Program-made: the position numbers and the translations under genes
In this document: positions 1 through 64,000 of the stretch, piece by piece
How the letters are laid out: the number at the start of each line of letters is the position of its first letter
How positions within the stretch are numbered: the stretch's first letter is position 1
Assembly: GCA_030428885.1 (NCBI GenBank)
Contig: JAUIEJ010000004.1
Coordinates: forward strand, 1 to 64,000
Reading direction: 5' to 3'
From: Gemmatimonadota bacterium
GTDB taxonomy: Bacteria > Gemmatimonadota > Gemmatimonadetes > Longimicrobiales > Gaopeijiaceae
Length of the DNA: 64,000 bases
Notes under the pieces: generated by a model
Database searches by the model: none
The model's input: the letters and a program-made list of their open reading frames with translations, nothing else
Told to the model about the DNA's origin: nothing

Positions 1-160
1 ACAGCAGCGTCGTCTTCCCGCACCCCGACGGGCCCGCGATGGACACGAACTCCCCGCTCTGGATGTCCAGGTTGATCCCCGACAACGCGTGGGTCTCCAC
101 CTCTTCGGTGTAGAACACCTTCGACAGTTCCCGAAGGTGGATCAGCGGCTTCTCGCTCAT
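1..160 (-). CDS. ABC transporter ATP-binding protein, N-terminal fragment
   Basis: This is the first 53 residues of an ABC ATPase that runs off the left edge of the window. The peptide begins [16 protein letters not shown] and reaches the Walker A motif GPSGCGKTT at about residue 43. The spacing of the A-loop aromatic (VFYTEE) and the phrase [12 protein letters not shown] is typical of the MacB/LolD/FtsE-like export ATPases that work with FtsX-type permeases. The family assignment beyond ABC ATPase is inference, because the Q-loop, signature and Walker B lie outside the window. It is on the same strand as the next genes but separated from them by about 100 bases. Confidence 0.85.
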
Positions 161-257
161 GGATCACGTCTCCGTCGGACGTACGTAGGAGGGGCGGCGC
201 CGGTCTGCGCCTCGTGCTGTCTGACGAGCCGACGGCCGAAAAAGTTGCAGGCGACCC

Positions 258-1103
258 TCAGCCGCCGCCCGCTCGGACCAGGGAAACCCGGCCCGCGAAG
301 GTCTCCACCTCCACGGTGGCCGCGCCGTCGCCCACCCGGAATCGGGTACGCTGGCCCTGGGGAAAGGTGTCGGGTGCACCGGCCAGGTCGCTGGTCACCG
401 ACCCCCACACCGTGGCCACCGTGACCTCGGCGCCGGCACCGCCGGGGACCGCCACCCGGATCGGGCCCCCGTGGGTGGCGAAGAAGTAGGTGCCCCCGGC
501 GGCGATGGTGCCGTCGTAGGTGATGCGCCCGCCCACCGTCCCGGCTTCCACCAGCGACGACCGCACCCCTTCGAAGAGGATGGAGCCTCCCACCCCCTCG
601 GCCAGGAGGGTCCCCTCGGTGCCAACGAACCGGATGGTGCCCGACACGGCCTCGGCCTCCACCGTGCCTTCGGCGCCCTCCACCAGGATGTCGCCCTGGA
701 TGGTCTCGACCCGGATCGTCCCCCGGCCGCCCACGATGCGGATGTCGCCGTGGTTGGTGTCGGCCTCCACCGCACCCCGCACTCCCTCGGCGTCAATGGA
801 GGTGTACGTGCCCTCCATCCTCAGGTCGAGGCCGGGGGGCACCGTGAGCACGTAGTCCACGATGGTGGTGGGACCCCGACGGGCTTCGGCGTCGACGCGG
901 ATGCGGCCTCCCCGTCGGCGCACGTCCACCGTGGTCCGGGACGAGTGTTCGGCCTGGATGCGGACCTCGGCCCGGTCCCAGGTGCGGACCACGATGGATC
1001 CGCCCGGGGTCTCCACGTCCAGCGCCGTGGCGTCTCCCACGGCGAAGGTGGTGTCGGTCTGGGCCGGGAGAGCGAGGGCGGCGAGGGTGGCGAAAACGAG
1101 CAT
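258..1103 (-). CDS. DUF4097-family exported protein (putative adhesin fold)
   Basis: The 281-residue product starts with a short hydrophobic signal segment (LVFATLAALALPAQ) and is otherwise a regular run of short beta-strands and glycine turns. Repeats such as GGRGTIRVETIQGDILVEG are typical of the DUF4097/DUF4098 beta-solenoid-like family. It is the third gene of a sigma / anti-sigma / effector operon, starting 17 bases after the anti-sigma stop. In related bacteria such genes sit beside ECF sigma systems and are thought to act at the envelope; the precise role is unknown. The ATG at 1103 was chosen because it directly precedes the signal peptide; the open frame extends further upstream through the anti-sigma gene. 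Confidence 0.8.
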   Translation of the reverse strand: MLVFATLAALALPAQTDTTFAVGDATALDVETPGGSIVVRTWDRAEVRIQAEHSSRTTVDVRRRGGRIRVDAEARRGPTTIVDYVLTVPPGLDLRMEGTYTSIDAEGVRGAVEADTNHGDIRIVGGRGTIRVETIQGDILVEGAEGTVEAEAVSGTIRFVGTEGTLLAEGVGGSILFEGVRSSLVEAGTVGGRITYDGTIAAGGTYFFATHGGPIRVAVPGGAGAEVTVATVWGSVTSDLAGAPDTFPQGQRTRFRVGDGAATVEVETFAGRVSLVRAGGG

Positions 1104-1120
1104 GGTGAACGGCGTCCGGG

Positions 1121-1837
1121 TCAGGTCGACGGAAGGAGACGGGTGGCGGCCCGGGTCAGGACCCGCACCTTGGTCCGCTCCTGGGAGAGGAGCAGGTCCT
1201 GCAGGAGGGCGCTGGACGGGTCCCGGGCCAGGGCCGCCTCGGCCTCGGCGATGGCGGCGTCGATGGTGGCCAGGCTCTGGTCCAGGACGTCGAGGGTCGC
1301 CGGGTCGAGGCGCTCCCGGCCCTGGACCAGGATGGCCTCCAGGTCGGCGATGGCCGAGCGCACCTCGGCCGACGCGGCGAACCGGACCGGGGCCTCGACG
1401 GCCGGCGCGTCCGCCCCGGGCGCCCCCACGGGCCGGGCCCCATCCCCGGGCCACGCCAGGGCACCGGCCGCGAAGGCCGCCACCAGGCCGGCGGCGTAGG
1501 CCAGTCGCCGCGCGCCGGCGCGCCGCGTCGATGGGGGGCTGGCCGGATCTCCGGGCGGCCCCGACCGGGCCCGGTCCGCTCCGTGCACGCTGAGCACCTG
1601 GACCGAACGGTCCGGGTCCAGCCGCCGCTGGATGCCGGGCCAGAGGTCCCGGGCCGGCGCCCCCATCTCCGGGAGCGCCCCCAGGGCCGTGCGCAGGTCG
1701 GCCAGGTCGGCCAGCCGGTGCGCGCAGCGGCGGCAGGACGACACGTGGTCTTCCAGCGCCCTCGCCCGGGGAGCGGACAGCTCGCCGTCGAGGTAGTCGT
1801 GGAGCTCCACCTCGGCCACGTGGGTCGACGCGCTCAT
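1121..1837 (-). CDS. Anti-sigma factor with zinc-finger (ZAS-like) domain
   Basis: This 238-residue protein carries an N-terminal zinc-binding motif H31-x3-C35-x2-C38, preceded by the typical phrase LHDYLDGELSAPRA. A single hydrophobic segment follows at about residues 110-130 (LAYAAGLVAAFAAGALAW), then an Ala/Glu-rich, probably helical periplasmic tail. This is the standard plan of a membrane-bound anti-sigma factor that holds an ECF sigma factor at the membrane. The ATG overlaps the sigma stop codon by four bases (ATGA), so the two are translationally coupled and are very likely partners. Confidence 0.9.
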   Translation of the reverse strand: MSASTHVAEVELHDYLDGELSAPRARALEDHVSSCRRCAHRLADLADLRTALGALPEMGAPARDLWPGIQRRLDPDRSVQVLSVHGADRARSGPPGDPASPPSTRRAGARRLAYAAGLVAAFAAGALAWPGDGARPVGAPGADAPAVEAPVRFAASAEVRSAIADLEAILVQGRERLDPATLDVLDQSLATIDAAIAEAEAALARDPSSALLQDLLLSQERTKVRVLTRAATRLLPST

Positions 1838-2400
1838 CGGTCCAGTGCCTCGCGAACGAGGGAGCGGGCCCGGTGGATCTGGGCTTTCACCGTACCCAGG
1901 CTGACGCCTTCCATCTCGGCGATCTCCCGGTAGGCGTACCCCTGGATGTCCCGGAGCACCAGCATGCGCCGGGCGCCGTCGGGGAGTCCGGCGATGGCGC
2001 GCTCCAGATCGATGCGGGTGCCGGGCATGGCCCGGACCGCCTCGTGGCCGTACCGCTCCAGATCGTCGGTGGTGTGCTCCCGTCCCCGCCGTCGGCCGGC
2101 GGAGCGCCGGGCCTGGAGAATCACGTTCACCGCCAGGCGGTGGAGCCAGGTCGACAGCCGGCTCTCACCCCGGAACTGGTTGAGCTTCTCCCACGCCCGG
2201 ACGAAGACGTCCTGGGTCCGCTCCTCGGCCTCCTGGGCGTTGCCCGTCATGCGCAGGCAGAGGGCGTAGACCCGATCGACGTGCTGGAGGTAGACCTCCC
2301 GCCACGCGTCGGTGTCGCCGGATCGGGCCCGGACGACGGCCGAGGCGGCCTCGTCGGCGCTCACGGGGAACGCCACGGGTGTGGTGCGGGGAAGGCCCAT
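1834..2400 (-). CDS. RNA polymerase ECF sigma factor (sigma-70 family)
   Basis: The 188-residue protein has both regions needed for an ECF sigma factor: region 2 (YLQHVDRVYALCLRMTGNAQEAEERTQDVFVRAWEKL, written here as two halves around residue 50) and region 4 with the helix-turn-helix phrase YREIAEMEGVSLGTVKAQIHRAR near the C-terminus. It directs transcription of an extracytoplasmic stress regulon that cannot be read from this window. It heads the operon with its anti-sigma factor and a DUF4097 protein. The ATG at 2400 gives the usual family length; the frame is open upstream but lacks family-like sequence. Confidence 0.92.
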   Translation of the reverse strand: MGLPRTTPVAFPVSADEAASAVVRARSGDTDAWREVYLQHVDRVYALCLRMTGNAQEAEERTQDVFVRAWEKLNQFRGESRLSTWLHRLAVNVILQARRSAGRRRGREHTTDDLERYGHEAVRAMPGTRIDLERAIAGLPDGARRMLVLRDIQGYAYREIAEMEGVSLGTVKAQIHRARSLVREALDR

Positions 2401-2476
2401 GCCATCGCGACGGAGGTGGGAGGAGGGGCGGTTCGTGTCCCCTTGGATGCCGACGGCGGTGGAGAGGTTTGGACGC

Positions 2477-2938
2477 CTATCGCCGACGGGCTGGAGCCCG
2501 GGGCCGGTCTTCCCGACGGATGACGAACCGCAGGCCCGACCAGTCGTCGTCCACCGCGCAGATCTTGTTGTCCACCAGGCCTTCGGCGAGTCCCCGATCC
2601 CGCACCGCACTCTCCCTGAGATCGACGAAGAGGGGGGACTTCATCTTGGGCCAGGCGATCCACACGCCCCCGTCCCAGCGGATGAGTCGCGCGGCGCGTC
2701 GGAAGCGGGACTCCAGGTCGGCGAGTCGATCCACGAAGCAGACCACCACGTCGAAGGCCCGGGGGTCGTCGCGGCGGGGACTCCGGGGCACGGAAGGGTC
2801 GTGCTCGACCACCGCATCGCCGGGGCGTTCGGCCAGGAGGGCGAGGGCGTGGCCGGGATCGTGCATCACCGCCACCCGGGATCCGGGCTTGATGCCGAGC
2901 TTCCTCGGCAACGGAGTCCCACTGTACCCGGCGCTCAC
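2477..2938 (-). CDS. DUF3052-family protein
   Basis: The 153-residue product matches the small family annotated DUF3052 by features I recognise: an opening SGTPLPRKLGIKPGSRVAV, an internal FDVVVCFVD strand, and the phrase GGVWIAWPKMKSP followed by GLVDNKICAVDDDWSGLRFV. The fold resembles a stripped-down methyltransferase-like Rossmann domain, but no SAM-binding glycine loop is evident and the function is unknown. The gene lies 76 bases upstream of the sigma-factor start on the same strand and is divergent from terC (55 bases between starts). Confidence 0.8.
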   Translation of the reverse strand: MSAGYSGTPLPRKLGIKPGSRVAVMHDPGHALALLAERPGDAVVEHDPSVPRSPRRDDPRAFDVVVCFVDRLADLESRFRRAARLIRWDGGVWIAWPKMKSPLFVDLRESAVRDRGLAEGLVDNKICAVDDDWSGLRFVIRREDRPRAPARRR

Positions 2939-2992
2939 GCCCCGCCCCTATCTTCGACCGTTCCCATCGCCTTCCTCCTCGCACCGACGTCC

Positions 2993-3757
2993 ATGGACTG
3001 GATCACGCGCCCCGACGCCTGGATCGCCTTCGCCACCCTCACCGTTCTCGAGCTGGTGCTGGGCATCGACAACATCGTCTTCATCTCGATCCTCTCGGAA
3101 AAGGTCCGGGAGGAGAAGCAACGCCTGGCCCGCACCGTGGGACTGGCGGTCGCCCTGGTGAGCCGGGTGGCCCTGCTGTTCTCCATCTCGTGGGTCATGT
3201 CCCTGACCCGTCCCCTCTTCGAGGCCATGGGACGCGAGATCGCCGGACGCGACCTGATCCTGATCCTGGGGGGACTCTTCCTCCTCACCAAGTCCACCCG
3301 GGAGATCCACGACAAACTGGAGGGGGAGGAGCACGGCCGCGAGGCCCGGGGCACGGCCACCTTCGCCTCGGTCATCGTCCAGATCGCCCTGCTGGACCTC
3401 GTCTTCAGCCTGGACTCGGTGATCACGGCCGTGGGCATGGCCGACGACCTCGGCGTCATGATCTCGGCGGTGGTGGTGGCGGTGCTCTTCATGATGTGGG
3501 CCGCCGAGCCCGTGAGCACCTTCGTGGGCCGCCACCCCACGGTGAAGATGCTGGCCCTGAGCTTCCTGCTCCTCATCGGCATGACGCTGGTGGCCGAGGG
3601 ACTCGGGCAGCACATCAGCAAGGGCTACATCTACTTCGCCATGGGGTTCTCGGTGTTCGTCGAGATGCTCAACCTCCGGGTGAAGAAGGTCACCGGCGAA
3701 CCGGTCCATCTCCGGGGTCCGAAGATGCCCGCCGACGATTCGCCGGCTCGGGCCTGA
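2993..3757 (+). CDS. TerC family integral membrane protein
   Basis: The 254-residue protein shows the TerC signature near the N-terminus (LELVLGIDNIVFISIL) and a second conserved acidic helix (LLDLVFSLDSVITAVGM). About seven hydrophobic segments run to the C-terminal phrase IYFAMGFSVFVEMLNL. Acidic residues in these two helices are typical of TerC/YoaE proteins implicated in Mn2+ or other metal export and in metallation of secreted proteins. It stands alone, divergent from the DUF3052 gene and convergent with the sulfocyanin-like gene. The ATG at 2993 directly precedes the TerC domain; the upstream open frame has no family-like sequence. Confidence 0.9.
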   Translation: MDWITRPDAWIAFATLTVLELVLGIDNIVFISILSEKVREEKQRLARTVGLAVALVSRVALLFSISWVMSLTRPLFEAMGREIAGRDLILILGGLFLLTKSTREIHDKLEGEEHGREARGTATFASVIVQIALLDLVFSLDSVITAVGMADDLGVMISAVVVAVLFMMWAAEPVSTFVGRHPTVKMLALSFLLLIGMTLVAEGLGQHISKGYIYFAMGFSVFVEMLNLRVKKVTGEPVHLRGPKMPADDSPARA

Positions 3758-3774
3758 CCCCCATGAACGACGAC

Positions 3775-3825
3775 GGGCGCCGCCCCCGAAGGAGCGGCGC
3801 CCGCCGAACGAACCCGGGGGGTTCG
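3775..3825. terminator. Two hairpins between convergent terC and sulfocyanin-like gene
   Basis: Two GC-rich stem-loops fill the gap between the convergent genes. The first pairs GGGCGCCGC (3775-3783) with GCGGCGCCC (3794-3802). The second pairs CGAACCC (3809-3815) with GGGTTCG (3819-3825). Neither has a clear T-run, so efficient intrinsic termination is inference, but position and symmetry fit a bidirectional terminator. Confidence 0.55.
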
Positions 3826-3827
3826 GA

Positions 3828-4415
3828 TCACATGGCGCCGGACACGCCCGCCTCACCCTCGGCGGACACGTTGAAGTGGAGCCACATGCCGCTCACGGCG
3901 TGACCCGCGATGTAGCAGACCATGGAGTACTCGCCGGCCTCCGACGCCACGAACGAGATCGACGTGGACTGTCCGGGCAGGGTCGCCTCGGTCATGGAGG
4001 TGGGGTTGGCGGTGATGGCGCCCTCGAACACGGCGACGGGATCGACCATGGCCGGGGCGGTCTCGAAGCCCGCGGAAATGCCCAGGGAGTGGGCCATGTT
4101 CGGGTCGTTGTTCGAGAAGTTGACGGTCACGTTGGCGCCCACGGGGACGGTGATCGTGACCTCACCGAACTGGTACCCGTTGTAATTCCAGTAGTTGCCC
4201 TTGTCGGTCGCGCCGGCGGTGATGTCCAGCGTGACGTTGGAGCCGTCCATGGTGAACCACTCGGGCATGGTCATCTCGCCCGACATGGCCTCGGTCTCGG
4301 CCGGAGCGGCCGCGGGGGCGGCGGACTCGGCGGGAGTGTCCATCTCGGCGGAATCGGACCCGCCGCAGGCGGCGAGGCCCAGGAAGAGGGCAGTAGCAAA
4401 GGCGGAACGCTTCAT
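3828..4415 (-). CDS. Sulfocyanin-like type I copper lipoprotein
   Basis: The product (195 residues from the ATG at 4415) has a lipobox ending at C17 (LGLAAC), an Ala/Glu/Pro-rich linker and one cupredoxin domain. Copper ligands are visible: a His in NDPNMAHSLGI and the C-terminal set C-Y-I-A-G-H-x4-M (MVCYIAGHAVSGMW). This spacing is that of sulfocyanin/plastocyanin-like electron carriers. Being lipid-anchored on the periplasmic side, it probably shuttles electrons in respiration. The start at 4415 has GAGG nine bases upstream; the other ATG at 4424 has the same GAGG directly against it, so 4415 is preferred. No oxidase genes lie nearby. Confidence 0.85.
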   Translation of the reverse strand: MKRSAFATALFLGLAACGGSDSAEMDTPAESAAPAAAPAETEAMSGEMTMPEWFTMDGSNVTLDITAGATDKGNYWNYNGYQFGEVTITVPVGANVTVNFSNNDPNMAHSLGISAGFETAPAMVDPVAVFEGAITANPTSMTEATLPGQSTSISFVASEAGEYSMVCYIAGHAVSGMWLHFNVSAEGEAGVSGAM

Positions 4416-4496
4416 GTCAGTCATCCTCGGTGCGGTGGCATGCGCTTGTGAACGAAAAGCACAAGCAACGGATGATGGGTCCGGAGGCGTCGGAGG

Positions 4497-5678
4497 TCAA
4501 GAGGAATAGTACGCCGCGTTCTCGTCGACGTAGCCCCTGGAGAGGTCGCACCCCCAGGCCCGGGCGCGCCCCGACCCCAACCCCAGATCCACCGTGAGGT
4601 CCACGGTGTCGCCGGTGAGGAGCGTGCGGACGTCGGCGTCGTCGAAGGTGGCCCGTCGCCCTCCCTCCACCACCGCCATGTTCCCGATTCGGGCCGAAAC
4701 CTCCCGGGGATCGACCTCCACGGCCACGCACTTGCCCACGGCCATGAGAATCCGGCCCACGTTGGGGTCCCCTCCGTGCACCATGGTCTTCACCAGGGGG
4801 GACTCCACCAGGGAGCGAGCCACGGTGCGGGCGTCGCCGGGAGTGAGGGCCCCGGTCACCGTGACCCGGAGCAGGCGGGTGGCCCCCTCCCCGTCCCGGG
4901 CCAGCATCTCGGTCATGCGGGTGCAGAGATCCAGGAGGGCTTCCTCGAACAGGCCCCCGTCCACCGGCCCCCCGTGGCCGTTGGCCAGGATCGCACAGGT
5001 GTCGGAGGTGCTGGTGTCGGTGTCCACCGACAGCATGTTGAAGGTGCGGTCCACCACCCGCCGAAGGATGGCGTCCAGGGGCCGGGCCTCCACCTCGGCG
5101 TCGGTGAAGACGTAGGCCAGCATGGTGGCCATGTTGGGCGCGATCATCCCCGATCCCTTGGCCACCACCGTGATGGTCACGGGCTCGTCGTCCAGATCCC
5201 GGACTTCACACGAGAGGGCCTTGGGGTGGGTGTCGGTGGTCATCATGCCCCGGGCGCCCACCAGAGGGTCGTCCTGGAGGCGCTCGGCCACCCCCACCAG
5301 GCCCGCCTCGATCTTGTCCACCGGGAGGGGAACGCCGATGACGCCGGTGGAACTCATGAGGACCGAGGACTCGTCCAGGGCGAGTTCCCGCGCCGCCGCC
5401 CGACCCATGGCCCGGGCCGCCTGCACCCCGGCCTCTCCCGTGCCCACGTTGCTGACCTTGGAGTTCACCACCACCGCCTGGAGCCGCCCGGACCGGAGCA
5501 GTTCCCGGCCCACGAGGATGGGGGCCCCCGGAAAGTGGTTGCGGGTGAACACGGCCGCGGCGGCGCAGGGCACATCGGAGACGAAGACGGCCAGATCTTC
5601 GCCCTGGCGCTTGAGGCCGCAGTGCAGTGCGGCGCAGCGGAAGCCCCGGGGAAACCGGGGCGTGTCGTGGATCTTCAT
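4497..5678 (-). CDS. argJ: Bifunctional glutamate N-acetyltransferase / amino-acid acetyltransferase ArgJ
   Basis: This 393-residue protein is a full-length ArgJ. It holds the autocleavage region KGSGMIAPNMATMLAYVFTD, in which the Thr of ATML becomes the N-terminal nucleophile of the beta chain, and the C-terminal phrase DLSRGYVDENAAYYSS shared by the family. ArgJ transfers acetyl from N-acetylornithine to glutamate and so recycles the acetyl group in arginine synthesis. No other arginine gene is in the window. Its ATG overlaps the stop of the upstream MarR-type gene (ATGA), so the two are probably co-transcribed. Confidence 0.95.
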   Translation of the reverse strand: MKIHDTPRFPRGFRCAALHCGLKRQGEDLAVFVSDVPCAAAAVFTRNHFPGAPILVGRELLRSGRLQAVVVNSKVSNVGTGEAGVQAARAMGRAAARELALDESSVLMSSTGVIGVPLPVDKIEAGLVGVAERLQDDPLVGARGMMTTDTHPKALSCEVRDLDDEPVTITVVAKGSGMIAPNMATMLAYVFTDAEVEARPLDAILRRVVDRTFNMLSVDTDTSTSDTCAILANGHGGPVDGGLFEEALLDLCTRMTEMLARDGEGATRLLRVTVTGALTPGDARTVARSLVESPLVKTMVHGGDPNVGRILMAVGKCVAVEVDPREVSARIGNMAVVEGGRRATFDDADVRTLLTGDTVDLTVDLGLGSGRARAWGCDLSRGYVDENAAYYSS

Positions 5679-6184
5679 GACCCGCTCCCGTCGGGCTGCC
5701 GCTCCCGCAGGCCGGCCCTGAGGGCGTCGAGGATGTCCACGAGACGACCCAGGTCGTCGTCGCCCACGGCGTCGACCACGCGCTGATCGGCGTCCTCCAC
5801 CACGTCGTCGAGCCTCCCCAGCGTGTCCAGCCCGGATCGGGTGATGGTGCAGCGCACGACCCGGCGGTCCTGGGCGCCCCGGCGTCGGTCCACCAGCCCC
5901 TTCTTCACCAGGCGGTCCACCAGGCGGGTAACCCCGGGCTGCCGCTCCACCATGCGCTCACCGATCTCCAGGGTGGGCAGCCCCTCGGCGCCGGCCCCTC
6001 GGAGAATCCGAAGCACGTTGTACTGCTGGAGCGTGAGATCTTCGGTGGCCATCTCCTGGGACAGGGTCCAACGCACCACGTCGGCGGTGCGGAGGAGCGC
6101 GACCATGGCCTCCTGCCCGCGGCTGGCGAAGGGAATGCGCTGCCCGATCTCCTCGGCCACGGATCGGGGGGCTGGTTCACTCAC
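5675..6184 (-). CDS. MarR-family transcriptional regulator
   Basis: The 169-residue protein has the winged helix-turn-helix of MarR regulators: an LTLQQYNVLRILRGA helix, a recognition region (GERMVERQPGVTRLVDRLVKKGLV) and the wing motif D-R-R-x4-T-x2-G (RRVVRCTITRSGLDTL). I chose the GTG at 6184 because GGAGG lies eight bases upstream; the frame is open above it through the tRNA. Its ligand and targets are unknown. It overlaps argJ by four bases, which would place arginine synthesis under the same promoter. Confidence 0.88.
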   Translation of the reverse strand: MSEPAPRSVAEEIGQRIPFASRGQEAMVALLRTADVVRWTLSQEMATEDLTLQQYNVLRILRGAGAEGLPTLEIGERMVERQPGVTRLVDRLVKKGLVDRRRGAQDRRVVRCTITRSGLDTLGRLDDVVEDADQRVVDAVGDDDLGRLVDILDALRAGLRERQPDGSGS

Positions 6185-6296
6185 CCGGGGTGCCTCCGGT
6201 TGGGGGACGGAACGGGCCAACTTCGGTGCTCCCCGGTGGCCGGGGCAAGCGCAACGAAGCGCGGCCCCCCCGCCGGATGGCGAGGGAGCCGCGAGA

Positions 6297-6370
<74 letters not shown>

Positions 6371-6432
6371 GTGCTGGAGCCGAGTAATGTCCCTCTCCGG
6401 CCGGAGCGGGTCAAGCCCCGGTGCGAAACGAC

Positions 6433-6466
6433 GCGGCGTCCGCCGGACGGACCGGTCGGACGCCGC
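6433..6466 (-). terminator. Probable terminator of RNase P RNA
   Basis: On the minus strand a 10-bp perfect stem (GCGGCGTCCG at 6433-6442 pairing with CGGACGCCGC at 6457-6466) lies just past the RNase P RNA 3' end and is followed by GTCGTTTCG, a weak T-tract. Position supports intrinsic termination of rnpB. Confidence 0.6.
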
Positions 6467-6467
6467 G

Positions 6468-6840
<373 letters not shown>

Positions 6841-6968
6841 TTCTACCCGGGGCCGGGGGCCGGGGATCCGGGGTAAGTGGCTCGGGCGGGCATCGTACCC
6901 TTCCGGGGGCGCCGTTCGCCCGATGATGCGGCCCGCCCCATATTGGCCGTACGTCCCGGGAGGTCCAC

Positions 6969-7415
6969 GTGTACACATCGTTTCGGAAGCTCTGGCTCAC
7001 CGTCGCCGCCGGTGCCGTCTGCGTCGCCTGCGCCGGTGAGGTGCCGGCCCGGGCGCCCTCAACGCCCGAACCGGCCCGGCCCCAGCCCGGGCGGCTCGTG
7101 ACGGCCGACCGCATCGCCGCCTCCGGGGCCCGCACCGCCTGGGAGGCGCTGCGGCTCCTGGGCAACGTGCGGCTGGACATGGACAACCAGGGCGAGCCCA
7201 CCCGGATCGCCGCCCGAGGCCGCTCCTCCGTCATGGTGGAGGCGCCCCCCAAGATCGTGCTCAACGGGGTGGAGACCGAATCGTTGTTCGTCCTGCAGCA
7301 GATTCCCGCCGACCAGGTGGTGGAGATCCGCTTCCTGTCCGGACCCGACGCCACCACCTACTACGGCACGAACTCGGGCCACGGCGTCGTGGTGATCACC
7401 ACGAAGGGCCGCTGA
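6969..7415 (+). CDS. Small lipoprotein with isolated TonB-receptor plug domain
   Basis: The 148-residue protein begins with a GTG preceded by GGGAGG six bases upstream. It has a lipoprotein-like leader (LTVAAGAVCVAC) and then a domain that reads like a TonB-dependent receptor plug: LVTADRIAASGARTAWEAL, VLNGVETESLFVLQQIPADQVVEIRFLSGPDATTYYGTNS and the closing GVVVITTKGR. No beta-barrel follows. Similar stand-alone plug proteins are common in Gemmatimonadota-like genomes, but I know of no established role. Its 3' end overlaps the 3' end of the convergent receptor gene by 20 bases. Confidence 0.8.
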   Translation: MYTSFRKLWLTVAAGAVCVACAGEVPARAPSTPEPARPQPGRLVTADRIAASGARTAWEALRLLGNVRLDMDNQGEPTRIAARGRSSVMVEAPPKIVLNGVETESLFVLQQIPADQVVEIRFLSGPDATTYYGTNSGHGVVVITTKGR

Positions 7416-10400
7416 CGTCCAGACGGACGGTCCACCGCCGCACCGGCGGTTGGGTCATGAAGTCCCGGGTCAACACGTCGGCCGCCCCGAACTGGTTCAC
7501 CTCCGGGTCCATGCCCGAGTAGTCGGTGAACAGGGCGAGGTTGGTGCCCGACACCGAGAGGCGAGGCGTCCCGGGCCACGCCGCCGGCAGCGCCCACTTC
7601 ACCCCCGCTTCGGAGAGGCGCCAGAAGGAGGCGTCTTCCACGAACCCCGCCTCGGTGACGAAGTCCGGGGGGAAGATGGCCGGGGGCAGGGCCCGGGCCT
7701 GATCGCCGAGGGGGGCCGTGGGATCGTTGAATCCCCGGCACAGGGTGACCTGGCACCGATACCCCTCGGTGAGGTTGCGCACCCGATGGCCGCCCCGGTG
7801 GAGGAGGCGGGCGAAGGCGGTCACCGATCCCATGCGCAGATGGGTCCCCACGCCCACTTCCCGACGGGGATGGGGGCTGCCCAGGTAATGGGCCTCGGTG
7901 TCCACCGAAACCTCCGACGGCACGATCACCCCGTCGCCGTTGCGATCGTCGAAGGCCAGGGGGCGGTCCCAGTATCCGCCCAGGGGGTAGCCGGGCACGG
8001 TGCGCTGAAGCCCCTGGCGGATGTCGGCGTCGGCATCGAGGCGGGTGACCTCGTTGTGCATGAGGGCCGCCACGGCGTGGGCCGTCCAACGCACGGGCCC
8101 CTCGTCCAGGAGCACCGCCGTGGCGGCCAGTTCCAACCCCCGGTTCGCCACCGCCCCCACGGTGGCGTACGCGGCCCCTTCGGCGGCCTGGGCGAACAGG
8201 AGCGGCGTGCGGAGCAGGAGGTCGTCGGTGGTGCGGCGGTAGGCCACGACGTCCAGGGTGAGGTCGCCCTCGGCCGTGGCCCAGGCCGCCCCCACCTCCA
8301 CCTGGGTGGAGCGTTCCAGAGGGGGAACTCCGGCGTCGGGGGCCAGGACGACCCGGTCCAGGTCCCGCCCGTCGGTGTCGGGCACCGCCACGCCCCGTCC
8401 CCACCCGCCCCGGAGGGTCAGACGGGCGGGCCACCACCCGGACACGGGCCCCCACCGCACCGGCGCCACGGCGAGGGACACGTAGGGAAGGACGGCCCGC
8501 TCGAGGGTGCGCCCCAGGGCTCGGTTGTCTTCCACCCGCACGCCGCCCCGAATCTGTAGGCCCCGCCCCAGCGCCAGCTCCTGGTCCACCGCCCCGCCGG
8601 CGATGCGGCGGGTTTCCTCGAATTGGAGTCGCCGGGTGTCGGCGGCCTCGCTCGGGGTGGACGCCCCGGGAGGCAGCCCCTCGCCGTGGAGATCCTCCCG
8701 CTGAAACGACGACGAAGAGGCGTCGGCGGCGACGGTGGTCCGCGCCCGGATCCGGCCGCGCCCCCAATCCACGGCCACGGCCAGCCGCCCGGAGCGCCCG
8801 TCCACGGTGGTCCGGTTCCGGTCGGCCACCCCCCGGGGCAGACTCGACCCCAGAGCCACCACGCCCGGGGGAACGAACTGGGTGTCGAGGCGGTCCACGG
8901 CGTCGAGCCCCAGGTCCAGGACCACGTCCAGGGGCCCCACCCGGCCCGCCGCCTGGGCCGTGACGATGGCCCGGTCGGTCTCCTGGTCGATGCGCCGCGC
9001 GTAGACCTGGCTGGGCCGGAACAGCCGGTAGCCGTAGTCCACGTCGGCCCCGCCCTCGGCGTAGCCCAGCAACCCGGTGGCGTGGAGGCCGGCGAAGTCG
9101 TTGCCGTCCACCAGCCGTTCCAGCACCCGCCGCACCACGTGCCCCTCGAGGTGGAGCCGGCCGTCGTCTCCCAGGGGGAGGGCGACTCCCAGATCGGCCC
9201 CGAGCCGCTCCCGCCCCCGGGGCGGCGTGTAGGGCGAATCGGCCTCGAATTCGGGGAGGGCCGTCACCCCGTCGTCGCGCTGCCAGGAGCCCCCGACCTC
9301 CAGAGCGCTCCTCCCCACCCGGGTTCGAGCCACGGCGCCCGCCGCCGCCACGAGCCGGGAGGTGAAGGGCCGGGACACGGCCGCGCCGAAGGGGGCGAAG
9401 CGCTGGAGTTCGGTCTGGGTGCACCGCCCGTCGGCCACCTCCCACGCGAAGCAGGCGCCGGTCCCGTCCCGCCCGAACCAGTTGGCGGGCCTCGAGGCCA
9501 CGTCCCGCACCTGTCCCACCGACACCCAGCTCCGGAGTCCCTCCTTCCCGCCCCCGGCCCGGGCCCGGGAGGTCAGGACCACCACGCCCGCGGCGGCCCC
9601 GGCCCCCCACCGAGCCCCGGCTTCGGGACCCCGGAGCACCTCCACCCGGGCCAGGGACTCCACGGCGATGTCGTCGAGGCGGGAGGGCGCCTGGCCGCCC
9701 ACCTCCAGCGTGGTGGAGCGGGCGCCCGATTCGACCCGCATCCCGTCCAGCAGCACCACCGGTTCGTTGGAGAGAGCGAGGGATCCCACCCCCCGCACCC
9801 GGAGCCGGGGTGCGGCGCCGGGTGAGCCCGAGGAGGCCAGAACCTGGAGGCCCGGAAAGCGCCCGGCGAGCCAGGACGACAGGGGGACGCCCGCGCCCTC
9901 TCCCGGCTCCAGTTCCACCACCTGCGCGGCCAGGGGCCGCGCGCCGCCCCCGGCAGCGAAGGCCAGCAGGAGCAGCGCCGCCCCGGCGGCGGCCCGGCGC
10001 GCATTGGCCCATCGGAGCACCCCCACGCCCACGAGGAGGGCGGCCAGCGACGCCGCCGCCGTCCCGGGCCGGAGGAGCACGGCGCCGCCCACGGCGAACA
10101 TGGCCCCGAACAGGATCAGCAGTCCCGCTCCCACCCGGGTGAGGTCGGCCCCGAGGGAGCCGTCGGGCTGCACGCCGGTGCGGGCCCGCTGCACCGCCCA
10201 GCCCGGCCCACCGGGCCGCACCCGGCGGTAGAACTCGTCGAGGCGCTCGTCGCTTTCGGGGCGGGTGAGCCACATGACCGGCAGCCACACGGCGGTGGTG
10301 ATGCCTGCGGTGACCAGGAGGCGCAACCCGAAATCGGAGATGGTGAGGACCGGCACCACCGAGGTGCCGAGCCCCACCAGGAATCCCGCTACCATGGCGG

Positions 10401-11742
10401 CCAGTTCGGCGGGGGCATTCACCCGCCACCAGAACCACCGCAGGATCAGCACGAGTCCCGGCCCCGTGCCCACGGCGATGATGAGACGGAAGAGGGTGGT
10501 GACGTTTTCGCTGTAGAAGGCCGCCGCGGCTCCCAGCGCCGTGACCACCACCGACGCCACCCGGGCCGCCACCACCCGCTCCCGGGTCGACGCCCGGGGC
10601 CGGGCGAAGCGCACGTACAGGTCGTGGGTCAGGTACGACGCCGACCAGTTGATGGTGGTGGACACGGTGCTCATGAAGGCCGCCACCAGCGACGCCACCA
10701 CCAGCCCCAGGATCCCGGCGGGGAGGAAGTCCAGCATGAGCCGCGGGTATCCGAGCTCGGGATCGGCCAGATCCGGGTAGAGCACCACGGCGGCCAGGGC
10801 CACCACGATCCACGGCCAGGTCCGGATCACGTAGTGGAGGAGGTTGAAGAGCCACGCCGCCTTCTGGGCGTCGGCCTCGGTCCGGGCCGCCGCGAGGCGT
10901 TGAACGAACTCGCCGCCCCCGTCGGAACGCCGGAAGGCCCACCACTGGAGTCCCACGTACGCCAGGAAGGTGGACGCACTGATGCCCGCGGCCGTGGACC
11001 AGACGATCCTCCCCCCGTCGCCCCACGTCAGGGGCGTGAAGGCCAGGAGATCCACCCGCTCCACCTCACCGGCCGCCTCCACCAGCGCCCCGAGCCCGCC
11101 CAGGTGGGACACGGCCGACCACGCCACCACCAGGGCACCCAGGAGTCCCAGGACGAACTGGACGAAGTCGGTGACCACCACGCCCCACAACCCCGACAAT
11201 CCGGCGTAGACCAGGACCAGCGCCGACACGCCCACCACCGCCCAGAGGCGGTCCTGGGCACCGGTGAACCCCAGGGCCGGAAGCACCTCCAGGGCGTCCA
11301 CCACCTTGACCATGGCCAGCATGGACAACCCCAGGGAGATGGGCCCCAGGATCCCTGCGAAGAGAAAACCCTTCACCCCCCGGAGCACCGCAGCGGAACG
11401 GCCTCCGTACCGCAGTTCGCTGAGCTCGTTGTCCGTCACCACCTCGGCCCGGCGCCACAGCCGCGCGAAGACGTACAACAGCACCACGTGGGCCACTCCG
11501 AAGCTCCACCACTCCCAGTTGCCGGCGATGCCCCGGGTGCCCACCACCCCGGCCACGTACAGGGGGGTGTCGATGCTGAAGGTGGTGGCGGCCATGGAGG
11601 TGCCGGCGAGCCACCACGGCAGGGCGCGGCCGCCCACGAAGAAGTCCTCCAGGCTGCCCGACGCCCGACGGGCCAGGGCCATGCCCACCAGGAGGCTCGC
11701 CGCCAGGTATCCGGCGACGATCCAGAGGTCGAGGGCGGTCAC
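7396..11742 (-). CDS. Sodium:solute symporter fused in frame to a TonB-dependent receptor
   Basis: One uninterrupted frame of 1448 codons encodes two unlike membrane proteins. Residues 1-574 form an SSS-family symporter (opening LDLWIVAGYLAASLLVGMAL, then the SSS phrase FFVGGRALPWWLAGTSMAATTF, about 13-15 helices). From about 575 comes a typical outer-membrane leader (ARRAAAGAALLLLAFAAGGG, ending ARPLAAQ), a plug domain (LRVRGVGSLALSNEPVVLLDGMRVE, VEVLRGPEAGARWGAGAAAGVVVL) and a beta-barrel ending ...RRWTVRLDVSGPSW. The symporter belongs in the inner membrane and the receptor in the outer membrane. The GTG at 11742 overlaps the esterase stop by four bases. An internal GTG at 10020 would start a normal 874-residue receptor, so two products from one frame are plausible; stop loss or a sequencing error is also possible. 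Confidence 0.85.
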   Translation of the reverse strand: MTALDLWIVAGYLAASLLVGMALARRASGSLEDFFVGGRALPWWLAGTSMAATTFSIDTPLYVAGVVGTRGIAGNWEWWSFGVAHVVLLYVFARLWRRAEVVTDNELSELRYGGRSAAVLRGVKGFLFAGILGPISLGLSMLAMVKVVDALEVLPALGFTGAQDRLWAVVGVSALVLVYAGLSGLWGVVVTDFVQFVLGLLGALVVAWSAVSHLGGLGALVEAAGEVERVDLLAFTPLTWGDGGRIVWSTAAGISASTFLAYVGLQWWAFRRSDGGGEFVQRLAAARTEADAQKAAWLFNLLHYVIRTWPWIVVALAAVVLYPDLADPELGYPRLMLDFLPAGILGLVVASLVAAFMSTVSTTINWSASYLTHDLYVRFARPRASTRERVVAARVASVVVTALGAAAAFYSENVTTLFRLIIAVGTGPGLVLILRWFWWRVNAPAELAAMVAGFLVGLGTSVVPVLTISDFGLRLLVTAGITTAVWLPVMWLTRPESDERLDEFYRRVRPGGPGWAVQRARTGVQPDGSLGADLTRVGAGLLILFGAMFAVGGAVLLRPGTAAASLAALLVGVGVLRWANARRAAAGAALLLLAFAAGGGARPLAAQVVELEPGEGAGVPLSSWLAGRFPGLQVLASSGSPGAAPRLRVRGVGSLALSNEPVVLLDGMRVESGARSTTLEVGGQAPSRLDDIAVESLARVEVLRGPEAGARWGAGAAAGVVVLTSRARAGGGKEGLRSWVSVGQVRDVASRPANWFGRDGTGACFAWEVADGRCTQTELQRFAPFGAAVSRPFTSRLVAAAGAVARTRVGRSALEVGGSWQRDDGVTALPEFEADSPYTPPRGRERLGADLGVALPLGDDGRLHLEGHVVRRVLERLVDGNDFAGLHATGLLGYAEGGADVDYGYRLFRPSQVYARRIDQETDRAIVTAQAAGRVGPLDVVLDLGLDAVDRLDTQFVPPGVVALGSSLPRGVADRNRTTVDGRSGRLAVAVDWGRGRIRARTTVAADASSSSFQREDLHGEGLPPGASTPSEAADTRRLQFEETRRIAGGAVDQELALGRGLQIRGGVRVEDNRALGRTLERAVLPYVSLAVAPVRWGPVSGWWPARLTLRGGWGRGVAVPDTDGRDLDRVVLAPDAGVPPLERSTQVEVGAAWATAEGDLTLDVVAYRRTTDDLLLRTPLLFAQAAEGAAYATVGAVANRGLELAATAVLLDEGPVRWTAHAVAALMHNEVTRLDADADIRQGLQRTVPGYPLGGYWDRPLAFDDRNGDGVIVPSEVSVDTEAHYLGSPHPRREVGVGTHLRMGSVTAFARLLHRGGHRVRNLTEGYRCQVTLCRGFNDPTAPLGDQARALPPAIFPPDFVTEAGFVEDASFWRLSEAGVKWALPAAWPGTPRLSVSGTNLALFTDYSGMDPEVNQFGAADVLTRDFMTQPPVRRWTVRLDVSGPSW
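9900..10080 (-). other. Symporter/receptor junction with internal GTG start and signal peptide
   Basis: Three in-frame GTG codons (encoding VGVGV) occur just before the basic, then hydrophobic leader of the receptor. The last, at 10018-10020, would give MLRWANARR followed by a hydrophobic core and the cleavage region ARPLAAQ. The same stretch is the last helix of the symporter (LAALLVGVGVLRWANARR). There is no stop codon between the two domains. Confidence 0.6.
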
Positions 11743-12821
11743 GACGGCCGGGGGAGCCGGACGTCGCGGGGGGGCCGGGTCAGGAACCGGCCCAACCAGG
11801 GGAGCAGATCGTCCTCGAGCCGGTCGCGCACACCCCGCACGTGATCCCCCTCGAACAGTTCGAAGCGGGGGCGTACACCGTGCTCCTGGAGGCGGCGGGC
11901 GAACCGCTCCGACTCGTCCCGGAGGGGGTCGGCCGATCCGACTTCGATGCGGATCTCCACGGGGGCCAGAGCCGGGGCCCGCTCCTCCAGGTGATTCACG
12001 AGGGCGCTCTCCTCCCACGCCGGCCACCCCATGGGGTCGTGCTCCAACCGCCCGTCGGCGGTGGGCCGCCAGGGTAGACGTCCATAGAAGGGCGGATGGG
12101 CCGGATCGGGGGCGAACGCCACCGCCTTGGACCAGAGCACCCGGGGCACCGGGCCGGCGAGATCCAGGGTCGTGGGGTCGGGAACGGCCAGGGCGCTACG
12201 CACCCCCTCCACGCCGAAGGGGTTCGTGCTCATCAGATTGGGCGAGGAGAGGGCCACCACCGCCCCGAAGGTGTCGGGATACCAGAGGGCCACCCGCAAC
12301 GCGCCGTATCCGCCCATGGACTGCCCCACCAGGGCGCGGCTCGCCGGGTCGGGCCGGGTGCGGAACGCCCGGTCCACGAACGACACCAGATCCCGGGCCA
12401 CGAAGTCCGTCCACCGCCCCGTGGCGGGGGAATTGGCGTACCAACTCCCTCCGAACCGGGTGCGGGCGTCGGGCATGACCACGATGAACTCGGCGGTGGG
12501 ATCGGTCCGGAACTGGGCATCGAGGCTCCGGGCCACGTTCATGCCCTCGTACCCGCTCACCCCCAGCCAGGCCTCGGGGCCGGCGCCGAAGGAATGGAGG
12601 AGGTAGACCACCGGGTAGCGACGGTCGTCGTCTTCGTCGTACGAGGGCGGCAGGTAGACCACAGCCCGGCGCACCGCATGGGACTCCAGGAGGGCCCCCA
12701 CCAGCGACGGGGCCGGAACCCGGGCGGTCTCCAGGCGGCCCTGCGACCCCTCCACCGCCCGGGGCCAGACGGCCAGGGCGAGGGGCACGACGAGGGCGGA
12801 AGCGAGGCGGGACGGGCGCAT
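11739..12821 (-). CDS. Exported alpha/beta-hydrolase esterase (esterase D / enterochelin-esterase-like)
   Basis: The 360-residue protein has an N-terminal signal peptide (SALVVPLALAVWPRAVEG) and the putative esterase fold: RRAVVYLPPSYD, YPVVYLLHSFGAG, the nucleophile elbow GQS168MGGYGALRVAL, an acid region (IEVGSADPLRDES) and the catalytic His in FEGDHVRG. It probably hydrolyses an ester outside the cytoplasm. It is the first gene of the pair with the symporter-receptor frame and overlaps it by four bases (GTGA), which suggests that a substrate taken up by these proteins is also cleaved by the esterase. The ATG at 12821 directly precedes the signal peptide. Confidence 0.87.
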   Translation of the reverse strand: MRPSRLASALVVPLALAVWPRAVEGSQGRLETARVPAPSLVGALLESHAVRRAVVYLPPSYDEDDDRRYPVVYLLHSFGAGPEAWLGVSGYEGMNVARSLDAQFRTDPTAEFIVVMPDARTRFGGSWYANSPATGRWTDFVARDLVSFVDRAFRTRPDPASRALVGQSMGGYGALRVALWYPDTFGAVVALSSPNLMSTNPFGVEGVRSALAVPDPTTLDLAGPVPRVLWSKAVAFAPDPAHPPFYGRLPWRPTADGRLEHDPMGWPAWEESALVNHLEERAPALAPVEIRIEVGSADPLRDESERFARRLQEHGVRPRFELFEGDHVRGVRDRLEDDLLPWLGRFLTRPPRDVRLPRPS

Positions 12822-13003
12822 GGCCTCGAAGCTACCGGTTCCCTGCCCGGCGTTCCAACACCGGCCGACCCCCGCCGTTAACACTTCCCGCCCGCTCGGT
12901 GTCTCCAATCGTACACGGCGACGTCATGCGCCTCGGATGCGACCCACACACACCGCACCCCGGCGCGCCTCCCCCACACCACTTCCCACAGCCCCGCACG
13001 CCC
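12822..13003. promoter_or_regulatory. Divergent intergenic region between esterase and phosphatase operons
   Basis: This 182-base gap separates the divergent esterase/symporter and phosphatase operons and must hold both promoters. I could not identify convincing -35/-10 boxes. It contains two runs rich in CCAC and no recognisable gene. Confidence 0.4.
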
Positions 13004-13228
13004 ATGCTGTTGTACTTCGGGCCCGAGGTCATGATGCCCCTGGCGTCGGCGGCTGCCGCCGCCCTGGGCGCGATCCTCATGTTCTGGCGGCGTTTCGTCG
13101 CCGGGCTCAAGGCCGCCGGTCGTTCGGTGGTCCGGTTCGTACGGCGGGACCGGAGTCCCGACGCCTCGGCTTCCGGGCCGCCCCGCCCGCGTCGCCGCCA
13201 GCGCACGAAGCCGCGCCGGACCCCGTGA
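13004..13228 (+). CDS. Small single-span membrane protein heading the phosphatase operon
   Basis: The predicted 74-residue protein begins MLLYFGPEVMMPLASAAAAALGAI, giving one membrane helix at about residues 8-28. A basic amphipathic stretch follows (FWRRFVAGLKAAGRSVVRFVRR) and then a Pro/Arg-rich tail. I do not recognise a named family. Its TGA overlaps the GTG of the next gene (GTGA), so it is translationally coupled to three phosphatase-superfamily genes and may anchor or assist them. The upstream in-frame ATG at 12926 would add a Pro/His-rich leader with no hydrophobic character, so 13004 is preferred. Confidence 0.7.
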   Translation: MLLYFGPEVMMPLASAAAAALGAILMFWRRFVAGLKAAGRSVVRFVRRDRSPDASASGPPRPRRRQRTKPRRTP

Positions 13229-15057
13229 CCCGGGTGGTCGTCCTCGGCCTCGACGGGTTCGATCCCCGCCGAGCCGAGACGCTCATGGACCGGGGCATGC
13301 TCCCCCACCTGGCCGCCCTCGCCGACCGGGGCGGATACGCACGCCTGGCCACCACCGCGCCGCCCCAGACCCCGGTGGCGTGGTCCACGGCCTTCACCGG
13401 GGCCAATCCCGGCGTCCACGGCATCTACGACTTCCTGCGGCGAGACCCGACCAGCTACCGCCCCGACGTGGCCCTCCACGCCCTGGAACGACCCAACCGG
13501 TTCCTTCCCGTGAAGGCCGTGAACCGCCGGGGCGGCCGAACGGTGTGGGACCGCATTTCGGCCGCCGGCGGGTCGTCGGCCGTGCTCCGGGCGCCCTGCA
13601 CCTTCCCGCCGGAGGGCTTCGAGGGCCGGCTCCTGGCGGGGGTGGGCGTGCCCGACATCCGGGGCGGATTCGGCACCTCGGCGGTGTGGGTCACCGACCC
13701 GTCGCTGGATGTCGGAGAGGGGGAACGCCTGGTGGTGGTGGAGCGGGACGCCGCCGGGGCCGTCCAGACCCGGCTCCCGGGCCCCACCCGCCCCGGGACC
13801 CACGACGACGCGGAGTTGCCCATGGCGATCCTGCCCCATGGCGACGACGTGGAGGTGCGCGTCGGCCGGGCCGGCGTACTGGTGCCCCGAGGCGGGTGGA
13901 GCGACTGGCTCGACGTCACCTTCAAGACCGGGCCCCTCCAGTCCGTGCAGGGCCGGGTGCGCTTCCACCTCCCCCTGGGCCCGGGCCCCGTGGTGCTCTA
14001 CGCCTCGCCGGTGAACGCCCATCCCAGAGCGCCCCAGTTCCCCCTCAGCCATCCCTGGGACTACGCCGGCGAGCTGGACCGGGAGATCGAGCCCTACCAC
14101 ACCACGGGCATGGCCGAAGACCACAACGGCCTGGACAACGGGCGTCTGGACGAAGCGGCCTTCCTGCGCCAGTGCGGCGAGGTGCTGGACGAACGGGTGG
14201 CCATGCTCCACTACGAGCTGGATCGGTTCGACGAGGGACTCCTGTACTGCCTCTTCGACACCCCGGACCGGGTGAGCCACATGCTGTGGCGGTTCCTCGA
14301 CCCCACCCACCCGGCCAACGGCGTTCACGGCTGGAGCGCCGAGTGGGCCGACGCCCTGGACGAGCACTACCGGGACTGCGACGCCGTGGTGGGCGAGGTG
14401 TTGGATCGGCTTCCGCCCGACACCACCCTCATGGTGGCCAGCGACCACGGCTTCACCGACTACCGCCGCCAGCTCCACCTCAACACCTGGCTGGCCGAGC
14501 GGGGTTGGCTGACGCTACGCAACGATGCGGTGGCGGGCGACGGTACCGTGGGGCCCGACGCCGTGGACTGGTCCCGGACCCGGGCCTGGGCCGTGGGGCT
14601 CGCCGGGGTGTACCTGAACATCGCCGGCCGGGAGGCCCAGGGAGTGGTGGACGAGGCCGAGGCCCCGGGCCTTCGAGACGCCCTGGCCCACGACCTCCGC
14701 TCCATCGTCGACCCGGCCCTGGAGCAGGCCGCCGTGCGGTGGGCCGCTCCCCGGGACCAGGTCTACCGGGGCCCCCGCCTGAACGACGCCCCCGATGTGG
14801 TGGTGGGGTGCGCGCCGGGATACCGGCTCTCAGGCCGAACCGCCCTGGGAGGTCTGGGCGCCGGCGTGTTCGCCGACAACACCCGCCGGTGGTCGGGAGA
14901 CCACGTGGTGGACCCGTCGGAGGTGCCGGGCGTGCTGTTCATGAACCGCCCCTTCGACGAAACCGGTCCGGACCTCACCGACCTCGCCCCCTCGATCCTG
15001 GACGCCCTGGGGCTCCCCCTCGACGCCGACCTCGAAGGACGCACACTGCTGTCATGA
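13225..15057 (+). CDS. Alkaline-phosphatase-superfamily phosphodiesterase/pyrophosphatase-like hydrolase
   Basis: This 610-residue enzyme has the metal site of the type I phosphodiesterase/nucleotide pyrophosphatase family: an N-terminal VVVLGLDGFDP strand with the metal-binding Asp, a Thr nucleophile in PPQTPVAWSTAFTG at about residue 50, and the later VASDHGFTDY with the second Asp-His pair. No signal peptide is seen, so a cytoplasmic location is likely unless the small upstream membrane protein recruits it. Substrate cannot be predicted. It is the second of four overlapping genes and shares ATGA with the next. Confidence 0.88.
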   Translation: MTRVVVLGLDGFDPRRAETLMDRGMLPHLAALADRGGYARLATTAPPQTPVAWSTAFTGANPGVHGIYDFLRRDPTSYRPDVALHALERPNRFLPVKAVNRRGGRTVWDRISAAGGSSAVLRAPCTFPPEGFEGRLLAGVGVPDIRGGFGTSAVWVTDPSLDVGEGERLVVVERDAAGAVQTRLPGPTRPGTHDDAELPMAILPHGDDVEVRVGRAGVLVPRGGWSDWLDVTFKTGPLQSVQGRVRFHLPLGPGPVVLYASPVNAHPRAPQFPLSHPWDYAGELDREIEPYHTTGMAEDHNGLDNGRLDEAAFLRQCGEVLDERVAMLHYELDRFDEGLLYCLFDTPDRVSHMLWRFLDPTHPANGVHGWSAEWADALDEHYRDCDAVVGEVLDRLPPDTTLMVASDHGFTDYRRQLHLNTWLAERGWLTLRNDAVAGDGTVGPDAVDWSRTRAWAVGLAGVYLNIAGREAQGVVDEAEAPGLRDALAHDLRSIVDPALEQAAVRWAAPRDQVYRGPRLNDAPDVVVGCAPGYRLSGRTALGGLGAGVFADNTRRWSGDHVVDPSEVPGVLFMNRPFDETGPDLTDLAPSILDALGLPLDADLEGRTLLS

Positions 15058-16508
15058 AGATCCTGGTGGTGGGGCTGGACTGCGCCGCCCCCGAACTGCT
15101 TCTGGGCATGGACGACCTGCCCGTCATCCGCCACCTCATGGCCACGGGCTGCTACGGACGCCTGGAGAGCGTGGTGCCTCCCATCACCGTACCGGCCTGG
15201 ATGGCCATGGCCACGAGTCGCGATCCCGGGGCCCTGGGCGTGTACGGCTTCCGGAACCGGCGGGACCACGGCTACGGCGCCATGGCCACGGTGAACCGGG
15301 ACGCCTTCGACGCCCCCACCCTCTGGGACCGCATCGCCATGGAGGGCGGCCGCTCGGTGATCGTGGGCGTGCCCCCCTCGGTGCCGCCCCGGCGCATGAA
15401 CGGCGTCTCGGTGGGCTGTTTCCTCACCCCGGACACGGCCGAGGGCGTGTTCACCCACCCGCCGGAGCTGTCGGATCGGATCCGGGAGTGGGTGGGCCAC
15501 TACCCGGTGGACGTGAAGGACTTCCGCACCGACGACAAGGATCGGCTGCACCGGGAGATCCTGGCCATGACGGCGACCCACTTCGACGTGGTCCGGCGGC
15601 TCATCCAGGAGGAGGCGTGGGACTACTTCCAGTTCGTGGAGATCGGGCTGGATCGGATCCACCACGGGTTCTGGCGCCACCACGACCCGAACCACCGCAA
15701 ACACGACCCCGACTCGCCCTGGCGGGAGGTGGTGCGGGACTACTACCGCCTGCTGGATCGGGAGATCGGCTCGGTGCTGGAGCTGGTGGACGACGACACG
15801 GCGGTCCTGGTGGTGTCGGACCACGGGGCCCGCCCCATCGACGGCGGGTTCTGCGTGAACGAATGGCTGGTCCGGGAGGGCGACCTGGCCCTTCACGGCC
15901 GCCCCGACGAGCCCACGCCCTTCCACGACCTCGACGTGGACTGGAGCGCTACCCGGGCGTGGGGCGCCGGGGGGTACTACGCCCGCATCTTCCTCAACGT
16001 GGAGGGGCGGGAGCCCCAGGGCGCCATCCCCGCCGCCGACTACGAAGCGGTGCGCAGCGACCTGAAGGCCCGCCTCGAGGCCACCACCGATCCCGACGGC
16101 CACCTCCTGGGCACCCGGGCGTGGCGCCCCGAGGAGCTCTACGCCGAGGTCCGGGGCATCGCCCCCGACCTCATCGTCCACTTCGGCGATCTGGCCTGGC
16201 GGTCGGTGGGAGGCGTAGGCCACGACTCCATCTGGGTCGAGGAAAACGACACGGGCCCCGACGACTGCAACCACGCCCAACACGGGGCCTTCATCCTGGC
16301 GGCCCCGGGGCTCCCCCCGGGCGGGGAACGGGAGGGAGTGCACCTCCTGGACATCGCCCCCACCCTCCTCTCCCTGGGCGGCTGGCAGGTGCCCGCCGAT
16401 CTCCAGGGGCGCGCCTTCGCGGGTCGGGTCGAGGCCGACGCCGCCGACGATGCCGAGGGCGACGCCGAAGTGCGGCGGCGCCTCGAAGGACTGGGGTACA
16501 TCGCGTGA
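15054..16508 (+). CDS. Alkaline-phosphatase-superfamily hydrolase, second copy
   Basis: The 484-residue product starts MKILVVGLDCAAPEL, carries a Thr nucleophile in the phrase PPITVPAWMAMATSRDPG, and has the distal metal-binding phrase LVVSDHGARPIDGGFCVNEWL. A closing metal His may lie in DCNHAQHGAFIL. These are hallmarks of the same phosphodiesterase-like branch as its upstream neighbour, but the two share little sequence outside the motifs, so they are paralogues or separately recruited. No signal peptide is visible. Both ends overlap neighbours by four bases. Confidence 0.88.
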   Translation: MKILVVGLDCAAPELLLGMDDLPVIRHLMATGCYGRLESVVPPITVPAWMAMATSRDPGALGVYGFRNRRDHGYGAMATVNRDAFDAPTLWDRIAMEGGRSVIVGVPPSVPPRRMNGVSVGCFLTPDTAEGVFTHPPELSDRIREWVGHYPVDVKDFRTDDKDRLHREILAMTATHFDVVRRLIQEEAWDYFQFVEIGLDRIHHGFWRHHDPNHRKHDPDSPWREVVRDYYRLLDREIGSVLELVDDDTAVLVVSDHGARPIDGGFCVNEWLVREGDLALHGRPDEPTPFHDLDVDWSATRAWGAGGYYARIFLNVEGREPQGAIPAADYEAVRSDLKARLEATTDPDGHLLGTRAWRPEELYAEVRGIAPDLIVHFGDLAWRSVGGVGHDSIWVEENDTGPDDCNHAQHGAFILAAPGLPPGGEREGVHLLDIAPTLLSLGGWQVPADLQGRAFAGRVEADAADDAEGDAEVRRRLEGLGYIA

Positions 16509-18364
16509 CGCCTCTGCGGATCCTGGTCCTGGCCCTGGCCACCGGGGGCATCACCGGCCTGCTGGAGATGGCGCTGGTCACGGGCGCCATCCGGGTGGGG
16601 GTCGCCGTCCGCATGGGCCCCGACTTCGTCTGGATGATCCCGTCGGCCGAACTCGTGCTCTTCGGGCTCGTGGGCGGAATCCTGGCCGCCGCCGCGGCGG
16701 TGCGCCCTTCGTGGCGGGAGCGGGAGGGGCTCTTCGTGGGACTCCTCGTGGGCCTGGCCACCCTGTCGCTTCTCCTCATGGTGGAGGTGATCCACGACCT
16801 GGCGGCCCTGGCCCTGGCGGCGGGGGTGGGAACCCAGGCGGGACGCCTGGCGACCCGGCCCTGGGCGCGACGAGCCGTGGCGGCGGCCCCGCTCGTCGCC
16901 GTGGCCACGGGGGTCTGGGCCGCGGCCCTGGGGGTGTGGACCCCCCACCGCCGGGCGGCGGCCGAGACCGCCGCCGTGGCCTCCCTCCCGGCCCCGGACG
17001 CCGACGCCCCCAACATCCTCCTCCTCATCCTCGACACGGTGCGGGCCGCCAGCCTGGGCCTCTACGGCGCCCCGGCCGACCCCTCGCCGGGGCTGGACCG
17101 GCTCGCCGGCCAGGGGGTGGCCTTCGACATGGCCATCGCCCCCTCGCCGTGGACCCTCCCGAGCCACGCCTCCATGTTCACGGGCCGGTGGCCGGGCGAG
17201 CTCAGCGCCGGCTGGGAGGCCCCCCTGGACCGCACCACGCCCACCCTGGCCGAAGCGCTGGCGAACCGGGGCTGGGCCACGGCGGGGTTCGTGGGCAACC
17301 TCCTGAACACGGCCCGCCACACCGGCCTCGCCCGGGGCTTCCTCCACTACGACGACTACGACACCTCGGCGGGGGAATGGCTCCTGGCCGCCTCGGTGGG
17401 CCGGGCCCTGGCCTACGCCACCCCCGTGCGACGCCTCCTGGCCCGGAACGAGCTGGCCAACCGGCGCCACGCCCCGGAGGTGGCCGACGAGTTCCTGGAC
17501 TGGATCGACCGGGGGCCCGCCGCCGACGGGACCCGTCCCTGGTTCGCCTTCGTGAACCTCTACGACGCCCACGAGCCCCACATGCCGCCGGGCGTCCCGC
17601 TCCGGGAGTGGAATCGGTTCGAGCACCGGGGAGGCATGGTGGTGGGAGGCAACGCCTGGGTGGAGGAGAAGTGGACGCTGGACGCCGCCGAGGTGCAGCT
17701 CCACCGGGCCGCCTACGAGGCCCGCATCCGGGCGGTGGACGCCGAAGTGGGTCGGATCCTGGCCGAGCTCGAGTCCCGGGGACTCCTGGACGACACCTGG
17801 ATCGTGGTGACGTCGGACCACGGCGAGCAGCTCGGGGAGCGGGGCCTCTTCGAGCACAACAACTCGCTCTACCTCCCGGCCCTCCACGTCCCCCTGGTGA
17901 TCCGCCCCCCGGCAGCGGCCGGCCCCACCGGCGTGCGGGTACCGGGCGCGGTGAGCCTCCGGGACGTGCCCGCCACGATCCTGGATCTGGTCGGCGTCGA
18001 GCCGACGCTTCCGGGCGCGTCTCTCCGCCCCCTCTGGACCGGCGGCGACGCGGCCCCCACCTCCCCCGCCGTGGCCTACCTCCGGCGCGGATACGTGGAA
18101 CAGCCCGCCACCCCCATGTCCCGGGGCACCGAGATGCAGGCGGTGGTGGAGCTGCCGTGGCTCTACGTCCACAACGGCGACGACACCGACGAGATCTACG
18201 ACCTGCGGGACGGGCTCTTCGAGGGGCCCAATCGGGCCGGAGCGGGCGCCGCCGCCGATTCGGCGCTGCGCTCGCTCCGCAGCACCCTCTACCGGCTGGT
18301 CACCGGGCGGGACGTGCCCGCCGGGCTCCCCATCCGACCCGCCGCGCCTCTCGGGCGGGAATGA
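16505..18364 (+). CDS. Membrane-anchored sulfatase-like hydrolase
   Basis: The 619-residue protein starts at a GTG overlapping the upstream stop. Its first about 150 residues hold four to five hydrophobic helices. The sulfatase-fold domain begins at PNILLLILDTVRA (Asp metal ligand), continues with the active-site phrase SPWTLPSHASMFTG, and later has VVTSDHGEQLGERGLFEHN. The nucleophile position is Thr in T-L-P-S-H rather than the Cys/Ser-x-P-x-R needed for formylglycine, so it is more likely a phosphotransferase or phosphodiesterase than a true sulfatase. The membrane anchor suggests that the domain acts on envelope glycolipids; that is inference. Confidence 0.87.
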   Translation: MTPLRILVLALATGGITGLLEMALVTGAIRVGVAVRMGPDFVWMIPSAELVLFGLVGGILAAAAAVRPSWREREGLFVGLLVGLATLSLLLMVEVIHDLAALALAAGVGTQAGRLATRPWARRAVAAAPLVAVATGVWAAALGVWTPHRRAAAETAAVASLPAPDADAPNILLLILDTVRAASLGLYGAPADPSPGLDRLAGQGVAFDMAIAPSPWTLPSHASMFTGRWPGELSAGWEAPLDRTTPTLAEALANRGWATAGFVGNLLNTARHTGLARGFLHYDDYDTSAGEWLLAASVGRALAYATPVRRLLARNELANRRHAPEVADEFLDWIDRGPAADGTRPWFAFVNLYDAHEPHMPPGVPLREWNRFEHRGGMVVGGNAWVEEKWTLDAAEVQLHRAAYEARIRAVDAEVGRILAELESRGLLDDTWIVVTSDHGEQLGERGLFEHNNSLYLPALHVPLVIRPPAAAGPTGVRVPGAVSLRDVPATILDLVGVEPTLPGASLRPLWTGGDAAPTSPAVAYLRRGYVEQPATPMSRGTEMQAVVELPWLYVHNGDDTDEIYDLRDGLFEGPNRAGAGAAADSALRSLRSTLYRLVTGRDVPAGLPIRPAAPLGRE

Positions 18365-18463
18365 CGTCGCCGGAGACGAGAGGAACGGGGGAGGCGGGAA
18401 CGACGACCGGTGCGCACCCGATTCCCCCCGGGCCGGACCGCCGCCCCACACTCCACCCGAATC

Positions 18464-19156
18464 TCATCGACCTCCCAGCCGCCGCTGCACGCCGAGAAGC
18501 AGCACGGGACGCAGCTTGGGCTGATTGATGGCCCCGTCGGCGTCGCCGTACTCGTAGTCCTCCCGGGGGTTCACGTTGTCTCCGTCGGGGCTGTACGACG
18601 TATCGTGCCCCTGGAGGCGCGACCCCCCGAACCAGTCGAGTCCCGCGTCCACCACCAGCCACGTGCGGCTTCCGAGGATGAAGCGGCTCTCGGTGCCCAC
18701 CCCCAGTCCCCAGTGGGTGCTGGTGACATCGAAATCCTCGTTGCCCCCCACGTACCGGAAGTTGCCCCGGAAGCTCGAGCGCCGGACTCCCACGCTCCAG
18801 AAGCCGAGATCGCCGGGCACGGACAGCGAGGGGATGAGGACGTCCAGGTCGATGTCGATGGCCCGACCCTTCTTCTCCGGGGTGCCGTTGGTGGCGTTGT
18901 TGATGAAGATCCTCCGGGCCTCCGACGACGACCCGGGGTCGAGGCGGGTCCAGCCCAGACGGAGCCGGGCTTCGAAGGGCAACGACGGCGTCAGGTCCCG
19001 GGCCAGAAGCTGGCCCTGGAGGGTGAACCCGTCGGCGAACCCCATCATTCCCCCCACGACGAACGACCGTCCCGACGCCTCGGAGGCCTGGCCGGACAGT
19101 CCCACCGGTAGGGCCAGCAGCGCGGTAGCCGCCAACCGGATCCAGAATGTGCGCAC
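18464..19156 (-). CDS. Outer-membrane beta-barrel protein, function unknown
   Basis: The 230-residue product has a signal peptide (FWIRLAATALLALPVGLSGQ) followed by alternating strands and aromatic girdle residues, for example FEARLRLGWTRLD, GFWSVGVRRSSFRGNF and RTWLVVDAGLDWFG. It closes with LRPVLLLGVQRRLGGR, a typical C-terminal barrel strand region. The size fits an 8- to 10-strand barrel. The GTG at 19156 has GAGG nine bases upstream. The gene is divergent from the first cytochrome operon, so a shared regulatory region is possible. No specific family is recognised. Confidence 0.75.
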   Translation of the reverse strand: MRTFWIRLAATALLALPVGLSGQASEASGRSFVVGGMMGFADGFTLQGQLLARDLTPSLPFEARLRLGWTRLDPGSSSEARRIFINNATNGTPEKKGRAIDIDLDVLIPSLSVPGDLGFWSVGVRRSSFRGNFRYVGGNEDFDVTSTHWGLGVGTESRFILGSRTWLVVDAGLDWFGGSRLQGHDTSYSPDGDNVNPREDYEYGDADGAINQPKLRPVLLLGVQRRLGGR

Positions 19157-19512
19157 GTGTACGTTCCTCGGCAGTGGTGTGGCAGGAGGGTGAGTTCCGG
19201 GGACTGCCAGCTTCGTGCCACCCATATGTTCCCAAAAACGGCGCAGAATTCCGCGGCAAACCGGGTACGTAGCCTTGGCGCACACTCGGCACGAACGTAC
19301 CGGTGAAGACCATCCGGTGCCGGTTCGGCCGCTGCCGGACCCGAGCCCCCGGAGCCCCTCGGGGGACGGGGGACGGGCGATCCCGCGCCCGAGCCTTGCA
19401 CCATGCTCGTCGGGTGCGGAGATTGAAGTCGAATCGCGTCGCGCGCCCTCCCTCGCGCGGCCTTCGGGGTCCCGGTGCGCGTGGGACCTGTTTCCGTCCC
19501 AGAATCCCATGG
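19157..19512. promoter_or_regulatory. 356-base divergent intergenic region upstream of the cytochrome operon
   Basis: I see no credible gene here. It contains a GC hairpin (CGCGCG at 19440-19445 pairing with CGCGCG at 19454-19459, 8-base loop) in the probable leader of the 11-haem cytochrome mRNA, and an AT-richer patch near 19225-19250 that could hold the promoter of the minus-strand barrel gene. No clear -35/-10 pair could be assigned. Confidence 0.4.
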
Positions 19513-20718
19513 ATGGCTGGACGTATGATGCTACGCCCGGTTGCGGCCTTCCTCGTCGTCCTCGGCGGTCTGGCTGCAGGGACCCCGGCACCGGCCCTGG
19601 CTCAGGGAGACCAGGGGTGCGATCTCTGCCACGGTGAGGTGGAGCTCCTCCGCCAGCACGTGCCCAGCCTCGCCGAAGCCGAACGCCTCTCGGTGACGTC
19701 GTCGGTCATCGCCGCGTCGGCTCACGAGGGGGAATCCTGCGCGTCGTGCCACACCGGGTACCAGCGCTGGCCCCACCCCGACGGCGGCACCACCGAGACG
19801 TGCGTGTCGTGCCACGAGGAGGCGGGCCGGCTCTGGGACTCGAGCCTCCACGCCCATCCGCGGCTGGACGAGCTGGATCCCGCCGACTGCGCGTCGTGCC
19901 ACGGGAGCCACGACATCCGATGGGTGGACGAGCTCCGGGAGGACGACGGCATCCGGACCATGAACGCCACCTGCGTCTCCTGCCACGAGACCCAGGCCAT
20001 GGTGCCCTCGGAGCCCCACGGCGACACGGTCTCGTGCGCGGGCTGTCACGCGCCCCACGGAACGAAGGGGGTCGACGATCTCACGGCGGCGGTGGCCCCC
20101 CTGGCCCAGGCCGCGACCTGCGGGGCGTGTCACGAAGAGGCCGCCGAGGCCTTCCCCGGCGACGCCCACGGAGCGGCCCTGGCCGACGCCGACCCCCTGG
20201 CGCTGGACGATTTGATGGAGGCGGGGGCCGAGATGCCGGCGACCTGCACCTCGTGCCATGGAGGTCACGGCATGGTCGCCGTGGACGATACGGCCAGCCT
20301 CGCCGTTCACGTGGACGCCTGCGCCACCTGCCACGCCGATGAGGCCGACCGCTACTTCGGTACGTACCACGGCAAGGCCACGGCCCTGGGGTCCCACGTG
20401 GTGGCCACCTGCGACGACTGCCACGGGGCCCACGGCATCTTCGCCTCGGCCGAAGAGGCGTCGTGGGTCCACGAGTCGAAGCTGGTGGAGACGTGCGGCG
20501 AGTGCCACGAGCACGCCCGGGAGGCCTTCGTAGCCTACGACTCCCATCCGGACCCCCTGGATCCGGACCGCAACTTCCCCCTGTTCGTCACCTTCGTGTT
20601 CATGAACGCCCTGCTGTTGGGCGTCCTCGTGGTGTTCGGTCTGCACACCTTCCTCTGGTGGGTCCGGATCCTCATCGACAGCCGGCGGTCCGAGGCCACG
20701 GAGGGGTCCCATGGCTGA
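19513..20718 (+). CDS. 11-haem c-type cytochrome with C-terminal membrane anchor
   Basis: The 401-residue precursor has a signal peptide (MLRPVAAFLVVLGGLAAGTPAPALAQ in its first 32 residues, split here by the cleavage site after ALAQ) and eleven CxxCH haem-binding motifs spread from the mature N-terminus to about residue 330. A single membrane helix near the C-terminus (FVFMNALLLGVLVVFGLHTF) would hold it in the inner membrane facing the periplasm. Its stop lies inside the start of the cytochrome b gene (8-base overlap), so the two probably form a complex in which haem b receives quinol electrons. Other start codons at 19525 and 19528 are possible; no strong Shine-Dalgarno decides between them. 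Confidence 0.93.
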   Translation: MAGRMMLRPVAAFLVVLGGLAAGTPAPALAQGDQGCDLCHGEVELLRQHVPSLAEAERLSVTSSVIAASAHEGESCASCHTGYQRWPHPDGGTTETCVSCHEEAGRLWDSSLHAHPRLDELDPADCASCHGSHDIRWVDELREDDGIRTMNATCVSCHETQAMVPSEPHGDTVSCAGCHAPHGTKGVDDLTAAVAPLAQAATCGACHEEAAEAFPGDAHGAALADADPLALDDLMEAGAEMPATCTSCHGGHGMVAVDDTASLAVHVDACATCHADEADRYFGTYHGKATALGSHVVATCDDCHGAHGIFASAEEASWVHESKLVETCGECHEHAREAFVAYDSHPDPLDPDRNFPLFVTFVFMNALLLGVLVVFGLHTFLWWVRILIDSRRSEATEGSHG

Positions 20719-21619
20719 GGGAGAACGGGGCGCCTTCGACGCTCCCGCGCTGGTGCCCCTCGACACGGCCCAGCGGGGAAAGGGACCGTTCGTCTGGCGC
20801 TTCACCCTGCTGCATCGCCTGCTCCACGCCCTGGCGATGTCGACGTTCTACGTGCTGGTTCTCACCGGGATTCCCATTCGCTACAGTTGCGCGCCGTTTT
20901 CGGCCGAACTCATGCGGTTGTGGGGCGGTGTGGAGCGGGCCGGATTGATCCACCGCATCGCCGCCGGGGTGATGGTGGTCTACTCGGTGGCGTTCCTGGG
21001 CTGGCTCTCCATGCGGTTCATCGTGTCGAAGGAGAAGCTGAAGTGGCTCCGGGGCTACGACAGCATGGTGCCGGATCTGCAGGACGCCCGGGACTTCATC
21101 AAGCAGTGGAAGTGGTACTTCACCGGGAAGGACCGGCCCCGCTTCGGCCGCTACGGCTACCTGGAGAAGCTCGACTTCTTCGGTGAGGTCTGGGGGCTCA
21201 TCATCATCGGCGGCTCGGGCATCATTCTCTGGTTCCCCGAGTTCTTCTCCCAGTGGCTGCCGGGATGGTCGTTCAACCTGGCCACCGTCTTCCACGGGTA
21301 CGAAGCCCTCATCGCGGCCGGATTCATCTTCATCGTCCACTTCTTCAACGTGCATCTGCGGCCCGACAAGTTTCCGCTGGACGCGGTCATGTTCCACGGC
21401 CGGGGCACGCTGGAGTACATGGAAGAGGAGCACCCGGCCCTCGTGGAGGAGCTCGAGGGCCGCCTGGACGGGCCGCCGTCGCCCACCGCCGTGCTGGACG
21501 CACCCGCGCCGCCGCCGAGCCGGGTCCAGACCTTCTTCGGCGCCGTCCTGGGCTTCCTGGCCCTGGGCATCGGCGTCCTCTGCATCGGGATGATCATATG
21601 GGCCGTCGCCATCTGCTGA
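20711..21619 (+). CDS. Di-haem cytochrome b subunit (FdnI/HydC-like b561 family)
   Basis: The 302-residue protein has four main transmembrane helices and a C-terminal fifth. Likely haem b ligands are H35 or H39 (FTLLHRLLHAL), H81 (LIHRIAAG), H195 (VFHGYEAL) and H210/H215 (FIVHFFNVHL). This arrangement is that of quinone-reactive cytochrome b subunits of formate dehydrogenases, hydrogenases and multihaem complexes. Flanked by an 11-haem and a 13-haem cytochrome with overlapping ends, it is most simply the quinol-oxidising or quinone-reducing subunit of a three-part complex. The acidic loop EYMEEEHPALVEELEG before the last helix is unusual in length. Confidence 0.92.
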   Translation: MAEGERGAFDAPALVPLDTAQRGKGPFVWRFTLLHRLLHALAMSTFYVLVLTGIPIRYSCAPFSAELMRLWGGVERAGLIHRIAAGVMVVYSVAFLGWLSMRFIVSKEKLKWLRGYDSMVPDLQDARDFIKQWKWYFTGKDRPRFGRYGYLEKLDFFGEVWGLIIIGGSGIILWFPEFFSQWLPGWSFNLATVFHGYEALIAAGFIFIVHFFNVHLRPDKFPLDAVMFHGRGTLEYMEEEHPALVEELEGRLDGPPSPTAVLDAPAPPPSRVQTFFGAVLGFLALGIGVLCIGMIIWAVAIC

Positions 21620-22998
21620 CCGCCGGAACCGCCCGCCTCGGCGCCGCCACGCTCGTCGCCGCGGCTCTGGGACTGGCGGCCGCCTGCGTCTCGCCCCCGG
21701 CCGGAGCCTTCGCCCGGGTGGACGCCGAGGAGGGGCACCGCACGCTGGTGTGTGCCGACTGCCACGCCGGTCCCCTGGCCGATCGGGGTCTCGCCCAGGC
21801 CGACGAGGCGACCTGCACCGCCTCGGGGTGTCACACCGACGGCGGACCCGCCGAGGTCGTGCTGGGCTCGGTGGCCTTCGCCCACCGGGACCACGGCGGC
21901 GACTCGGTGGCGGTCATGGAGTGCTCCGGCTGCCACACCCACCCCACTCCCGCGGCGGCCCTGGTGGCCGAGGTGGACGCCTGTTCGTTCTGCCACCTCT
22001 CGGAGCAGGCGGCGGGCTCCACGGGGGAGTGCCGGCTCTGCCATCAGAACCTCGAACACGCCGGGCTCACCAGTCAGGGCGTGGAGGTGCCCCACGACGA
22101 CCTGCCCTGGATCGACGGCGGGTGCGTGCGCTGCCACTACGACGTCACCGAGCCCCCGGTGCAGGTATCGCCGCTGCGCTGCGGAGCCTGCCACGACGAC
22201 GTGGAGAGCGCCGTGGACGACGGGGCCGGCCTCGACCTCCACGTGAGTCACGCCACCAGCTCGTGCATCGCGTGCCACGACGAGGGCCAGCACCGGATCC
22301 GGGCCATGTCGTCGTCCGTGTCCCTCCAGTGCGCCGACTGCCACCGGGAGGAACACGAGGTCGCCGTGACCGCCGGGTTCCCCGACGCCGCCACCTGCAA
22401 CCGATGCCACGCCGGAGCCCACGAGCCCCAGCAGCGCATGGTGCTCGGTCTGGTGGATGATCTGGACGCCCCCGATCCGAGCCAGAAGTTCCTGGATGGC
22501 CTCACCTGCCGCTCGTGCCACCAGGCCGCGCCCGCCTCGGATCCGGCGGTGCCGGTACGGGGCCGGGTCCAGACCTGCGTGGAGTGCCACCGATCCGAGT
22601 ACGCCACCGTGGAGCGGTGGTGGCGGGAGGGCACGGCCCAGCGCGTGGCCCTGGCCGCCGCCTACGCCCGCACCGCGGTCTCGCGAGTGGGCACCGATGC
22701 CGGGGCGGAAGCCACCGCGGCGCTGGACGAGGCCGACCGGCTGATCCAGCTCGTGGACACGGCGGGAGCGGTCCACAACCTGACCCTGGCCCACCGCCTC
22801 CTGGCGACGGCCACGGAGCGGGTGTCCCAGGCCTACACCGCCGCCGGGCGGACGGCGCCCCCGGTGCCCGACCTGGGCCGGGAGCCCAACATGGGGCTGT
22901 GCAGCTACTGCCACTACCGCACCAACGACCCCTGGGTCTTCCAGGAGATGTCCGGGGCGTTCCACCGCGACGTGCTGCGGCTGTCGGGGGGAGGTTGA
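21598..22998 (+). CDS. 13-haem c-type cytochrome lipoprotein or secreted cytochrome
   Basis: The 466-residue precursor overlaps the end of the cytochrome b gene by 22 bases. Its leader (ATLVAAALGLAAAC) ends in a lipobox-like Cys, so it may be lipid-anchored. It holds twelve CxxCH motifs and one CX4CH motif (CTASGCH, about residue 79). The first ten or so lie in tight succession; a haem-free helical segment of about 80 residues (WWREGTAQRVALAAAYARTA onward) precedes the final motif CSYCH. The gene completes the cytochrome b operon and probably passes electrons from the membrane complex toward the periplasm. Confidence 0.9.
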   Translation: MGRRHLLTAGTARLGAATLVAAALGLAAACVSPPAGAFARVDAEEGHRTLVCADCHAGPLADRGLAQADEATCTASGCHTDGGPAEVVLGSVAFAHRDHGGDSVAVMECSGCHTHPTPAAALVAEVDACSFCHLSEQAAGSTGECRLCHQNLEHAGLTSQGVEVPHDDLPWIDGGCVRCHYDVTEPPVQVSPLRCGACHDDVESAVDDGAGLDLHVSHATSSCIACHDEGQHRIRAMSSSVSLQCADCHREEHEVAVTAGFPDAATCNRCHAGAHEPQQRMVLGLVDDLDAPDPSQKFLDGLTCRSCHQAAPASDPAVPVRGRVQTCVECHRSEYATVERWWREGTAQRVALAAAYARTAVSRVGTDAGAEATAALDEADRLIQLVDTAGAVHNLTLAHRLLATATERVSQAYTAAGRTAPPVPDLGREPNMGLCSYCHYRTNDPWVFQEMSGAFHRDVLRLSGGG

Positions 22999-23008
22999 GG
23001 GGACGGCC

Positions 23009-23641
23009 GTGAGCCTCTCCCCTCCGCCTCTCGCCTTCGCCGCGCTCAATCTGCGCCGCAATCCCTTCGGGTCGGTGCGGCCCGACGAGGAAGCGGGCCT
23101 GGTGGTGGTCGATGTGGGGCGGTGGGCGTCGTTTCTCGGGGACTCCTCCTCGCCGGGGCGCCGGGCGATCCAGATCCTGGGACCCCCTGGGGCCGGGAAG
23201 TCCACCCACCTGCGGGCGCTGGCCCGGCGGTGGCCGGGACACCCGGTCTGGGCGTGGTCGGCCGACCACGGCTGGCCGGCCCCGCCCGCTGCGGGCCCCC
23301 ACCTCTTCGTGGACGACGCCCACCTTCTCTCCCGCGGCGCCTTCGCTCGGGCCGTGAGCTCTCGGCGGCGGGTCGCCCTGGCCACCCAGCGGTGTCTCGA
23401 GCAGCGCCTGGAGCGCCGGGGCTTCGACGTCCGGACCGTTCCCGTCACTGCCCTCGTGGATCCGGCCCACCTGGACGCCGTGGTGCAACGCCGCCTCGTC
23501 GCGGCGCGACGGGGCCCGGGCCCCGTGCCCCGCCCCGACCGGGCCCATCTGGAGTCCCTCGTCCGTCGCCACGGACCGGACCTGCGGGCGATCCTCGACG
23601 ACCTGTACCGCTGGATCCAGCGCTTTGCGGAGGCCGCGTGA
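23009..23641 (+). CDS. Small P-loop ATPase (ExeA/TniB-like fold)
   Basis: This 210-residue protein starts with GTG ten bases after the cytochrome stop. It has the opening phrase LNLRRNPFGSV seen in ExeA- and TniB-type AAA ATPases, Walker A GPPGAGKST (58-66) and Walker B LFVDDAH (99-105). A sensor-like VALATQR follows, and a small helical C-terminal lid. It lacks a recognisable DNA-binding or membrane domain. Its stop overlaps the start of the arrestin-like gene (GTGA), so the pair work together. A role in assembling or localising the cytochrome complex is conceivable but unproven. Confidence 0.78.
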   Translation: MSLSPPPLAFAALNLRRNPFGSVRPDEEAGLVVVDVGRWASFLGDSSSPGRRAIQILGPPGAGKSTHLRALARRWPGHPVWAWSADHGWPAPPAAGPHLFVDDAHLLSRGAFARAVSSRRRVALATQRCLEQRLERRGFDVRTVPVTALVDPAHLDAVVQRRLVAARRGPGPVPRPDRAHLESLVRRHGPDLRAILDDLYRWIQRFAEAA

Positions 23642-25164
23642 GCCAGGGCATCCGCATCGAGTTCGACGGCGGCGACCGGGTGTTTCGAAGCGGCGAGACC
23701 GTAGCGGGCGCCGTGGTGGTGGAGGTGGACGATGGATCCCGGTGCGAGTACGTGATGCTCCGGGCCTCGTGGCGCACCCACGGCAAGGGCACGGTGGCCA
23801 AGGGACGCCACGGCTCCCTCACCCTCCACGAGGGGCCGATTCCGGCGGGGGTCACCCGGTTCCCGTTTCGGTTCGAGGCCCCCGGCGAACCGTTCACCTA
23901 TCGAGGTCACCTCCTCAACGTCGACCACTACCTCGAGGCCCGCATCGAGATTCCCTGGGCCCTGGACCCGTCGGTGGAGGAGGACTTCGTGGTGGTGCCC
24001 GGCGCCGTGCCGGCACCGCCGCCGGATCCCGACCAGGCCGTGGGTCCGGGGTTGGAGTCCGTGCCCAACCCCCTGCTCCCCATGGTCATCGGGAGCGTCA
24101 CGCTGGTGGTGGCCCTCCTGACGTTCCCCTTCCCGGGGATCCTCTTCCTGGTCGTGGCCGCCGCCTTCCTCTTCGCGGGACTCCGGCAGAAGGCGGCCGC
24201 ATCCCGAGTCGGCGACGTGGTGGTGATCGTGGAACCCCAGGTCGTATCGCCGGGCGACGAGGTGCGGGTGGCCGTGGGCCTCTTCCCCCCGAAGGACGTG
24301 GCCCTGAACGGGGTCACGGCCACCCTGCGGGGCGCCGAGGTCGTGGTGTCGGGAAGCGGCACCGACCGGAAGACCCACCGCCACGTGGCCCATCGCGACG
24401 AACGGCCCCTGGTGGGCGCCGGCACCCTCCCCGGCGGCGTGGAGCGGGTGCTGGAGACCACCTTCACCGTGCCGTCCCTGGGCATGTGGACCTTCGCCGC
24501 CGAGCGGAATCGGGTCCTGTGGGACGTGCGGGTGGAGGTGGACATCCCGTCCTGGCCCGACTGGTCGTCGTCCACGCCCATCGTGGTCTGGCCCGCCCGG
24601 GGCGCGGTGGAGGCCCCTGCGGCGCGCCCTCGGATCGCGGCACCCGAGCCGGCTGCGCCACCTCCACCGCCGCCCCCAAGGAAGGCGGTGGCGACGGTCG
24701 TTCCGAAGCCGGAGGCCCCGCCGGAGGTCGTGCGGGAGCCGGAGGTCGTGCCGCAGGCGAAGGCGGCTACGCCCTCCGCTCCTTCTCCCCCGGTACCGGC
24801 GCCCGCATCCGACGGCTCCTTCGCCGCCGCCGTGCGGGAGGTGCTGGACGCCGGCGTGGTCTCGGGCGACCGGCGCACCAAGGCCGCCGCACTGGTGGGC
24901 CGTTCGGTCTCGTGCGAGGTGCGGATCGAACGGGTCCAGCGACCCTTCGGCCGGAACCTGGCCGCGGGCTACGAGGGAGGCCGCACCCTCCGGGGCACCC
25001 TGGACGACTCGGGCCTCCCGGTGGAGGTGCGGATCCCCGCCGCCGACGCCGACGCCGTGGACGCCCTGAAGCGGGGCGGCACCTGGCCGACCCGAGGCAC
25101 CTTGGTGGAGTGGGCCCGCCTCCCGGACCGGCCGGTCATCGCGGCCGAGGCCCGGGGACGGTAG
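23638..25164 (+). CDS. Arrestin-like-domain membrane protein with Pro-rich linker
   Basis: The 508-residue product opens with an arrestin/Spo0M-like beta-sandwich (IRIEFDGGDRVFRSGETVAG, YVMLRASWRTHGKG). A hydrophobic pair of helices (residues about 145-185, PMVIGSVTLVVALLTFPFPG) divides it from a second beta-sandwich (VVIVEPQVVSPGDEVRVAVG). Then come a long Pro/Ala linker (PPPPPPRK) and a C-terminal domain of about 100 residues. I do not recognise this combination as a characterised family. Translational coupling to the ATPase and position behind the cytochrome operon suggest an envelope-associated complex. Stable neighbour relations would be needed to link it to electron transfer. Confidence 0.78.
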   Translation: MSQGIRIEFDGGDRVFRSGETVAGAVVVEVDDGSRCEYVMLRASWRTHGKGTVAKGRHGSLTLHEGPIPAGVTRFPFRFEAPGEPFTYRGHLLNVDHYLEARIEIPWALDPSVEEDFVVVPGAVPAPPPDPDQAVGPGLESVPNPLLPMVIGSVTLVVALLTFPFPGILFLVVAAAFLFAGLRQKAAASRVGDVVVIVEPQVVSPGDEVRVAVGLFPPKDVALNGVTATLRGAEVVVSGSGTDRKTHRHVAHRDERPLVGAGTLPGGVERVLETTFTVPSLGMWTFAAERNRVLWDVRVEVDIPSWPDWSSSTPIVVWPARGAVEAPAARPRIAAPEPAAPPPPPPPRKAVATVVPKPEAPPEVVREPEVVPQAKAATPSAPSPPVPAPASDGSFAAAVREVLDAGVVSGDRRTKAAALVGRSVSCEVRIERVQRPFGRNLAAGYEGGRTLRGTLDDSGLPVEVRIPAADADAVDALKRGGTWPTRGTLVEWARLPDRPVIAAEARGR

Positions 25165-25183
25165 CCTCATCATTCACGAAAAA

Positions 25184-25211
25184 CGCCCCAAGGCCGTAAA
25201 GCCTTGGGGCG
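25184..25211 (-). terminator. Rho-independent terminator of tRNA-Lys
   Basis: An 11-bp perfect stem (CGCCCCAAGGC at 25184-25194 with GCCTTGGGGCG at 25201-25211, 6-base loop) is followed on the minus strand by a five-T run. It lies directly after the tRNA-Lys 3' end. Symmetry also lets it act on + strand transcripts from the arrestin-like gene. Confidence 0.88.
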
Positions 25212-25216
25212 CCTAG

Positions 25217-25289
<73 letters not shown>

Positions 25290-25341
25290 GTGCCGGGCCT
25301 GCGGCCCGGAGCCCTTCAAGCTATTCGGTGAGGTGCGGCTG

Positions 25342-25800
25342 TCAACCGCCGTCGCCCAGGACGTCGGGCCGCAGCACCGCTCCGATGTAGTGGGCCACGG
25401 CGTCGATTTCCCGGGGGGTGAGGCCGGCCACACCCCAGGTGGGCATGCCCCGCACGTGTCCCACGAAGATCCGGTGCCGGATGGAGTCGGGGGCCTCGGC
25501 GTAGCGCCAACCTGCGGTGACCAGCGACGGCACCTGGAGGTTCCGCTCCAGGGCGTAGTCGGTGCCGCCTTCCCCCAGGGGCCCGTGGCAATTCCGGCAC
25601 GACGTGGAGAAGACCACGTTGCCCTCCAGGGCCCGGATGGAGTCCGACGGCCAGGCGATGGAATCGAAGAGGGCCATGGAGAACTCCCGGTCGGCCTCCA
25701 CCACCTGCTCGGCCCGATCCGGTGGCTCGAACTCGTGCTTCCCGCAGGCGGCCAGACCCACGGCCACCGTCATTGCCAGGGCCGCACCGACCCGCCTCAC
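25342..25800 (-). CDS. Monohaem cytochrome c lipoprotein
   Basis: The 152-residue product starts with a GTG overlapping the TPR gene stop by four bases. It has a lipoprotein leader (LAMTVAVGLAACG) and one class I cytochrome c domain with CRNCH in the phrase VVFSTSCRNCHGPLGEGG. A Met sixth ligand is likely in VRGMPTWGVAGLTP, and the C-terminal helix AVAHYIGAVL is typical. It is the last gene of the minus-strand multihaem operon and probably exchanges electrons with one of the larger cytochromes in the periplasm. Confidence 0.9.
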   Translation of the reverse strand: MRRVGAALAMTVAVGLAACGKHEFEPPDRAEQVVEADREFSMALFDSIAWPSDSIRALEGNVVFSTSCRNCHGPLGEGGTDYALERNLQVPSLVTAGWRYAEAPDSIRHRIFVGHVRGMPTWGVAGLTPREIDAVAHYIGAVLRPDVLGDGG

Positions 25801-26192
25801 GGACGCCCCCCTCCCGAATCGGGCGTCGCCGTGGGCATGCGGATCAGCGACGCCCCGGGAGCCAGTTCCCGGGCCGCGTCCAGGGCCGAATCGGCGGCGG
25901 CGGCGTTGCCCAGGGCCTGCTGGGCCATGTACAGGCCGAACCAGCCGGTGGGGTCGTCGGGAGACGACGCCGTGGCTTCCCGGAAGGAAGTCGCGGCGGC
26001 TTCGTACTCGCCCCGGCGGTACCGGGCGTTGCCCGAGTCGATCTGGGCCAGGGTCTCGGGCGGCAGTTCGGCCCGACCCGCCGTGGTTGGATCCAGGGAG
26101 TCGGTCTGCTGGTCGTCGGGCAGACACCCGGGGAGCGTGGCCACCAGGGCGAGAATGCCGGCGAGCCCGGCGATTCGGAGGCGGGTCGTCAT
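25797..26192 (-). CDS. Small TPR-containing lipoprotein
   Basis: The 131-residue protein has a lipobox leader (LAGILALVATLPGC) and about two tetratricopeptide-like helices pairs (IDSGNARYRRGEYEAAATSF, then PTGWFGLYMAQQALGNAAAA). It overlaps the 16-haem gene upstream and the cytochrome c gene downstream by four bases each. TPR lipoproteins often act as scaffolds for multiprotein envelope complexes, and position inside the cytochrome operon suggests such a role here. Confidence 0.8.
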   Translation of the reverse strand: MTTRLRIAGLAGILALVATLPGCLPDDQQTDSLDPTTAGRAELPPETLAQIDSGNARYRRGEYEAAATSFREATASSPDDPTGWFGLYMAQQALGNAAAADSALDAARELAPGASLIRMPTATPDSGGGRP

Positions 26193-27649
26193 TCCTGGCC
26201 CCCGATGGGCCCGATGTGGCAGGCGCTGCAGATCCAGGGATTCCGTTCCTGGGCCCGCACCGGATCGAAGTCCGGACCGTGGGGACTGACCTTGAAGGCC
26301 CCCGTCTGACTGTGGCACTGGAGACACTCCTTCTGGGTGTGGCACGAGGCGCACTGCTCGAGCCCCTGCCGGGCGCCCTGCCCGTGGCGGATCAGCCAGA
26401 GGGGTTCGGCGTCGTGGTACCCCGACCCGAGGCGCCCCACGCTCCCGAAGCCCACCTCCACGTGGCACTGGCGGCAGAAGGCCGCGGTGTTGTGGCAGTT
26501 GCTGCACTCCATGGACTGGGACCCCGCCGCCGACGCGTGACGCAGGGCGAACCCGGCGGGATGATACCCGGGGGCCGTCTGGGCGTCGTGGCAGTCGGCG
26601 CAGTAGGTCTGGGTGTGGCACGTGCTGCAGGCGTCGGGCGCCGCCGAGGCCAGGACCGTGTGGGCCGTCATGAAAAACGGCGTCTGGTGGGAGGCGGGCT
26701 GCCGGGGATCGAGGCCGACCCCGGGGGCCCGCACCTGGGGGCGCTCCGGGAGGGCCTGAGCCGACGCCGGCATGGGCGCCACGTGGCAGGCGGCGCAGTC
26801 GTTGCTGGTATGGCAGGTGGCGCAGTCGGCGGGGTTGGGGGCCGGCCGGCCGTGGGTCACCTCGAAGACGTCGTCGGTGTGCCCCTCGGGCACGAAGTAG
26901 CGGGCCTCCATGGGCGGAAGCGACCATCCGTCGGGGGCCGGTGACAGGGCCTGAATCTGGCGTCGTTCCCCGCTGACGTGGCACGACAGACAGCGGTCCT
27001 GGGTGTGGCAGGTGGCGCACCGGGCGATCCCGGACACCCCCCGGGGCCGGTGGGACCGGAGAAAGGCGTCGTCGCCCACGTCGTGGTCGTCGGGGGTGGG
27101 CAAGGTCGCCAGCAGGGCATCGCCTCCGGGTACGGCGGCAACCTCCCGGTGGCACGAGGCGCAGTCGAGCGCCGTGTAGTGCGTGTCGGGGTCGTCGCCG
27201 TGGCAGGTGAGGCACCGCTCCGGCGCCAGGGGCTCCACTTCCAGGCGCGCCCCGCCCTCGGCCACGTGGCACGACGCACACACCACGGCCTCTTCGCCCG
27301 CCGCCGCCACCGTGTCGATGTGGGCGGGATGGCTGAACTCCACCAGCCCCACGGGACGGGGCGCGGGCGTCCAGTCCACCCGGCGCTCCTCCTGGCCGTC
27401 GTGACAGCCGTCGCACGACGCGGGTTCGGGATAAAACGAGGCGGCGTCGCCCGACTCGATGCCCTGGTGGCATCCCACGCAGAGGGGAAAGAGGCCGTCG
27501 TGCCGCAGGTGGGGAAACGAGTCGGCCTCCTGGGGCGTCGGGGGACGCCAGGCCGCTTCCGCCGTCCACGACGGCGCCCCGGCCCCGGCCGTGGCGATCA
27601 TCACCATGCCGACGACGGCCATGGCCGCGGGCAGACGCAGCGAACCCAT
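26189..27649 (-). CDS. 16-haem c-type cytochrome, exported
   Basis: This 486-residue precursor has a signal peptide (LPAAMAVVGMVMIATAGAGA) and sixteen CxxCH motifs, no CX4CH, many arranged in close pairs such as CATCHTQDRCLSCH and CSTCHTQTYCADCH. There is no later membrane segment, so it should be periplasmic or held inside the adjacent outer-membrane barrel. The ATG at 27649 has GGAGG six bases upstream; an ATG three bases earlier overlaps the barrel stop. Its order directly after a barrel gene matches MtrA-type cytochromes of porin-cytochrome conduits, although the haem count is higher than the usual ten. Confidence 0.92.
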   Translation of the reverse strand: MGSLRLPAAMAVVGMVMIATAGAGAPSWTAEAAWRPPTPQEADSFPHLRHDGLFPLCVGCHQGIESGDAASFYPEPASCDGCHDGQEERRVDWTPAPRPVGLVEFSHPAHIDTVAAAGEEAVVCASCHVAEGGARLEVEPLAPERCLTCHGDDPDTHYTALDCASCHREVAAVPGGDALLATLPTPDDHDVGDDAFLRSHRPRGVSGIARCATCHTQDRCLSCHVSGERRQIQALSPAPDGWSLPPMEARYFVPEGHTDDVFEVTHGRPAPNPADCATCHTSNDCAACHVAPMPASAQALPERPQVRAPGVGLDPRQPASHQTPFFMTAHTVLASAAPDACSTCHTQTYCADCHDAQTAPGYHPAGFALRHASAAGSQSMECSNCHNTAAFCRQCHVEVGFGSVGRLGSGYHDAEPLWLIRHGQGARQGLEQCASCHTQKECLQCHSQTGAFKVSPHGPDFDPVRAQERNPWICSACHIGPIGGQE

Positions 27650-29133
27650 CATCGTCCTCCCCGGCGCAATGCCGGATCGTCTCCGAAAGCATACCTCAAC
27701 CCGAACCACCCCCGGGTCTGGTTCCAGACGTCGTCGCTGCCGCCGCGACCGGCATCCTGCCGCAGCAGGAGCATGCCGGCATCGAGTTGAACCCGCTCCG
27801 TGGCGGCCCACTCCAGCGACGCTCCGCCCCCCAACGCCCGCCCGTCACCGAGGCGGAAGGCCTCGAACTGCTGGAAGGTCGTGCCCGTCAGCCGGGCCCG
27901 CAGCGTCGGGGCGAGGCGCACGCCCACCGCCGCATCCAGGGAGTGGAGGAACGCCGACGCGCCCCAATCGACCTGCCAGGCCGCCTGGAGGTCCACCCGC
28001 TGCGACGGGCTCCACGTGCCGTTGAGTTCGGCCTGCCAGCCCCGGTCTTCCAGCGGCTCGAAGACCGTGGCCACGGCGGCGTCGCCGTAGCTCCGGGCCG
28101 CCAGGGAGAGCTGGAGCCCCGCAGTGCTGGAAAGTCCCGCGCTCAGGCGGAGCCGAGCTTCGCGGTAGGGCACGGGGCTGAAGAAGCCCCACACCGTGGA
28201 CAGCTCGAAGTAGGGCACGTAGCGCCGGGCCTCGACCTCGGCCAGAAGCCGGCCCTCCCGGAAGGCCCGCCGCAGCGTCAGGTGGGCCTTCCCCACCTGC
28301 CCGAAGGGCACGTCGTAGTCGGCCGAAGCCCGCACCTGGACAGCCCCGGGCAGGAAGGTGGCGAAGTCCAGCGCCGCCCGCTCCGCCACCAGCCCGGAAC
28401 GGTCACCGATGATCTCGCGCTGATACCGCAGTCCCAGGGAGGTCCGCACCCACCGCACCCCGGCCGCGCCCCCCCAGAGATACGCCTCCTGGTCGGGAAC
28501 GAAGTCCTCGATGCCCCGGAGCGCCTCCCGCCGGGTTTCGTTGAGCCCCCGGGCCAGGGAGCGGCCGCCGAAGGCCTCGGCCCACCATCCGGTGCCGTCC
28601 CAGCGCACGGCCCCGCCGTCGAAGCCCGAAAAGCCCAGCCCCGACGGCGTGTCCTGCCGGCCGACCCGCACGCGCAGGCGGCCCCGCTGGAGCTGGCCGT
28701 ACGCCACCAGGACGTCGAAGGGATCGTCGGCCAGCGGCCAGTCGAGTTCGCCCCGCAGGCGGTCACGGGCCCGGACCAGGCCGGTGAAGCTGAGCCCGGT
28801 CATGCCGAACCCCCACGCCGTGAATCCCACGTCCTGGGATCCCACCACCGCGGTCTCGGACGCGCCGGGCCGGTAGTAGGTGCACGGGATCGTGGGCGTG
28901 GTGCAGCTCACCGGGTTGCCGTCGATCCGCAGCCGCCCGTCGGGCCCCGCCACCGCCTCACCGGCGGCCGCCGTGTCGAGCTGGAGGGGCCGCATCTCGA
29001 AGAGCCGGACCGAGCTCGACGCCCACCCCCGCACCCCCTGCCCCGCCGCCGGTGCGGCCCGGACGCAGGCCACGACCGCCGCGGCCGCCAGAACGACCGC
29101 GGTGCGTCGCCCGGTGCGGGATCGACGGCTCAC
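27649..29133 (-). CDS. Outer-membrane beta-barrel (candidate conduit porin)
   Basis: The 494-residue protein has a GTG start, a basic signal peptide (TAVVLAAAAVVACVRAAPAAGQ region) and no cytochrome motif. The mature part is a long series of amphipathic strands with aromatic ends (GELDWPLADDPFDVLVAYGQLQ, split around residue 150; YREARLRLSAGL; GWFGLRYAFGDDP at the end), fitting a barrel of about 20 strands or more. It lies between the 20-haem and 16-haem genes and overlaps both. In known porin-cytochrome complexes a barrel of this kind houses the periplasmic cytochrome. Family membership of MtrB/OmbB cannot be shown by eye. Confidence 0.85.
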   Translation of the reverse strand: MSRRSRTGRRTAVVLAAAAVVACVRAAPAAGQGVRGWASSSVRLFEMRPLQLDTAAAGEAVAGPDGRLRIDGNPVSCTTPTIPCTYYRPGASETAVVGSQDVGFTAWGFGMTGLSFTGLVRARDRLRGELDWPLADDPFDVLVAYGQLQRGRLRVRVGRQDTPSGLGFSGFDGGAVRWDGTGWWAEAFGGRSLARGLNETRREALRGIEDFVPDQEAYLWGGAAGVRWVRTSLGLRYQREIIGDRSGLVAERAALDFATFLPGAVQVRASADYDVPFGQVGKAHLTLRRAFREGRLLAEVEARRYVPYFELSTVWGFFSPVPYREARLRLSAGLSSTAGLQLSLAARSYGDAAVATVFEPLEDRGWQAELNGTWSPSQRVDLQAAWQVDWGASAFLHSLDAAVGVRLAPTLRARLTGTTFQQFEAFRLGDGRALGGGASLEWAATERVQLDAGMLLLRQDAGRGGSDDVWNQTRGWFGLRYAFGDDPALRRGGR

Positions 29134-30884
29134 GGCACCCCCACCGGGGGAAGGGCGTGGCACTCGGCGCAGTCCCGCCCGGGACGGTGATCGACCAGGT
29201 CCTGATGACAGACCAGGCAGGCCTCCCGGTTCCGGGGCACGCCCTCGAAGGGCAGGTCCTCGTGGCATCCCACACCGGTGCACCCCACGTGGGCGTCCAC
29301 GGTGTGGGCCGTGGCCACCGGCACGGCGTGGCAGGTCATGCACGTGACCGTAGCCTCGTGATGATCGGTGTGGCAGCCCGCACACTCCCCCGTGTCCACC
29401 AGACGGGCCGGGCCCTCCTGGTGGCACGTCGCGCAGGTGACGTCGGGATGCCGGGCGTGATCGAAGGGGAACTCCCGGGTGACCGGAGTCTCCGTCACGG
29501 AGAAGGTCAGCCGCTGGGCCACGGGGAAGATGCCCCGGTCGGCGAGCACCGAGGACGCGTGGCAACTCGCACAGTCGTTGGCCGGCTCGCCGGTGTGGTG
29601 GCAGCTCCGGCAATCGGCGATGTCGGTGACGGTCAGGGCGCCGTGGGTTTCGGCGCTGGTGTGACAGGCGGTGCACTCCACGGAACGGTGGTTCGCGTGG
29701 CGGAAGGCGGTCTCCCCCGAGGTGTTGGGCGACACCTGGGACGGCTCCTGGGCCCGGGCGACCCGGGGCGTGGAGGCGGGTAGCGCGCCGATGTCGTCGG
29801 CGAAGGACGGCCCGCCCACGGGACGATCCCCCGGGGGGGTGTGCAGGTAGAGCGCCGCGGCCTGAATGGGGCGGGCCCGGCGGCCTCCGTCCCCCACCGG
29901 CTCGAGGCGCGCCGAGGCGCCTCCCGGGCCGTCGTCGAAGATGTCCTGGTGGCAGGAGAGGCAGTCGTCGCCGTCGAGGGTCCAGTCGTGGGCCGCGTGG
30001 CACTGACTGCAATTCTCGATGTCGGCGTGGTCCAGCCCCCGATGGAACGGGGTCAGCTCCCGCACGTCGTCGTGGCACCCCACCGTGGCGCAGGTTTCCA
30101 CGGCGTCGGCCGGGGTGGTCTGCTCGTGGGGGTTGTGGCAGGTCGAACACACCTGCTCGTGGGGCTCGTCGGGCGGCATGTCCACCAACACCCGCATGGC
30201 GTGGCACGACAGGCACTCGTTCTGGGTGGGAGCCAGCGCCTCCCGGGCCTCCGCCGCGTCGGCGGTAGTGGGAATGGACCGGCTGAACCCGTGGCACGCC
30301 GCACAGTGGATCGTGAAGTCGCCCATGCGGCCGAGCTGGACCTCGACATCGGTGTGGCACCCGCTCTGAGCGCACGTCTCGTCGGTGGCCGCGAACTCGT
30401 GGAGGCCCGACGAGTGGCACTCCACGCACAACAGCCCCTCGAGGTCGGGATCCTCGGACTGGAGGTGGACCCGATGGCCCGCCGAATTGCGGATGGTCTC
30501 CCACGTCTCGGGGTCGCCGTCGATGTGGCAGGCGGCACACGCCTCGTTGGTGACGACGGCGTGGACCTCGATGGTGTCGGGCGCCTCCAGCACCTGGGTG
30601 AGGGCCATCGAGCTCCGGGCGGCGAAGGTCGGCTGGTGGCACGCCTTGCAACCCAGGCCCCGGTGGGCGCTCCGGGCGAAGCGCTCGAAGGGCTCCGCCA
30701 TGAGGTGGCACGACATGCAGAAGTCGTTGTCGTGCTGGACGTAGTCGTACGTCTGGTACGCGTAGTACCCGCCCGCGCTGACGCCGCCGGCCCCGAGGAG
30801 GCCGACGGCGAGCAGCACCGCAACGGGATGCCGGGCGGTCAGGTCGCTCACGCGACCCGCCGCCCGGCGGAAGAACCCCTTCAT
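29130..30884 (-). CDS. NapC-headed 20-haem membrane-anchored cytochrome
   Basis: The 584-residue protein has one N-terminal membrane helix (about residues 20-42) directly followed by a NapC/NirT-like start: CMSCH at 56-60, then LMAEPFERFARSAHRGLGCKACH. Seventeen CxxCH motifs and three CX4CH motifs (CAQSGCH, CATVGCH, CTGVGCH) give up to twenty haems. NapC-type heads take electrons from quinol; here the head is joined to a haem chain long enough to cross the periplasm. A haem-free stretch of about 90 residues (PGGASARLEP to SPNTSGETAF) divides the chain into two halves. It overlaps the barrel gene by four bases (GTGA). Confidence 0.92.
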   Translation of the reverse strand: MKGFFRRAAGRVSDLTARHPVAVLLAVGLLGAGGVSAGGYYAYQTYDYVQHDNDFCMSCHLMAEPFERFARSAHRGLGCKACHQPTFAARSSMALTQVLEAPDTIEVHAVVTNEACAACHIDGDPETWETIRNSAGHRVHLQSEDPDLEGLLCVECHSSGLHEFAATDETCAQSGCHTDVEVQLGRMGDFTIHCAACHGFSRSIPTTADAAEAREALAPTQNECLSCHAMRVLVDMPPDEPHEQVCSTCHNPHEQTTPADAVETCATVGCHDDVRELTPFHRGLDHADIENCSQCHAAHDWTLDGDDCLSCHQDIFDDGPGGASARLEPVGDGGRRARPIQAAALYLHTPPGDRPVGGPSFADDIGALPASTPRVARAQEPSQVSPNTSGETAFRHANHRSVECTACHTSAETHGALTVTDIADCRSCHHTGEPANDCASCHASSVLADRGIFPVAQRLTFSVTETPVTREFPFDHARHPDVTCATCHQEGPARLVDTGECAGCHTDHHEATVTCMTCHAVPVATAHTVDAHVGCTGVGCHEDLPFEGVPRNREACLVCHQDLVDHRPGRDCAECHALPPVGVP

Positions 30885-30908
30885 CGGTTCACCGAGAGTG
30901 TACCCGGC

Positions 30909-32348
30909 TCACCGCAGAGGACCACCTGGAACCAACTGGCGCTCCAGCGACACGCCCTGCACCGACAGACCGTACTGGCTCTGGAGCTGCTGGATGCTGG
31001 CGATCATGAGCGCCTCGGCGAGGAACGGGTTGTGGGCCGCCGTGCCGTTGAACTCGGCGAAGCCCGCGTTGAACTTGGCCCCTTCACCCGTGGTGAACTT
31101 GCCGTCGGAGGTGTCGAATTCCGAGGCGGGAACCTGAGCCACCAGGGCGTTGACCTGATCGGCAAGATTCTGGAGTCGGAGCGTCGCCGCAAGCATGGCG
31201 GCCCGAGCGCCCGAGGCCGACCCGTGACATCCGGAGACGGCGCACCCCTCGTAGTTCTTGCCCGTATCGGCGCAGTCCTGATCCGCCGCAGGAGCGCCGT
31301 TCGCGTCGACGCACGGCGTGGCCAGGAACCGGTGCCCGGTGGCAGTGACCACGAACTCACCGGTCGCCGCATCCGTCACCTCGTAGCTGTTCACGTGGCA
31401 GCCGGCGCACAGACCCGGGTTCGCGTCCGACCCGTGGGTGGCCACGATGTCGCCGGGGCCCAGGTCGAGGTTCGGGGGCCACCAGCCCGCCTCACCGACC
31501 AGGAGGGGACCCTGGGGCGAGTGGGGGCCACGGGACGACGTGGGATCGGGCACGCCCCGCTTGTGGTGGCACTTCATGCAGAGGTTCTGATCCTCGTTGG
31601 GCACGGAGATCGAGAACCGGAGCTGCCCTTCGAAGTCCGACCCGTGGGGGTCGTGGCAGACCGCACACGTGATGGACAGGTGATTGCCCGTGAGGTCGGA
31701 GTCCTCCTCGATGTACGGATCGTTGACCCCGAAGGCCTTGAGCGCCCCCGCCCCGGTGTGGCAGGACTGACAGGCCTCACGGCCCTGGGCACCCTCGTAC
31801 ATGTCGCCGTGCCGCGACTGGGCCCACTCTTCCGCGAACGGATGATGGGAGCCCTGGTGGCACTCTCCGCAACCGAGGGTCAGGTCCAGGCCCACGTCTA
31901 CCGGCGCCAGCGGGATGTTGCCGTCGTTCGGCGCCGTCACGTGGTCGAGTCCGGGCCCGTGGCAGCTCTCGCATTGGACGTCGTGGTAGCGGTCCTCGGC
32001 CGTAGCGGTGTACCCCGCGGCCGTCGTCTGCGTGTTCCCGAGCTCGTTGACGGTGTGACAACCCTCGCAGAACGCCTGGGCGTGTCCACTGTCCTGGAGA
32101 CCGGCCCATGCATCGGCGTGGGCAGAACCCTCCCATTGCCCCTGGGGACCCACGTGGCAGTTCCCGCACACGGTGAGTTTCGTCGACTGGTCGGTGTAGC
32201 CCACGAACCCCAAGGCAGCCTCCAAGGGTTCCTCGAAGAGCTCCCGATCCCGGAAGACGATGGTCTCGTCCGTACAGGCGGTGGACGCCAGGGTCCCGGC
32301 GACGACGGCGAGGAACGCGGTCCAGGCCCTCGTTCTTCCTGGTCTCAT
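30909..32348 (-). CDS. 9-haem cytochrome c lipoprotein
   Basis: This 479-residue protein leads the operon. It has a lipobox leader (FLAVVAGTLASTAC) and eight CxxCH plus one CX4CH motif (CAVSGCH, about residue 360). The early phrase CGNCHVGPQGQWEGSAHADAW resembles the N-terminus of cytochrome c554-type multihaem proteins. The last 110 residues carry no haem and look helical (LRLQNLADQVNALVAQVP). A lipid anchor fits either leaflet facing the periplasm or the cell surface; as the extracellular partner of a conduit it would be the MtrC/OmcA analogue. That placement is inference. Confidence 0.9.
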   Translation of the reverse strand: MRPGRTRAWTAFLAVVAGTLASTACTDETIVFRDRELFEEPLEAALGFVGYTDQSTKLTVCGNCHVGPQGQWEGSAHADAWAGLQDSGHAQAFCEGCHTVNELGNTQTTAAGYTATAEDRYHDVQCESCHGPGLDHVTAPNDGNIPLAPVDVGLDLTLGCGECHQGSHHPFAEEWAQSRHGDMYEGAQGREACQSCHTGAGALKAFGVNDPYIEEDSDLTGNHLSITCAVCHDPHGSDFEGQLRFSISVPNEDQNLCMKCHHKRGVPDPTSSRGPHSPQGPLLVGEAGWWPPNLDLGPGDIVATHGSDANPGLCAGCHVNSYEVTDAATGEFVVTATGHRFLATPCVDANGAPAADQDCADTGKNYEGCAVSGCHGSASGARAAMLAATLRLQNLADQVNALVAQVPASEFDTSDGKFTTGEGAKFNAGFAEFNGTAAHNPFLAEALMIASIQQLQSQYGLSVQGVSLERQLVPGGPLR

Positions 32349-32429
32349 CTTCAGCCCCTACCCGGCTAGCCGGGCGTCTTGACGGTGAGTGGATGACCCG
32401 GACGAACCACCTCGTCCGAATCGGCCACC

Positions 32430-32460
32430 ACTATACTGGCCTCCGTAGATCTACGGAGGC
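32430..32460 (-). promoter_or_regulatory. Candidate promoter with 22-bp perfect palindrome
   Basis: On the minus strand TATAGT (32430-32435) is a good -10 hexamer about 80 bases before the 9-haem gene. Its -35 position falls inside a perfect 22-bp palindrome at 32439-32460 with half-site GCCTCCGTAGA. A related half-site, ACTACGGAT, follows at about 32473-32481. Regulator binding here would control the whole minus-strand cytochrome operon. A second palindrome, CCCGGCTAGCCGGG (32361-32374), lies in the leader. Confidence 0.6.
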
Positions 32461-32513
32461 AACAGGGCGAAGTACTACGGATGTGTCGGGAAAAATCCCA
32501 CACAGGGGCCCGA

Positions 32514-32545
32514 ATCCCCCCGTCTGCACCGGCAAACGGGGGGAT
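32514..32545 (-). terminator. Hairpin after nhaA
   Basis: A 10-bp perfect stem (ATCCCCCCGT at 32514-32523 with ACGGGGGGAT at 32536-32545, 12-base loop) lies just downstream of the nhaA stop on the minus strand. A T-run comes only further on (GGGATTTTTCCC), so it may be a weak terminator protecting the cytochrome promoter from read-through. Confidence 0.6.
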
Positions 32546-32549
32546 CCGG

Positions 32550-33791
32550 TCAGGTCGCGCCGCCGCTGGAGGCAGCTTCTCCGCCGCCGGAACGGAGCAG
32601 CATGAGCGCCCCCACGATGCCGGCGACGGCCGAAGCCGCCAGGATCCCGATCTTCGCGGCCCGGAGGTAGGCGGGATCGTCGAAGGCCAGACCCCCGATG
32701 AACAGCGACATGGTGAAGCCGATTCCGCACAAGACTCCCACGCCCCAGACCTGCCACCAGTTCGCGCCGGCCGGCAGGTCGGCGAACCCGAACCGGACCG
32801 CCACCCACGCGAAGAGGGCGATGCCGATGGGCTTGCCCACCACGAGTCCCACGATGATCCCCAGGGTGATGGGGAACGCCCCCTCGGCCCCTCCTCCCCC
32901 GAAGGTCACCCCGGCGTTGGCCAGGGCGAAGATGGGCAGGATGCCGTAGGCCACCCACGGATGCAGGCCGTGCTCCAGCTTCTCCAGGGGCGTGTCCCAC
33001 CCGTCGGGCTCCCGGTCGGGCGTGGCGGGAATGGTCATGGCCAGAAGCACCCCCGCCACCGTGGCGTGGACGCCCGACTTCAGCACCGCCACCCAGAGCA
33101 CGGCCCCCAGGAGGCCGTAGGGCAGGAACGACTTGAAGCCTGCTCGATTGACCACGATGAGGGCCACGAACGCCGACGCCGCCACCATGAGGGCCTGGGT
33201 CGACACCTCGGCGGTGTAGAAGAGGGCGATGACCATGACGGCGCCCAGGTCGTCCACGATGGCCACGGCCGTGAGGAAGACCTTCAGGCTCAGGGGCACC
33301 CGAGACCCGAGAGCCGTGATCACCGCGAGGGCGAAGGCGATGTCGGTGGCCATGGGGATGCCCCACCCCGACTCCCCCGCCCCACCGGCGTTCCACACCA
33401 GGTACAGCCCCGCGGGCAGGGCCATCCCCCCCACGGCGGCGAAGAACGGCAGCGCCGCCTTCCGACGGGAAGACAACTCTCCGCTCAGGAGTTCCCGCTT
33501 GATCTCGAGCCCCACCAGCAGGAAGAATACGGCCATGAGACCGTCGTTGATCCAGAGAATCAGGGGCTTGGAGAGTTCGGCCTCGCCGAAGCCCATGGTG
33601 AGGTAGGTGCCGAACAGGCGCTCGTAGGCCGGGCCGAAGCCGGAGTTGGCCCAGACCAGGGCCACCACGGCGCAGGCGAAGAGCAGGATCCCCGACGACG
33701 CTTCGACGGCGGCGAAGCTCTTGAAGGGGGCGAGAATGCGATCGGCCAGGACCGGGGGGCCGGCCGGCTTGGAACGACGGGGCGATGCCAC
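32550..33791 (-). CDS. nhaA: Na+/H+ antiporter NhaA
   Basis: The 413-residue protein is a full-length NhaA. The ion-binding Asp pair is in AIVDDLGAVMVIALFYTAEV, and other family blocks are present: SSGILLFACAVVALVWANS, GLMAVFFLLVGLEIKRELL, MATDIAFALAVITALGSRVP and VLCGIGFTMSLFIGGLAF. It exports Na+ in exchange for protons and supports pH and salt homeostasis in the inner membrane. It is monocistronic by position, with a terminator hairpin behind it. Confidence 0.96.
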   Translation of the reverse strand: MASPRRSKPAGPPVLADRILAPFKSFAAVEASSGILLFACAVVALVWANSGFGPAYERLFGTYLTMGFGEAELSKPLILWINDGLMAVFFLLVGLEIKRELLSGELSSRRKAALPFFAAVGGMALPAGLYLVWNAGGAGESGWGIPMATDIAFALAVITALGSRVPLSLKVFLTAVAIVDDLGAVMVIALFYTAEVSTQALMVAASAFVALIVVNRAGFKSFLPYGLLGAVLWVAVLKSGVHATVAGVLLAMTIPATPDREPDGWDTPLEKLEHGLHPWVAYGILPIFALANAGVTFGGGGAEGAFPITLGIIVGLVVGKPIGIALFAWVAVRFGFADLPAGANWWQVWGVGVLCGIGFTMSLFIGGLAFDDPAYLRAAKIGILAASAVAGIVGALMLLRSGGGEAASSGGAT

Positions 33792-33878
33792 GGAGGACCT
33801 CGGGATAAGGGGCCCGGCGAAGCCGGAGCCCGTCGACGTTTGGACCGGCTACCCGAACGTCGGCGCGAGGTTTCGTGG

Positions 33879-34406
33879 TCAGTGGCAGGCCACCGGCTCC
33901 ATCTCCCAGATCCGGGGCTCGGGGTCGTCGGCCCCGGCGTCGATGCGAGCCTGGAGTCCCCCGGGAGTCCTCCGGTAGGCGATGCGTTTGGGATACTCGT
34001 GGTCCGGCGCCTCGAACCGGACGTCGCCGGCGCCGGCCACCACGAGGTGGAAGGCATGCTCCGACGCGGTGCCTCCCGGATGGGGCAGATACGACACCCC
34101 GTCGTCGTATTCCCGGATCAGCCCGAACTCGAACGACACGACCCGCCCGTCCCGCACGATCCGGCTGGTGCCCAGCATGACCCCGTCCTCCGGGGGCGAC
34201 CACCGCTCCTCCAGAACCGTGGCGCCGGGGCCGGGGGGAGTCCGCCAACACCCGGCCATGAACCCCACCGACGCCAGTCGGCTCGCCCCGGGCGTGGGCA
34301 CCCGCAGGGGATCGAGCCGCACCGTGGGCGTGGGGGGCGCAGACCCCATGCAGCCCCCCAGGGAGAGGCCGCCCAGGAGCAGCGCCGTGACGGTGTGACG
34401 CCCCAC
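33879..34406 (-). CDS. DUF6265-like lipoprotein
   Basis: The 175-residue product starts with GTG five bases after the dehydrogenase stop. It has a lipobox leader (TALLLGGLSLGGC) and the phrases FMAGCWRTPPG, EERWSPPEDGVMLGTSRIV and SFEFGLIREYDDGVSYLPHP that I associate with DUF6265 proteins, a lipocalin-like small beta-barrel family of unknown role. It probably shares a transcript with the upstream acyl-CoA dehydrogenase, though no functional link is evident. Confidence 0.75.
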   Translation of the reverse strand: MGRHTVTALLLGGLSLGGCMGSAPPTPTVRLDPLRVPTPGASRLASVGFMAGCWRTPPGPGATVLEERWSPPEDGVMLGTSRIVRDGRVVSFEFGLIREYDDGVSYLPHPGGTASEHAFHLVVAGAGDVRFEAPDHEYPKRIAYRRTPGGLQARIDAGADDPEPRIWEMEPVACH

Positions 34407-34411
34407 GGAAC

Positions 34412-35596
34412 TCAGTAGGCGGCGATCCCCGTGATCGCCTGCCCCAGGACCAGACTGTGGATGTCGTGGGTGCCCTCGTAGGTGTAGACCGACTCCAGAT
34501 TGGCCATGTGCCGCATGGAGTGGTACTCCACCAGGATGCCGTTGCCCCCCAGGAGGCGGCGGGCCTCCCGGGCGATGTCGCAGGCCATGTCCACGTTGGC
34601 CCGTTTGGCCAGGGAGACCTGCTGGGGCGTCATGGTGCCGGCGTCCTTGAGCCGCCCGAGGCGATGCACCAGGAGCTGGCCCTGGGTGATCTTGGTGAGC
34701 ATGTCGGCGAGGCGAACCTGCTGGATCTGCTTGCCCCCGATGGGGCCCTCGAACATGACCCGCTCCTTGGCGTAGCTCCGGGCCTCGTCGAAGCAGGCCA
34801 TGGCCGCCCCCACCACGCCCCAGGCGATGCCGTATCGGGCCTGGGTGAGGCACTGGAGGGGGTGCTTGAGCCCCCCCGTGCTGCCGGGCATGAGGGCGCT
34901 GTCGGGAAGCTCCACATCGGCGAGGTGCAGTTCGCTGGTGTCGGACGCCAGAAGCGACAGCTTGCCCTTCTGATCGGTGGCGGTGAACCCGGGCGTGTCG
35001 GTGGGCACCACGAAGCCCCGGATCCCCTTCACGTCGCCCAACTCGCCGGTCTGGGCCCAGACCACGGCCACGTCGGCCATGGAGCCGTTGGTGATCCACA
35101 TCTTGGTGCCGTTGAGCACCCACCCGGCGTCGGTCTTCCGGGCGGTGGTGATCATGCCCCCGGGATTGGAGCCGTAGTCGGGCTCGGTGAGGCCGAAGCA
35201 CCCGATGGCCTCGCCCGAGGCGAGACGGGGCAACCACTCGGTCCGGTGGTCCTCGCTGCCGAAGGCGAAGATGGGGTACATGACCAGGGCGCCCTGGACC
35301 GAGGCGAAGGAGCGCAGGCCCGAGTCGGCCCGCTCCAGCTCCTGCATGATGAGGCCGTAGGCCACGTTGTTCAGCTCGGCACACCCGTACTTCTCCGGCA
35401 GGTTCGCCCCCAGCATGCCCATCTCGCCCATTTCGGGGATCAGGTCGCGGGGAAAGCGGCGCTCGATGTAGGCCTCACCGATGATGGGCATGACGCGATC
35501 GTCGACCCACTGACGGATCGTGTCGCGGATCATGCGCTCCTCTTCGGAGAGGAGGCCGTCGACGTCGTAGAAATCGACACCCTCGAAGGTGCTCAT
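34412..35596 (-). CDS. Glutaryl-CoA dehydrogenase-like acyl-CoA dehydrogenase
   Basis: The 394-residue flavoprotein is full length. Features close to glutaryl-CoA dehydrogenase are SFASVQGALVMYPIFAFGS, GCFGLTEPDYGSNPGGM, KMWITNGSMADVAVVWAQT, RYGIAWGVVGAA and the catalytic Glu in YTYEGTHDIHSLVLGQ. The enzyme oxidises and decarboxylates glutaryl-CoA to crotonyl-CoA in lysine, tryptophan and glutarate breakdown, passing electrons to ETF. A family III CoA-transferase follows upstream on the same strand, which fits a glutarate activation step. Confidence 0.9.
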   Translation of the reverse strand: MSTFEGVDFYDVDGLLSEEERMIRDTIRQWVDDRVMPIIGEAYIERRFPRDLIPEMGEMGMLGANLPEKYGCAELNNVAYGLIMQELERADSGLRSFASVQGALVMYPIFAFGSEDHRTEWLPRLASGEAIGCFGLTEPDYGSNPGGMITTARKTDAGWVLNGTKMWITNGSMADVAVVWAQTGELGDVKGIRGFVVPTDTPGFTATDQKGKLSLLASDTSELHLADVELPDSALMPGSTGGLKHPLQCLTQARYGIAWGVVGAAMACFDEARSYAKERVMFEGPIGGKQIQQVRLADMLTKITQGQLLVHRLGRLKDAGTMTPQQVSLAKRANVDMACDIAREARRLLGGNGILVEYHSMRHMANLESVYTYEGTHDIHSLVLGQAITGIAAY

Positions 35597-35707
35597 GGTC
35601 GCCTCGTACGGGTCACGAATTCCGGGCGGCGGCCCGGGTGGGAATCATGGGGAGAACCCTCGCCAACCCCGCCTCCGAACACAAGAAGGGACCCCCGCCC
35701 GAGAGGG

Positions 35708-36913
35708 TCAATCCAGGGCCACCAGACCGCCCTCGGCCTCCAGGAGGGCCACCACCTCGGGGGCGACCCCCAGTTCCCCCAGAACGCTCCGGCCCCCGGC
35801 GCCCACGGGGGGCGGGGGCGAGCCGGGGTCGAGGCGGACGCCGTCGAAGCGGATGGGAAGGGCCGGCGTCACGTAGTCGGGCCGGGTCGGATGGGGCAGC
35901 GGGGCCAGCATGCCGCTGGCCTTCGTCTGGGGATCGTCCCGCACCCCGGCCATGTCGCGGATGGGGGCTGCCGGCACTCCGGCGTGGCGGAAGGCGGCCA
36001 GCAACTCCTCCTCGCCCCGCTCCGCCATGGCGGCGGCCACACCGGCCTCCACCTCGGCCCGGCGGGCCACCCGCTGGGCGTTGCGGGCCAGGCCCGGGTC
36101 GTCCAACCAGGCGTCGAGCCCGAGCACCGGGCAGAACCGCCGGAAGAGGGCGTCGTTGCCCACGGCGATCATGAGGGCGCCGTCCCGGGTGTCGTAGGCC
36201 CCGTATGGGCAGATCATGGGCAGGCTCGTCCCGGACCGACCCGCCACCACGCCGTCCAGCGCCGCCAGGAGATGGTAGCCGCTCCAGGCCAGGGCCGTGT
36301 CGAAGAGGGCCCCGCTGACCCGGCTCCCCTCGCCGGTGCGGTCCCGCTCCCGGAGGGCCGCCAGGACCGCCACCGCGGTCCACATGCCCGTGCCCAGATC
36401 CACCACCGAGGTCCCCACCCGCACCGGCGGCCCCTGGGCCTCGCCGGTGTACGAGAGGAGGCCGGCGTGGGCCTGCATGAGGGGTTCGTAGCCCGGGAGG
36501 TGGGCCAGAGGGCCCTCTTCGCCGTAGGCCAGCACCGAGGCGTAGACCAGGCGCCGGTTGCGGCGGTGGGCCGCCTCCCAGCCGTACCCCAGGGCGGTGA
36601 GGGCGCCGGGGCGCAGCGCCTCCAGCAGGACGTCGGCCCGGTCCAGGAGGCCCTCCAGGATCTCCCGGGCGGCGGCCTGCCGGAGATCCAGGCCCAGCGA
36701 CCGTTTCCCGGCGTTGGCGGCGGCGAAGAGGGTGCCCTGGCCGGCGTAGGTGGGGGGCGCCCACGATCGGGCCGCGTCGCCGGCGGGGGGCTCGATCTTC
36801 ACCACGTCGGCCCCGAGATCGGAGAGGATCCGACCGCAGTAGGGGCCCGCCAGGTTCTGGGCCAGCTCCACCACCCGCACGCCCTCCAGGGGCCGGGGGG
36901 CCGAGGCGGTCAT
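35708..36913 (-). CDS. CaiB/BaiF family III CoA-transferase (possible succinyl-CoA:glutarate CoA-transferase)
   Basis: The 401-residue protein has the family opening LEGVRVVELAQNLAGPYCGRIL, SDLGADVVKIEPPAGDAAR, the catalytic Asp in GTSVVDLGTGMW, and YGAYDTRDGALMIAVGNDALF. Enzymes of this class move CoA between carboxylic acids through an aspartyl-CoA thioester. The neighbouring glutaryl-CoA dehydrogenase suggests glutarate as substrate, by analogy with SUGCT; this is inference from context. The start ATG overlaps the stop of the zinc-ribbon gene. Confidence 0.9.
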   Translation of the reverse strand: MTASAPRPLEGVRVVELAQNLAGPYCGRILSDLGADVVKIEPPAGDAARSWAPPTYAGQGTLFAAANAGKRSLGLDLRQAAAREILEGLLDRADVLLEALRPGALTALGYGWEAAHRRNRRLVYASVLAYGEEGPLAHLPGYEPLMQAHAGLLSYTGEAQGPPVRVGTSVVDLGTGMWTAVAVLAALRERDRTGEGSRVSGALFDTALAWSGYHLLAALDGVVAGRSGTSLPMICPYGAYDTRDGALMIAVGNDALFRRFCPVLGLDAWLDDPGLARNAQRVARRAEVEAGVAAAMAERGEEELLAAFRHAGVPAAPIRDMAGVRDDPQTKASGMLAPLPHPTRPDYVTPALPIRFDGVRLDPGSPPPPVGAGGRSVLGELGVAPEVVALLEAEGGLVALD

Positions 36914-37293
36914 CGGGAGGCGTCTCCCGCCGGGGGCCCCGAACCCGGGGGCACGGCCTCGGCGGCCCGGCGGTTCTGGAACCGATCGATGCCGAAGAAC
37001 ACCTCCCGGGCCACCCGGGCGCCGATCCACGCCGCCGCCACGAGGGTCGCCACCCACCCGCCCAACACCAGATCGGAGGGCTTCACGACGACCCAGATCC
37101 ACGCCGCCAACGCCGCGGCGAACACGACGCCCACGGCCCACCCCCGCCGGGTGGCCCGGAGTCGGGCCGTGCGCCGGCACTCCCGGCACCAGAGCAGCCG
37201 GTCCATGTGGGTGGAGTCCTTGATCTCGAGGCAGCGCACGCAGGTGATCTCGTCGCCGAAGCGATCCCGCCACGACACCTTGCGCTCGGCCAT
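36910..37293 (-). CDS. Small membrane protein with zinc-ribbon N-terminus
   Basis: The 127-residue product has two CxxC knuckles (ITCVRCLEI at about 18-21 and WCRECRR at about 36-39) that should bind one zinc, followed by two hydrophobic helices (GWAVGVVFAAALAAWIWVVV and LGGWVATLVAAAWIGARVA). I know no named family. It lies between the isocitrate dehydrogenase homologue and the CoA-transferase and overlaps the latter by four bases. Confidence 0.7.
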   Translation of the reverse strand: MAERKVSWRDRFGDEITCVRCLEIKDSTHMDRLLWCRECRRTARLRATRRGWAVGVVFAAALAAWIWVVVKPSDLVLGGWVATLVAAAWIGARVAREVFFGIDRFQNRRAAEAVPPGSGPPAGDASR

Positions 37294-37309
37294 CGCCTCG
37301 ACCCCCGAC

Positions 37310-38323
37310 TCAGCCGAGGGCCCGGACCACCGCGGCGGTGTAGGCCGCCGTGCCGTCGGTGCCCCCCATGTCCCGAGTGCGCACGTCGCCGTTGCGGAGC
37401 ACGGTGCCGATGGCCGTCCGGATCCGATGGGCCACGTCGCCCTGATCCACGTGATCCAGCATCATGCACGCCGACAGGAGCAGGCTGGTGGGGTTGGCCA
37501 CGCCCTGCCCTGCGATGTCCGGCGCCGACCCGTGGACGGCCTCGAACATGGCCGTGTCGAGCCCGATGTTGGCCGCCGGGGCGAACCCGAGTCCCCCCAC
37601 GAGCCCCGCCATGAGGTCGGAGAGGATGTCGCCGAACATGTTCTCCATCACCAGGACGTCGAAGCGATACGGATCGAGGACGAGCCACATGGCCGTGGCG
37701 TCGATGATGCGGTCCTCGAACTCGATGTCGGGATAGTCCTCGGCCACGTCCCGGGCCACGTCCAGGATCAGGCCCTGGGTGTACTTCAGGATGTTGGCCT
37801 TGTGGGCCACCGTGACCTTCTTCCGCCCGTGGGTCCGGGCGTACTCGAAGGCGTAGCGCACGATCCGCTCGGTGCCGTGCCGGGTGACGATCATCACCGA
37901 CTCGGCGGCGGCCCGGGCGTCGTCTCCCACGCCGATGAAGTGTTCGACGCCGACGTAGAGTCCCTCGGTGTTCTCCCGGATCAGGACCAGATCGATGTCG
38001 TCGTAGCGCCCACCGCCGAAGAGGGTCCGGGCCGGGCGCACGTTGGCGTAGAGGTCGAACTCCTTCCGGAGGGCCACGTTCACGCTGCGGAAGCCCGAAC
38101 CCGAGGGCGTCGTCAGGGGACCCTTGAGGGCGATACGCGTGCGGCGGATGGAATCGAGGGTGGCGTCGGGTAGGGGACTCCCCACGGACTCAAGGGCCGA
38201 GACGCCTCCGAGCTGCTCGTCGTAGGTGAGGTCGGCGCCGGCGGCGTTCAGGACTTCGAGGGTGGCGGAGGTGACTTCGGGGCCGATCCCGTCGCCGGGG
38301 ATCACGGTGATCTCGATGGCCAT
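37310..38323 (-). CDS. NAD-type isocitrate / isopropylmalate dehydrogenase family enzyme
   Basis: The 337-residue beta-decarboxylating dehydrogenase opens [21 protein letters not shown] and has the substrate phrase [26 protein letters not shown], the tyrosine region [13 protein letters not shown], the lysine helix [18 protein letters not shown], and the metal and NAD-binding ends [25 protein letters not shown] (split around D) and [20 protein letters not shown]. The V-N-V-A-L-R-K series points to an NAD-dependent isocitrate or homoisocitrate dehydrogenase rather than LeuB. Exact substrate is uncertain. Confidence 0.85.
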
Positions 38324-38393
38324 CGGTGGAGGGTGTCCTCGTTTTCGGGGGGCCGCGGCGGCGCCGCAGCGGAGGGAGGAGGGGGACTCCGGG

Positions 38394-38912
38394 TCAGCGA
38401 CGCCGGACGTACCGCTCGTTGTAGCTGTGGTCGGTGTGTTCCTCGCCGAACTCGATGAGCTCTTCGAGAAGGGAGATGCGCTCGGTGCCCTCGAGCCGGG
38501 CCCGGCCGGCCACGTTCAGGGCCCGGCGCCAGGTGACGCCGTTGAGGGCGGCCCGGGGCAGGAGGGCCCGAGCCACTTCGGCGCTCCCCACCTTCGTCAC
38601 CACCCGAACTCCGGCGAGGCCGCCGAAGTCGCGGAAGAGGTCGACGGTGGGCTGGGAGAAGAGGTAGATGTAGGGACCCACCTGGGCCCAGATCCGCCCG
38701 CCCCTGCGGAGCTGGTCGGAGCTCTGGGCGATGGTGATGACCGCCACGTTCCCCGTCATCTCCGCCGACTGGATCCGGGAGGCGGCGAAATACTCGGCCA
38801 CCTGGGCGTCGGTGGGGAGGGAGAGATCGGGTTCCTCGCACCCCCCCGCGGCCAGAAGGGCCGGCGCCAGAACGGCGGCGGCGCGACGCCGCCACGTGGA
38901 CACGGGCTTCAT
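38394..38912 (-). CDS. Lipoprotein of unknown function
   Basis: The 172-residue product has a leader ending in a lipobox (AAAVLAPALLAAGGC) and the ATG at 38912 is preceded by GGAGGAG. The mature part alternates strands and helices (GNVAVITIAQSSDQLRRGGRIW, split at Q; GPYIYLFSQPTVDLFRDFGG; ISLLEELIEFGEEHTDHSYN). I recognise no family. It overlaps the upstream lipoprotein by four bases and is probably expressed with it. Confidence 0.7.
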   Translation of the reverse strand: MKPVSTWRRRAAAVLAPALLAAGGCEEPDLSLPTDAQVAEYFAASRIQSAEMTGNVAVITIAQSSDQLRRGGRIWAQVGPYIYLFSQPTVDLFRDFGGLAGVRVVTKVGSAEVARALLPRAALNGVTWRRALNVAGRARLEGTERISLLEELIEFGEEHTDHSYNERYVRRR

Positions 38913-39610
38913 GATGCCTCCTCCGGGCGCGGCGAGCGCCCCGGCGGCGGGGGAACGAGGCGGCGGGCCAACGCTTCGGCCGCCGACGCCAGGAGACCGG
39001 GGTTGTCGGGGGCCCCGGCCATGCCCTCCTCGATGCCGAACCAGAGCACCCGTCCGGTGCGGACCTCCAGCAGGGCAGCCACGTACTCGGCGGGCGCCTG
39101 TCCCTCGACCGGGTCTCCGGCCGAGTCCACCGCGGGAGCGCCCGGGCGCACGGCCACGGGGAGGAGCGCCACGTCGGCGCCCGTCACCGCCCCGATCCGG
39201 CGCATCACGCCGTAGATGGGGTCCCCGATCCGGTTCACCTGGGCCCGGAGGAAGACGTCCACCGGGAGGTTGTCCAGCGGCGCGTCCAGGCCCGGCGACC
39301 GGGCCAGGACCCGGCGGAGCTCGTCGGGGAACAGCCACCGGGGGCCCGCACCCGGGCCTTCCAGGGCGAAGACCAGTTCGGCCGTGGCGTCGCCCTGGAC
39401 CCCGAGATTGCGCTGCACGGGGAAGACGATCACCTCCTGGCCGTCGAGGGTGGGCACGTAGCCCCTGGACTGCCCCGCCTGGGGAGCCGCCGCCGTGGCG
39501 CAGCCGGCCACCACCGCCGCCGCCACTCCGGCGAGGGCGGCGATACGGGCCCGGTGCGGCCGGGATCGCGACGAGACTGTGGTCGAACGGATGGGCACGG
39601 TCATATCCAT
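38909..39610 (-). CDS. Lipoprotein of unknown function
   Basis: The 233-residue protein has a basic N-terminus and a lipobox-like leader (IAALAGVAAAVVAGC). The mature sequence includes LDGQEVIVFPVQRNLGVQGD, RWLFPDELRRVLARSPGL and YVAALLEVRTGRVLWFGIEEG, reminiscent of small periplasmic proteins that score or report on envelope function (GNA1162/LpoB-like topology), but I cannot assign a family. A second ATG at 39604 is an equally good start. It is divergent from the propeller operon. Confidence 0.65.
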   Translation of the reverse strand: MDMTVPIRSTTVSSRSRPHRARIAALAGVAAAVVAGCATAAAPQAGQSRGYVPTLDGQEVIVFPVQRNLGVQGDATAELVFALEGPGAGPRWLFPDELRRVLARSPGLDAPLDNLPVDVFLRAQVNRIGDPIYGVMRRIGAVTGADVALLPVAVRPGAPAVDSAGDPVEGQAPAEYVAALLEVRTGRVLWFGIEEGMAGAPDNPGLLASAAEALARRLVPPPPGRSPRPEEAS

Positions 39611-39764
39611 GGATACGGGCCGACACCGGGAGCCGTTCCCGGTCGATGGTCAGCCCAGTAAGATATTTGGGGCGTCGAACCCCGTGAACCCCACGTCCTC
39701 ACCCTGCAAGCTCCGGACCGGGACGCCGTAGGTCGAAGCACCCCGTCCTCCATGGAGACCCCTC

Positions 39765-41522
39765 ATGTTCCGCGCCCTTTCCACCCCCCTGCGCCGGGCC
39801 CTCGCGGTGGTCGCGGCGCTGGGGGGCGCGGCCTGCGGCGACGACGGTTCGGTGGATCCCGTGGAGGTGGGCCTGTCGTTCCGGGCATCGGCGGTCCGGG
39901 TGGCCCCCGACTCGTCGGCGTCCCTGATCCTGGTCAACGACGGCCCCCGCCGCCTCGGCCCCGTGGAGCTGCGGTCGGCGGCGGTGACCAACGGCGCCGG
40001 GCTGGCCTGGGCCGGGGCCGCGGTGGTGGTGGATCCCCCGGGCGTCGCCACGCTGGCTCCCGGGGCGTCGGCGACCCTCACCCTCTCGCTGGTGGGCGGC
40101 GAGTCGCTGGTGCCGGGCACCTACGGCACCCGCCTGGCCGCTCGGGTGGCGGGGGAGGAAGCGGCGGCGGTGGAGGTGGTGGTGTCCGGCCCCCCCGAGC
40201 CCCCCACGACCCTCGCCTCCCTGACCCTGGACGGACCCGTCGCCGTGGTGCGGGGCGACGCCGTGGCCCTGGAGGTCACGGGCGTCGACACCACCGGGGC
40301 CACCGTCCGGCCCCGGGCCGCCTGGACCGTGGATCCCCCGGGCGCGGGCCTCGTCACCGCCGAGGGCCGATTCGTGGCGTACGAATCGGGCACGATCCGG
40401 GTCGCGGCCCGGGCCGGGGGCGTGGCCGACACCCTCGTCGTCACCGCATCGCCCCGGACCCGAGCCCTGGGGTTCACCGCCGTGGCCGAGGGGGTCGATA
40501 CGGCCCGGTTCACCTCCGACCTGTGGGTCCATGGCGCCCACGCCTACTCGGGCACCTGGGGCGTGCGGGTCGGGGCCGAGGCCGCCCACCCGGGCAACGT
40601 GCTCCGGAGCTGGTCGCTGGGACCCCCGGGGCCGACGCCGGTGGACTCGGTGGTGCTCGACGCCCGGACCACCAACGACGTGAAGGTCTCGGCCGACGGT
40701 GCCCTGGGCGTGGTGACCCACGAGGGGTCGGAGGACGGCCGCAATGGGGTGACCCTCCTGGACCTCTCCGACCCGGGCCACCCCCGGGTGCTGAGCCGCA
40801 CCACCACCGGACTCGAGCCCGGCGTGCACAATGCCTGGCTCGACGGCGACTGGCTCTACCTGGTCGTGGACGGCGTGGGATCGGGACTGCGGATTCTGGA
40901 CGTCTCCTCGCCGGCGACGCCCCGCACCGTGGCGTCGTACTGGGCCGGCGAGAGCTTCCTCCACGACGTGTACGTCCGGGACGGCCTGGCCTTCCTCTCC
41001 CACTGGGACGCAGGGCTGGTGATCCTGGACGTGGGCAACGGCATGGCCGGGGGCCATCCCACGGCACCGGTGGAGGTGAGCCGAATCGCCGTCCCCGGCG
41101 GCCAGACCCACAACGCGTGGTACTGGCCGGAGCGGGGGTTGGTCTTCGTGGGTGAGGAGGACTTCGGGACCCCGGGCCGCCTCCACGTGGTGGACGTCGC
41201 CGACCTGCGGGCGCCCCGGGAGGTGGCCACCTTCGCCGTGGAGGGGGCCACGCCCCACAACGTCTGGCTCGACGAAGACGCGGGGATTCTCTACGCGGCG
41301 TGGTACGAGAAGGGGATCCGGGCCCTGGACGTCACCGGCGAACTTCTGGGGGAGCTGGAGCGTCAGGGACGGGAACTGGGATCGTGGCGCCGACCGGGTC
41401 CGCGGCCGGCCTGCTGGCAGAACCTGGGCACCTGCACGTGGGCGCCCCAGCTCCACGAGGGCCGCCTCTATCTGAGCGACGTGAACCGGGGCCTGGTGGT
41501 GTTGGAGCCCACCGGCGGATGA
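39765..41522 (+). CDS. LVIVD-repeat beta-propeller lipoprotein with Ig-like N-terminus
   Basis: The 585-residue lipoprotein (leader AVVAALGGAAC) has two Ig-like beta-sandwich regions at about 30-240 (ASLILVNDGPRRLGPVEL; LDGPVAVVRGDAVALEVTG). A propeller of LVIVD-type repeats follows (RILDVSSPATPRTVASYWAG, GLVILDVGNG, LHVVDVADLRAPREVATFAV, LVVLEPTGG). LVIVD proteins are extracytoplasmic and often surface-bound; ligand unknown. The stop overlaps the next propeller gene (ATGATG arrangement). Confidence 0.82.
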   Translation: MFRALSTPLRRALAVVAALGGAACGDDGSVDPVEVGLSFRASAVRVAPDSSASLILVNDGPRRLGPVELRSAAVTNGAGLAWAGAAVVVDPPGVATLAPGASATLTLSLVGGESLVPGTYGTRLAARVAGEEAAAVEVVVSGPPEPPTTLASLTLDGPVAVVRGDAVALEVTGVDTTGATVRPRAAWTVDPPGAGLVTAEGRFVAYESGTIRVAARAGGVADTLVVTASPRTRALGFTAVAEGVDTARFTSDLWVHGAHAYSGTWGVRVGAEAAHPGNVLRSWSLGPPGPTPVDSVVLDARTTNDVKVSADGALGVVTHEGSEDGRNGVTLLDLSDPGHPRVLSRTTTGLEPGVHNAWLDGDWLYLVVDGVGSGLRILDVSSPATPRTVASYWAGESFLHDVYVRDGLAFLSHWDAGLVILDVGNGMAGGHPTAPVEVSRIAVPGGQTHNAWYWPERGLVFVGEEDFGTPGRLHVVDVADLRAPREVATFAVEGATPHNVWLDEDAGILYAAWYEKGIRALDVTGELLGELERQGRELGSWRRPGPRPACWQNLGTCTWAPQLHEGRLYLSDVNRGLVVLEPTGG

Positions 41523-42580
41523 TGGGCCGGGTCGGATGGGCGGCCCTCGCCCTCACGGTGTTGGGGGCGTGCGGCGACGCTCCGGGCCCCCGCCTCCTGG
41601 TCACCTCGGGGTTCACCGACGAGGTGATCCTCCTGGACCCGGCCGACGGCCGCGTCACCCGCCGCATCACCGTGGACCCCCGCCCCGGTGAACGGGACGA
41701 GCCCCACGGCGTGGCCGTGGCCCCCGACGGCGCCCACTGGTTCGTCACCACGGCCCACGGCGACCCGGCCCTGGAGATGTTCGAATCCCGGGGCGACCGG
41801 CGGGTGGGTCGAGTGGCCCTGGGGCTTCCCGGCGCCGGGCGGCCCGGCCTCTCTCCCGACGGCACCCGGGCCGTGGTGCCCGACTACTGGCTGGGCGGTA
41901 CGGGGCAGATGGGGGGAGCCGCCGTGGTGCGGTTGGACGACCTCGAGGTGCTGTCCCGGCCCACCCTCTGCCCGGCGCCCCACCAGGCCGAGTTCTCGCC
42001 CGACGGGCGCTGGATCGCCGTGCCCTGCCCCCTCTCCGACGAGCTGCTCCTGCTGGGGGCCGAGACCGTGGAGGTGGTCCACCGGGTGTCCCTGGGCCCC
42101 CTGCCCGGCACCCCCTCCGACGCCGAGGCCGGCAACCCCCGCACCCGCCCCATGAACGTGGCCTGGGCGCCGTCGTCGGACCGGGTCTTCGTGACCCTCA
42201 TGCGCCAGGGGTCGGTAGCGGCGGTGGACACCACGGGCACCGAGGTGGCCCGGGGAGCGACGCCCCGGGGGCCCACCCAGATCGCCGTCACGCCCGACGG
42301 CGCGCATCTCGTGGTGCCGGCCCGGGACGACTTCCAGGCCGTGGTGCTGAGCGCGGCCACGCTGGAGACGGAGCGCCGCATCGTCCTGGCCGACGGACCC
42401 CACCCCCACGGCGTGGTGATCTCGCCCGACGGAACGGTGGCCTACGTCACCAGCGAGGGCACCACCCGGAGCGCCGGCGCCGTGACGGCGGTCCGCCTGG
42501 ACGATGGCGCCGTGCTGTGGCGTACGGAGGCCGGGGTGTTCACCCTGGGCATCGCCTGGCGCCCCGCTCCCCCGCCCTGA
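41519..42580 (+). CDS. YncE/YVTN-type beta-propeller lipoprotein
   Basis: The 353-residue product has a short lipoprotein leader (WAALALTVLGAC) and a complete propeller of YVTN-type blades: VILLDPADGRVTRRITVD, HGVAVAPDGAHWFVTTAHG, LLLLGAETVEVVHRVSLG, GPTQIAVTPDGAHLVVPARD, HGVVISPDGTVAYVTSEG. The first of two adjacent ATGs (41519) overlaps the previous stop. Together with the LVIVD gene it makes a two-propeller exported unit of unknown binding partner. Confidence 0.82.
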   Translation: MMGRVGWAALALTVLGACGDAPGPRLLVTSGFTDEVILLDPADGRVTRRITVDPRPGERDEPHGVAVAPDGAHWFVTTAHGDPALEMFESRGDRRVGRVALGLPGAGRPGLSPDGTRAVVPDYWLGGTGQMGGAAVVRLDDLEVLSRPTLCPAPHQAEFSPDGRWIAVPCPLSDELLLLGAETVEVVHRVSLGPLPGTPSDAEAGNPRTRPMNVAWAPSSDRVFVTLMRQGSVAAVDTTGTEVARGATPRGPTQIAVTPDGAHLVVPARDDFQAVVLSAATLETERRIVLADGPHPHGVVISPDGTVAYVTSEGTTRSAGAVTAVRLDDGAVLWRTEAGVFTLGIAWRPAPPP

Positions 42581-42664
42581 TCCCCCACTCCCGGCGCCTT
42601 GCCGGACCCGCCCCCCGGGCGTACCCTCGCGACTTCGTCTCCTCGCTTCGGAGTCCCCCACGCC

Positions 42665-43987
42665 ATGCCGCGTCGTCGCCTCGGTTCCGCCTTCGCCCTC
42701 CTCCTGGTCGTCGCCGCTCCTGCGGCGGCGCGTCAGTCGCCGGAACCCGCGCCGGATCTCCATCGGATCGCGGCGATGGCCGCGGAGCTCGAGCCGAAGG
42801 TGGTGGCGTGGCGCCGCGACATCCACGAGCACCCCGAGCTCTCCAACCGGGAGTTCCGCACCGGGGAACTGGTGGCCGACCACCTGGAGTCCCTGGGAAT
42901 CGAGGTGACCCGGAACGTGGCTCACACCGGGGTCGTGGGCGTGCTCCGCGGGGGACGCCCCGGGCCCGTGGTGGCCCTCCGGGCCGACATGGACGCGCTC
43001 CCGGTGCCCGAGCGCAACGACCTTCCGTTCCGCTCCCGGGCCACCGGCGAGTACAACGGCGAGACGGTGCCCGTCATGCACGCCTGCGGCCACGACACCC
43101 ACGTCGCGATCCTCATGGGTGTGGCCGAAGCCCTGGCCGGCATGCAGGACGAACTGGCGGGCACGGTGAAGTTCCTGTTCCAGCCCGCCGAAGAGGGCGC
43201 GCCGGCCGGGGAGGACGGGGGGGCGGAACTCATGGTGGCCGAGGGCGCCCTGGGCGATCCCGCCGTGGACGTGGTCTTCGGGCTCCACATCTCCGCCCAG
43301 CTCGACGTGGGCAAGGTGTCGACGCGCCCCGGGCCCCTCATGGCCTCGGCCCAGGACTACCGGATCGTGATCCGCGGCACCCAGGCCCACGGGGCCAACC
43401 CGTGGCTCGGCGTCGACCCCATCGTCACGGCGTCCCAGGTGGTCACCGGACTCCAGACCATCGTGGCCCGGAACCTGAACATCACCGAGATCCCGGCCAT
43501 CGTCACCGTGGGCAAGTTCTCCGGCGGAGTGCGGTCGAACATCATTCCCGAGGAGGTGGAGATGGTGGGCACCATCCGGACCTTCGGGGAGGAGCAGAAG
43601 GAGACCGTCCACCGACGCATCCGGGAGATCGCCGAGCACGTGGCGGCCAGCGCCGGCGCCTCGGCCGAGGTCACCATTCCCCTCACCACCGACTACCCCG
43701 TGACCGTCAACGACGACGATCTCACGGAGCGGGGCGTGGAGGTGTTGAAGCAGGTGGCGGGCGACGACGGGGTGGTGGAGAGCGATCTGGTCACCGGCGC
43801 CGAGGACTTCTCGTACTTCGCCCGGGAGGTGCCGGGCTTCTTCTTCTTCCTCGGCGGCAAACCCCTGGACGTACCGGTGGCCGAGTCCGCCGCCCACCAC
43901 ACCCCCGACTTCTTCGTCCACGAGGACGCCCTGGAACTCGGGGTTCGATCCATGCTCGCCCTCACCCTCGACGCACTGGGAGGCTGA
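42665..43987 (+). CDS. Exported M20D amidohydrolase (IAA-amino-acid hydrolase/hippuricase-like)
   Basis: The 440-residue protein has a signal peptide (GSAFALLLVVAAPAAA) and the M20D signature: WRRDIHEHPELSNREF, LRADMDALPVPE, the metal-binding Cys-His region HACGHDTHVAIL, QPAEEGAPAGEDGGAELMV, and GAEDFSYFAREVPGFFFFLG. These enzymes remove acyl groups from N-acyl amino acids or dipeptides using two metal ions. Export places it outside the cytoplasm. A cupin, an SDR and a branched-chain aminotransferase follow within 2 kb, suggesting amino-acid salvage. Confidence 0.93.
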   Translation: MPRRRLGSAFALLLVVAAPAAARQSPEPAPDLHRIAAMAAELEPKVVAWRRDIHEHPELSNREFRTGELVADHLESLGIEVTRNVAHTGVVGVLRGGRPGPVVALRADMDALPVPERNDLPFRSRATGEYNGETVPVMHACGHDTHVAILMGVAEALAGMQDELAGTVKFLFQPAEEGAPAGEDGGAELMVAEGALGDPAVDVVFGLHISAQLDVGKVSTRPGPLMASAQDYRIVIRGTQAHGANPWLGVDPIVTASQVVTGLQTIVARNLNITEIPAIVTVGKFSGGVRSNIIPEEVEMVGTIRTFGEEQKETVHRRIREIAEHVAASAGASAEVTIPLTTDYPVTVNDDDLTERGVEVLKQVAGDDGVVESDLVTGAEDFSYFAREVPGFFFFLGGKPLDVPVAESAAHHTPDFFVHEDALELGVRSMLALTLDALGG

Positions 43988-43993
43988 ACGCCC

Positions 43994-44371
43994 ATGCCCC
44001 ACGATTCCGTTCGTCACGTCCGCTGGGACGACCTGCCCCGGGAGAAGGTCACCGACTCCCTCTCCCGCAAGCTCGTCACCGGCGAGCGCATGATGCTCGC
44101 CCAGGTGTTCCTGGACGAGGGCTGCATCGTCCCGAAGCACAGCCACGAGAACGAGCAGCTCACCTACATCCTCTCGGGCGCCCTCCGCTTCTGGATCGGC
44201 GAGGACGAGAGCGAGGTCATCGACGTCCGGGCCGGCGAGGTGCTCCACATCCCGTCCCACGTGCCCCACAAGGCCCTGGCCCTGGAAGACACGCTGGACG
44301 TGGACGTCTTCTCGCCCCCCCGGGCCGACTGGCTCGACGGCACCGACTCGTACTTCCACGACGACGGCTGA
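43994..44371 (+). CDS. Small cupin-domain protein
   Basis: The 125-residue single-domain cupin has motif 1 (CIVPKHSHENEQLTYILSG, with two His and Glu) and motif 2 (GEVLHIPSHVPHKALALE, with His), enough for a metal site. Such small cupins act as isomerases, dioxygenases or binding proteins. The stop shares a base with the next start (TGATG), so it is coupled to the SDR gene. Confidence 0.88.
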   Translation: MPHDSVRHVRWDDLPREKVTDSLSRKLVTGERMMLAQVFLDEGCIVPKHSHENEQLTYILSGALRFWIGEDESEVIDVRAGEVLHIPSHVPHKALALEDTLDVDVFSPPRADWLDGTDSYFHDDG

Positions 44372-45162
44372 TGGATCTGGGCATCGCCGGTCGCGTGGCC
44401 CTGGTGGGAGCGTCGTCGAAGGGACTCGGGCGCGCCGTGGCCGAAGAGCTCGCCGACGCCGGCTGCCCCCTGGTGCTCTGCGCCCGGGACCCGGGCCCCC
44501 TGGAAGCCGCCCGCGCTGCGTTGGAGGCTCGGGGCGGGGGCCGGGTGGTGGCGGTGGCCGCCGACCTCTCCACGGCCGAGGGCTGCGACGCGGTGGTGGA
44601 CCGTGCCATGGACGCCTTCGGCCGGGTCGACATCCTGGTCACCAACGCCGGCGGCCCCCCGGCGGGTCCGTTCGAGGCCCACGCCCCCGAGGCGTGGCGG
44701 GCGGCCGTGGCCCTGACCCTGGAGAGCGTGCTCCACCTGGTGCGCCGGGTGCTGCCCGGCATGAAGGAGCGCCGGTGGGGACGGATCCTCAACGTCACCT
44801 CCATCGCCGTGAAGCAGCCCGTGGACGGGTTGATCCTGTCCAACACGGTACGGGCCGCGGTGACCGGGTTCGCCCGCACCCTGGCCAACGAGGTGGCGCC
44901 CTTCGGCGTCACCGTGAACAACCTCATGCCCGGGTACACCCGCACCGACCGCCTCGACCAGCTTGCCGCCTCCCTGGCGGAGCGGGAGGGGATCGCCCAC
45001 GAAGCCGCCTTCGAACGGTGGACCGCCCAGGTCCCCATGGGGCGGGTGGGCGAGCCCCGGGAATTCGGGGCCCTGGCCGCGTTCCTGGCATCGGAACGCG
45101 CCTCGTACATCACCGCCCAGTCCGTCGCCGTGGACGGCGGCTGGATCCGATCGCTCCTCTGA
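44371..45162 (+). CDS. SDR-family oxidoreductase with atypical active site
   Basis: The 263-residue Rossmann protein has a variant nucleotide loop (VGASSKGLGRAVAEEL), the NAG motif in ILVTNAGGPPAG, and the usual C-terminal phrase SYITAQSVAVDGGWIRSLL. The catalytic Tyr-x3-Lys is absent: after NVTSIAVKQPVDG the sequence continues LILSNTVRAAVTGFARTLAN, with Ser-Asn-x2-Arg in its place. A recognised SDR branch shows the same change, and its chemistry may differ or be lost. It is coupled to the cupin upstream. Confidence 0.88.
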   Translation: MDLGIAGRVALVGASSKGLGRAVAEELADAGCPLVLCARDPGPLEAARAALEARGGGRVVAVAADLSTAEGCDAVVDRAMDAFGRVDILVTNAGGPPAGPFEAHAPEAWRAAVALTLESVLHLVRRVLPGMKERRWGRILNVTSIAVKQPVDGLILSNTVRAAVTGFARTLANEVAPFGVTVNNLMPGYTRTDRLDQLAASLAEREGIAHEAAFERWTAQVPMGRVGEPREFGALAAFLASERASYITAQSVAVDGGWIRSLL

Positions 45163-45178
45163 ACCTCCTGACACAGCC

Positions 45179-46111
45179 ATGGCCGCCGGACTGCCCCCCA
45201 CCGAAACCATCTGGAAAGACGGAACGCTCATTCCATGGGCCGACGCCACCGTCCACCTCCTGTCCACCGCCGTGCAGTTCGGCGCGTCGGTGTTCGAGGG
45301 GATCCGCTGCTACGACACCCCCCGGGGGCCGGCGATCTTCCGCCTTCCCGAGCACATCCGCCGGCTCTTCGACTCGGCCACCATCTACCGCATGCGACCG
45401 GAGCACTCGCCGGCCACGCTGATCGAGGCGTGCCGCACGGTCGTCCGGGAGAACGGCCTGGGAACGTGCTACGTGCGACCCATGGTGCTCCGGGGGTTCG
45501 GCGGCGCCGGCCTCTACGCCCCGGGCTCGCCCATCGAGACCTACGTGGCGGCCTGGCCCTGGGGGGCGTACCTGGGTGAGGAGGCCCTGGAGCGAGGCGT
45601 GGACGTGGGCACGAGCTCGTGGACCCGAGCGGCGCCCAACACCTTCCCGGTGGCGGCGAAGGCGGCGGGTCACTACAACAGCGCGACCCTCATCAAGGCC
45701 CAGGCCGTCACCGACGGCTACGCCGAAGGCATCGCCCTCGGACCCGACGGCCTGGTGAGCGAGGGCTCGGGCCAGAACCTCTTCCTGGTGCGGGACGGCG
45801 TGCTCATCACGCCGTTTCTCGACGGCACGTCGCTCCAGGGCATCACCCGGAACGCGGTGCTGACCCTGGCCGCCGACCTCGGCATTCCCACGCGGGAGCA
45901 ACACGTGCCCAGGGAGTCGCTCTACACCGCCGACGAGTTGTTCTTCACGGGAACCGCTTCGGAGGTGACGCCCATTCGCAGCGTGGACCGCATCGAGGTG
46001 GGGAGCGGGTCCCGGGGCCCCATCACCGAGCGCCTCCAGACGGCGTTCATGGACCTGGTGAAGGGGCGGGCCGACGACCCACGGGGATGGCTCACCTACG
46101 TGAACGACTGA
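45179..46111 (+). CDS. ilvE: Branched-chain amino acid aminotransferase
   Basis: The 310-residue fold-type IV PLP enzyme is full length. It has WADATVHLLSTAVQFGASVFEGIRCY, the arginine-containing YVRPMVLRGFGGAGLY, the PLP lysine in AAKAAGHYNSATLIKAQA, and the phosphate-binding EGSGQNLFLVRDGVL plus LDGTSLQGITRNAVLTLA and FFTGTASEVTPI. It interconverts Leu, Ile and Val with their 2-oxo acids using glutamate. The gene ends 15 bases from a convergent gene with no obvious terminator. Confidence 0.92.
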   Translation: MAAGLPPTETIWKDGTLIPWADATVHLLSTAVQFGASVFEGIRCYDTPRGPAIFRLPEHIRRLFDSATIYRMRPEHSPATLIEACRTVVRENGLGTCYVRPMVLRGFGGAGLYAPGSPIETYVAAWPWGAYLGEEALERGVDVGTSSWTRAAPNTFPVAAKAAGHYNSATLIKAQAVTDGYAEGIALGPDGLVSEGSGQNLFLVRDGVLITPFLDGTSLQGITRNAVLTLAADLGIPTREQHVPRESLYTADELFFTGTASEVTPIRSVDRIEVGSGSRGPITERLQTAFMDLVKGRADDPRGWLTYVND

Positions 46112-46126
46112 CCCCCCAGCGACCCG

Positions 46127-47047
46127 CTACAATTTCGGCAGTTCGGGCAGCACCGACGACGGCGGGGTCGGAGGCGGCGGCGCCGGCTGGAACGCGCCCC
46201 CGGTGCGGGCGTCCATGGCGAGGGTGCCCAGGAGCCGCTCCAGCGCCGCCTCGCCCTTGGCCCACCCCGAACGAGCCAGGGTCCGCAGTCCCTTGAGGCC
46301 TGCCGCGGTGCCCCCCCCGAAGGCGCCGGCGGCCAGGAGCCAGGGCAGGAGGAGCTCCAGGAGGGGGGCCAGGGCCACGCCCGCGAGGATGGAGGTGGTC
46401 ACCGCGCCGGTGAGGAGGGCGGCCAGGAGTCCCCCCACCGGCGCCAGGCTTCCGAACACCCACCCACCCAGCTTGCGGGAGTACCCCAGGGGGGCCCGCA
46501 CCGTCACCTCGCATCGGTCCTCCCCCAGGGGCACGAGGCGGAAGTGGAGCTCCCGCACGTCGGCCCAGTGGTAGAGATCCACCATGACGCGGTTGGCGTC
46601 CTGGAGTCCCACCGTGGGGAGTTCGAAGTGCATCCAGCCGCCCTCCATGGGCTCGCCCCGGGTGTCCACCAGATTGAGGCGCAACTGGGGAAGCACTCGC
46701 TGCATGGAGGCGAAGATCCGCTCCGCGGGGTGATCGTAGATGCGCGACACCGTGATGATCCGGGGGCCTTCGCCCACGATCTTGCCGGCCAGTCCCTCTT
46801 CCCGTTCCAGATCGTCGCCGGCCTCGTCGATGGCCAGGTCGACGAACTCGGGCGAGATCCCCGCCTCCACCGCCGCCTGGCGGACGTGGGCCAGGGAGTA
46901 GCCCGTGCCCGGGTCCTCGCCCACCGACTCCTGGGCGAGCCCCTGGGAACGCTCCTCCAGGGTGCGGGCCGCCTCGGCCTGGAGTTCGGCCGCGCGCTGC
47001 CACAGGCGGCGGGCCTGCTCGTCGCTGAGGCGTCGGTCGTCGGTCAT
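46127..47047 (-). CDS. Conserved membrane protein with SRPBCC-like region, function unknown
   Basis: The 306-residue product opens with a helical region (LSDEQARRLWQRAAELQAEA; VRQAAVEAGISPEFVDLAI). A lipid-binding-like alpha/beta region follows (IITVSRIYDHPAERIFASMQ to CEVTVRAPLGYSRKLGGWVF), then two or three hydrophobic helices (APVGGLLAALLTGAVTTSILAG; LLELLLPWLLAAGAFGGGTA), and a Pro-rich tail. The design is familiar from Gemmatimonadota-type genomes, but no function is known to me. Confidence 0.7.
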   Translation of the reverse strand: MTDDRRLSDEQARRLWQRAAELQAEAARTLEERSQGLAQESVGEDPGTGYSLAHVRQAAVEAGISPEFVDLAIDEAGDDLEREEGLAGKIVGEGPRIITVSRIYDHPAERIFASMQRVLPQLRLNLVDTRGEPMEGGWMHFELPTVGLQDANRVMVDLYHWADVRELHFRLVPLGEDRCEVTVRAPLGYSRKLGGWVFGSLAPVGGLLAALLTGAVTTSILAGVALAPLLELLLPWLLAAGAFGGGTAAGLKGLRTLARSGWAKGEAALERLLGTLAMDARTGGAFQPAPPPPTPPSSVLPELPKL

Positions 47048-47081
47048 GGCCAGGGGGGCCCGGGGGTCGAGCGAGGGCGCG

Positions 47082-48818
47082 TCACCGGTGTCCGGCGGCC
47101 CCCGCGTCGGGGTTGCGAGCGTCGGGAGTCCCTACCCGTTCGCCGGTGAGCGGATCCAGCCAGATGGAGTGGGCGAGCCCCTGACGGCCTCGTACCACCA
47201 CCGTGTGGCCCATGTTCTCCAACGCCTCGAGGGTCGCCCCGGAGAGGGCGTCCTCCTCCACGCTCACCCGGTCCGGCAGCCACTGGTGGTGGATCCGGCC
47301 CGCCTCCACCGCCTCGGGAAAGCCCATGCGATGGTCCACCAGATTGATGACGAGCTGGAGCACCGTGTTGATGATGGTGCGGCCCCCGGGGCTGCCGATG
47401 ACGGCGGCCAGCTCGCCGTTCCGGGCCAGGATCGTGGGGGTCATGCTGGAGAGCATGCGCTGCCCGGGCCGGGCCAGGTTGGGGTCGGTGCCGATGAGGC
47501 CGGTTTCGGTGGTGAGCCCCGGGCGCCCGTTGAAATCGCCCATCTCGTTGTTCAGGAGGAAGCCGGCCCCGGGCACCACGATGCCCGAGCCGAACCCGGC
47601 CTCCAGCGTGTAGGTCACCGACACCGCCATGCCGTCGGCGTCCACCACCGAGTAGTGGGTGGTTTCGAAGCTTTCGGTGCCCACGGCCACGTCGGCGGGC
47701 GACGACACCGAGGCCCGGGTGCGATCGATGGTGGCCCGCTGCGCCGCAGCGTGGGCCTCGCTGGTGAGTTCGTGGATCGGCACGTCCACGTAGTCGGGGT
47801 CGGCCAGGTACACGGCCCGATCGCGGTAGGCCCGGCGCATGGCCTCGATCATGAGGTGGAGCGACCGGGACGTGTTGTGCCCCAGCGACTCCATGTCGTA
47901 CCCCTCCAGGATCTCCAGCATCTCCACCATGGCCACACCCCCGGAGCTGGGCGGCGGCATGGAGATCACCTCCCACCCCCGGTACGAGCCCCGGATCGGC
48001 GCCCGCTCCCGGGCCCGATACGCCATCAGGTCGGTTTCGGTGATCATGCCCCCGCCCCGACGCATCTCCTCGGCCAGGAGCCGGGCCGTCTCGCCCCGGT
48101 AGAACCCGTCGGACCGGTTCAGCATGATCCGTCGCAGCGATCCGGCGAGATCGTACTGGCGCAACGTGTCCCCCGGTGCGTAGGGGACTCCGTCCCGGCT
48201 GTAGGCCTGAATGGTGGCCTCGTACGGCGAGCGCTCCACGAACCGGGCCAGGGAGCCCGCCAGACGTTCGGAGAGTTCGAACCCGTCTTCGGCCAGGACC
48301 ACCGACGGATAGACCAGCCGCTCCCAGTTCATGGCGCCGTACAGCTTGTGGGCCTTGTCGAATCCGGCCACGGTGCCGGGAACCCCCACGGCCCTGTGGG
48401 AGCGGTGATGGATCTCGCTGGAATACTCGCCGTCGGAGCCCACGAACATCTCGGGGTACGCGGCCCCGGGGGCCCGCTCCCGGAAGTCCAGCGCCGTGCT
48501 GGCGCCGTCGGGAAAGCGGATCACCATGAACCCGCCCCCCCCGATGTTCCCCGCCGAAGGGTGGGTCACGGCCAGGGCGAAGCCCGTGGCGATGGCGGCA
48601 TCCACGGCGTTGCCGCCCGCCGCCAGCACCTCGGCGCCGGCCCGGCTCGCCTCGGGATGCTCCGACACCACCATTCCACCGGCGGTACGGATCGTCTCGC
48701 CCGGGGCGCCCCGGACGAGGGTCTGGGCCTGGAGAGCCGGCGCGGAGGCCGCGAGGGCCAGCAGGACGACGGGGAGCCGCCCCAGGAGCGGACGGCGGCG
48801 GGATGCGGGACGGTCCAT
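47082..48818 (-). CDS. ggt: Gamma-glutamyltransferase (glutathione hydrolase)
   Basis: The 578-residue proenzyme has a signal peptide (LPVVLLALAASAPALQAQ) and the usual blocks: GMVVSEHPEASRAGAEVLAAGGNAVDAAIATGFALAVT (residues about 48-85), GGGGFMVIR, the self-cleavage and nucleophile Thr in ETTHYSVVDADGMAVSVTYTLE, and the oxyanion region MTPTILARNGELAAVIGSPGG. It cleaves the gamma-glutamyl bond of glutathione and related compounds in the periplasm. It is flanked by unrelated small genes on the same strand. Confidence 0.95.
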   Translation of the reverse strand: MDRPASRRRPLLGRLPVVLLALAASAPALQAQTLVRGAPGETIRTAGGMVVSEHPEASRAGAEVLAAGGNAVDAAIATGFALAVTHPSAGNIGGGGFMVIRFPDGASTALDFRERAPGAAYPEMFVGSDGEYSSEIHHRSHRAVGVPGTVAGFDKAHKLYGAMNWERLVYPSVVLAEDGFELSERLAGSLARFVERSPYEATIQAYSRDGVPYAPGDTLRQYDLAGSLRRIMLNRSDGFYRGETARLLAEEMRRGGGMITETDLMAYRARERAPIRGSYRGWEVISMPPPSSGGVAMVEMLEILEGYDMESLGHNTSRSLHLMIEAMRRAYRDRAVYLADPDYVDVPIHELTSEAHAAAQRATIDRTRASVSSPADVAVGTESFETTHYSVVDADGMAVSVTYTLEAGFGSGIVVPGAGFLLNNEMGDFNGRPGLTTETGLIGTDPNLARPGQRMLSSMTPTILARNGELAAVIGSPGGRTIINTVLQLVINLVDHRMGFPEAVEAGRIHHQWLPDRVSVEEDALSGATLEALENMGHTVVVRGRQGLAHSIWLDPLTGERVGTPDARNPDAGAAGHR

Positions 48819-48831
48819 GGAAACCTCGGGA

Positions 48832-49167
48832 TCAGCCCTCGGAGGGGCCGGGGAACGAAAGCCGGGGATTGGGGCCGGTCTGGATCACCATGCCCACCTT
48901 GCGCCGCTTCTGCATGTTCCGGCGCCCGGACTCGGCGAGATACGCCTGGTACTCGCGGCGGCCCGCCTCGAAGTCCTCAGGCGAGAAGGCGATGGGATGG
49001 GGACTCTCCCGGTTGTCCAGGAGGTCGATGGCCGTGATGCGGCCGTCGTCGTCGAGTCGGAAGTGGAGTTCCAGCCCCAGAGGATGCAGGACCTGACGAT
49101 TCATTTCAAAGAGAATCCCGTTGTCCACCAGGAACTGGACCGGGTTCTCCACCTTGGGAACGCTCAT
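48832..49167 (-). CDS. Conserved hypothetical protein
   Basis: The predicted 111-residue cytoplasmic protein starts at the ATG at 49167, with GAAGG eight bases upstream. It shows one beta region (LHPLGLELHFRLDDDGRITAIDLLDN in two strands) and a basic helix (AGRREYQAYLAESGRRNMQKRRK). I recognise no family. It lies directly upstream of ggt with 13 bases between. Confidence 0.65.
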   Translation of the reverse strand: MSVPKVENPVQFLVDNGILFEMNRQVLHPLGLELHFRLDDDGRITAIDLLDNRESPHPIAFSPEDFEAGRREYQAYLAESGRRNMQKRRKVGMVIQTGPNPRLSFPGPSEG

Positions 49168-49225
49168 TCGTTCGCCCTTCGGAGGGGGTCGGACGCACCC
49201 GGGCATATCCCGGGGTCGCCGGAAG

Positions 49226-50296
49226 TTATACGGGCCGCGGGAGGGGAGCCAGCGCCTCGGGACCCAGATCCCGGGCCCTCCGGGACCCCAGGAGAGCCAG
49301 CGTGCGGACGAATCCCTCGTCGAGTCCTCCCAGGACCGCCGCCACCCCGTCGGCTCCCCCCGTGGCGAGTCCCCACAGCACCGGGCGGCCCACCAGAACG
49401 GCCCGAGCGCCCAGCGCCAGGGCCCGGGCCACGTCCACTCCGCGGCGCAGTCCCCCGTCCACCAGCACCGGCAGCCGCCCCTCCACCGCGGCCACCACGT
49501 CGGGGAGGATCCGGGCGGTGGCTTCGGCCCCGTCGAGCTGGCGTCCCCCGTGGTTCGACACCACCACGGCGTCGGCTCCCGAGTCCACGGCCCGACGGCC
49601 GTCGTCGGGGTGCTGGATCCCCTTGAGGATCAGGGGCAGGTCGGTGACGCCCCGCAACCACGACACCGCGGACCAGTCCAGGGAGGGATCGAACTGCGAC
49701 GAGATGTAATGCACCAACCCCGAGCCGGCGCCCCCGGGCATGTCGGCCTGAGCCAGGCCCGTGAAGTTGGCCATCTCCACGTCGTCGGGAAGGCGGAAGC
49801 CGTTGCGATGGTCCCGCTCCCGGTTCCCCGCCACGGGCACGTCGACGGTGAGGCAGAGGCCCGTGCACCCCGCGGCCTCGGCCCGCCGCACCAGAGCCTC
49901 GGAGAGGGCCCGGTCGCGGAACACGTAGAGTTGGAGCCAGACCGGACCGGAGGCGGCAGCCACCACCTCTTCGATGGCCACGGTGGAGAGGGACGAGGCG
50001 ATGAGAAGACGCCCCCCGGCGCCCCGGGCCGTGGCCCGCTCCCCCTCGGGATGGGCGAGGCGGTGGAAGGCGGTGGGGGCCACCGCCACCGGCGAGGGCA
50101 GACGGACGCCCAGGAGTTCCACCGAGGGATCGATGTCGGCCACGTCCGCCAACACCCGGGGTCGGAATCGGACCTGCCGCCAGGCGGCCCGATTCGACGC
50201 CACCGTGGACTCGTCTCCGGCGCCGCCGGCGTAGTAGTCGTACACCCCCCGGGGCAGGATCTCCCGGGCTCGGGTCTCCAGATCGTCGAGGTTCAT
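49226..50296 (-). CDS. FMN-dependent alpha-hydroxy-acid oxidase/dehydrogenase
   Basis: The 356-residue TIM-barrel flavoprotein has YDYYAGGAGDESTVASNRAAW, PVAVAPTAFHRLAHPEGE, LTVDVPVAGNRERDHRNGF, the lysine in LPLILKGIQHPDDGRRA, the catalytic His in VVSNHGGRQLDG, and VLVDGGLRRGVDVARALALG. Enzymes of this family oxidise lactate, glycolate or mandelate-type acids to 2-oxo acids. The ATG at 50296 follows GGGGAG. It is divergent from the TRAP binding protein, a pairing that suggests the acid taken up is its substrate. Confidence 0.92.
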   Translation of the reverse strand: MNLDDLETRAREILPRGVYDYYAGGAGDESTVASNRAAWRQVRFRPRVLADVADIDPSVELLGVRLPSPVAVAPTAFHRLAHPEGERATARGAGGRLLIASSLSTVAIEEVVAAASGPVWLQLYVFRDRALSEALVRRAEAAGCTGLCLTVDVPVAGNRERDHRNGFRLPDDVEMANFTGLAQADMPGGAGSGLVHYISSQFDPSLDWSAVSWLRGVTDLPLILKGIQHPDDGRRAVDSGADAVVVSNHGGRQLDGAEATARILPDVVAAVEGRLPVLVDGGLRRGVDVARALALGARAVLVGRPVLWGLATGGADGVAAVLGGLDEGFVRTLALLGSRRARDLGPEALAPLPRPV

Positions 50297-50394
50297 GACG
50301 CTCCCCTCTCTCCATTTGCCGGAAACGGGTCCCGGGATTACTTCATTGCCCCGGGTTTCGACGCAACCGCCCCCCAATGTCCGAGGTTCAGAGT

Positions 50395-51549
50395 ATGGAT
50401 CGTGTGGATCGTCGCGAGTTCCTGAAGAAGGCGACGGTGAGCGCCGCCGGCGCGGGCCTTCTGGCAGGCTGCGGAGACGGCGGGGCGCCGGCGGTGGTGG
50501 CCTCGGCCGAAGCCGCGGCCGTGCAGGGCCCCGAGATCCAGTGGCGCATCGCCACCTCGTTCCCCCCGAGCCTGGACATCCTCCACGGATCGGCCGAGCG
50601 CATGGCGGCCCGGGTGGAGGAACTCACCGGGGGCCGGTTCCGAATCCGCGTCTACGCCGCCAACGAGATCGTGCCGGCGCTCCAGGTCATGGACGCCGTG
50701 CAGCAGGGCACGGTCCAGGCCGGGCTCACGGGCGGGTACTACTACATCGGCAAGAGCCCGGCGCTGGCCTTCGACTCCACCGTACCCTTCGGTCTCACCG
50801 CCCGCCAACAGGTGGCGTGGCTCATGCACGGCGGGGGCCTGGAGCTCCTGGAGGGCGTGTACTCCGACTTCGGCATCCTTCCCCTGCCCTGCGGCAACAC
50901 CGGCGCACAGATGGGCGGGTGGTTCCGGGAGCCCGTGGGGAGCCTGGCCGATCTTTCGGGACTGCGCATGCGGATCCCGGGCATCGGCGGCGAGATCATG
51001 ACCCGCCTGGGTGCGTCGGTGCAGGTCCTGGGCGGGCCGGAGATCTATCCGGCCCTGGAGCGCGGGGCCATCGACGCCACCGAGTGGGTGGGCCCCTACG
51101 ACGACGAGAAGCTGGGGTTCCACGAGATCGCCCCGAACTACTACCTCCCGGGGTGGTGGGAGCCGGGCCTCTCGGCCACCCTGCAGGTGTCCCAGGCCGC
51201 CTTCGACGAGCTCCCGACGTCGTACCAGGCGCTCCTGCGCACGGTGTGCGCCGAGTCGTACGGCGACATGCTGGCCCGCTACGACGCCGAAAACCCCAAG
51301 GCGCTGTCGCGTCTGGTCAACGACCATGGCGTCCAACTCCGGGCCTTCAGCGAGGACATCCTCCAGGCCGCCTGGCGGGAGAGCAATGCCTACCTCGAGG
51401 AGATCGCCGCGGGCGACGCCACCTTCCGCACCGTCTACGACTCGTGGCGGGCGTTTCGGGAGACCGCGTTCCCGTATTTCGCCGGCAACGAGCAGCACTA
51501 CGCCGACTTCGCCTTCCGCCAGATTCCGAGCTCGTTGCTGTCGGACTGA
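50395..51549 (+). CDS. TRAP transporter solute-binding protein DctP-type (TakP-like)
   Basis: The 384-residue protein has a Tat-type N-terminus (DRREFLKKATVSAAGAG) that also ends in a lipobox (LLAGC). It continues with the DctP fold: WRIATSFPPSLDILHGSAER, FRIRVYAANEIVPALQVMDAV, the carboxylate-binding Arg in LSGLRMRIPGIGGEIMTRLG, and the WVGPYDDEKLGFHEIAPNYY segment seen in 2-oxo-acid-binding TakP proteins. The ATG at 50395 has GAGG eight bases upstream and removes six residues compared with the ATG at 50377. The membrane subunits lie 1.6 kb away on the other strand. Confidence 0.92.
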   Translation: MDRVDRREFLKKATVSAAGAGLLAGCGDGGAPAVVASAEAAAVQGPEIQWRIATSFPPSLDILHGSAERMAARVEELTGGRFRIRVYAANEIVPALQVMDAVQQGTVQAGLTGGYYYIGKSPALAFDSTVPFGLTARQQVAWLMHGGGLELLEGVYSDFGILPLPCGNTGAQMGGWFREPVGSLADLSGLRMRIPGIGGEIMTRLGASVQVLGGPEIYPALERGAIDATEWVGPYDDEKLGFHEIAPNYYLPGWWEPGLSATLQVSQAAFDELPTSYQALLRTVCAESYGDMLARYDAENPKALSRLVNDHGVQLRAFSEDILQAAWRESNAYLEEIAAGDATFRTVYDSWRAFRETAFPYFAGNEQHYADFAFRQIPSSLLSD

Positions 51550-51570
51550 CGGCGGCTTTCTCGCCCCGCA

Positions 51571-52096
51571 GCCCCCAAACGGACATATCTCGCGGCAGGC
51601 GCGCCGTTGTGGACGATCGGGGGCGTTCGGAAAGACGCGGCGCGACGACCGGGGGAGGCGCCTCGCCCTCAAGTGACCCCAAGTCCGGCCGGCCGGGCGG
51701 TTCGGGTCGGTTCGTGCGGCCTGGGCGCCTCTAGTTGACCCGACACCCTCGACCGCTGACACGAGTGGTTGATTGGGGGCGCTCCCGCGCCCCCAAACGG
51801 ACATTTCTCGCGGGAGCCGCGCCGTTGGGGTGGCTTGGGGGCGTTCGGAAAGACGCGGCGCGACGACCGGGGGAGGCGCCTCGCCCTCAAGTGACCCCAA
51901 GTCCGGCCGGCCGGGCGGTTCGGGGCGATTCGTGCGGCCTGGGCGCCTCTAGTTGACCCGACACCCTCGACCGCTGACACGAGTGGTTGATTGGGGGCGC
52001 TGGGGCGCCCCCAAACGGACATTTCTCGCGGCAGGCGCGCCGTTGGGGTGGCTTGGGGGCGTTCGGAAAGACGCGGCGCGACGACCGGGGGAGGCG
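51571..52096. repeat. 218-bp tandem direct repeat array, 2.4 copies
   Basis: A unit beginning GCCCCCAAACGGACAT starts at 51571, 51789 and 52007, so the period is exactly 218 bp. Two copies are complete and the third stops after about 90 bases at GACCGGGGGAGGCG. Copies 1 and 2 differ at roughly 13 positions (about 94% identity). Each junction forms a hairpin with 10-bp stem TTGGGGGCGC/GCGCCCCCAA and a 4-base loop (51773-51796, loop TCCC; 51991-52014, loop TGGG). The 640-base space between dctP and the convergent yhbY-like gene contains nothing else recognisable. 218 is not a multiple of three, so coding repeats are unlikely. Confidence 0.92.
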
Positions 52097-52190
52097 ATGA
52101 CCGGGGGAGGCGGGGACCGCCGGGAACTGTGGGGTCGGCCGGGCAGGCGAGTGCTGCCGGCGAGACCGGGTCGCCCGGGGGCGCCCGCGC

Positions 52191-52490
52191 CTACCGGGGG
52201 AGCCGGATCTCCGGCTCCTCCGGGAACGGGCGGTAGAGCACCACCACCCGCCCGATGGTCTGGGCCACTTCGGCCCCCTCCACCCGCTCCACCAGTTGGT
52301 CGGCCGTGTCCCAGGCGTCGTCGGGTGCGCCGTCCTGGATCCGGACCTTCAGGAGCTCCCGGGTATTGAAGGCGTCCAGGAGCGACTGGACCACGGCATC
52401 GGTGACCCCGGCCGAGCCCACGTGGACCACGGGCTGCAGGCCGTGGGCCCGGGAACGGAGAAAGGCGCGTTGCTTCGAAGTGAGGGGCAT
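52191..52490 (-). CDS. yhbY: CRM-domain RNA-binding protein (YhbY family)
   Basis: The 99-residue protein is a complete single CRM domain: LTSKQRAFLRSRAHGLQPVV, the GxxG loop in HVGSAGVTDAVVQSLLDAF, RELLKVRIQDGAPDDAWDTA and AQTIGRVVVLYRPFPEEPEI. YhbY-type proteins bind the pre-50S ribosome. It begins six bases after the AlkA-type gene stop on the same strand. Confidence 0.9.
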   Translation of the reverse strand: MPLTSKQRAFLRSRAHGLQPVVHVGSAGVTDAVVQSLLDAFNTRELLKVRIQDGAPDDAWDTADQLVERVEGAEVAQTIGRVVVLYRPFPEEPEIRLPR

Positions 52491-52496
52491 GATGGG

Positions 52497-53126
52497 TCAG
52501 GGCGTGTCGTCGTCGGTGAATTCCAGGGCCCGCCAGCAATACCACGCCGCCGCGCTGCGCCAGGGACGGAGATGGTCCGCCGCGTCGCCCAGGTCCCGGG
52601 CGGCGGGCCGCTCGTCGAGCCCGTGGATCCGGGCCCATCCGGACCGGACCCCGAGGTCGCCCACGGGCCACACGTCGGGCCGGCCGAGGCGGAACATGAG
52701 AAACATCTCGGCGGTCCATCGACCCACACCCCACACCCGGGTGAGGCGGTCCACCACCCCGTCGTCGTCCAGCGCCCCCAGCGCCTGTTCGGCCAGCTCC
52801 ACCGTACCGTCGCCGGCCTTGGCCGCCAGGTCCAGGATCGCCTTGGTCTTCGCCGCCGACAGCCCCGCCGCGCGCAGGCGGACCGGGTCGGCGGCCAGGA
52901 GCGACGCGGGGGTCACGACGCCGCCGAGCTCCGCCACCACCCTCCCGTGGATCGTCCGGGCGGCGGCTCCGGCGAGCTGCTGGAAGACGATGGCCCGGGT
53001 GAGGTATTCGAAGCAGGGCTCCCTCGACACCAGGTCGTCCACCGGACCCACCCGCTCGACCCACGGACCGAACGCCGCGTCGGCCGCCAGATGAGCGACC
53101 CCCTCCCGCCACGTCGCCGACGTCAC
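52497..53126 (-). CDS. DNA-3-methyladenine glycosylase II (AlkA-type, HhH-GPD)
   Basis: The 209-residue protein holds the HhH-GPD fold: YLTRAIVFQQLAGAAARTIH, the helix-hairpin-helix RVWGVGRWTAEMFLMF and the catalytic Asp in WPVGDLGVRSG. It lacks the N-terminal extra domain of E. coli AlkA and a C-terminal iron-sulfur motif, as in short bacterial AlkA-type enzymes. It excises alkylated bases. The GTG overlaps the stop of the TRAP large subunit (GTGA), an odd partner for a repair gene. Confidence 0.88.
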   Translation of the reverse strand: MTSATWREGVAHLAADAAFGPWVERVGPVDDLVSREPCFEYLTRAIVFQQLAGAAARTIHGRVVAELGGVVTPASLLAADPVRLRAAGLSAAKTKAILDLAAKAGDGTVELAEQALGALDDDGVVDRLTRVWGVGRWTAEMFLMFRLGRPDVWPVGDLGVRSGWARIHGLDERPAARDLGDAADHLRPWRSAAAWYCWRALEFTDDDTP

Positions 53127-54430
53127 GCCGGACGCGCCATCCAGATGAGTCCAGCCAGGACGGTGAGCTGGATCAGGATGAAGGGAATGGCCCCGGCGTA
53201 GATGCGTGTGGTGGCGATGGACTTGGGTGTCACCCCCCGCAGATAGAAGAGGGAGAAGCCGAAGGGCGGAGTGAGAAACGAGGTCTGGAGGTTCACCGCG
53301 AGGATGATGCCCAGCCAGGTGAGGTCCAGGCCCAGTTGCCGGGCGGGCAACAGGAGCAGGGGCACGATGATGAACGCGATCTCGAAGAAGTCGATGAAGA
53401 AGCCCAGCAGGAACACGATGACGTTCACCGCCAGGAGGAACCCGAGCCATCCGCCCGGAAGCCCGGACAGGGTGTCGGCGATCCAGAGGTCGCCGTCCAG
53501 CCCACGGAAGACCAGGGCGAAGGCCGTGGATCCGATGAGGAGGAAGACCACCATGATGGTCAGGCGGCTCGTCTCCTCCATGGCCGCCTCGAGGGTCGCG
53601 CGCCCCAGGCTGCGATTGAGGGCGGCCAGGACCATGGCCCCCACCGCTCCGAGAGCCCCGGCCTCGGTGGGGGTGGCCACCCCGGCGAAGATGCTGCCCA
53701 GCACCACGACGATGAGGGCCAGGGGCGGCACCATGGTCTTGAGCACGCGCCTGGCCAGCCCTCCCAGGGAGGCGGCGCGCTGCTCCGGCGGCAGCGCCGG
53801 CGCCCACTCGGGCTTGAGCCACGCCACGATCACGGTATAGACGGCATAGGCCCCGGTGAGGACCAGGCCGGGCACCAGCGCCGTGCGGAAGAGGTCGCCC
53901 ACGCTCACCCCCATCTGATCGCCCAGGACGATGAGCACGATGGAGGGGGGGATGATCTGCCCCAGGGTGCCCGACGCCGCGATGACACCGCACGAGAACG
54001 AGGGCTTGTAGCCGTTCCGGAGCATGACGGGGAGGGAAATCAGTCCCATGGCGGTGACCGACGCCCCCACCACCCCCGTGGCCGCCGCCAGGAGGGCCCC
54101 CACGAAGATCACCCCCAAGGCGAGGCCCCCGCGGAACCGACCGAAGAGCACGCCGATGGTCTCCAGGAGGTCTTCGGCGAGCCGGGACTTCTCCAGCACC
54201 GTTCCCATGAAGATGAAGAACGGAATCGCCAGCAGCGTGGGGTTGGACATGGTCCCGAACGTGCGCTCGGGCATGGCGTTGAGGAGCACCATGTCGAAGT
54301 GCCCCGTGGCGCTGGCCACCACCGCGAAGAGCAGGGCCGTCCCCGCCAGGGCGAAGGCCACGGGAAAGCCCGTGAAGATGAAGAGCAGCACGCCCCCGAA
54401 CATGAGGGGACCCCAGGTTTCTCCTCCCAT
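53123..54430 (-). CDS. TRAP transporter large permease subunit (DctM-type)
   Basis: The 435-residue protein has about twelve to thirteen membrane helices and DctM hallmarks: NPTLLAIPFFIFMGTVLEKS, GVVGASVTAMGLISLPVMLR, ASGTLGQIIPPSIVLIVLGD, ATPTEAGALGAVGAMVLAAL and the closing LQTSFLTPPFGFSLFYLRGV. It forms the ion-coupled transport channel with DctQ. Its ATG overlaps the DctQ stop (TGATG). No binding-protein gene lies on this strand; the DctP gene is at 50395-51549 in the opposite direction. Confidence 0.94.
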   Translation of the reverse strand: MGGETWGPLMFGGVLLFIFTGFPVAFALAGTALLFAVVASATGHFDMVLLNAMPERTFGTMSNPTLLAIPFFIFMGTVLEKSRLAEDLLETIGVLFGRFRGGLALGVIFVGALLAAATGVVGASVTAMGLISLPVMLRNGYKPSFSCGVIAASGTLGQIIPPSIVLIVLGDQMGVSVGDLFRTALVPGLVLTGAYAVYTVIVAWLKPEWAPALPPEQRAASLGGLARRVLKTMVPPLALIVVVLGSIFAGVATPTEAGALGAVGAMVLAALNRSLGRATLEAAMEETSRLTIMVVFLLIGSTAFALVFRGLDGDLWIADTLSGLPGGWLGFLLAVNVIVFLLGFFIDFFEIAFIIVPLLLLPARQLGLDLTWLGIILAVNLQTSFLTPPFGFSLFYLRGVTPKSIATTRIYAGAIPFILIQLTVLAGLIWMARPA

Positions 54431-54990
54431 CAGGCGTGCCCCTCGTGGGGGCGCGGATGGGGTTCGTCGGCGTCGGGGGCCCGGATCACCTCGATCTGAC
54501 GGATCAGGTGCGCCACCCCCTGGAGAGCCAGGAGCAGGAACGACACCAGGATCACCGCCTTGATGGGCCAACGCGGGAGTCCCCCGGGATCGGGCGAGGT
54601 CTCACGCACCGACCAGGACGCCTTCACCACGGGCCACGACACCTTGAGCATCAACGCCGAGAACGGCAGCAGGAACAGGAGCGTCCCCACCAGATCGATC
54701 CACGCCTGACGCCGGGCCGACAACCGTTGGAAGAGCACGTCCACCCGCACGTGCACGTCCTTCCGCAGGCCGTATGCGGCCCCCAGGAGGAAGATCAGGG
54801 AGAAGAGGTACCACTGGAGCTCGTTGAGGGCATTGGAGCTCAGGGGCACCCCGGCGAAGCGGGTCAGGTACCGGGCGACGGCGTTGTAGGCCCCCATGAG
54901 GACCATGGCCAGGGCCAGCCACCGGAGCACGGCGCCGATGCGGTCGTTGAGAGATTCGACCGCACCGGCGAAGCGGGAGAGGGAATGCAT
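54430..54990 (-). CDS. TRAP transporter small permease subunit (DctQ-type)
   Basis: The 186-residue protein has four membrane helices: LRWLALAMVLMGAYNAVARY, NELQWYLFSLIFLLGAAYGL, WIDLVGTLLFLLPFSALML and PIKAVILVSFLLLALQGVAHL. The phrases ALNELQWYLF and RKDVHVRVDVLFQRLS are typical of DctQ. It pairs with DctM in the inner membrane and is translated just ahead of it. The C-terminus is His/Pro-rich. Confidence 0.93.
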   Translation of the reverse strand: MHSLSRFAGAVESLNDRIGAVLRWLALAMVLMGAYNAVARYLTRFAGVPLSSNALNELQWYLFSLIFLLGAAYGLRKDVHVRVDVLFQRLSARRQAWIDLVGTLLFLLPFSALMLKVSWPVVKASWSVRETSPDPGGLPRWPIKAVILVSFLLLALQGVAHLIRQIEVIRAPDADEPHPRPHEGHA

Positions 54991-55041
54991 CGGGCCAGAA
55001 TGCGGCCCCGGGCCACGGGGCGCAATCGACAGCCCCGTGCG

Positions 55042-55383
55042 TCAGACCCCGGCCCGGGCGCCGATCCAGTCGCAGACCGTGGCGATGAGTTCCAGCCCCA
55101 CCTCGCCGTCCAGGCGGAGGCGCACTTCGGCGCCGTGGCGCTCGGCCTCCACCAGCCCCGCCCGACGGAGCACCGCCACGTGCCGGGCCATGGTGGACTG
55201 GGGCCAGTCGAACTCCTCCAGGAGGTCTCGTTGGGTGGTGATCCGGCCGTCTCCCAGTACGCAGGCCAGGCGGAGGCGATCGGGATGGGCCAGGGCCTTG
55301 AAGACCTCGGCGGCCTGGTCGAACTCCTGGTCGTCCAGCGGGATCGGCGGCACGGTGTCGCTCCTGGCGGGGTCCACCTTCAC
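55042..55383 (-). CDS. ArsR-family winged-helix regulator
   Basis: The 113-residue protein has the ArsR helix-turn-helix: AAEVFKALAHPDRLRLACVL, TQRDLLEEFDWPQSTMARHVAVLRRAGLVEAE (about residues 50-82) and a wing AEVRLRLDGEVG. The metal-binding CVC motif on helix alpha-3 is missing, so it may sense something other than soft metals. It lies 51 bases upstream of dctQ... on the same strand as the TRAP genes but separated from them, so it could regulate the transporter. Confidence 0.88.
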   Translation of the reverse strand: MKVDPARSDTVPPIPLDDQEFDQAAEVFKALAHPDRLRLACVLGDGRITTQRDLLEEFDWPQSTMARHVAVLRRAGLVEAERHGAEVRLRLDGEVGLELIATVCDWIGARAGV

Positions 55384-55474
55384 GGTGGCGAGGGGCGCCG
55401 CCTCCCGGGCAGGGGGAATCCCCCGCGACCCGTGGTGGGAAAGCTCCCGTGGCCCCGGGTCGGTGGGTCCGGGG

Positions 55475-56665
55475 TCAGGGGCCGGCCCCCTCCAGGGCGA
55501 AGCGGATCACCACCGGCCGACCGGCCTCGTCGCGCAGGACGCCCCACACCCCCTCCCGGTCCACGGCGTGCAGCCAGAAGCCCGTGAGGTCCACCTCCCG
55601 GCCCACGGCTCCCCGGTAGCGCCCCTCGGCGTCGAAGAGGTCGAAGACGGTGCGCCCGTCGCCGTCCCGGCGCACCACCCAGAGGCTCCCGTCGGCGGCC
55701 GGGACGATCCGGTCGAAGGGGGGCCAGGTGGTGGGCACCCGGTGGGCTTCGGTCTCCCGCAACTCGGCGGGGAGACGGGCCACGGCGGCGTCCCGTTCGG
55801 CCTCGGGGACCGGGACGGGCGTGTACTCCCGGACGATCTCCCGACGCGTCGTCCCGTCCAGGGCCACCCGGAGGATCCGGTAGGCGTCCCCTCCCGGGGT
55901 CACGACCCACCCGGATCCGTCGAGCTCGGCCACGGCGGCCGGTTGATGGGCCAGGGGAAGGGGGAACGCCAGACTCACGGGTCGGCCGTCCCGGGTGAAG
56001 GTGGCCTGGAGGGCCACGGGCTCGGGGACGGGGGGCGGCGGAAGGGAGTCCCGCCGCACGAAGACCCCGCCCCGGGGCAGCCACCGCCCCACCCATCGCA
56101 CCACGGCGTCGTCGACCCGGCGACGCTCCACCCCCACCAACCCCGCGGCGGTCCACGACGCATTGCCCCCCGCCATGTCGTCGGGGAGGGCGAGGGCCCC
56201 CAGGAACTCCCCCTGGACACTCCACGCCGACCAGCGGGCCGTGCCCAGGTCCTCGACCCAGAGGGTGTCTCCCCGTAGGTGGAGGCGACGGGGGTACTGG
56301 AACTCGTCCTCGGCGTCCCCGCCCCGGCCGATCCGGAGCTCCTCCCGCCCGGCCCCGTCGACCCGGATCACCTGGCGGGCCTCTCCGTCCAGGATCCAGA
56401 CGCCGCCGTCTCCCGCGGGAGCGATGTCGGGCACCTGCCCGAAGGCGGGCTCCTCCTGGCCCACCCGGAGTTCCTCCACCAGTCGCGGGCCCTCGCCCGG
56501 GGGCGGATCGGGCGCGGCGGGACTGGTCACCCGCACCACCCCGTCCGGGAGCGTGTCCACGGTCCCGGCCCACGGCGGCGCGCTGTCCCCACCACCGCAC
56601 CCGGCCACCCCGAGGGTCAGGACGGCGAGAGCGCCGGCCCGGGGGCGTCGATCAGAGATAGCCAC
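55475..56665 (-). CDS. Six-bladed beta-propeller lipoprotein
   Basis: The 396-residue product has a lipobox leader (ALAVLTLGVAGC) and repeating propeller phrases: QVPDIAPAGDGGVWILDGEA, RQVIRVDGAGREELRIG, EFQYPRRLHLRGDTLWVEDL, FDRIVPAADGSLWVVRRDGD and FDLFDAEGRYRGAV. It belongs to the NHL/6-bladed type common among lipoproteins of this phylum. Its start overlaps the end of the upstream SDR gene by 14 bases. Function unknown. Confidence 0.8.
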   Translation of the reverse strand: MAISDRRPRAGALAVLTLGVAGCGGGDSAPPWAGTVDTLPDGVVRVTSPAAPDPPPGEGPRLVEELRVGQEEPAFGQVPDIAPAGDGGVWILDGEARQVIRVDGAGREELRIGRGGDAEDEFQYPRRLHLRGDTLWVEDLGTARWSAWSVQGEFLGALALPDDMAGGNASWTAAGLVGVERRRVDDAVVRWVGRWLPRGGVFVRRDSLPPPPVPEPVALQATFTRDGRPVSLAFPLPLAHQPAAVAELDGSGWVVTPGGDAYRILRVALDGTTRREIVREYTPVPVPEAERDAAVARLPAELRETEAHRVPTTWPPFDRIVPAADGSLWVVRRDGDGRTVFDLFDAEGRYRGAVGREVDLTGFWLHAVDREGVWGVLRDEAGRPVVIRFALEGAGP

Positions 56666-57581
56666 CGTCCACCGGAATCACGGCCCCCGTGATGTGTCGG
56701 GCCGCCTCGGAGCAGAGGAAGAGCACCACGTTGGCCACGTCGGCGGGGTCGCCCAGGCGACCCAGGGCGCTCCGGTCCCGGGCCCGATCCAGGATCTCGG
56801 CGGGCACCCGTTCGGTGAGGGAGTGGGTGCGGATGTAGCCCGGGGCCACGGCGTTGACGTTGATGTTGCGGGGGCCCAGTTCCACGGCGGCGGCGCGGGT
56901 GAACCCGATGAGCCCGGCCTTGCTGGCCGCGTAGTTGGACAGGCCGAACTCGGGACGCGCGCCGTGCACCGAGGCGATGTTCACGATCTTGCCCCACTCC
57001 TGGGCCCGGAGGTGGGGCGTGGTGGCCCGGAGCACGTGGAAGGCCCCGTCCAGGTTGGTGCGGACCACGGCTTCCCACTCGTGGTCGGACATGTGCCAGA
57101 GGGCCCGGTCCAGGCCGATGCCGGCGTTGTTCACCACGATGTGGAGTCCCCCGAGTTCTTCCAGGACCCGACTGACGAAGGCCCGGACGTCACCGGGCTC
57201 CCGCACGTCGCAGGGTTCGGCCACGACCCGGACCTCCATCTCCCGCAGGCGCCGCGCCACCTCCTGGGCCTCGACCCGGGAGGCACCCCCGTCGTCCAGG
57301 AAGGTGAAGCCGATGTGGATGCCCGCCGCCGCCAACTCGGTGGCCACGGCCCGTCCGATGCCCCGGGACCCCCCGGTGACGATGGCGACCCGCCCCCTCA
57401 GCCCCGGCGCCAGCCCGTGGAGCTGGGGCCGGGTCTCGGGCACGGCCGTCTCTTCGATGAGCTGCTCCACGGCGTCTTCCACGTCCCGCTCCACCAGGGG
57501 CTCGGGCGTGGACGTGGGCGCGGGCGACGGGTCCCGGCCGAAGCCGTGGGAGCGGGGTGGAGGAGTCGGTGCGGAGGCCAT
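56652..57581 (-). CDS. FabG-like short-chain dehydrogenase with N-terminal extension
   Basis: The 309-residue protein has a canonical SDR domain from about residue 60: RVAIVTGGSRGIGRAVATEL, VNNAGIGLDRALWHMS, the catalytic Ser in VNIASVHGARPEFG, Tyr-x3-Lys in SNYAASKAGLIGF, and NVNAVAPGYIRTHS, as in 3-oxoacyl-ACP reductases. The first about 60 residues are Pro-rich then helical (LVERDVEDAVEQLIEETAVP) and are not part of the usual family. Substrate unassigned. Confidence 0.9.
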   Translation of the reverse strand: MASAPTPPPRSHGFGRDPSPAPTSTPEPLVERDVEDAVEQLIEETAVPETRPQLHGLAPGLRGRVAIVTGGSRGIGRAVATELAAAGIHIGFTFLDDGGASRVEAQEVARRLREMEVRVVAEPCDVREPGDVRAFVSRVLEELGGLHIVVNNAGIGLDRALWHMSDHEWEAVVRTNLDGAFHVLRATTPHLRAQEWGKIVNIASVHGARPEFGLSNYAASKAGLIGFTRAAAVELGPRNINVNAVAPGYIRTHSLTERVPAEILDRARDRSALGRLGDPADVANVVLFLCSEAARHITGAVIPVDGGYL

Positions 57582-57661
57582 CGACCGATGCTAGGGCACG
57601 GTGCTGCACCTCCGCAACATCGCGCCCGGGGCGGGTCGCGTCCGGCCCGGGGCCGGACAGC

Positions 57662-59443
57662 TCACGACGAACCGGGCTCCTTGGCGTCCGGACGCGCCCG
57701 GGGGAGGGAGAAGCGGAGGGTGGTGCCCCGGCCGAGTTCGCTTCGCACCGAGACCTCGCCCCCCATGACCTGGACCAGGTGGCGGACGATGGCGAGCCCC
57801 AGTCCCGTCCCCCCCACCTCCCGGGCGCGGGACGTGTCGGCGCGGTAGAAACGCTCGAAGATGCGCGGCAGAGACTTCGTGGAGATCCCCGAGCCCGTGT
57901 CCCTCACGTCGACCCACACCCGACCGTCGTCGGCCCCGGGCTCGGTGCCGGCGTCGGTCGTCTCGATCCGCACCGCCACGGCCCCCCCGTCGGGGGTGTA
58001 TCGACGCGCGTTGTCCAGAAGGTTGCGCAGGATCTGCTCCACGCCCTGTTCGTCGGCCCAGGCCATGCCGTCGCCCTGGAGGGAAAAATCCAGGTCCCGA
58101 GGCGGTCCACCCTCGCTCAGGTCGTCCCACACCCGCATCGCCACGTCCGCCAGGTCGACGCGCTCCTCCCGGGGGCGCCACCCCCCCGATTCCAGCCGGG
58201 ACAGATCCAGGAGATCGTCCACCAGAAGTTGCAGCCGCACCGTGTTGTTGTGGATCGACGTGAGGAACTCCCGGCGGAGGTCCTCGGGGAGATCGTCTTC
58301 CAGGAGGGTCTCGGCGAAGCCCCGCATGGAGGTGAGAGGCGTCTTGAGTTCGTGGGACGCGTTGGCCACGAAGTCCTGGCGCACCTTCTCCAGCCGCCGG
58401 ATCTCGGTGACGTCCAGGAGGGTCGTGACGGCCCCCCCCTGATCGAGCATGCGGGACGACACGATGAGGCTCCGATCCCCCAGGTCCACGTCGCTCGCCT
58501 GGACCGGATGCACCACCGACTCCTCCAGGAGCTCCCTCAACTCGGGCTGCCGCACCACCGCGCCCACGGGCGAGAAGAGCGGCGGCTGAGGAATCCCCAG
58601 GACCTCGCGGGCCGACCGATTGGTGCGCAGGATCCGGGCGTCGTCGGTGAGGGCCACCACACCCTCGGCCATACAATCGATGAGGGCCTGCATCTCGTCG
58701 CGTTCCCGCCCCAGCTCGTTGAGACGGGCCTGGAGCTCGTCGGCCAGCCGATTGAAGGCCAGTGCGAGATCGTCCAGCTCGTGGACCCGGGTGCTCCGGG
58801 GGGCCCGGCTCGACAGATCGCCACCGGTGAGACGTCGGGCCCGATCCGAGAGGGTCACCAGGGGGCGAGTCAGCCCCCGGGCGATGAGGTAGGCCGCCAC
58901 CAGGGCCAGGACCATGGCGGCGAGCCCGGTGATGGCCACGGCCCGGGTGGCCCGTCCCAGGGTGGCCTGGATCTCGCTCAGGGTCGCGGCGACCCGGATG
59001 TACGCCGGCCCCCCGGGCCGATCGACACGCACCGCGGCGTAGAGGAACGGGGTGCCCACGGTGCCGCTGGCCCGTTCGGCAAAGCCGACGCTCCCGTTGC
59101 GCGCGGCCTGGAGCTCGGGCCGATCCCGATGATTCTCCACCGAGCCGAGTTGGCTGGCGGGCACGTCGGAATCGCCGAGCACGGTCCCGTCGGCGGACAC
59201 GAAGGTGACCCGATGGCCCAGCCGGGCCGTGAGCACGCCGGCCAGGGAATCGGCGTCGAATCCCGGGGGTGCCCCACGCACCACCATGGCGGCCAGTCCG
59301 AGCTCCCGCTCGAGTTCGGTCCGCATGATGGCGACGAGTTCCCGGCGCAGTCCGGTGCCCACCAGGGACACGACCAGGACCAGGAGGAGGGCGACGACGC
59401 CCAGAAACCCCGCGAAGAGGGGGTGGTGGATCCGGAGCCTCAC
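57662..59443 (-). CDS. phoR: Sensor histidine kinase PhoR-type
   Basis: The 593-residue kinase starts with a GTG overlapping the response-regulator stop (GTGA). It has a first membrane helix (FAGFLGVVALLLVLVVSLVG), a periplasmic sensor of about 130 residues, a second helix (ITGLAAMVLALVAAYLIA), HAMP, a PAS domain (ALIDCMAEGVVALTDDARIL), the H-box FVANASHELKTPLTSMRGFA, the N-box LRNLLDNARRYTP, and G-boxes DTGSGISTKSLPRIF and GGTGLGLAIV. PhoR-type kinases respond to phosphate limitation through PstS/PhoU; no pst gene is in the window. Confidence 0.88.
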   Translation of the reverse strand: MRLRIHHPLFAGFLGVVALLLVLVVSLVGTGLRRELVAIMRTELERELGLAAMVVRGAPPGFDADSLAGVLTARLGHRVTFVSADGTVLGDSDVPASQLGSVENHRDRPELQAARNGSVGFAERASGTVGTPFLYAAVRVDRPGGPAYIRVAATLSEIQATLGRATRAVAITGLAAMVLALVAAYLIARGLTRPLVTLSDRARRLTGGDLSSRAPRSTRVHELDDLALAFNRLADELQARLNELGRERDEMQALIDCMAEGVVALTDDARILRTNRSAREVLGIPQPPLFSPVGAVVRQPELRELLEESVVHPVQASDVDLGDRSLIVSSRMLDQGGAVTTLLDVTEIRRLEKVRQDFVANASHELKTPLTSMRGFAETLLEDDLPEDLRREFLTSIHNNTVRLQLLVDDLLDLSRLESGGWRPREERVDLADVAMRVWDDLSEGGPPRDLDFSLQGDGMAWADEQGVEQILRNLLDNARRYTPDGGAVAVRIETTDAGTEPGADDGRVWVDVRDTGSGISTKSLPRIFERFYRADTSRAREVGGTGLGLAIVRHLVQVMGGEVSVRSELGRGTTLRFSLPRARPDAKEPGSS

Positions 59444-60204
59444 CCTTCGTCGTCGGGGATCCGCAGGCGGTACCCGAAGCCTCGCACGGTTTCGACCCAG
59501 TCGCCCTTGCCCCCGAGCTTGGCCCGGAGGCGGCGGACGTGCATGTCCACGGTGCGGGTCTGGATCCGGTCGGAAATGTCGGATTCCACGTCCCACGCCT
59601 TCTCCAGGAGCTGCCGCCGACTCTGGGTGCGCCCGCGTCGCTCCAACAGGGCCTGGAGGAGACGGAATTCGGTGGGGGTGAGGCTCAACTCCTCGTCGTC
59701 CAGGCTGGCCTGGTGGGCCCCCAGGTCCATGCGGAGCGGGCCCGCCTTCAGCACCCGACCACCGGTGGCCACCGAGGGCTCGGCCATGCGCCGCAGGATC
59801 GCCTGGCACCGCAGCACCAGTTCCCGGGGCGAGAACGGCTTGGTGAGATAGTCGTCGGCCCCCAGTTCCAGACCCGAGATCCGGTCCTCCTGCTCCCGCT
59901 TCGCCGTGAGCACCAGGACGGGAATCGTCCGGGTGGCCGCCTCGGTCTTGAGGTTCTTCAGGACCTCGTCTCCCGAAAGTCCCGGAAGCATGCGGTCCAG
60001 CACCACCAGATCCGGGATCTCCCGGTTCACGGCCTTCAGGGCGTCGGGCCCGTTGGACGCCGTCTCCACCCGGAAGCCTTCCCGGGTGAGCTGGTAGGCG
60101 ATGAGCGCGGCGATGTCGGACTCGTCTTCCACGACGAGAACCCGGGGCGTCGATCCGGAATCCGGAGCCTTCTCCATGATGCTCCTCAGCGCGATGGTGC
60201 TCAT
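59440..60204 (-). CDS. phoB: Response regulator, OmpR/PhoB family
   Basis: The 254-residue protein has a receiver domain (VLVVEDESDIAALIAYQL; phosphorylation Asp in LVVLDRMLPGLSGDEVL; Lys in DDYLTKPFSPREL) and a winged-helix output domain (LSLTPTEFRLLQALLERRGR, RTVDMHVRRLRAKLG, VETVRGFGYRL). The LTPTEFRLL and SDRIQTRTVDMHV wording matches PhoB closely. A start at the second Met (MEKAP, 60177) is also possible. It is transcribed first, then phoR. Confidence 0.9.
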   Translation of the reverse strand: MSTIALRSIMEKAPDSGSTPRVLVVEDESDIAALIAYQLTREGFRVETASNGPDALKAVNREIPDLVVLDRMLPGLSGDEVLKNLKTEAATRTIPVLVLTAKREQEDRISGLELGADDYLTKPFSPRELVLRCQAILRRMAEPSVATGGRVLKAGPLRMDLGAHQASLDDEELSLTPTEFRLLQALLERRGRTQSRRQLLEKAWDVESDISDRIQTRTVDMHVRRLRAKLGGKGDWVETVRGFGYRLRIPDDEG

Positions 60205-60232
60205 TGCGTCGGGCTCCGGAGGGCCGCGGCCA

Positions 60233-61471
60233 TCACCTCTGGCCGATCAACGCCCGAAGCTCTTCCTCCGTGAGGGTGTGGTCGGTGACCTTGGCGGCCT
60301 GGAAGATCCGGCCGCACAACGCCTCGTCGTCGGCGTCGAAACCCCGACGACGAAGCCAGTACTTCACGTTCGAGAGACCCGACATGGGGCCGATCTCGAT
60401 CTCCTGCGCCCTCCCCACCATGGACGCCGGTACGCCCGAATAGATCCGATCGGCCAGCCAGGCGTCGCCCTTGGCCTCGGCCTTCACGATGGCCGCGGCG
60501 TGGACTCCCGTCCCGGTCCGGAAGGCATCCTGCCCCACCACCGGATAGGCGTGGGGCACGTCCACCCGGTAGTTGTTCGCCATCTCCTCGCAGTAGGCGG
60601 GAAGCATGGTCAGATCGTGATCGTGGAGACCCAGGAGCTTGAGATTGACAAGCAGCAGGTCCATCTCGGCGTTCCCCGCCCGCTCCCCGATGCCCAGGGC
60701 CGTGCCGTGGACCCGGGTGACGCCGGCCTGGATCGCGGCCAGGGTGTTGGCGAGTCCAAGCCCCCGGTCCCGATGGCCGTGCCAGTCCACCCCGATGTCC
60801 TCGCCCGACGGCGTCACGATCTCGTCGATGACGAAGCGCACCAGAGCCCTCGTCCCCTCCGGCGTGGCGTGCCCCACCGTGTCGGCGAGGCAGATCCGCC
60901 GGGCTCCCCACTCGATGGCCCGCCCGTACAGGGCCTTCAGCGTGTCGGGGTGGGCCCGCGTGGAGTCCTCGGTGACCATGAGCACGGGAAGGCCCTCGGC
61001 CACGCAGAAGCTCACGGCCTCCTCGGCCGTGGCCAGCATCCGGTTCAGGTCCCACCCCTCGGCGTAGAACCGGATGGGGGAACTCCCGATGAAGGTGCAC
61101 GCCTCGATGGGCATGCCCACGGCCTGGGAGATCTCCGCCACGGGCCGCACGTCGGCCATGACGGTGCGGGCCGCGCAGTTGGCCCGGATGTCCAGCCCCG
61201 ACCGAACGATCTCCTTCGCCAGCGCCGTCACGTCGGCCACGGCCCGGGGTCCGGCGCCCGGCAGGCCCACGTTGGCCGTGTGGATCCCCAGCTCGTCCAT
61301 GAGATGCAGCATGCGGATCTTGGCCTCGATGGGCGGATCCGTCACCGACGGGTTCTGCAATCCGTCGCGCAGCGTCTCGTCGTCCAGCTCCACCGGCCCC
61401 ACCGAGGACCAGTCGAAGCCCCCGGGTAGATGGTTCCAGTCGAAGATCAGGTCCTGCTCGTCCATGGGCAC
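60233..61471 (-). CDS. DRE-TIM metallolyase (isopropylmalate/homocitrate synthase-like)
   Basis: The 412-residue enzyme has the DRE-TIM motif in LDDETLRDGLQNPSV and the metal pair in IGVDWHGHRDRGLGLANTLAA, plus IGSSPIRFYAEGWDLNRML and VHGTALGIGERAGNAEMDLL. These are shared by isopropylmalate, homocitrate, citramalate and related synthases, which condense acetyl-CoA with a 2-oxo acid. It lacks the long C-terminal regulatory domain of LeuA and differs in its His-x-His region, so naming a substrate is not possible. It stops 28 bases before the phoB start on the same strand. Confidence 0.85.
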   Translation of the reverse strand: MPMDEQDLIFDWNHLPGGFDWSSVGPVELDDETLRDGLQNPSVTDPPIEAKIRMLHLMDELGIHTANVGLPGAGPRAVADVTALAKEIVRSGLDIRANCAARTVMADVRPVAEISQAVGMPIEACTFIGSSPIRFYAEGWDLNRMLATAEEAVSFCVAEGLPVLMVTEDSTRAHPDTLKALYGRAIEWGARRICLADTVGHATPEGTRALVRFVIDEIVTPSGEDIGVDWHGHRDRGLGLANTLAAIQAGVTRVHGTALGIGERAGNAEMDLLLVNLKLLGLHDHDLTMLPAYCEEMANNYRVDVPHAYPVVGQDAFRTGTGVHAAAIVKAEAKGDAWLADRIYSGVPASMVGRAQEIEIGPMSGLSNVKYWLRRRGFDADDEALCGRIFQAAKVTDHTLTEEELRALIGQR

Positions 61472-61578
61472 ACGTCCGTCGGCCGGAAGAAGGGCCCCCG
61501 CGAGGCGGGGCCGCCACGTCTCGGTTCAACCTACGGCCCATGGGCCGGTCCCGGCAGATCCCCCGGGGTACCGGGGGG

Positions 61579-62106
61579 TCAAAGATCGCCCCGAAAGTTC
61601 AGGAACTTCCAGCCGCCACCCATCTCCACCAGGACGTCCATCAACGGAAGTCGGCCCTCCTGCCCCGTCTCGGTGTTCCGCACCCACATGCGGGAATCCC
61701 GGTGGAGCGTGAAGGTCTCGTAGACTTCCTTCTCCTCGCCGAGTTCGACCCGCACGAGTTCCAGGGGCAGGCCCCCGTAGTCGTCGTTGGTGGCCCGACG
61801 CGCCTTGCGGGTGCGGGGCATGGACATGCCCCACACGAACTCGAAGGTCACGTGGTCGCCGTCCGGGAGTTCGGGCCACAAGAGCGTCTCGTACTCCTCC
61901 CGGCTCACCACGAGGGCCGCCAATCCTTCCTGGTCGGAGGCGGCGAGGGCCTCCAGCGCGGCCTCGGCCAGTGCCTCGGGAGATCGGGCCGCGCCCTCCA
62001 ACGGAGAATCGGAGGCGCCACCGGCGCACCCGCCGGCCCCCAGGGCGAGGCCCAGGGCCAGGACCCCGAAGGTCCACCGGGAGACGACGTTGGGATTCGG
62101 GCACAT
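61579..62106 (-). CDS. Lipoprotein of unknown function
   Basis: The 175-residue product has a lipoprotein leader (TFGVLALGLALGAGGC) and a mature domain that opens with helices (ARSPEALAEAALEALAASDQ) followed by strands (HVTFEFVWGMSMPRTRKARR; VYETFTLHRDSRMWVRN) and ends WKFLNFRGDL. It resembles small DUF4440/NTF2-like exported proteins, but this is weak. It lies downstream of strong hairpins and the FN3 lipoprotein on the same strand. Confidence 0.7.
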   Translation of the reverse strand: MCPNPNVVSRWTFGVLALGLALGAGGCAGGASDSPLEGAARSPEALAEAALEALAASDQEGLAALVVSREEYETLLWPELPDGDHVTFEFVWGMSMPRTRKARRATNDDYGGLPLELVRVELGEEKEVYETFTLHRDSRMWVRNTETGQEGRLPLMDVLVEMGGGWKFLNFRGDL

Positions 62107-62142
62107 GTCGGTTCGTTGCTGCGAGTTCGGTGATGCAGGGAG

Positions 62143-62216
62143 GGGGGCGTGGGGCCCACCCCACGCCCCCTCGTGTGTCCTGCCGGCGGGCGCCGACCGA
62201 CGTCGACGCCCGCCGG
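62143..62216 (-). terminator. Two strong hairpins between lipoprotein genes
   Basis: After the FN3 lipoprotein stop, the minus strand holds a 10-bp stem (CCGGCGGGCG at 62183-62192 with CGCCCGCCGG at 62207-62216) and then a 12-bp stem (GGGGGCGTGGGG at 62143-62154 with CCCCACGCCCCC at 62159-62170, loop CCCA). Neither has a T-run. They may end the upstream transcript or protect mRNA. Confidence 0.6.
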
Positions 62217-62222
62217 GTCGGG

Positions 62223-63995
62223 TCAGTTCCCGTCCTGATTCGGCCGGGAGTCGGAACCGTCGGTGGACCAGATGGTCCACCCCTCGTGCCATCCCGCCTG
62301 CCCGGGCTCGATGGCGCCGGCGTAGTCGGTGTCGACCAGGGTGCGGCCGTCGGTGGGCGCGAACAGCGTCGCCGCATCGAAGGTGATGCTCGTCAGGTCG
62401 AAGGCGGCGTACCCGGTGGGCATGGCCGCCACGCCGAAGTCCGGCGGGCTCGACGCCGAGCCAGCGTCGAACGCCGAGGCGTCCATGCCCGGATCGGCCA
62501 GCATGTTGTTGAAGGCGTTGAAGAACTGGGTGTTGAGCGCCTGGGTCGACCCACCGCCGCAGGCGTTGAAGTTCAGCGGGTCGTTCCCGGGGCCGCCGTT
62601 GTTCCACATGATGTTGTTCTCGAACGACACCGTCGTGGTCGGCGTGGTCTGCCCCGCCAGCCGGTTGTTGGCGTTGACGATGGTCTGGGCGTCCCGGATG
62701 CACAGACCCGTGTTGCCGAAGCCGGTGAAGATGGAGTTGTAGACCCGGTAGTTCGAGCCCTCCCGGAGCTGGACCGCATCGTCGGACTCGGCCCCTCCGA
62801 TGTCGCCCGTCACCCGGTCCGAACTGGCTCCGATCATGGTGGCGTTGGCCACCACGGCCGTGGACATGGGCGAGGCGTTGCCCGTGTCGCCGTTGTTGGA
62901 GAGCTCCATGCCCTGGTCGGCGTCGGCACCGCGCTGCTGCCCGATGATGAACTGCATGAAGCCGCGGTACCCGTCGGTGCCGTCCACCGAGTCGTCGCCG
63001 ATCCCCGAGACCACCAGGTGATCCACCGACACGGTGCCGCCGAAGGGCTCGATGCCGTCGTCCTTGTTGTAGTGGATCTGCACGTACGAGATCGTCGTGC
63101 CGGCTCCCACACCCTGGAGGGCGAGGCCGTTGAGCTGGTCGGCCGGGGTCACGTCGTCACCGGCGTACTCGATCCGGACACCCCGGAGAATCCCCGAGCT
63201 GTCCATGGGGTCGGTGCCGCCGTAGAGCCCCGAGTCGCCCTCACCCGTGGCTTCGTCGCCGGCGTTGGTGGGCGCCATGCCGTTGATGATCATCCCGCCC
63301 CAGTCCTCGGCGGCCCGCTGGCCCATGGGGTTGCTGGAGGTGAAGACGATCACTTCGTCGGCCGTGGGGGCGCGATCCTCACCGCTGGTGGCGTCGGCGA
63401 TGAGCTGCGAACCCCGGCTCACCACCAGGTACGCGCCACGCACGCCCTGGGGCACGTCGACCTTGCCCACGATGGTCGTGCCCGGCTCAATGGTCAGGGT
63501 CGCCTGGACGCACCCGGCCTTGTTGCCGTCGGTCCCGCAGTCCACCCCCACGAAGATGGGCTGGGTGAGGACCCACACCTTGTCGTTGGTCCAGGTGGTG
63601 TTGCTCAGCACGTCGCCCGTGACGTCGACGAAGGTCTCGGGCTCGGCTTCGGTGGCGCCTGCGCCGGTGCCGGCGGGACCGGTGCCGTCACTGTTCACAC
63701 CCACCACCGACGCGAAGTACGTCGTGGCCGGGGTCAGGCCGGTGAACGTGGTCTCCGTCCCGCTGACTCCGTTCTGGGTCCGATCGGCTTCTCCCGCCGT
63801 CGTCAGGGTGACGTTGTACGAATCGGCGTTGGAGACGGCGCTCCACGTCACCGTCAGGGTCTGGCCGTTCGCCGCGATGGCGACGCCGGTGACCTGCGTG
63901 GGCGGAACATCGACATCCACGGGGTCGTCGTCGGAGCATGCTCCGACACCCAGGGTGATGACTCCGAAGAGCGCCAGCAGACGGGTCCACTTCAT
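62223..63995 (-). CDS. Large lipoprotein with FN3 domain and parallel beta-helix-like repeats
   Basis: The 590-residue lipoprotein (leader LLALFGVITLGVGAC) has one fibronectin type III domain at about 35-115 (PTQVTGVAIAANGQTLTVTW; FTGLTPATTYFASVVGVNSD). A region rich in Asn/Gly turns follows (ATLTIEPGTTIVGKVDVPQG, WGGMIINGMAPTNAG, LRGVRIEYAGDD, ISYVQIHYNKDDGIEPFGG, VVSGIGDDSVDGTDG), like right-handed beta-helix surface proteins that accompany TonB receptors. It is probably exposed on the outer membrane; partner and ligand unknown. The start is six bases from the right edge. Confidence 0.85.
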   Translation of the reverse strand: MKWTRLLALFGVITLGVGACSDDDPVDVDVPPTQVTGVAIAANGQTLTVTWSAVSNADSYNVTLTTAGEADRTQNGVSGTETTFTGLTPATTYFASVVGVNSDGTGPAGTGAGATEAEPETFVDVTGDVLSNTTWTNDKVWVLTQPIFVGVDCGTDGNKAGCVQATLTIEPGTTIVGKVDVPQGVRGAYLVVSRGSQLIADATSGEDRAPTADEVIVFTSSNPMGQRAAEDWGGMIINGMAPTNAGDEATGEGDSGLYGGTDPMDSSGILRGVRIEYAGDDVTPADQLNGLALQGVGAGTTISYVQIHYNKDDGIEPFGGTVSVDHLVVSGIGDDSVDGTDGYRGFMQFIIGQQRGADADQGMELSNNGDTGNASPMSTAVVANATMIGASSDRVTGDIGGAESDDAVQLREGSNYRVYNSIFTGFGNTGLCIRDAQTIVNANNRLAGQTTPTTTVSFENNIMWNNGGPGNDPLNFNACGGGSTQALNTQFFNAFNNMLADPGMDASAFDAGSASSPPDFGVAAMPTGYAAFDLTSITFDAATLFAPTDGRTLVDTDYAGAIEPGQAGWHEGWTIWSTDGSDSRPNQDGN

Positions 63996-64000
63996 GGGGT

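Follow-up and report, generated by a model that had tools for sequence, protein, structure and literature searches.

A single open reading frame of 1448 residues, on the minus strand of the 64,000-nucleotide stretch of Gemmatimonadota DNA analysed here (the window), joins an inner-membrane symporter of the SSS family to an outer-membrane TonB-dependent receptor, and is best read, with a probability of about three in four, as a natural two-membrane polyprotein that signal peptidase I would cut into symporter and receptor. As envisaged, the ribosome would make the symporter, the last helix of which would emerge on the cytosolic side at an arginine-rich stretch; the hydrophobic segment that follows would serve as an internal Sec signal sequence, threading the receptor into the periplasm, and signal peptidase I would then cut between A606 and Q607. 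After the cut, the inner membrane would keep the symporter, now tailed by the signal segment, and BAM would deliver the receptor to the outer membrane. We further lean, with rather less assurance, towards the view that one translation event delivers, through this internal signal, matched inner- and outer-membrane transporters in fixed stoichiometry. The topology, the cleavage, the final location of each half and the sharing of one nutrient by two proteins synthesised 1:1 are predictions drawn from the sequence. The features concerned are the following, with coordinates in the window.

7396..11742, minus strand: whole fused open reading frame, 1448 codons plus TGA, kept at full length in three other species (G001, G003 and G004)
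11739..11742, minus strand: GTGA overlap between the stop of the esterase gene and the start of the symporter, the start GTG being at 11742
10006..11742, minus strand: SSS-family sodium/solute symporter, residues 1-579 (PF00474, AF2 model), with 13 core helices and two C-terminal ones
10072..10128, minus strand: penultimate symporter helix, residues 539-557 (hydropathy; AF2 helix 530-555)
10018..10020, minus strand: in-frame GTG, the internal start suggested in a preliminary description of this DNA, judged not needed and not conserved
10006..10062, minus strand: last symporter helix, residues 561-579 (hydropathy)
9994..10014, minus strand: arginine-rich stretch R577-R583 (RWANARR), predicted to be cytosolic and to form the n-region of the predicted internal signal sequence
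9925..9981, minus strand: hydrophobic segment, residues A588-A606, predicted to act as the internal Sec signal sequence (junction alignment, hydropathy)
9922..9927, minus strand: predicted signal peptidase I site between A606 and Q607, both invariant in 4/4 species
7399..9924, minus strand: predicted mature TonB-dependent receptor, 842 residues (PF07715 and PF00593), the plug of which matches SusC-like PDB chains
9583..9870, minus strand: plug domain (PF07715)

From the GTG at 11742 to the TGA at 7396, the frame contains no internal stop and holds two separate protein families in one conserved frame. The preliminary description had reported a complete SSS symporter running stop-free into a TonB-dependent receptor, and this is borne out by three Pfam domains above their cut-offs, namely (i) SSF (PF00474; residues 34-453, profile positions 1-406 of 406, 110.1 bits against 22.8), (ii) Plug (PF07715; residues 625-720, 52 bits against 23.9), and (iii) TonB_dep_Rec_b-barrel (PF00593; residues 906-1226, 52 bits against 27). 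Across the four fused proteins, PF00474 and the plug are matched in all four and the barrel model in three. The AF2 model of residues 1-640 (mean pLDDT 87.1, low confidence beyond residue 597) exhibits the SSS/LeuT-like fold, for which Foldseek returned SGLT1/2 and SiaT as the nearest solved structures (SGLT1 7wmv, E 1.4e-16; SiaT 5nva, TMt 0.78). As such, the fused protein shares both PF00474 and fold with SSS symporters (PutP, SiaT, SGLT), but differs from them in having two helices beyond the 13-helix core, followed by the fused export signal and the receptor. With plug and beta-barrel both above cut-off, the second half is a TonB-dependent receptor. It is built of plug and barrel like the SusC/RagA TonB-linked outer-membrane proteins, chains of which match its plug, but unlike them it scores below both NCBIfam cut-offs for that subfamily (TIGR04056, 126.1 against 368.25 bits; TIGR04057, 16.3 against 46.2) and has neither a start codon of its own nor a separate gene. 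An AF2 model of this half, made from only two sequences, had a mean pLDDT of 40.5 and was set aside.

The alignment of the four species displays one order at the junction, namely the last symporter helix, residues rich in R/K, a hydrophobic segment and an A-Q pair, where A606 and Q607 are fixed and their neighbours variable. With its arginine-rich stretch, hydrophobic segment and invariant pair, the junction looks like a Sec signal sequence. The cleavage site was read by eye, here as in the receptor signal peptides; in the source genome (G000), the residue at -3 of the predicted site is L, which is less usual there than A or V. Among the other receptors of the source genome, Q directly follows A, G or S in 22/22 readable non-lipoprotein signal peptides. 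This count covers 30 of the 37 plug-bearing places (L156-L185), i.e., the 22 readable ones, the fused frame, three that are lipoprotein-like and four without a signal peptide by the script rule, the tail of one of which (L157) nonetheless shows AAAQ; for the fused frame the script chose the wrong upstream segment, and it stands outside the 22. Having Q as the first residue beyond the signal peptidase I cut constitutes the Q-rule, presented as Bacteroidetes-specific in the available text of the paper describing it, which does not name Gemmatimonadetes (PMC5837995). The receptors of the source genome share this residue with those of Bacteroidetes, but the genome belongs to the Gemmatimonadota and the site in the fused frame is an internal one. 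When the two alternative frames of these G+C-rich sequences are scanned in windows of 37 codons, 3111 of 4496 (69%) are free of stops; since comparable stop-free stretches are common, the case rests on the conservation of the junction and not on its openness.

As regards topology, SiaT and PutP have 13 helices and a cytosolic C-terminus. SiaT (5nv9) aligns to residues 8-495 of the fused protein, after which come a 45-residue loop with 8 K/R, helices 539-557 and 561-579, RWANARR and the signal segment. Stand-alone orthologues end shortly after the same last helix and their tails are net positive in 37 of the 43 counted (the count excludes L076 as well as loci whose frames were truncated or scored low). 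Taken together, helix parity and the positive-inside rule would put the A606/Q607 site on the periplasmic side, a placement by parity and charge only.

A search of 58 relatives recovered the full-length, stop-free fusion in G001 (71% identity), G004 (69%) and G003 (68%), and thus in four of the six genomes of the genus, source genome included; G002 has the symporter alone, terminated by TAG, and nothing close was matched in G005 at the chosen cut-off. At higher ranks, the full-length fusion was found in 4/121 genomes of the family, 4/154 of the order and 2/298 in a phylum-wide sample (G000 and G001, with G003 and G004 absent from the list of matching genomes of that sample), these searches taking the best few candidates per genome at strict cut-offs, so that fusions on other symporters would escape. 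In the phylum sample, 42 genomes gave a match at E 1e-140, and in 40 of them only the symporter part is present. A scan of a collection of named genomes, in which the 80 best of the more than 569 candidates were kept, yielded 79 loci, i.e., one fused and 78 symporter-only, many of the latter cyanobacterial. The fused locus, JANQNV010000017.1 from a Longimicrobiales MAG, is evidently that of G003. Among these 79 loci, receptor and symporter are joined only in L076, weak receptor matches lie elsewhere in the locus in L138 and L149, and no symporter-receptor operon of the kind that could have preceded the fusion was found. Long open frames in L066, L067, L068, L071 and L072 had been flagged as other candidate fusions (L069, L070 and L073 were left out of the inspection), but proved to be ordinary separate genes, the frames of which run on by chance in the G+C-rich DNA. 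Cyanobacterial symporters of the same subfamily (L078-L098 and others) are close to the Gemmatimonadota ones, with 54-70% identity, and an old gene transfer is possible.

In a FastTree phylogeny of 59 sequences, the four fused symporters fall into a single clade (support 1.0), to which the stand-alone G002 copy (L077) is sister (0.995). Such a single clade is most simply read as one fusion event within the genus, the fusion having been kept thereafter. Length changes at the junction are in multiples of three only, and the same in-frame join in four species, with changes of this type only, is beyond chance. From the four fused sequences, pN/pS (NG86, uncorrected and crude at this divergence) is below 1 in all seven stretches, namely 0.18 in the symporter core, 0.39 in the C-terminal loop, 0.48 in the last two helices, 0.63 at the junction, 0.44 after the site, 0.38 in the plug and 0.71 at the start of the barrel. 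Save for the barrel, the junction is the least constrained part, as expected of a signal sequence.

These data bear on how the frame is to be understood. The odd architecture is all that speaks for a mistake in assembly or sequencing or for gene decay, a reading hardly credible when that architecture is repeated in four genomes, one of them a public record (JANQNV010000017.1), and pN/pS stays below 1 in all seven stretches. The preliminary description had named a sequencing error at the junction as the finding that would undo it and had called for relatives to be checked for a stop there; no stop occurs at that place in G001, G003 or G004, and since these three other species carry the same open junction, a sequencing error is excluded. 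The loss of a natural stop, which it had also raised, can be upheld only for the distant past, as the event that once gave rise to the fusion, consistent with the single clade. A programmed frameshift, or some other device by which part of the translation events would end with the symporter, would find an argument in G001, where a +1-frame stop falls within the last symporter helix, right at the point from which codons were counted. Given that in the other three species an out-of-frame stop is first met 46 to 258 codons further on, or is not reached, and that no conserved signal was seen, we consider such a device a very slight prospect.

More weight, though still that of an unlikely explanation, attaches to an internal start at GTG 10020, 10026 or 10032, by which the receptor would be made with its own signal peptide and the read-through product would be a by-product or degraded. 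The restart at GTG 10020 proposed earlier relies on a codon that is real, in frame and possible in G000, where GTGs stand 36, 34 and 32 codons before Q607 (10020 being the third), and comparable GTGs in G001 and G004 bring suitably placed ones to three of four species. Nevertheless, the start is not conserved, because in G003 the stretch from 16 to 49 codons ahead of Q contains no ATG, GTG or TTG; the symporter would still be left without a stop; and no purine-rich Shine-Dalgarno stretch precedes the three GTGs, although this last point counts little because none precedes GTG 11742 either. That the fusion is never cut, and is either tethered across the envelope or held with both halves in one membrane, would fit the conserved frame and the AF2 model, in which the last helix and the next hydrophobic segment form a single continuous helix (559-596), a modelled continuity that neither supports nor excludes cleavage. 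We rate it as improbable, less so than a frameshift but more than an internal start: the invariant A-Q pair speaks against it, and the spacer from the segment to the plug counts only about 25 residues, i.e., about 9 nm if fully extended, and the usual periplasm is wider than that. With a spacer so short, and a receptor barrel that belongs in the outer membrane, cleavage is likely; the retention in four species of both the join and a segment resembling an export signal makes one long protein, subsequently cut, the most likely course. Splitting of a polyprotein by signal peptidase, one of the options listed in the preliminary description, is therefore the best supported of them by virtue of the invariant A-Q pair, the [A/G/S]-Q rule and the topology, the cut itself being predicted.

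The nearest precedent is the cytochrome b/c1 precursor of Bradyrhizobium (fbcH), in which an inner-membrane protein and an exported protein are reportedly fused and an internal signal is cut after insertion. The present frame likewise joins a polytopic inner-membrane protein to an exported protein through a (predicted) internal signal. The two systems differ in that both fbcH products sit in one inner-membrane complex, whereas here the second product would be an outer-membrane barrel, the halves are transporters and the cleavage is a predicted one. No SSS symporter-receptor fusion was found in the literature searched, which also did not return the cytochrome b/c1 precursor; the search on SusC was blunt, 'susc' also matching words such as 'susceptible'. 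A processed polyprotein would be of a rare but known kind, and the combination of inner-membrane symporter with outer-membrane receptor appears, from the literature searched, to be new. Outer-membrane barrels are assumed to be independent products, each beginning with an N-terminal signal peptide of its own. If the polyprotein reading is true, the machinery of SecYEG, signal peptidase I and BAM is able to handle a barrel that trails a membrane protein of 15 helices, and an outer-membrane importer is tied to its inner-membrane partner, a pairing for which operon structure is usually the sole clue. Faced with such a gene, gene callers and localisation predictors would report either an error or a single protein of impossible design.

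The gene neighbourhood gives some indication of the substrate. Upstream lies an esterase gene (PF00756), the stop of which overlaps the start GTG; it is not beside the fusion in G001, G003 or G004. An argJ-like gene (4497-5678, minus strand) comes after the fused gene and occupies the same place in these three species. A GH3 (NagZ-like) gene is found on the same strand, directly before or near the symporter, in ten stand-alone Gemmatimonadota-type orthologues (L062, L106-L110, L112, L113, L117 and L133), and a GH3 gene adjoins the stand-alone symporter of G002. Paralogous symporters adjoin genes that look NagZ-like and NagB-like by sequence. The searched stretches of the three other fused loci, where argJ follows the fusion, gave no GH3 match. 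The GH3, NagZ-like and NagB-like neighbours suggest an amino-sugar or muropeptide-type substrate for the symporter, and the receptor half would carry the same one. At its 3' end, the fused frame is overlapped by 20 bases by a convergent open reading frame (6969-7415, plus strand), which encodes a lipoprotein-like protein of 148 residues with no barrel and a TonB plug (PF07715, 37 bits) as its sole domain.

What the first reader, a model, noticed from the sequence alone, without database searches (positions are those of the whole stretch)
19513..32348. Two-armed multihaem electron-transfer locus with about 70 haem motifs
Six cytochromes (11, 13, 1, 16, 20 and 9 haem-binding motifs), a cytochrome b, an outer-membrane barrel and a TPR lipoprotein lie in two convergent operons within 12.8 kb. 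The + strand set looks like a quinone-reactive cytochrome b complex. The - strand set has the parts of a porin-cytochrome conduit. Together they give a full route from the quinone pool to the cell surface, or the reverse. I know of no characterised system with this gene order in the suggested phylum. The subunit roles are inferred from motifs and order.
Basis: partly seen in the sequence, partly recalled or inferred. Interest (0 to 1): 0.88.

Follow-up and report, generated by a model that had tools for sequence, protein, structure and literature searches.

The report
Gemmatimonadota cytochrome wire across cell envelope
A cluster of genes in an uncultured soil- or sediment-type bacterium encodes a chain of haem proteins and an outer-membrane barrel that very probably carries electrons between the inner membrane and the outside of the cell; the kind is known, but this version is a distinct one that recurs across the phylum Gemmatimonadota and for which I found no earlier description.

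Summary
In detail: exactly 70 haem motifs (11, 13, 1, 16, 20, 9) in six cytochromes, with a cytochrome b, a barrel and a TPR lipoprotein, in two convergent gene sets. The 9-, 16- and 20-haem proteins each have as many conserved non-motif histidines as haems, which fits wires, not enzymes. The barrel models as a 22-strand beta-barrel without a plug. It is followed by the 16-haem gene in 68 of 71 related loci, nearly all Gemmatimonadota. The - strand set is a porin-cytochrome conduit with its own quinone end: the 20-haem protein is a natural fusion of an 11-haem NrfH/ImcH-like anchor and a 9-haem relay, encoded apart elsewhere. The + strand set is a split CbcL-like bc cytochrome. In relatives its genes, or fused 19-haem versions, sit inside the barrel operon, usually without the 20-haem gene. 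So the two arms look like alternative quinone entries to one conduit. The 16-haem protein changes length between relatives by whole two-haem units (12, 16, 18). Direction and substrate are unproven; export to an extracellular acceptor is likelier. It is a new, phylum-typical variant of a known kind.

The parts
19525..20718 (+). A: 11-haem c-type cytochrome with signal peptide and one C-terminal membrane helix (a start at 19513 is equally possible)
   Evidence: 11 CXXCH; Cytochrome_C7 E 2e-16; hydrophobic helix 353-371; homologue sits in the barrel operon in relatives
20711..21619 (+). B: dihaem cytochrome b of FdhI/HydC type, quinone-reactive subunit
   Evidence: TIGR01583 E 4e-8, below its cut-off; four invariant His 39, 81, 195, 210 in 20 homologues; same domain fused to a 19-haem c domain in relatives
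21598..22998 (+). C: 13-haem lipoprotein-like cytochrome, proposed periplasmic relay
   Evidence: 12 CXXCH + 1 CX4CH; lipobox-like LAAAC; 13 haems kept in G002 and G005
23009..23641 (+). D: small AAA ATPase downstream of C; probably not part of the system
   Evidence: AAA_16 E 5e-5, below cut-off; C runs directly into convergent F in G002 with no room for it
23638..25164 (+). E: arrestin-like protein; probably not part of the system
   Evidence: Arrestin_N E 5e-10; not next to C in G002
25216..25289 (-). tRNA-Lys (CTT) between the two convergent sets
   Evidence: ARAGORN and Rfam
25342..25800 (-). F: mono-haem lipoprotein cytochrome c of cbb3-III type
   Evidence: Cytochrome_CBB3 E 1e-11; lipobox
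25797..26192 (-). G: small TPR lipoprotein
   Evidence: TPR_11 E 5e-7; conserved after H in many family f1/f2 loci
26189..27652 (-). H: 16-haem cytochrome, proposed wire through the barrel
   Evidence: 16 motifs and 16 further His, all invariant in 18 homologues; adjacent to I in 68/71 loci; two-haem repeat units about 65 residues apart
27649..29133 (-). I: outer-membrane beta-barrel, proposed sheath
   Evidence: AF2 model pLDDT 83.8, about 22 strands; matches 22-strand TonB-dependent receptor barrels, Z up to 19.5, rmsd 4.2, 359 aligned
29130..30884 (-). J: 20-haem cytochrome = 11-haem NrfH/ImcH-like membrane-anchored module (about 1-320) fused to 9-haem module (about 375-584)
   Evidence: N-terminal part matches NrfH 2j7a_C E 2e-10; both parts occur as separate genes elsewhere
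30909..32348 (-). K: 9-haem lipoprotein cytochrome, proposed surface terminal reductase
   Evidence: Lipobox STAC; lipobox-like in 26/29 homologues; profile matches 6qvm (E 5e-17) and 6i5b (E 9e-13)

Best explanation
The locus encodes an envelope-spanning electron conduit with two alternative quinone ends. Proposed path: quinol in the inner membrane is oxidised either by J (NrfH/ImcH-like N-terminal module, then its own 9-haem relay) or by A-B(-C) (CbcL-like split bc cytochrome plus 13-haem relay). Electrons pass to H, whose haem chain runs through the lumen of barrel I, and then to K, an outer-membrane lipoprotein cytochrome facing an extracellular acceptor (metal oxide, humics, other cells). 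Shown here: gene content, invariant motifs and ligand counts, barrel fold (model), conserved gene order, module swapping. Inferred: insertion of H in I, surface location of K, electron direction, acceptor, and that the two quinone ends work at different potentials as ImcH and CbcL do in Geobacter (PMC12307469).
For: Distal His equal haems: H 16/16, J 20/20 with a CXXCHXM first motif, K 9/9. Barrel: about 22 strands, no plug. I-H adjacent in 68/71 loci; K on the same strand in 34/45 loci with enough upstream sequence; order kept over five families of the class. J N-part matches NrfH, C-part c3/Hmc proteins; the split forms carry 11 and 9-10 haems. K profile matches 6qvm and OcwA. A-B or fused 19-haem-cytochrome-b genes lie on the barrel strand in 13 loci, 9 without J20. 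H and B co-occur across 395 genomes of the phylum (B in 51 of 125 with H, 18 of 270 without; within 12 kb in 25 of 46 scored). Pairwise distances of I and H correlate, r 0.82.
Against: No biochemical data for any member. The model of H is poor (pLDDT 59), so its shape and fit in I are untested. No sequence link of I to a proven conduit barrel. K is the most conserved subunit (mean pairwise identity 45%), whereas surface cytochromes of Geobacter and Mtr conduits are the most variable (PMC6148476, PMC8805035), so its surface position is not secure. The genome also has haem-copper oxidases and NosZ, so the conduit is not its only respiration. Co-occurrence statistics are not corrected for relatedness, and the loci were chosen because they carry H.
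Confidence: 0.75

Rival explanations
1. Same conduit, opposite direction: K takes electrons from an extracellular donor such as Fe(II) or Mn(II), and J or A-B reduce quinone.
For: [quoted passage not shown] One homologous locus, L072, is from a contig named 'Mn-Gemmatimonadetes-2'.
Against: ImcH-type modules are so far tied to quinol oxidation only (PMC6295460). The RuBisCO search gave only a weak partial match in this genome, so autotrophy on a metal is not evident; other CO2-fixation routes were not searched.
Confidence: 0.25
2. Two separate systems that happen to be neighbours: a conduit (K-J-I-H-G-F) and an unrelated bc-cytochrome quinone oxidoreductase (A-B-C).
For: They lie on opposite strands with a tRNA and two unrelated genes between them. 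In 21 of 46 scored genomes with both H and B, the two are further than 12 kb apart or on other contigs. J alone can supply the quinone end.
Against: A-B or fused forms are inside the barrel operon in many relatives, mostly where J20 is missing; G005 has C, B, A, H, I, J, K on one strand.
Confidence: 0.2
3. A periplasmic electron-storage or redox-balancing cluster in which the barrel is an ordinary substrate porin.
For: Ligand counts suggest that all haems of H, J and K are six-coordinate, and no terminal enzyme is encoded. The closest solved barrels are transport proteins.
Against: Barrel-wire adjacency is near-universal; I and H distances correlate (r 0.82); the model is a barrel without a plug; K resembles surface reductases.
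Confidence: 0.07

Closest known systems
Porin-cytochrome conduits of Geobacter sulfurreducens (OmbB-OmaB-OmcB, ExtABCD, ExtEFG, ExtHIJKL; PMC6148476)
   Same: Periplasmic multihaem cytochrome, outer-membrane barrel and redox lipoprotein encoded together
   Different: The quinone module (J or A-B) is encoded with the conduit; the wire has 16 haems; the lipoprotein is the most conserved part. Direct homology to the Geobacter barrels could not be tested
MtrCAB / MtoAB / PioAB (PMC8805035)
   Same: Barrel plus multihaem wire plus surface cytochrome
   Different: I does not reach the MtrB/PioB model, H does not reach the DmsE/MtrA model. Only one Gemmatimonadetes genome was reported with MtrCAB (PMC8805035)
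CbcL / CbcBA bc-type quinol oxidases (PMC6295460, PMC12307469)
   Same: Multihaem c-type part with a cytochrome b that has four conserved His
   Different: Here split into A (11 haem) and B, with a third 13-haem subunit; fused 19-haem versions exist in relatives
ImcH and NrfH (NapC/NirT family)
   Same: N-terminal membrane helix, CXXCHXM first haem, profile match to NrfH
   Different: 11 haems, and fused to a further 9-haem module
PCC3 (PMC5566968)
   Same: Porin, multihaem cytochromes of many haems, inner-membrane dihaem cytochrome b in one cluster
   Different: PCC3 surface and periplasmic cytochromes have medians of 34 and 21 haems, and its inner-membrane protein has two WX3HX13H motifs; B has H39, H81 and one HX14H
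Surface reductases 6qvm (multihaem cytochrome of Carboxydothermus, my attribution) and OcwA 6i5b (my attribution)
   Same: K profile matches both
   Different: K has 9 haems and belongs to a Gram-negative conduit

Membership tests
Porin-cytochrome conduit (three key elements of PMC6148476) | Periplasmic multihaem c-type cytochrome | tested here: met
   H: N-terminal export signal (hydrophobic 7-25), 16 invariant haem motifs with 16 invariant other His; periplasmic location itself is predicted
Porin-cytochrome conduit (three key elements of PMC6148476) | Integral outer-membrane beta-barrel encoded beside it | tested here: met
   22-strand model, pLDDT 83.8; I-H adjacent in 68/71 loci
Porin-cytochrome conduit (three key elements of PMC6148476) | Outer-membrane redox lipoprotein | tested here: inconclusive
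   K has 9 haems and a lipobox (26/29 homologues); outer-leaflet location not tested
[quoted passage not shown]
   Needs liposome or whole-cell assay
MtrCAB / PioAB | Barrel of MtrB/PioB family (TIGR03509) | tested here: not met
   Window protein no match; 1 of 32 homologues at E 0.047 only
MtrCAB / PioAB | DmsE/MtrA-family decahaem (TIGR03508) | tested here: not met
   H no match; 1 of 18 homologues at E 0.004; 16 not 10 haems
CbcL/MtrH/MtoC family | Cytochrome b with two haem-b sites (four His) | tested here: met
   H39, H81, H195, H210 invariant in 20 homologues
CbcL/MtrH/MtoC family | c-type multihaem domain and cytochrome b in one polypeptide | tested here: not met
   A and B are separate genes here; fused in L059, L094, L128 and others
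CbcL/MtrH/MtoC family | Quinol oxidation or quinone reduction | not testable with these tools
   Needs membrane assay
NapC/NirT/NrfH quinol dehydrogenases (J N-part) | N-terminal membrane helix followed by CXXCHXM haem motif and sequence match | tested here: met
   Helix 21-39, C56-H60-x-M62 (Met in 94%), NrfH 2j7a_C E 2e-10 over profile 19-85
NapC/NirT/NrfH quinol dehydrogenases (J N-part) | Small tetra/pentahaem protein | tested here: not met
   11 haems in the N-part, 20 in all
PCC3 | Inner-membrane protein with two WX3HX13H motifs | tested here: not met
   B has single His 39 and 81 and one HX14H pair
Hmc complex (HmcA-F) | 16-haem HmcA with NrfD- and ferredoxin-type partners | tested here: not met
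   H of the window does not match the HmcA model; every gene of the set is accounted for and none is of those families

The most novel reading that the evidence does not exclude
A separate, phylum-typical class of outer-membrane conduit in Gemmatimonadota. Its inner-membrane quinone modules are exchangeable cassettes (NrfH/ImcH-like J, CbcL-like A-B or fused 19-haem forms) plugged into one barrel-wire core. The wire's reach is set in whole two-haem steps (12, 16, 18 haems), so that J plus H can cross the periplasm without soluble carriers. It would make facultative O2- and N2O-respiring Gemmatimonadota extracellular respirers.
Probability: 0.45. Interest if true: 0.75.

Novelty: new variant of a known kind. 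Interest (0 to 1): 0.6.

Why it matters
Gemmatimonadota are abundant in soils and sediments but mostly uncultured, and the literature found here credits them with single MtrCAB, CbcL or ImcH homologues only (PMC8805035, PMC6295460). A conduit core whose wire gene is found in about a third of 395 sampled genomes of the phylum would add extracellular electron transfer as a common trait. The natural swapping of quinone modules and the stepwise wire length give direct tests of how conduits are built and matched to redox potential.

Tried and rejected
Structure of H: AF2 with 18 homologues gave pLDDT 59 and no usable fold match, so no claim on its shape. MtrB was not among the listed fold matches of I; that absence proves nothing. 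Sequence search of I against solved structures found nothing. B alone had no match in solved structures. Idea that the two arms are two halves of one linear chain: set aside because J has its own quinone module. Idea that H, J and K are catalytic (nitrite, hydroxylamine or tetrathionate type): set aside because each haem has a conserved candidate distal ligand and no CXXCK occurs. Idea of a polymerised nanowire: the K profile gave no OmcS/OmcE/OmcZ match at E 0.1, not excluded. Literature: searches for Gemmatimonadota with porin-cytochrome, MtrCAB or multihaem terms found no description of this order; subscription papers were not searchable. Annotated record of CP070829 not held.
Full report
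Check of the observation. ORF and motif scans confirm every gene and count: 11, 13, 1, 16, 20 and 9 haem motifs, 70 in all. No other ORF of 100 aa or more in the 64 kb has a CXXCH. Refined genes: A 19525-20718, B 20711-21619, C 21598-22998 on +; K 30909-32348, J 29130-30884, I 27649-29133, H 26189-27652, G 25797-26192, F 25342-25800 on -. J, I, H, G and F overlap by 4 bp each, as in one translation-coupled transcript.

Where it is. The window is part of a 5.39 Mb, 23-contig genome. Named relatives of H come almost only from Gemmatimonadota MAGs, with one Krumholzibacteriota record; none of the 78 loci bears the name of a cultured species.

Conservation. The barrel has homologues in 39 of 117 relatives. 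The order K-J-I-H, often followed by G-F, recurs over several families of the class. Among 71 named loci that hold both I and H, 68 have them adjacent on one strand; of 45 with at least 6 kb upstream, 34 have K and 27 have J20. H homologues occur in 125 of 395 sampled genomes of the phylum; one same-genus genome that is 97% complete lacks it, so the cassette is accessory. The own genome has one copy of the barrel.

Wires, not enzymes. In H all 32 histidines are accounted for as haem ligands by position: 16 in motifs and 16 others, all invariant in 18 homologues. J has 20 motifs and 20 well-conserved other histidines, plus a Met two residues after its first motif. K has 9 and 9. One-to-one pairing is an inference from counts, but it fits bis-His wires and speaks against an open catalytic site. 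A and C were not tested in this way, for want of enough homologues.

The barrel. AF2 with 32 homologues gives pLDDT 83.8 and about 22 long strands (my count from the listed elements). The best solved matches are 22-strand TonB-dependent receptor barrels aligned after their plug (5fp2_B: Z 19.5, rmsd 4.2, 359 aligned). A shared fold shows no function. A barrel of that size has a lumen wide enough for a domain of plug size; that a multihaem protein fills it is inference. There is no MtrB/PioB, Pfam or PDB sequence match above threshold for the window protein.

J is two modules. Its first 320 residues hold 11 haems and match NrfH (2j7a_C, E 2e-10), its last 200 hold 9 haems and match c3/Hmc-type cytochromes. 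In L049 and L063 the 11-haem part is a separate gene, and in L048, L057, L064 and others the 9-10-haem part stands alone between K and I. Distant 11- and 20-haem forms carry an extra N-terminal hydrophobic helix, which recalls ImcH, described as having its third helix and first motifs similar to NapC/NirT (PMC6295460).

The + strand set. B has four invariant histidines in the spacing of FdhI/HydC-type cytochromes b (the spacing comparison is from general knowledge). In relatives the same domain is fused to a 19-haem c domain in proteins of about 950 residues, or to 11-haem forms, that is, CbcL-like. These genes lie in the barrel operon in L081, L094, L108, L109, L123-L125, L128, L132, L135, L138, L139; of 13 loci counted with upstream sequence, 9 lack J20. 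G005 has both arms on one strand; G002 has them convergent as here, with C and F 18 bp apart. Across 395 genomes, B-like genes occur in 51 of 125 with H and 18 of 270 without (Fisher p about 1e-15, not corrected for relatedness).

Length steps. H carries pairs of motifs C-x2-CH-x4/5-C-x2-CH. The window H has five pairs, the first three 65 residues apart. Forms with 18 haems have six pairs; forms with 12 have three and lack just the stretch holding two of the 65-residue units. Identity between units 1 and 2 is 26% against a shuffled mean of 7% (maximum 20%); part of this comes from the shared haem motifs themselves. The wire thus seems to change by whole two-haem units. The 12-haem forms go with 19-haem CbcL-like genes.

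K. Its profile matches 6qvm (E 5e-17), 6i5b (E 9e-13) and, weaker, 6r2q_A of the MtrCAB structure (E 5e-6). It has a lipobox. Yet it is the most conserved subunit, unlike surface cytochromes of Geobacter and Mtr systems (PMC6148476, PMC8805035); that is unexplained.

Mechanism. In G. sulfurreducens, ImcH (NapC/NirT-like) works above -0.1 V and CbcL at lower potential, feeding shared outer-membrane conduits (PMC12307469). The parallel here is J and A-B(-C). I judge a trans-outer-membrane conduit very likely, export likelier than uptake (a genome with oxidases and a Sec-dependent-type NosZ, and only a weak partial RuBisCO match), and potential-dependent dual entry plausible but untested.

Verdict. 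Known kind, new variant, typical of Gemmatimonadota. In the text library searched I found one MtrCAB, one CbcL and two ImcH homologues credited to the phylum (PMC8805035, PMC6295460) and no account of this cassette.

Noticed in passing
window 23009-25164 (+): AAA ATPase and arrestin-like genes follow C closely and with a 4 bp overlap to each other, but are absent at the same junction in G002; they look inserted.
   Followed up: partly
window 25216-25289 (-): tRNA-Lys (CTT) sits between the two convergent cytochrome sets, a possible insertion point.
   Followed up: no
L035 (G010:C25:1-20000): Two convergent conduit cassettes in one genome: K-J20-I-H-G-F facing K-JC(10 haem)-I-H-A(9 haem), with homology to the same window proteins.
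   Followed up: partly
L076 and L106: A second K gene takes the place of J between K and the barrel.
   Followed up: no
L120: Complete K-J20-I-H cassette on a 275 kb contig labelled Candidatus Krumholzibacteriota; transfer between phyla or a binning error.
   Followed up: no
window 28880-28905 (-), barrel I residues 77 and 84: Two near-invariant cysteines in the region after the first strand of the barrel, possibly a disulphide.
   Followed up: no
G000:C11:148908-150707: NosZ of the Sec-dependent type (TIGR04246, 923 bits), about 120 kb from the locus on the same contig.
   Followed up: partly
window 6297-6833 (-): RNase P RNA class A at 6466-6833, beside a tRNA-Arg gene at 6297-6370.
   Followed up: no

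Follow-up and report, generated by a model that had tools for sequence, protein, structure and literature searches.

Gene Content of the Locus

The window analysed here, a stretch of 64,000 nucleotides of DNA, originates from a member of the phylum Gemmatimonadota. On its minus strand, open reading frames and haem-motif counts delimit a six-gene operon between positions 25342 and 32348 that encodes, in this order, a 9-haem lipoprotein (MHC9), a 20-haem cytochrome (NapC20), a barrel, a 16-haem cytochrome (MHC16), a TPR lipoprotein and a monohaem cytochrome (Table 1). A gap of 24 nt separates the MHC9 gene from the NapC20 gene, and the last five genes overlap by 4 nt, the overlaps among the NapC20, barrel and MHC16 genes being GTGA and ATGA. 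An earlier note on this DNA had described the overlapping genes of a 20-haem NapC-headed cytochrome, a barrel and a 16-haem cytochrome at 26189-30884. This arrangement and both haem counts are confirmed, and the range is correct for the three-gene core, beyond which the operon extends on both sides. In alignments of relatives, all haem motifs are invariant (16 of 16 in MHC16, 20 of 20 in NapC20 and 9 of 9 in MHC9), which, together with an AlphaFold2 model that confirms the barrel, argues against a chance observation. No prior description of a gene set composed of such a barrel, a 16-haem, a 20-haem and a proposed surface cytochrome was found in the literature.

Table 1. Genes, modules and regions of the operon, with the basis of each assignment.
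Feature	Position	Strand	Basis
MHC9, 479-aa 9-haem lipoprotein, OcwA/OmhA-like, proposed cell-surface cytochrome	30909..32348	-	haem count, profile matches, lipobox
NapC20, 584 aa, N-terminal transmembrane helix, 20 haem motifs, 11-haem + 9-haem fusion	29130..30884	-	
NapC20 residues 1-318, membrane-anchored 11-haem NapC/NirT-type module, proposed quinol dehydrogenase	29931..30884	-	NrfH matches
NapC20 linker	29718..29930	-	
NapC20 residues 390-584, 9-haem c3/c7-like module	29133..29717	-	
Outer-membrane beta-barrel, 494-aa precursor	27649..29133	-	AlphaFold2 model, structural matches
Barrel loop VPYFELSTVWGFFSPVP	28168..28218	-	conservation
MHC16, 487-aa exported cytochrome with 16 CXXCH motifs, proposed plug	26189..27652	-	pairing with barrel, invariant motifs
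MHC16, five tandem dihaem repeats and terminal haem	26192..27133	-	repeat structure
Small TPR lipoprotein	25797..26192	-	Pfam TPR
Monohaem cytochrome c, lipobox-like N-terminus	25342..25800	-	PF13442, E 1.1e-11

The Barrel and Its Association With MHC16

The barrel gene has a GTG start and its product contains no haem motifs. An AlphaFold2 model of 462 residues (pLDDT 85.2, pTM 0.76) displays approximately 22 long strands, and its top structural matches are the barrels of TonB-dependent transporters (Z 20.7). TonB-dependent transporters consist of 22 strands enclosing a lumen that accommodates a folded plug domain; unlike them, the barrel protein lacks an intrinsic plug domain. No Pfam family is assigned to it, and comparison of its profile with PDB sequences gave no match up to E 10. 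Its longest highly conserved stretch (mean of 3.45 bits vs 2.26 overall) is the loop VPYFELSTVWGFFSPVP, which is assigned to the extracellular side and proposed to contact the plug tip or MHC9.

Membership of this protein in the MtrB family was considered and rejected, since none of 39 members of the barrel family matches PF11854 at E<=0.1. The genome itself has no PF11854 match, 13 of 150 Gemmatimonadota have one, and some relatives contain a true MtrB in addition. In hhalign, the barrel aligns with the MtrB proteins of Gemmatimonadota over 167 columns with 79% probability, as against 437 columns and 100% within the barrel family. MtrB has 26 strands, its plug MtrA measures about 30 x 35 Å in cross-section, and the C-terminus of the plug in MtrAB faces outward (PMC7198977). 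Gemmatimonadota barrels matching PF11854 measure 716-821 aa and are adjoined by 10-haem genes, whereas the barrel described here has about 460 aa and about 22 strands. The genome MAG26 has its genes in a comparable order and encodes a 12-haem plug, but its barrel shows no significant relationship (hhalign probability 6%).

The barrel family is present in 118 of 395 sampled genomes. In a set of 298 genomes, the barrel and the MHC16 family occur together in 82 of the 84 barrel genomes, with the barrel alone in two and the plug alone in eight, a count that ignores shared ancestry. Both genes lie within 1.2 kb of each other in all 81 genomes that carry them on one contig, and in the operon the 16-haem gene overlaps the barrel gene. 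Other neighbours are found less regularly: the TPR lipoprotein gene is located downstream in 27 of 52 loci, and the monohaem cytochrome c gene is present in 11 of 52.

The Multihaem Cytochromes

MHC16 is composed of a 5-haem head followed by five tandem dihaem repeats, with the repeat unit H-x-H-x-CXXCH-x4/5-CXXCH, and one final haem. No solved relative of these repeats was found by sequence, the AlphaFold2 model of the protein is unusable (pLDDT 54, pTM 0.30), and Foldseek with this model gave no match. A search for related loci with the single 16-haem sequence found none; with a 9-haem alignment as query it succeeded. Plugs of relatives carry 9-18 haems and differ mostly by whole repeats, while the size of the barrel remains similar. 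The 16-haem plug and the 9-haem plugs of the Kutchimonas type have the last seven haems and one earlier pair in common, and the additional haems of MHC16 are therefore probably periplasmic. The much longer wire that the earlier note expected therefore needs some qualification, as longer wires are not accompanied by larger barrels. MHC16 and NapC20 have about 29-30 residues per haem; the figure is about 33 in MtrA homologues, and a low value has been linked to wires (PMC5566968).

NapC20 begins with a hydrophobic helix and contains 17 CXXCH and three CX4CH motifs. Its NapC module matches NrfH (PDB 2j7a, E 1.5e-10; TIGR03153, E 1.3e-6, under the curated cut-off) and Pfam Cytochrom_NNT with 21.1 bits, slightly under the cut-off of 24.1. 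The linker, in which P, A, G, S, T, E, D and Q make up 67% of the residues, lies inside a 96-residue haem-to-haem gap, which in fused relatives mostly spans 63-175 residues, with a few shorter. Most relatives have the 9-haem module fused to an inner-membrane anchor; several encode it, with 9-10 haems, as a gene of its own, in some cases with a lipobox. Short genes of relatives initially taken for a 'short NapC' turned out to be this C-terminal module without the NapC head. The 9-haem module occurs at 38 of the 51 barrel loci with sufficient upstream sequence. A periplasmic location of the module follows from its fusion to a membrane-anchored partner. It is doubtful that NapC20 spans the periplasm unaided, as had been suggested. 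With about 27 haems per 200 Å (PMC7096707), 20 haems extend over approximately 148 Å, so that the protein would need its linker, or the help of the periplasmic part of MHC16, to reach across.

MHC9 contains eight CXXCH and one CX4CH motif, and its profile matches 6qvm (E 1.4e-20) and OcwA (6i5b, E 2.7e-14) as well as c554/HAO-like proteins. Its lipobox Cys is followed by D/E at positions +3/+4, which resembles the surface lipoproteins of Bacteroides (PMC5080379), a signal known from Bacteroidota and not from Gemmatimonadota. From these sequence features, MHC9 is proposed to be a cell-surface cytochrome.

A Putative Electron Conduit and Alternative Explanations

The likeness to porin-cytochrome operons already pointed out in the earlier note is well supported by the near-obligate pairing of the barrel with the 16-haem cytochrome, the ~22-strand barrel, the OcwA/OmhA-like lipoprotein and the NapC-type module. 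The operon probably encodes a complete porin-cytochrome conduit, including a dedicated quinol dehydrogenase and a cytochrome at the cell surface. In this conduit, the membrane-anchored 11-haem NapC module of NapC20 would oxidise menaquinol, and electrons would follow the haems of NapC20 across the flexible linker to the 9-haem module, which would pass them to MHC16. MHC16 would plug the ~22-strand barrel, its N-terminal haems lying in the periplasm and its C-terminal dihaem repeats filling the lumen. From MHC16, the electrons would pass to MHC9 on the cell surface, and MHC9 would reduce, or in reverse oxidise, a mineral, a humic substance or another partner outside the cell. We infer the insertion and orientation of MHC16 in the barrel, the electron path, the surface exposure of MHC9, the direction of flow and the substrate.

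The barrel could instead be a porin or transporter, e.g., of a metal complex, clustered through co-regulation only with cytochromes that form a periplasmic respiratory or detoxifying chain, in which MHC9 would be a nitrite- or hydroxylamine-type reductase. Such a chain would accommodate the matches of MHC9 to both OcwA-like and c554/HAO-like proteins, the reduction of nitrite and hydroxylamine by OcwA itself (PMC7096707) and the fact that the closest structural matches of the barrel are uptake receptors. It is nevertheless unlikely, because the barrel and the MHC16 family are nearly inseparable across genera, only cytochromes and the TPR protein recur directly beside the barrel in most loci, and the stretch of the barrel that is conserved over the greatest length is a loop assigned to the outside. 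Even more improbable is an exchange of roles in which the barrel is plugged by the 9-haem module of NapC20 or by a free 9-10-haem protein, with MHC16 serving as a wire in the periplasm or outside the cell. MtrA indeed falls into this size class of nine to ten haems, and in many loci the 9-haem module is directly upstream of the barrel; however, this module is missing from 13 of 51 barrel loci, whereas absence of the MHC16 family is rare, and in relatives the module is mostly tied to the inner membrane by its anchor.

A conduit working inward, with Fe(II), Mn(II) or another cell as the electron source and the quinone pool as the acceptor, would share the anatomy proposed above and differ in direction alone. 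Porin-cytochrome conduits can be reversible (PMC10734462), and PCC3 and PCC4 came to light when genes for Fe(II) oxidation were sought (PMC5566968). Elsewhere, quinol dehydrogenases of the NapC type and OcwA/OmhA-like cytochromes are linked to the reduction of external acceptors, and we consider inward flow the less expected direction, although by no means a far-fetched one.

Relation to Known Systems

As a putative conduit, the operon resembles MtrCAB of Shewanella and MtoAB/PioAB, in which a barrel and a multihaem plug are combined with a cytochrome at the surface and a quinol dehydrogenase of the NapC family (CymA). It differs from them in the barrel, in the number of plug haems (16 vs 10 in MtrA) and in the fusion present in NapC20, as CymA is a separate small protein. 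The Pcc system OmbB-OmaB-OmcB of Geobacter is similar in having a smaller barrel (18-22 predicted strands, a range compatible with the ~22 of the present barrel), a periplasmic cytochrome of 5-14 haems and an outer-membrane cytochrome (PMC4245776). Compared by description, MHC16 with its 16 haems, and plugs of relatives with as many as 18, go beyond the maximum of 14 given for Pcc, the putative surface cytochrome resembles OcwA/OmhA and the operon includes the NapC-20-haem fusion. OcwA of Thermincola, which also has nine haems (PMC7096707), and OmhA of Carboxydothermus are significant profile matches of MHC9, but both belong to Gram-positive bacteria and function without a barrel. In its N-terminal helix and NapC-like head, NapC20 resembles the NapC/NirT-family proteins ImcH, CymA and NrfH, although ImcH homologues contain 6-10 haems (PMC6295460) as opposed to 20.

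Very haem-rich cytochromes together with a porin, and a proposed periplasm-spanning wire, are also characteristic of PCC3 of neutrophilic iron oxidisers, whose cytochromes carry 21-27 haems in the periplasm and 10-35 outside the cell (PMC5566968, PMC10734462). The unusual size attributed to the conduit in the earlier note accordingly holds relative to Mtr (10 haems) and Geobacter-type Pcc (5-14, PMC4245776), but not relative to the periplasmic cytochromes of PCC3. By description, PCC3 differs in its cytochrome-b-like inner-membrane protein and in porins of up to 42 strands. PCC3 is defined by a porin, an extracellular and a periplasmic multihaem cytochrome and an inner-membrane protein with five transmembrane segments and HX13H motifs; the operon has no inner-membrane gene without haem motifs, and a cytochrome b gene at 20711-21619 sits in a different cluster.

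The operon may, somewhat tentatively, represent a conduit family in its own right. Such a family would have a barrel of a separate kind, a plug built from tandem dihaem repeats that lengthens or shortens mostly by whole repeats at near-constant barrel size, and a periplasmic subunit fused to the quinol dehydrogenase, so as to form a shuttle-free wire of 45 haems (20 + 16 + 9) from the inner membrane to the surface.

Most knowledge of extracellular electron transfer comes from Proteobacteria, Desulfobacterota and some Gram-positives, and the Gemmatimonadota are a widespread and little cultured phylum. A conserved conduit in more than a quarter of the sampled Gemmatimonadota genomes would extend the list of candidate electroactive bacteria and supply a searchable marker. 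Moreover, natural plugs of 9-18 haems combined with one barrel family make the relation between wire length and the dimensions of membrane and periplasm testable, and the fusion of a quinol dehydrogenase with a conduit subunit bears on whether diffusible shuttles or a fixed wire carry electrons across the periplasm. In one lineage (L048), a cytochrome-b-like many-haem gene takes the place of NapC20 upstream of the barrel, which is in line with the use of two kinds of quinol oxidase by known conduits (PMC6295460).

Gene Content and Relation to Known Conduits

Judged by its genes, the operon at 25342-32348 probably works like a porin-cytochrome conduit. The three genes in which the earlier note saw the order of a porin-cytochrome operon, i.e., those of a NapC-headed 20-haem cytochrome (NapC20), an outer-membrane β-barrel and a 16-haem cytochrome (MHC16, the proposed plug of the barrel), are borne out as described on the minus strand. 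The operon also encodes MHC9, the proposed cell-surface cytochrome. Searches of Pfam and NCBIfam assign chiefly generic multihaem cytochrome domains to the cytochromes and no domain to the barrel.

Genes of the predicted conduit operon, from its upstream end
Gene	Position	Strand	Features
MHC9	30909-32348	-	nine haem motifs; 24-nt gap to NapC20; upstream end of operon
NapC20	29130-30884	-	584 aa; 17 CXXCH and 3 CX4CH; 4-nt overlap with barrel gene
Barrel	27649-29133	-	GTG start; 4-nt overlap with MHC16
MHC16	26189-27652	-	487 aa; 16 CXXCH
TPR lipoprotein	25797-26192	-	downstream of MHC16, 4-nt overlap
Monohaem cytochrome c	25342-25800	-	downstream of TPR lipoprotein, 4-nt overlap

Identity with MtrAB was rejected, as neither the barrel family nor the plug agrees with MtrAB. 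PF11854 matches none of 39 barrel members, and a search of PDB sequences with the barrel profile gives nothing up to E 10. True MtrB genes are present elsewhere in Gemmatimonadota: the four examined (L152-L155) encode PF11854 barrels of 716-821 aa adjoining 10-haem genes; these are genuine MtrAB-type pairs. Since MtrB and the operon's barrel family both occur in the phylum, in some genomes together (G010, G012, G024, G063 and G083), it contains at least two separate conduit types. Compared by size and haem count, the barrel falls within the Pcc size class, whereas the 16-haem plug exceeds the 14 haems that are the most reported for Pcc plugs (PMC4245776). PCC3 differs in its larger cytochromes and its gene set (PMC5566968, PMC10734462). 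No description of the operon was found in the open-access library searched; papers beyond it may have one.

Distribution and Pairing of Barrel and Plug

The barrel query matches 118 of 395 sampled Gemmatimonadota genomes (67 of 138 genera), and the best matches listed for the MHC9 family are nearly all MAGs of this phylum. When a profile of the MHC16 repeat region was run against 298 genomes, barrel and plug were found together in 82, the barrel without the plug in 2 and the plug without the barrel in 8 (p about 1e-61 by Fisher's test, uncorrected for shared ancestry). Wherever a single contig carries both (81 genomes), they lie within 1.2 kb of each other. Partners such as MtrA and MtrB would be expected to show this pattern. 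Neighbourhoods were counted for 62 barrel reading frames (L032-L118, contig L116 being entered twice). The plug lies downstream of the barrel in 49 of 52 loci, and two of the three plugs scored missing (L033, L039) do exist, their ORFs opening too far upstream to be counted. MHC9 and the 9-haem module are absent more often: MHC9 is found upstream in 44 of the 51 loci with enough sequence, and a gene with the 9-haem module in 38 of 51, fused to a NapC module in 30 of these 38.

Some loci depart from this arrangement. In one family of the class (L041, L042, L044, L046) the plugs carry 9-10 haems, and the loci lack NapC20 and continue with one or two tetrahaem genes. Four contig pieces (L099, L100, L101, L110) carry two or three tandem copies of an OcwA/OmhA-like 9-haem gene, and no barrel was found on them. 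A Candidatus Eisenbacteria locus (L118, 9587-13558) combines a 9-haem gene, a distantly related barrel (hhalign probability 93%) and a 12-haem plug, so that the module reaches beyond Gemmatimonadota. Bacterium MAG26 (L148, 9824-15749) shows a similar order of 9-haem, 18-haem, barrel-like and 12-haem ORFs, the barrel-like one having no recognisable relation to the barrel family.

The Barrel and Its Proposed Plug

TonB-dependent transporter barrels, which have 22 strands and enclose a folded plug domain, rank top among structural matches (VIA-align) of the AlphaFold2 barrel model (25 sequences; pLDDT 85.2, pTM 0.76), with PirA at Z 20.7 and Cir, BtuB and FhuA at Z 17-19. The model likewise has 22 long strands by count, but the operon's barrel lacks a plug domain of its own. 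The turns assigned to the periplasm comprise 2-6 residues, with the longer loops on the opposite side. Among the latter is VPYFELSTVWGFFSPVP; no other highly conserved stretch of the barrel is as long, and its conservation is 3.45 bits, compared with 2.26 across the whole barrel. Because outer loops are usually the most variable part of porins, this conservation makes it likely that the outer mouth meets a conserved partner. The first long loop also holds a nearly invariant C-x6-C pair (modelled residues 45 and 52), possibly an extracellular disulfide.

MHC16 has a 5-haem head, which Pfam assigns to Cytochrome_C7. There follow five dihaem repeats, in each of which two histidines precede CXXCH-x4/5-CXXCH, and one last haem. 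PDB matches fall mainly in the head (such as HmcA, an alternative complex III subunit and c7 proteins), and sequence comparison links the repeat region to no solved structure. Such dihaem hairpins are absent from all other multihaem proteins of the 64-kb window. Apart from some truncated or divergent exceptions, 16-haem plugs (44 sequences) have five repeats, 18-haem plugs six, 13-haem and most 9-haem plugs four, and 10-haem, 11-haem and one 12-haem plug three. The 9-haem plug of Candidatus Kutchimonas (L111), without head and one repeat, keeps one early haem pair and the last seven haems. At about 27 haems per 200 Å (PMC7096707), seven haems extend about 52 Å, enough to cross a membrane of about 40 Å (PMC7198977). 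As the N-terminus of MtrA faces the periplasm, the remaining nine haems of MHC16 (about 67 Å) would by analogy lie there.

A Proposed Route from the Inner Membrane to the Cell Surface

Cut at its Pro/Ala-rich linker, the NapC20 family yields an 11-haem NapC module, which matches NrfH, its scores against curated families falling short of their cut-offs, some narrowly and some by a clear margin, and a 9-haem module, which is periplasmic since it is fused to a membrane anchor. In relatives the latter forms a separate 9-10-haem gene, some with a lipobox. The proposal that NapC20 could bridge the periplasm by itself is doubtful, as its 20 haems would extend about 148 Å on the same scale, less than the periplasm width of 200-235 Å (PMC7096707, PMC5971433). 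A shuttle-free bridge is possible with the linker or with the periplasmic part of MHC16, which would bring the total to about 215 Å. The NapC20 position is taken in L048 by a gene that bears similarity to cytochrome b and has at least 15 haems.

At the other end of the proposed route, the MHC9 profile matches 6qvm (E 1.4e-20), which we take to be OmhA of Carboxydothermus (record title only 'Multiheme cytochrome cf'), and 6i5b (E 2.7e-14), presumably OcwA. The search pattern placed a lipobox in 39 of 73 MHC9-family sequences, and in many of the others one is visible by eye. Most of the 39 carry D/E at +3/+4 of the lipobox cysteine. Acidic residues occupy the same positions in Bacteroides surface lipoproteins (PMC5080379), an analogy that makes them a putative surface signal in Gemmatimonadota.

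At 19525-22998 (plus strand) lies a second cytochrome cluster, likely a quinone-linked module. Its products are an 11-haem protein that has a membrane helix at its C-terminus, a cytochrome b resembling formate dehydrogenase gamma, and a protein with 12-13 haems. The cluster also adjoins the conduit operon in two genomes of the same genus (L052, L068). At 23009-25164 (plus strand), a small ATPase-like gene precedes that of a 508-aa protein, arrestin-like by eye.
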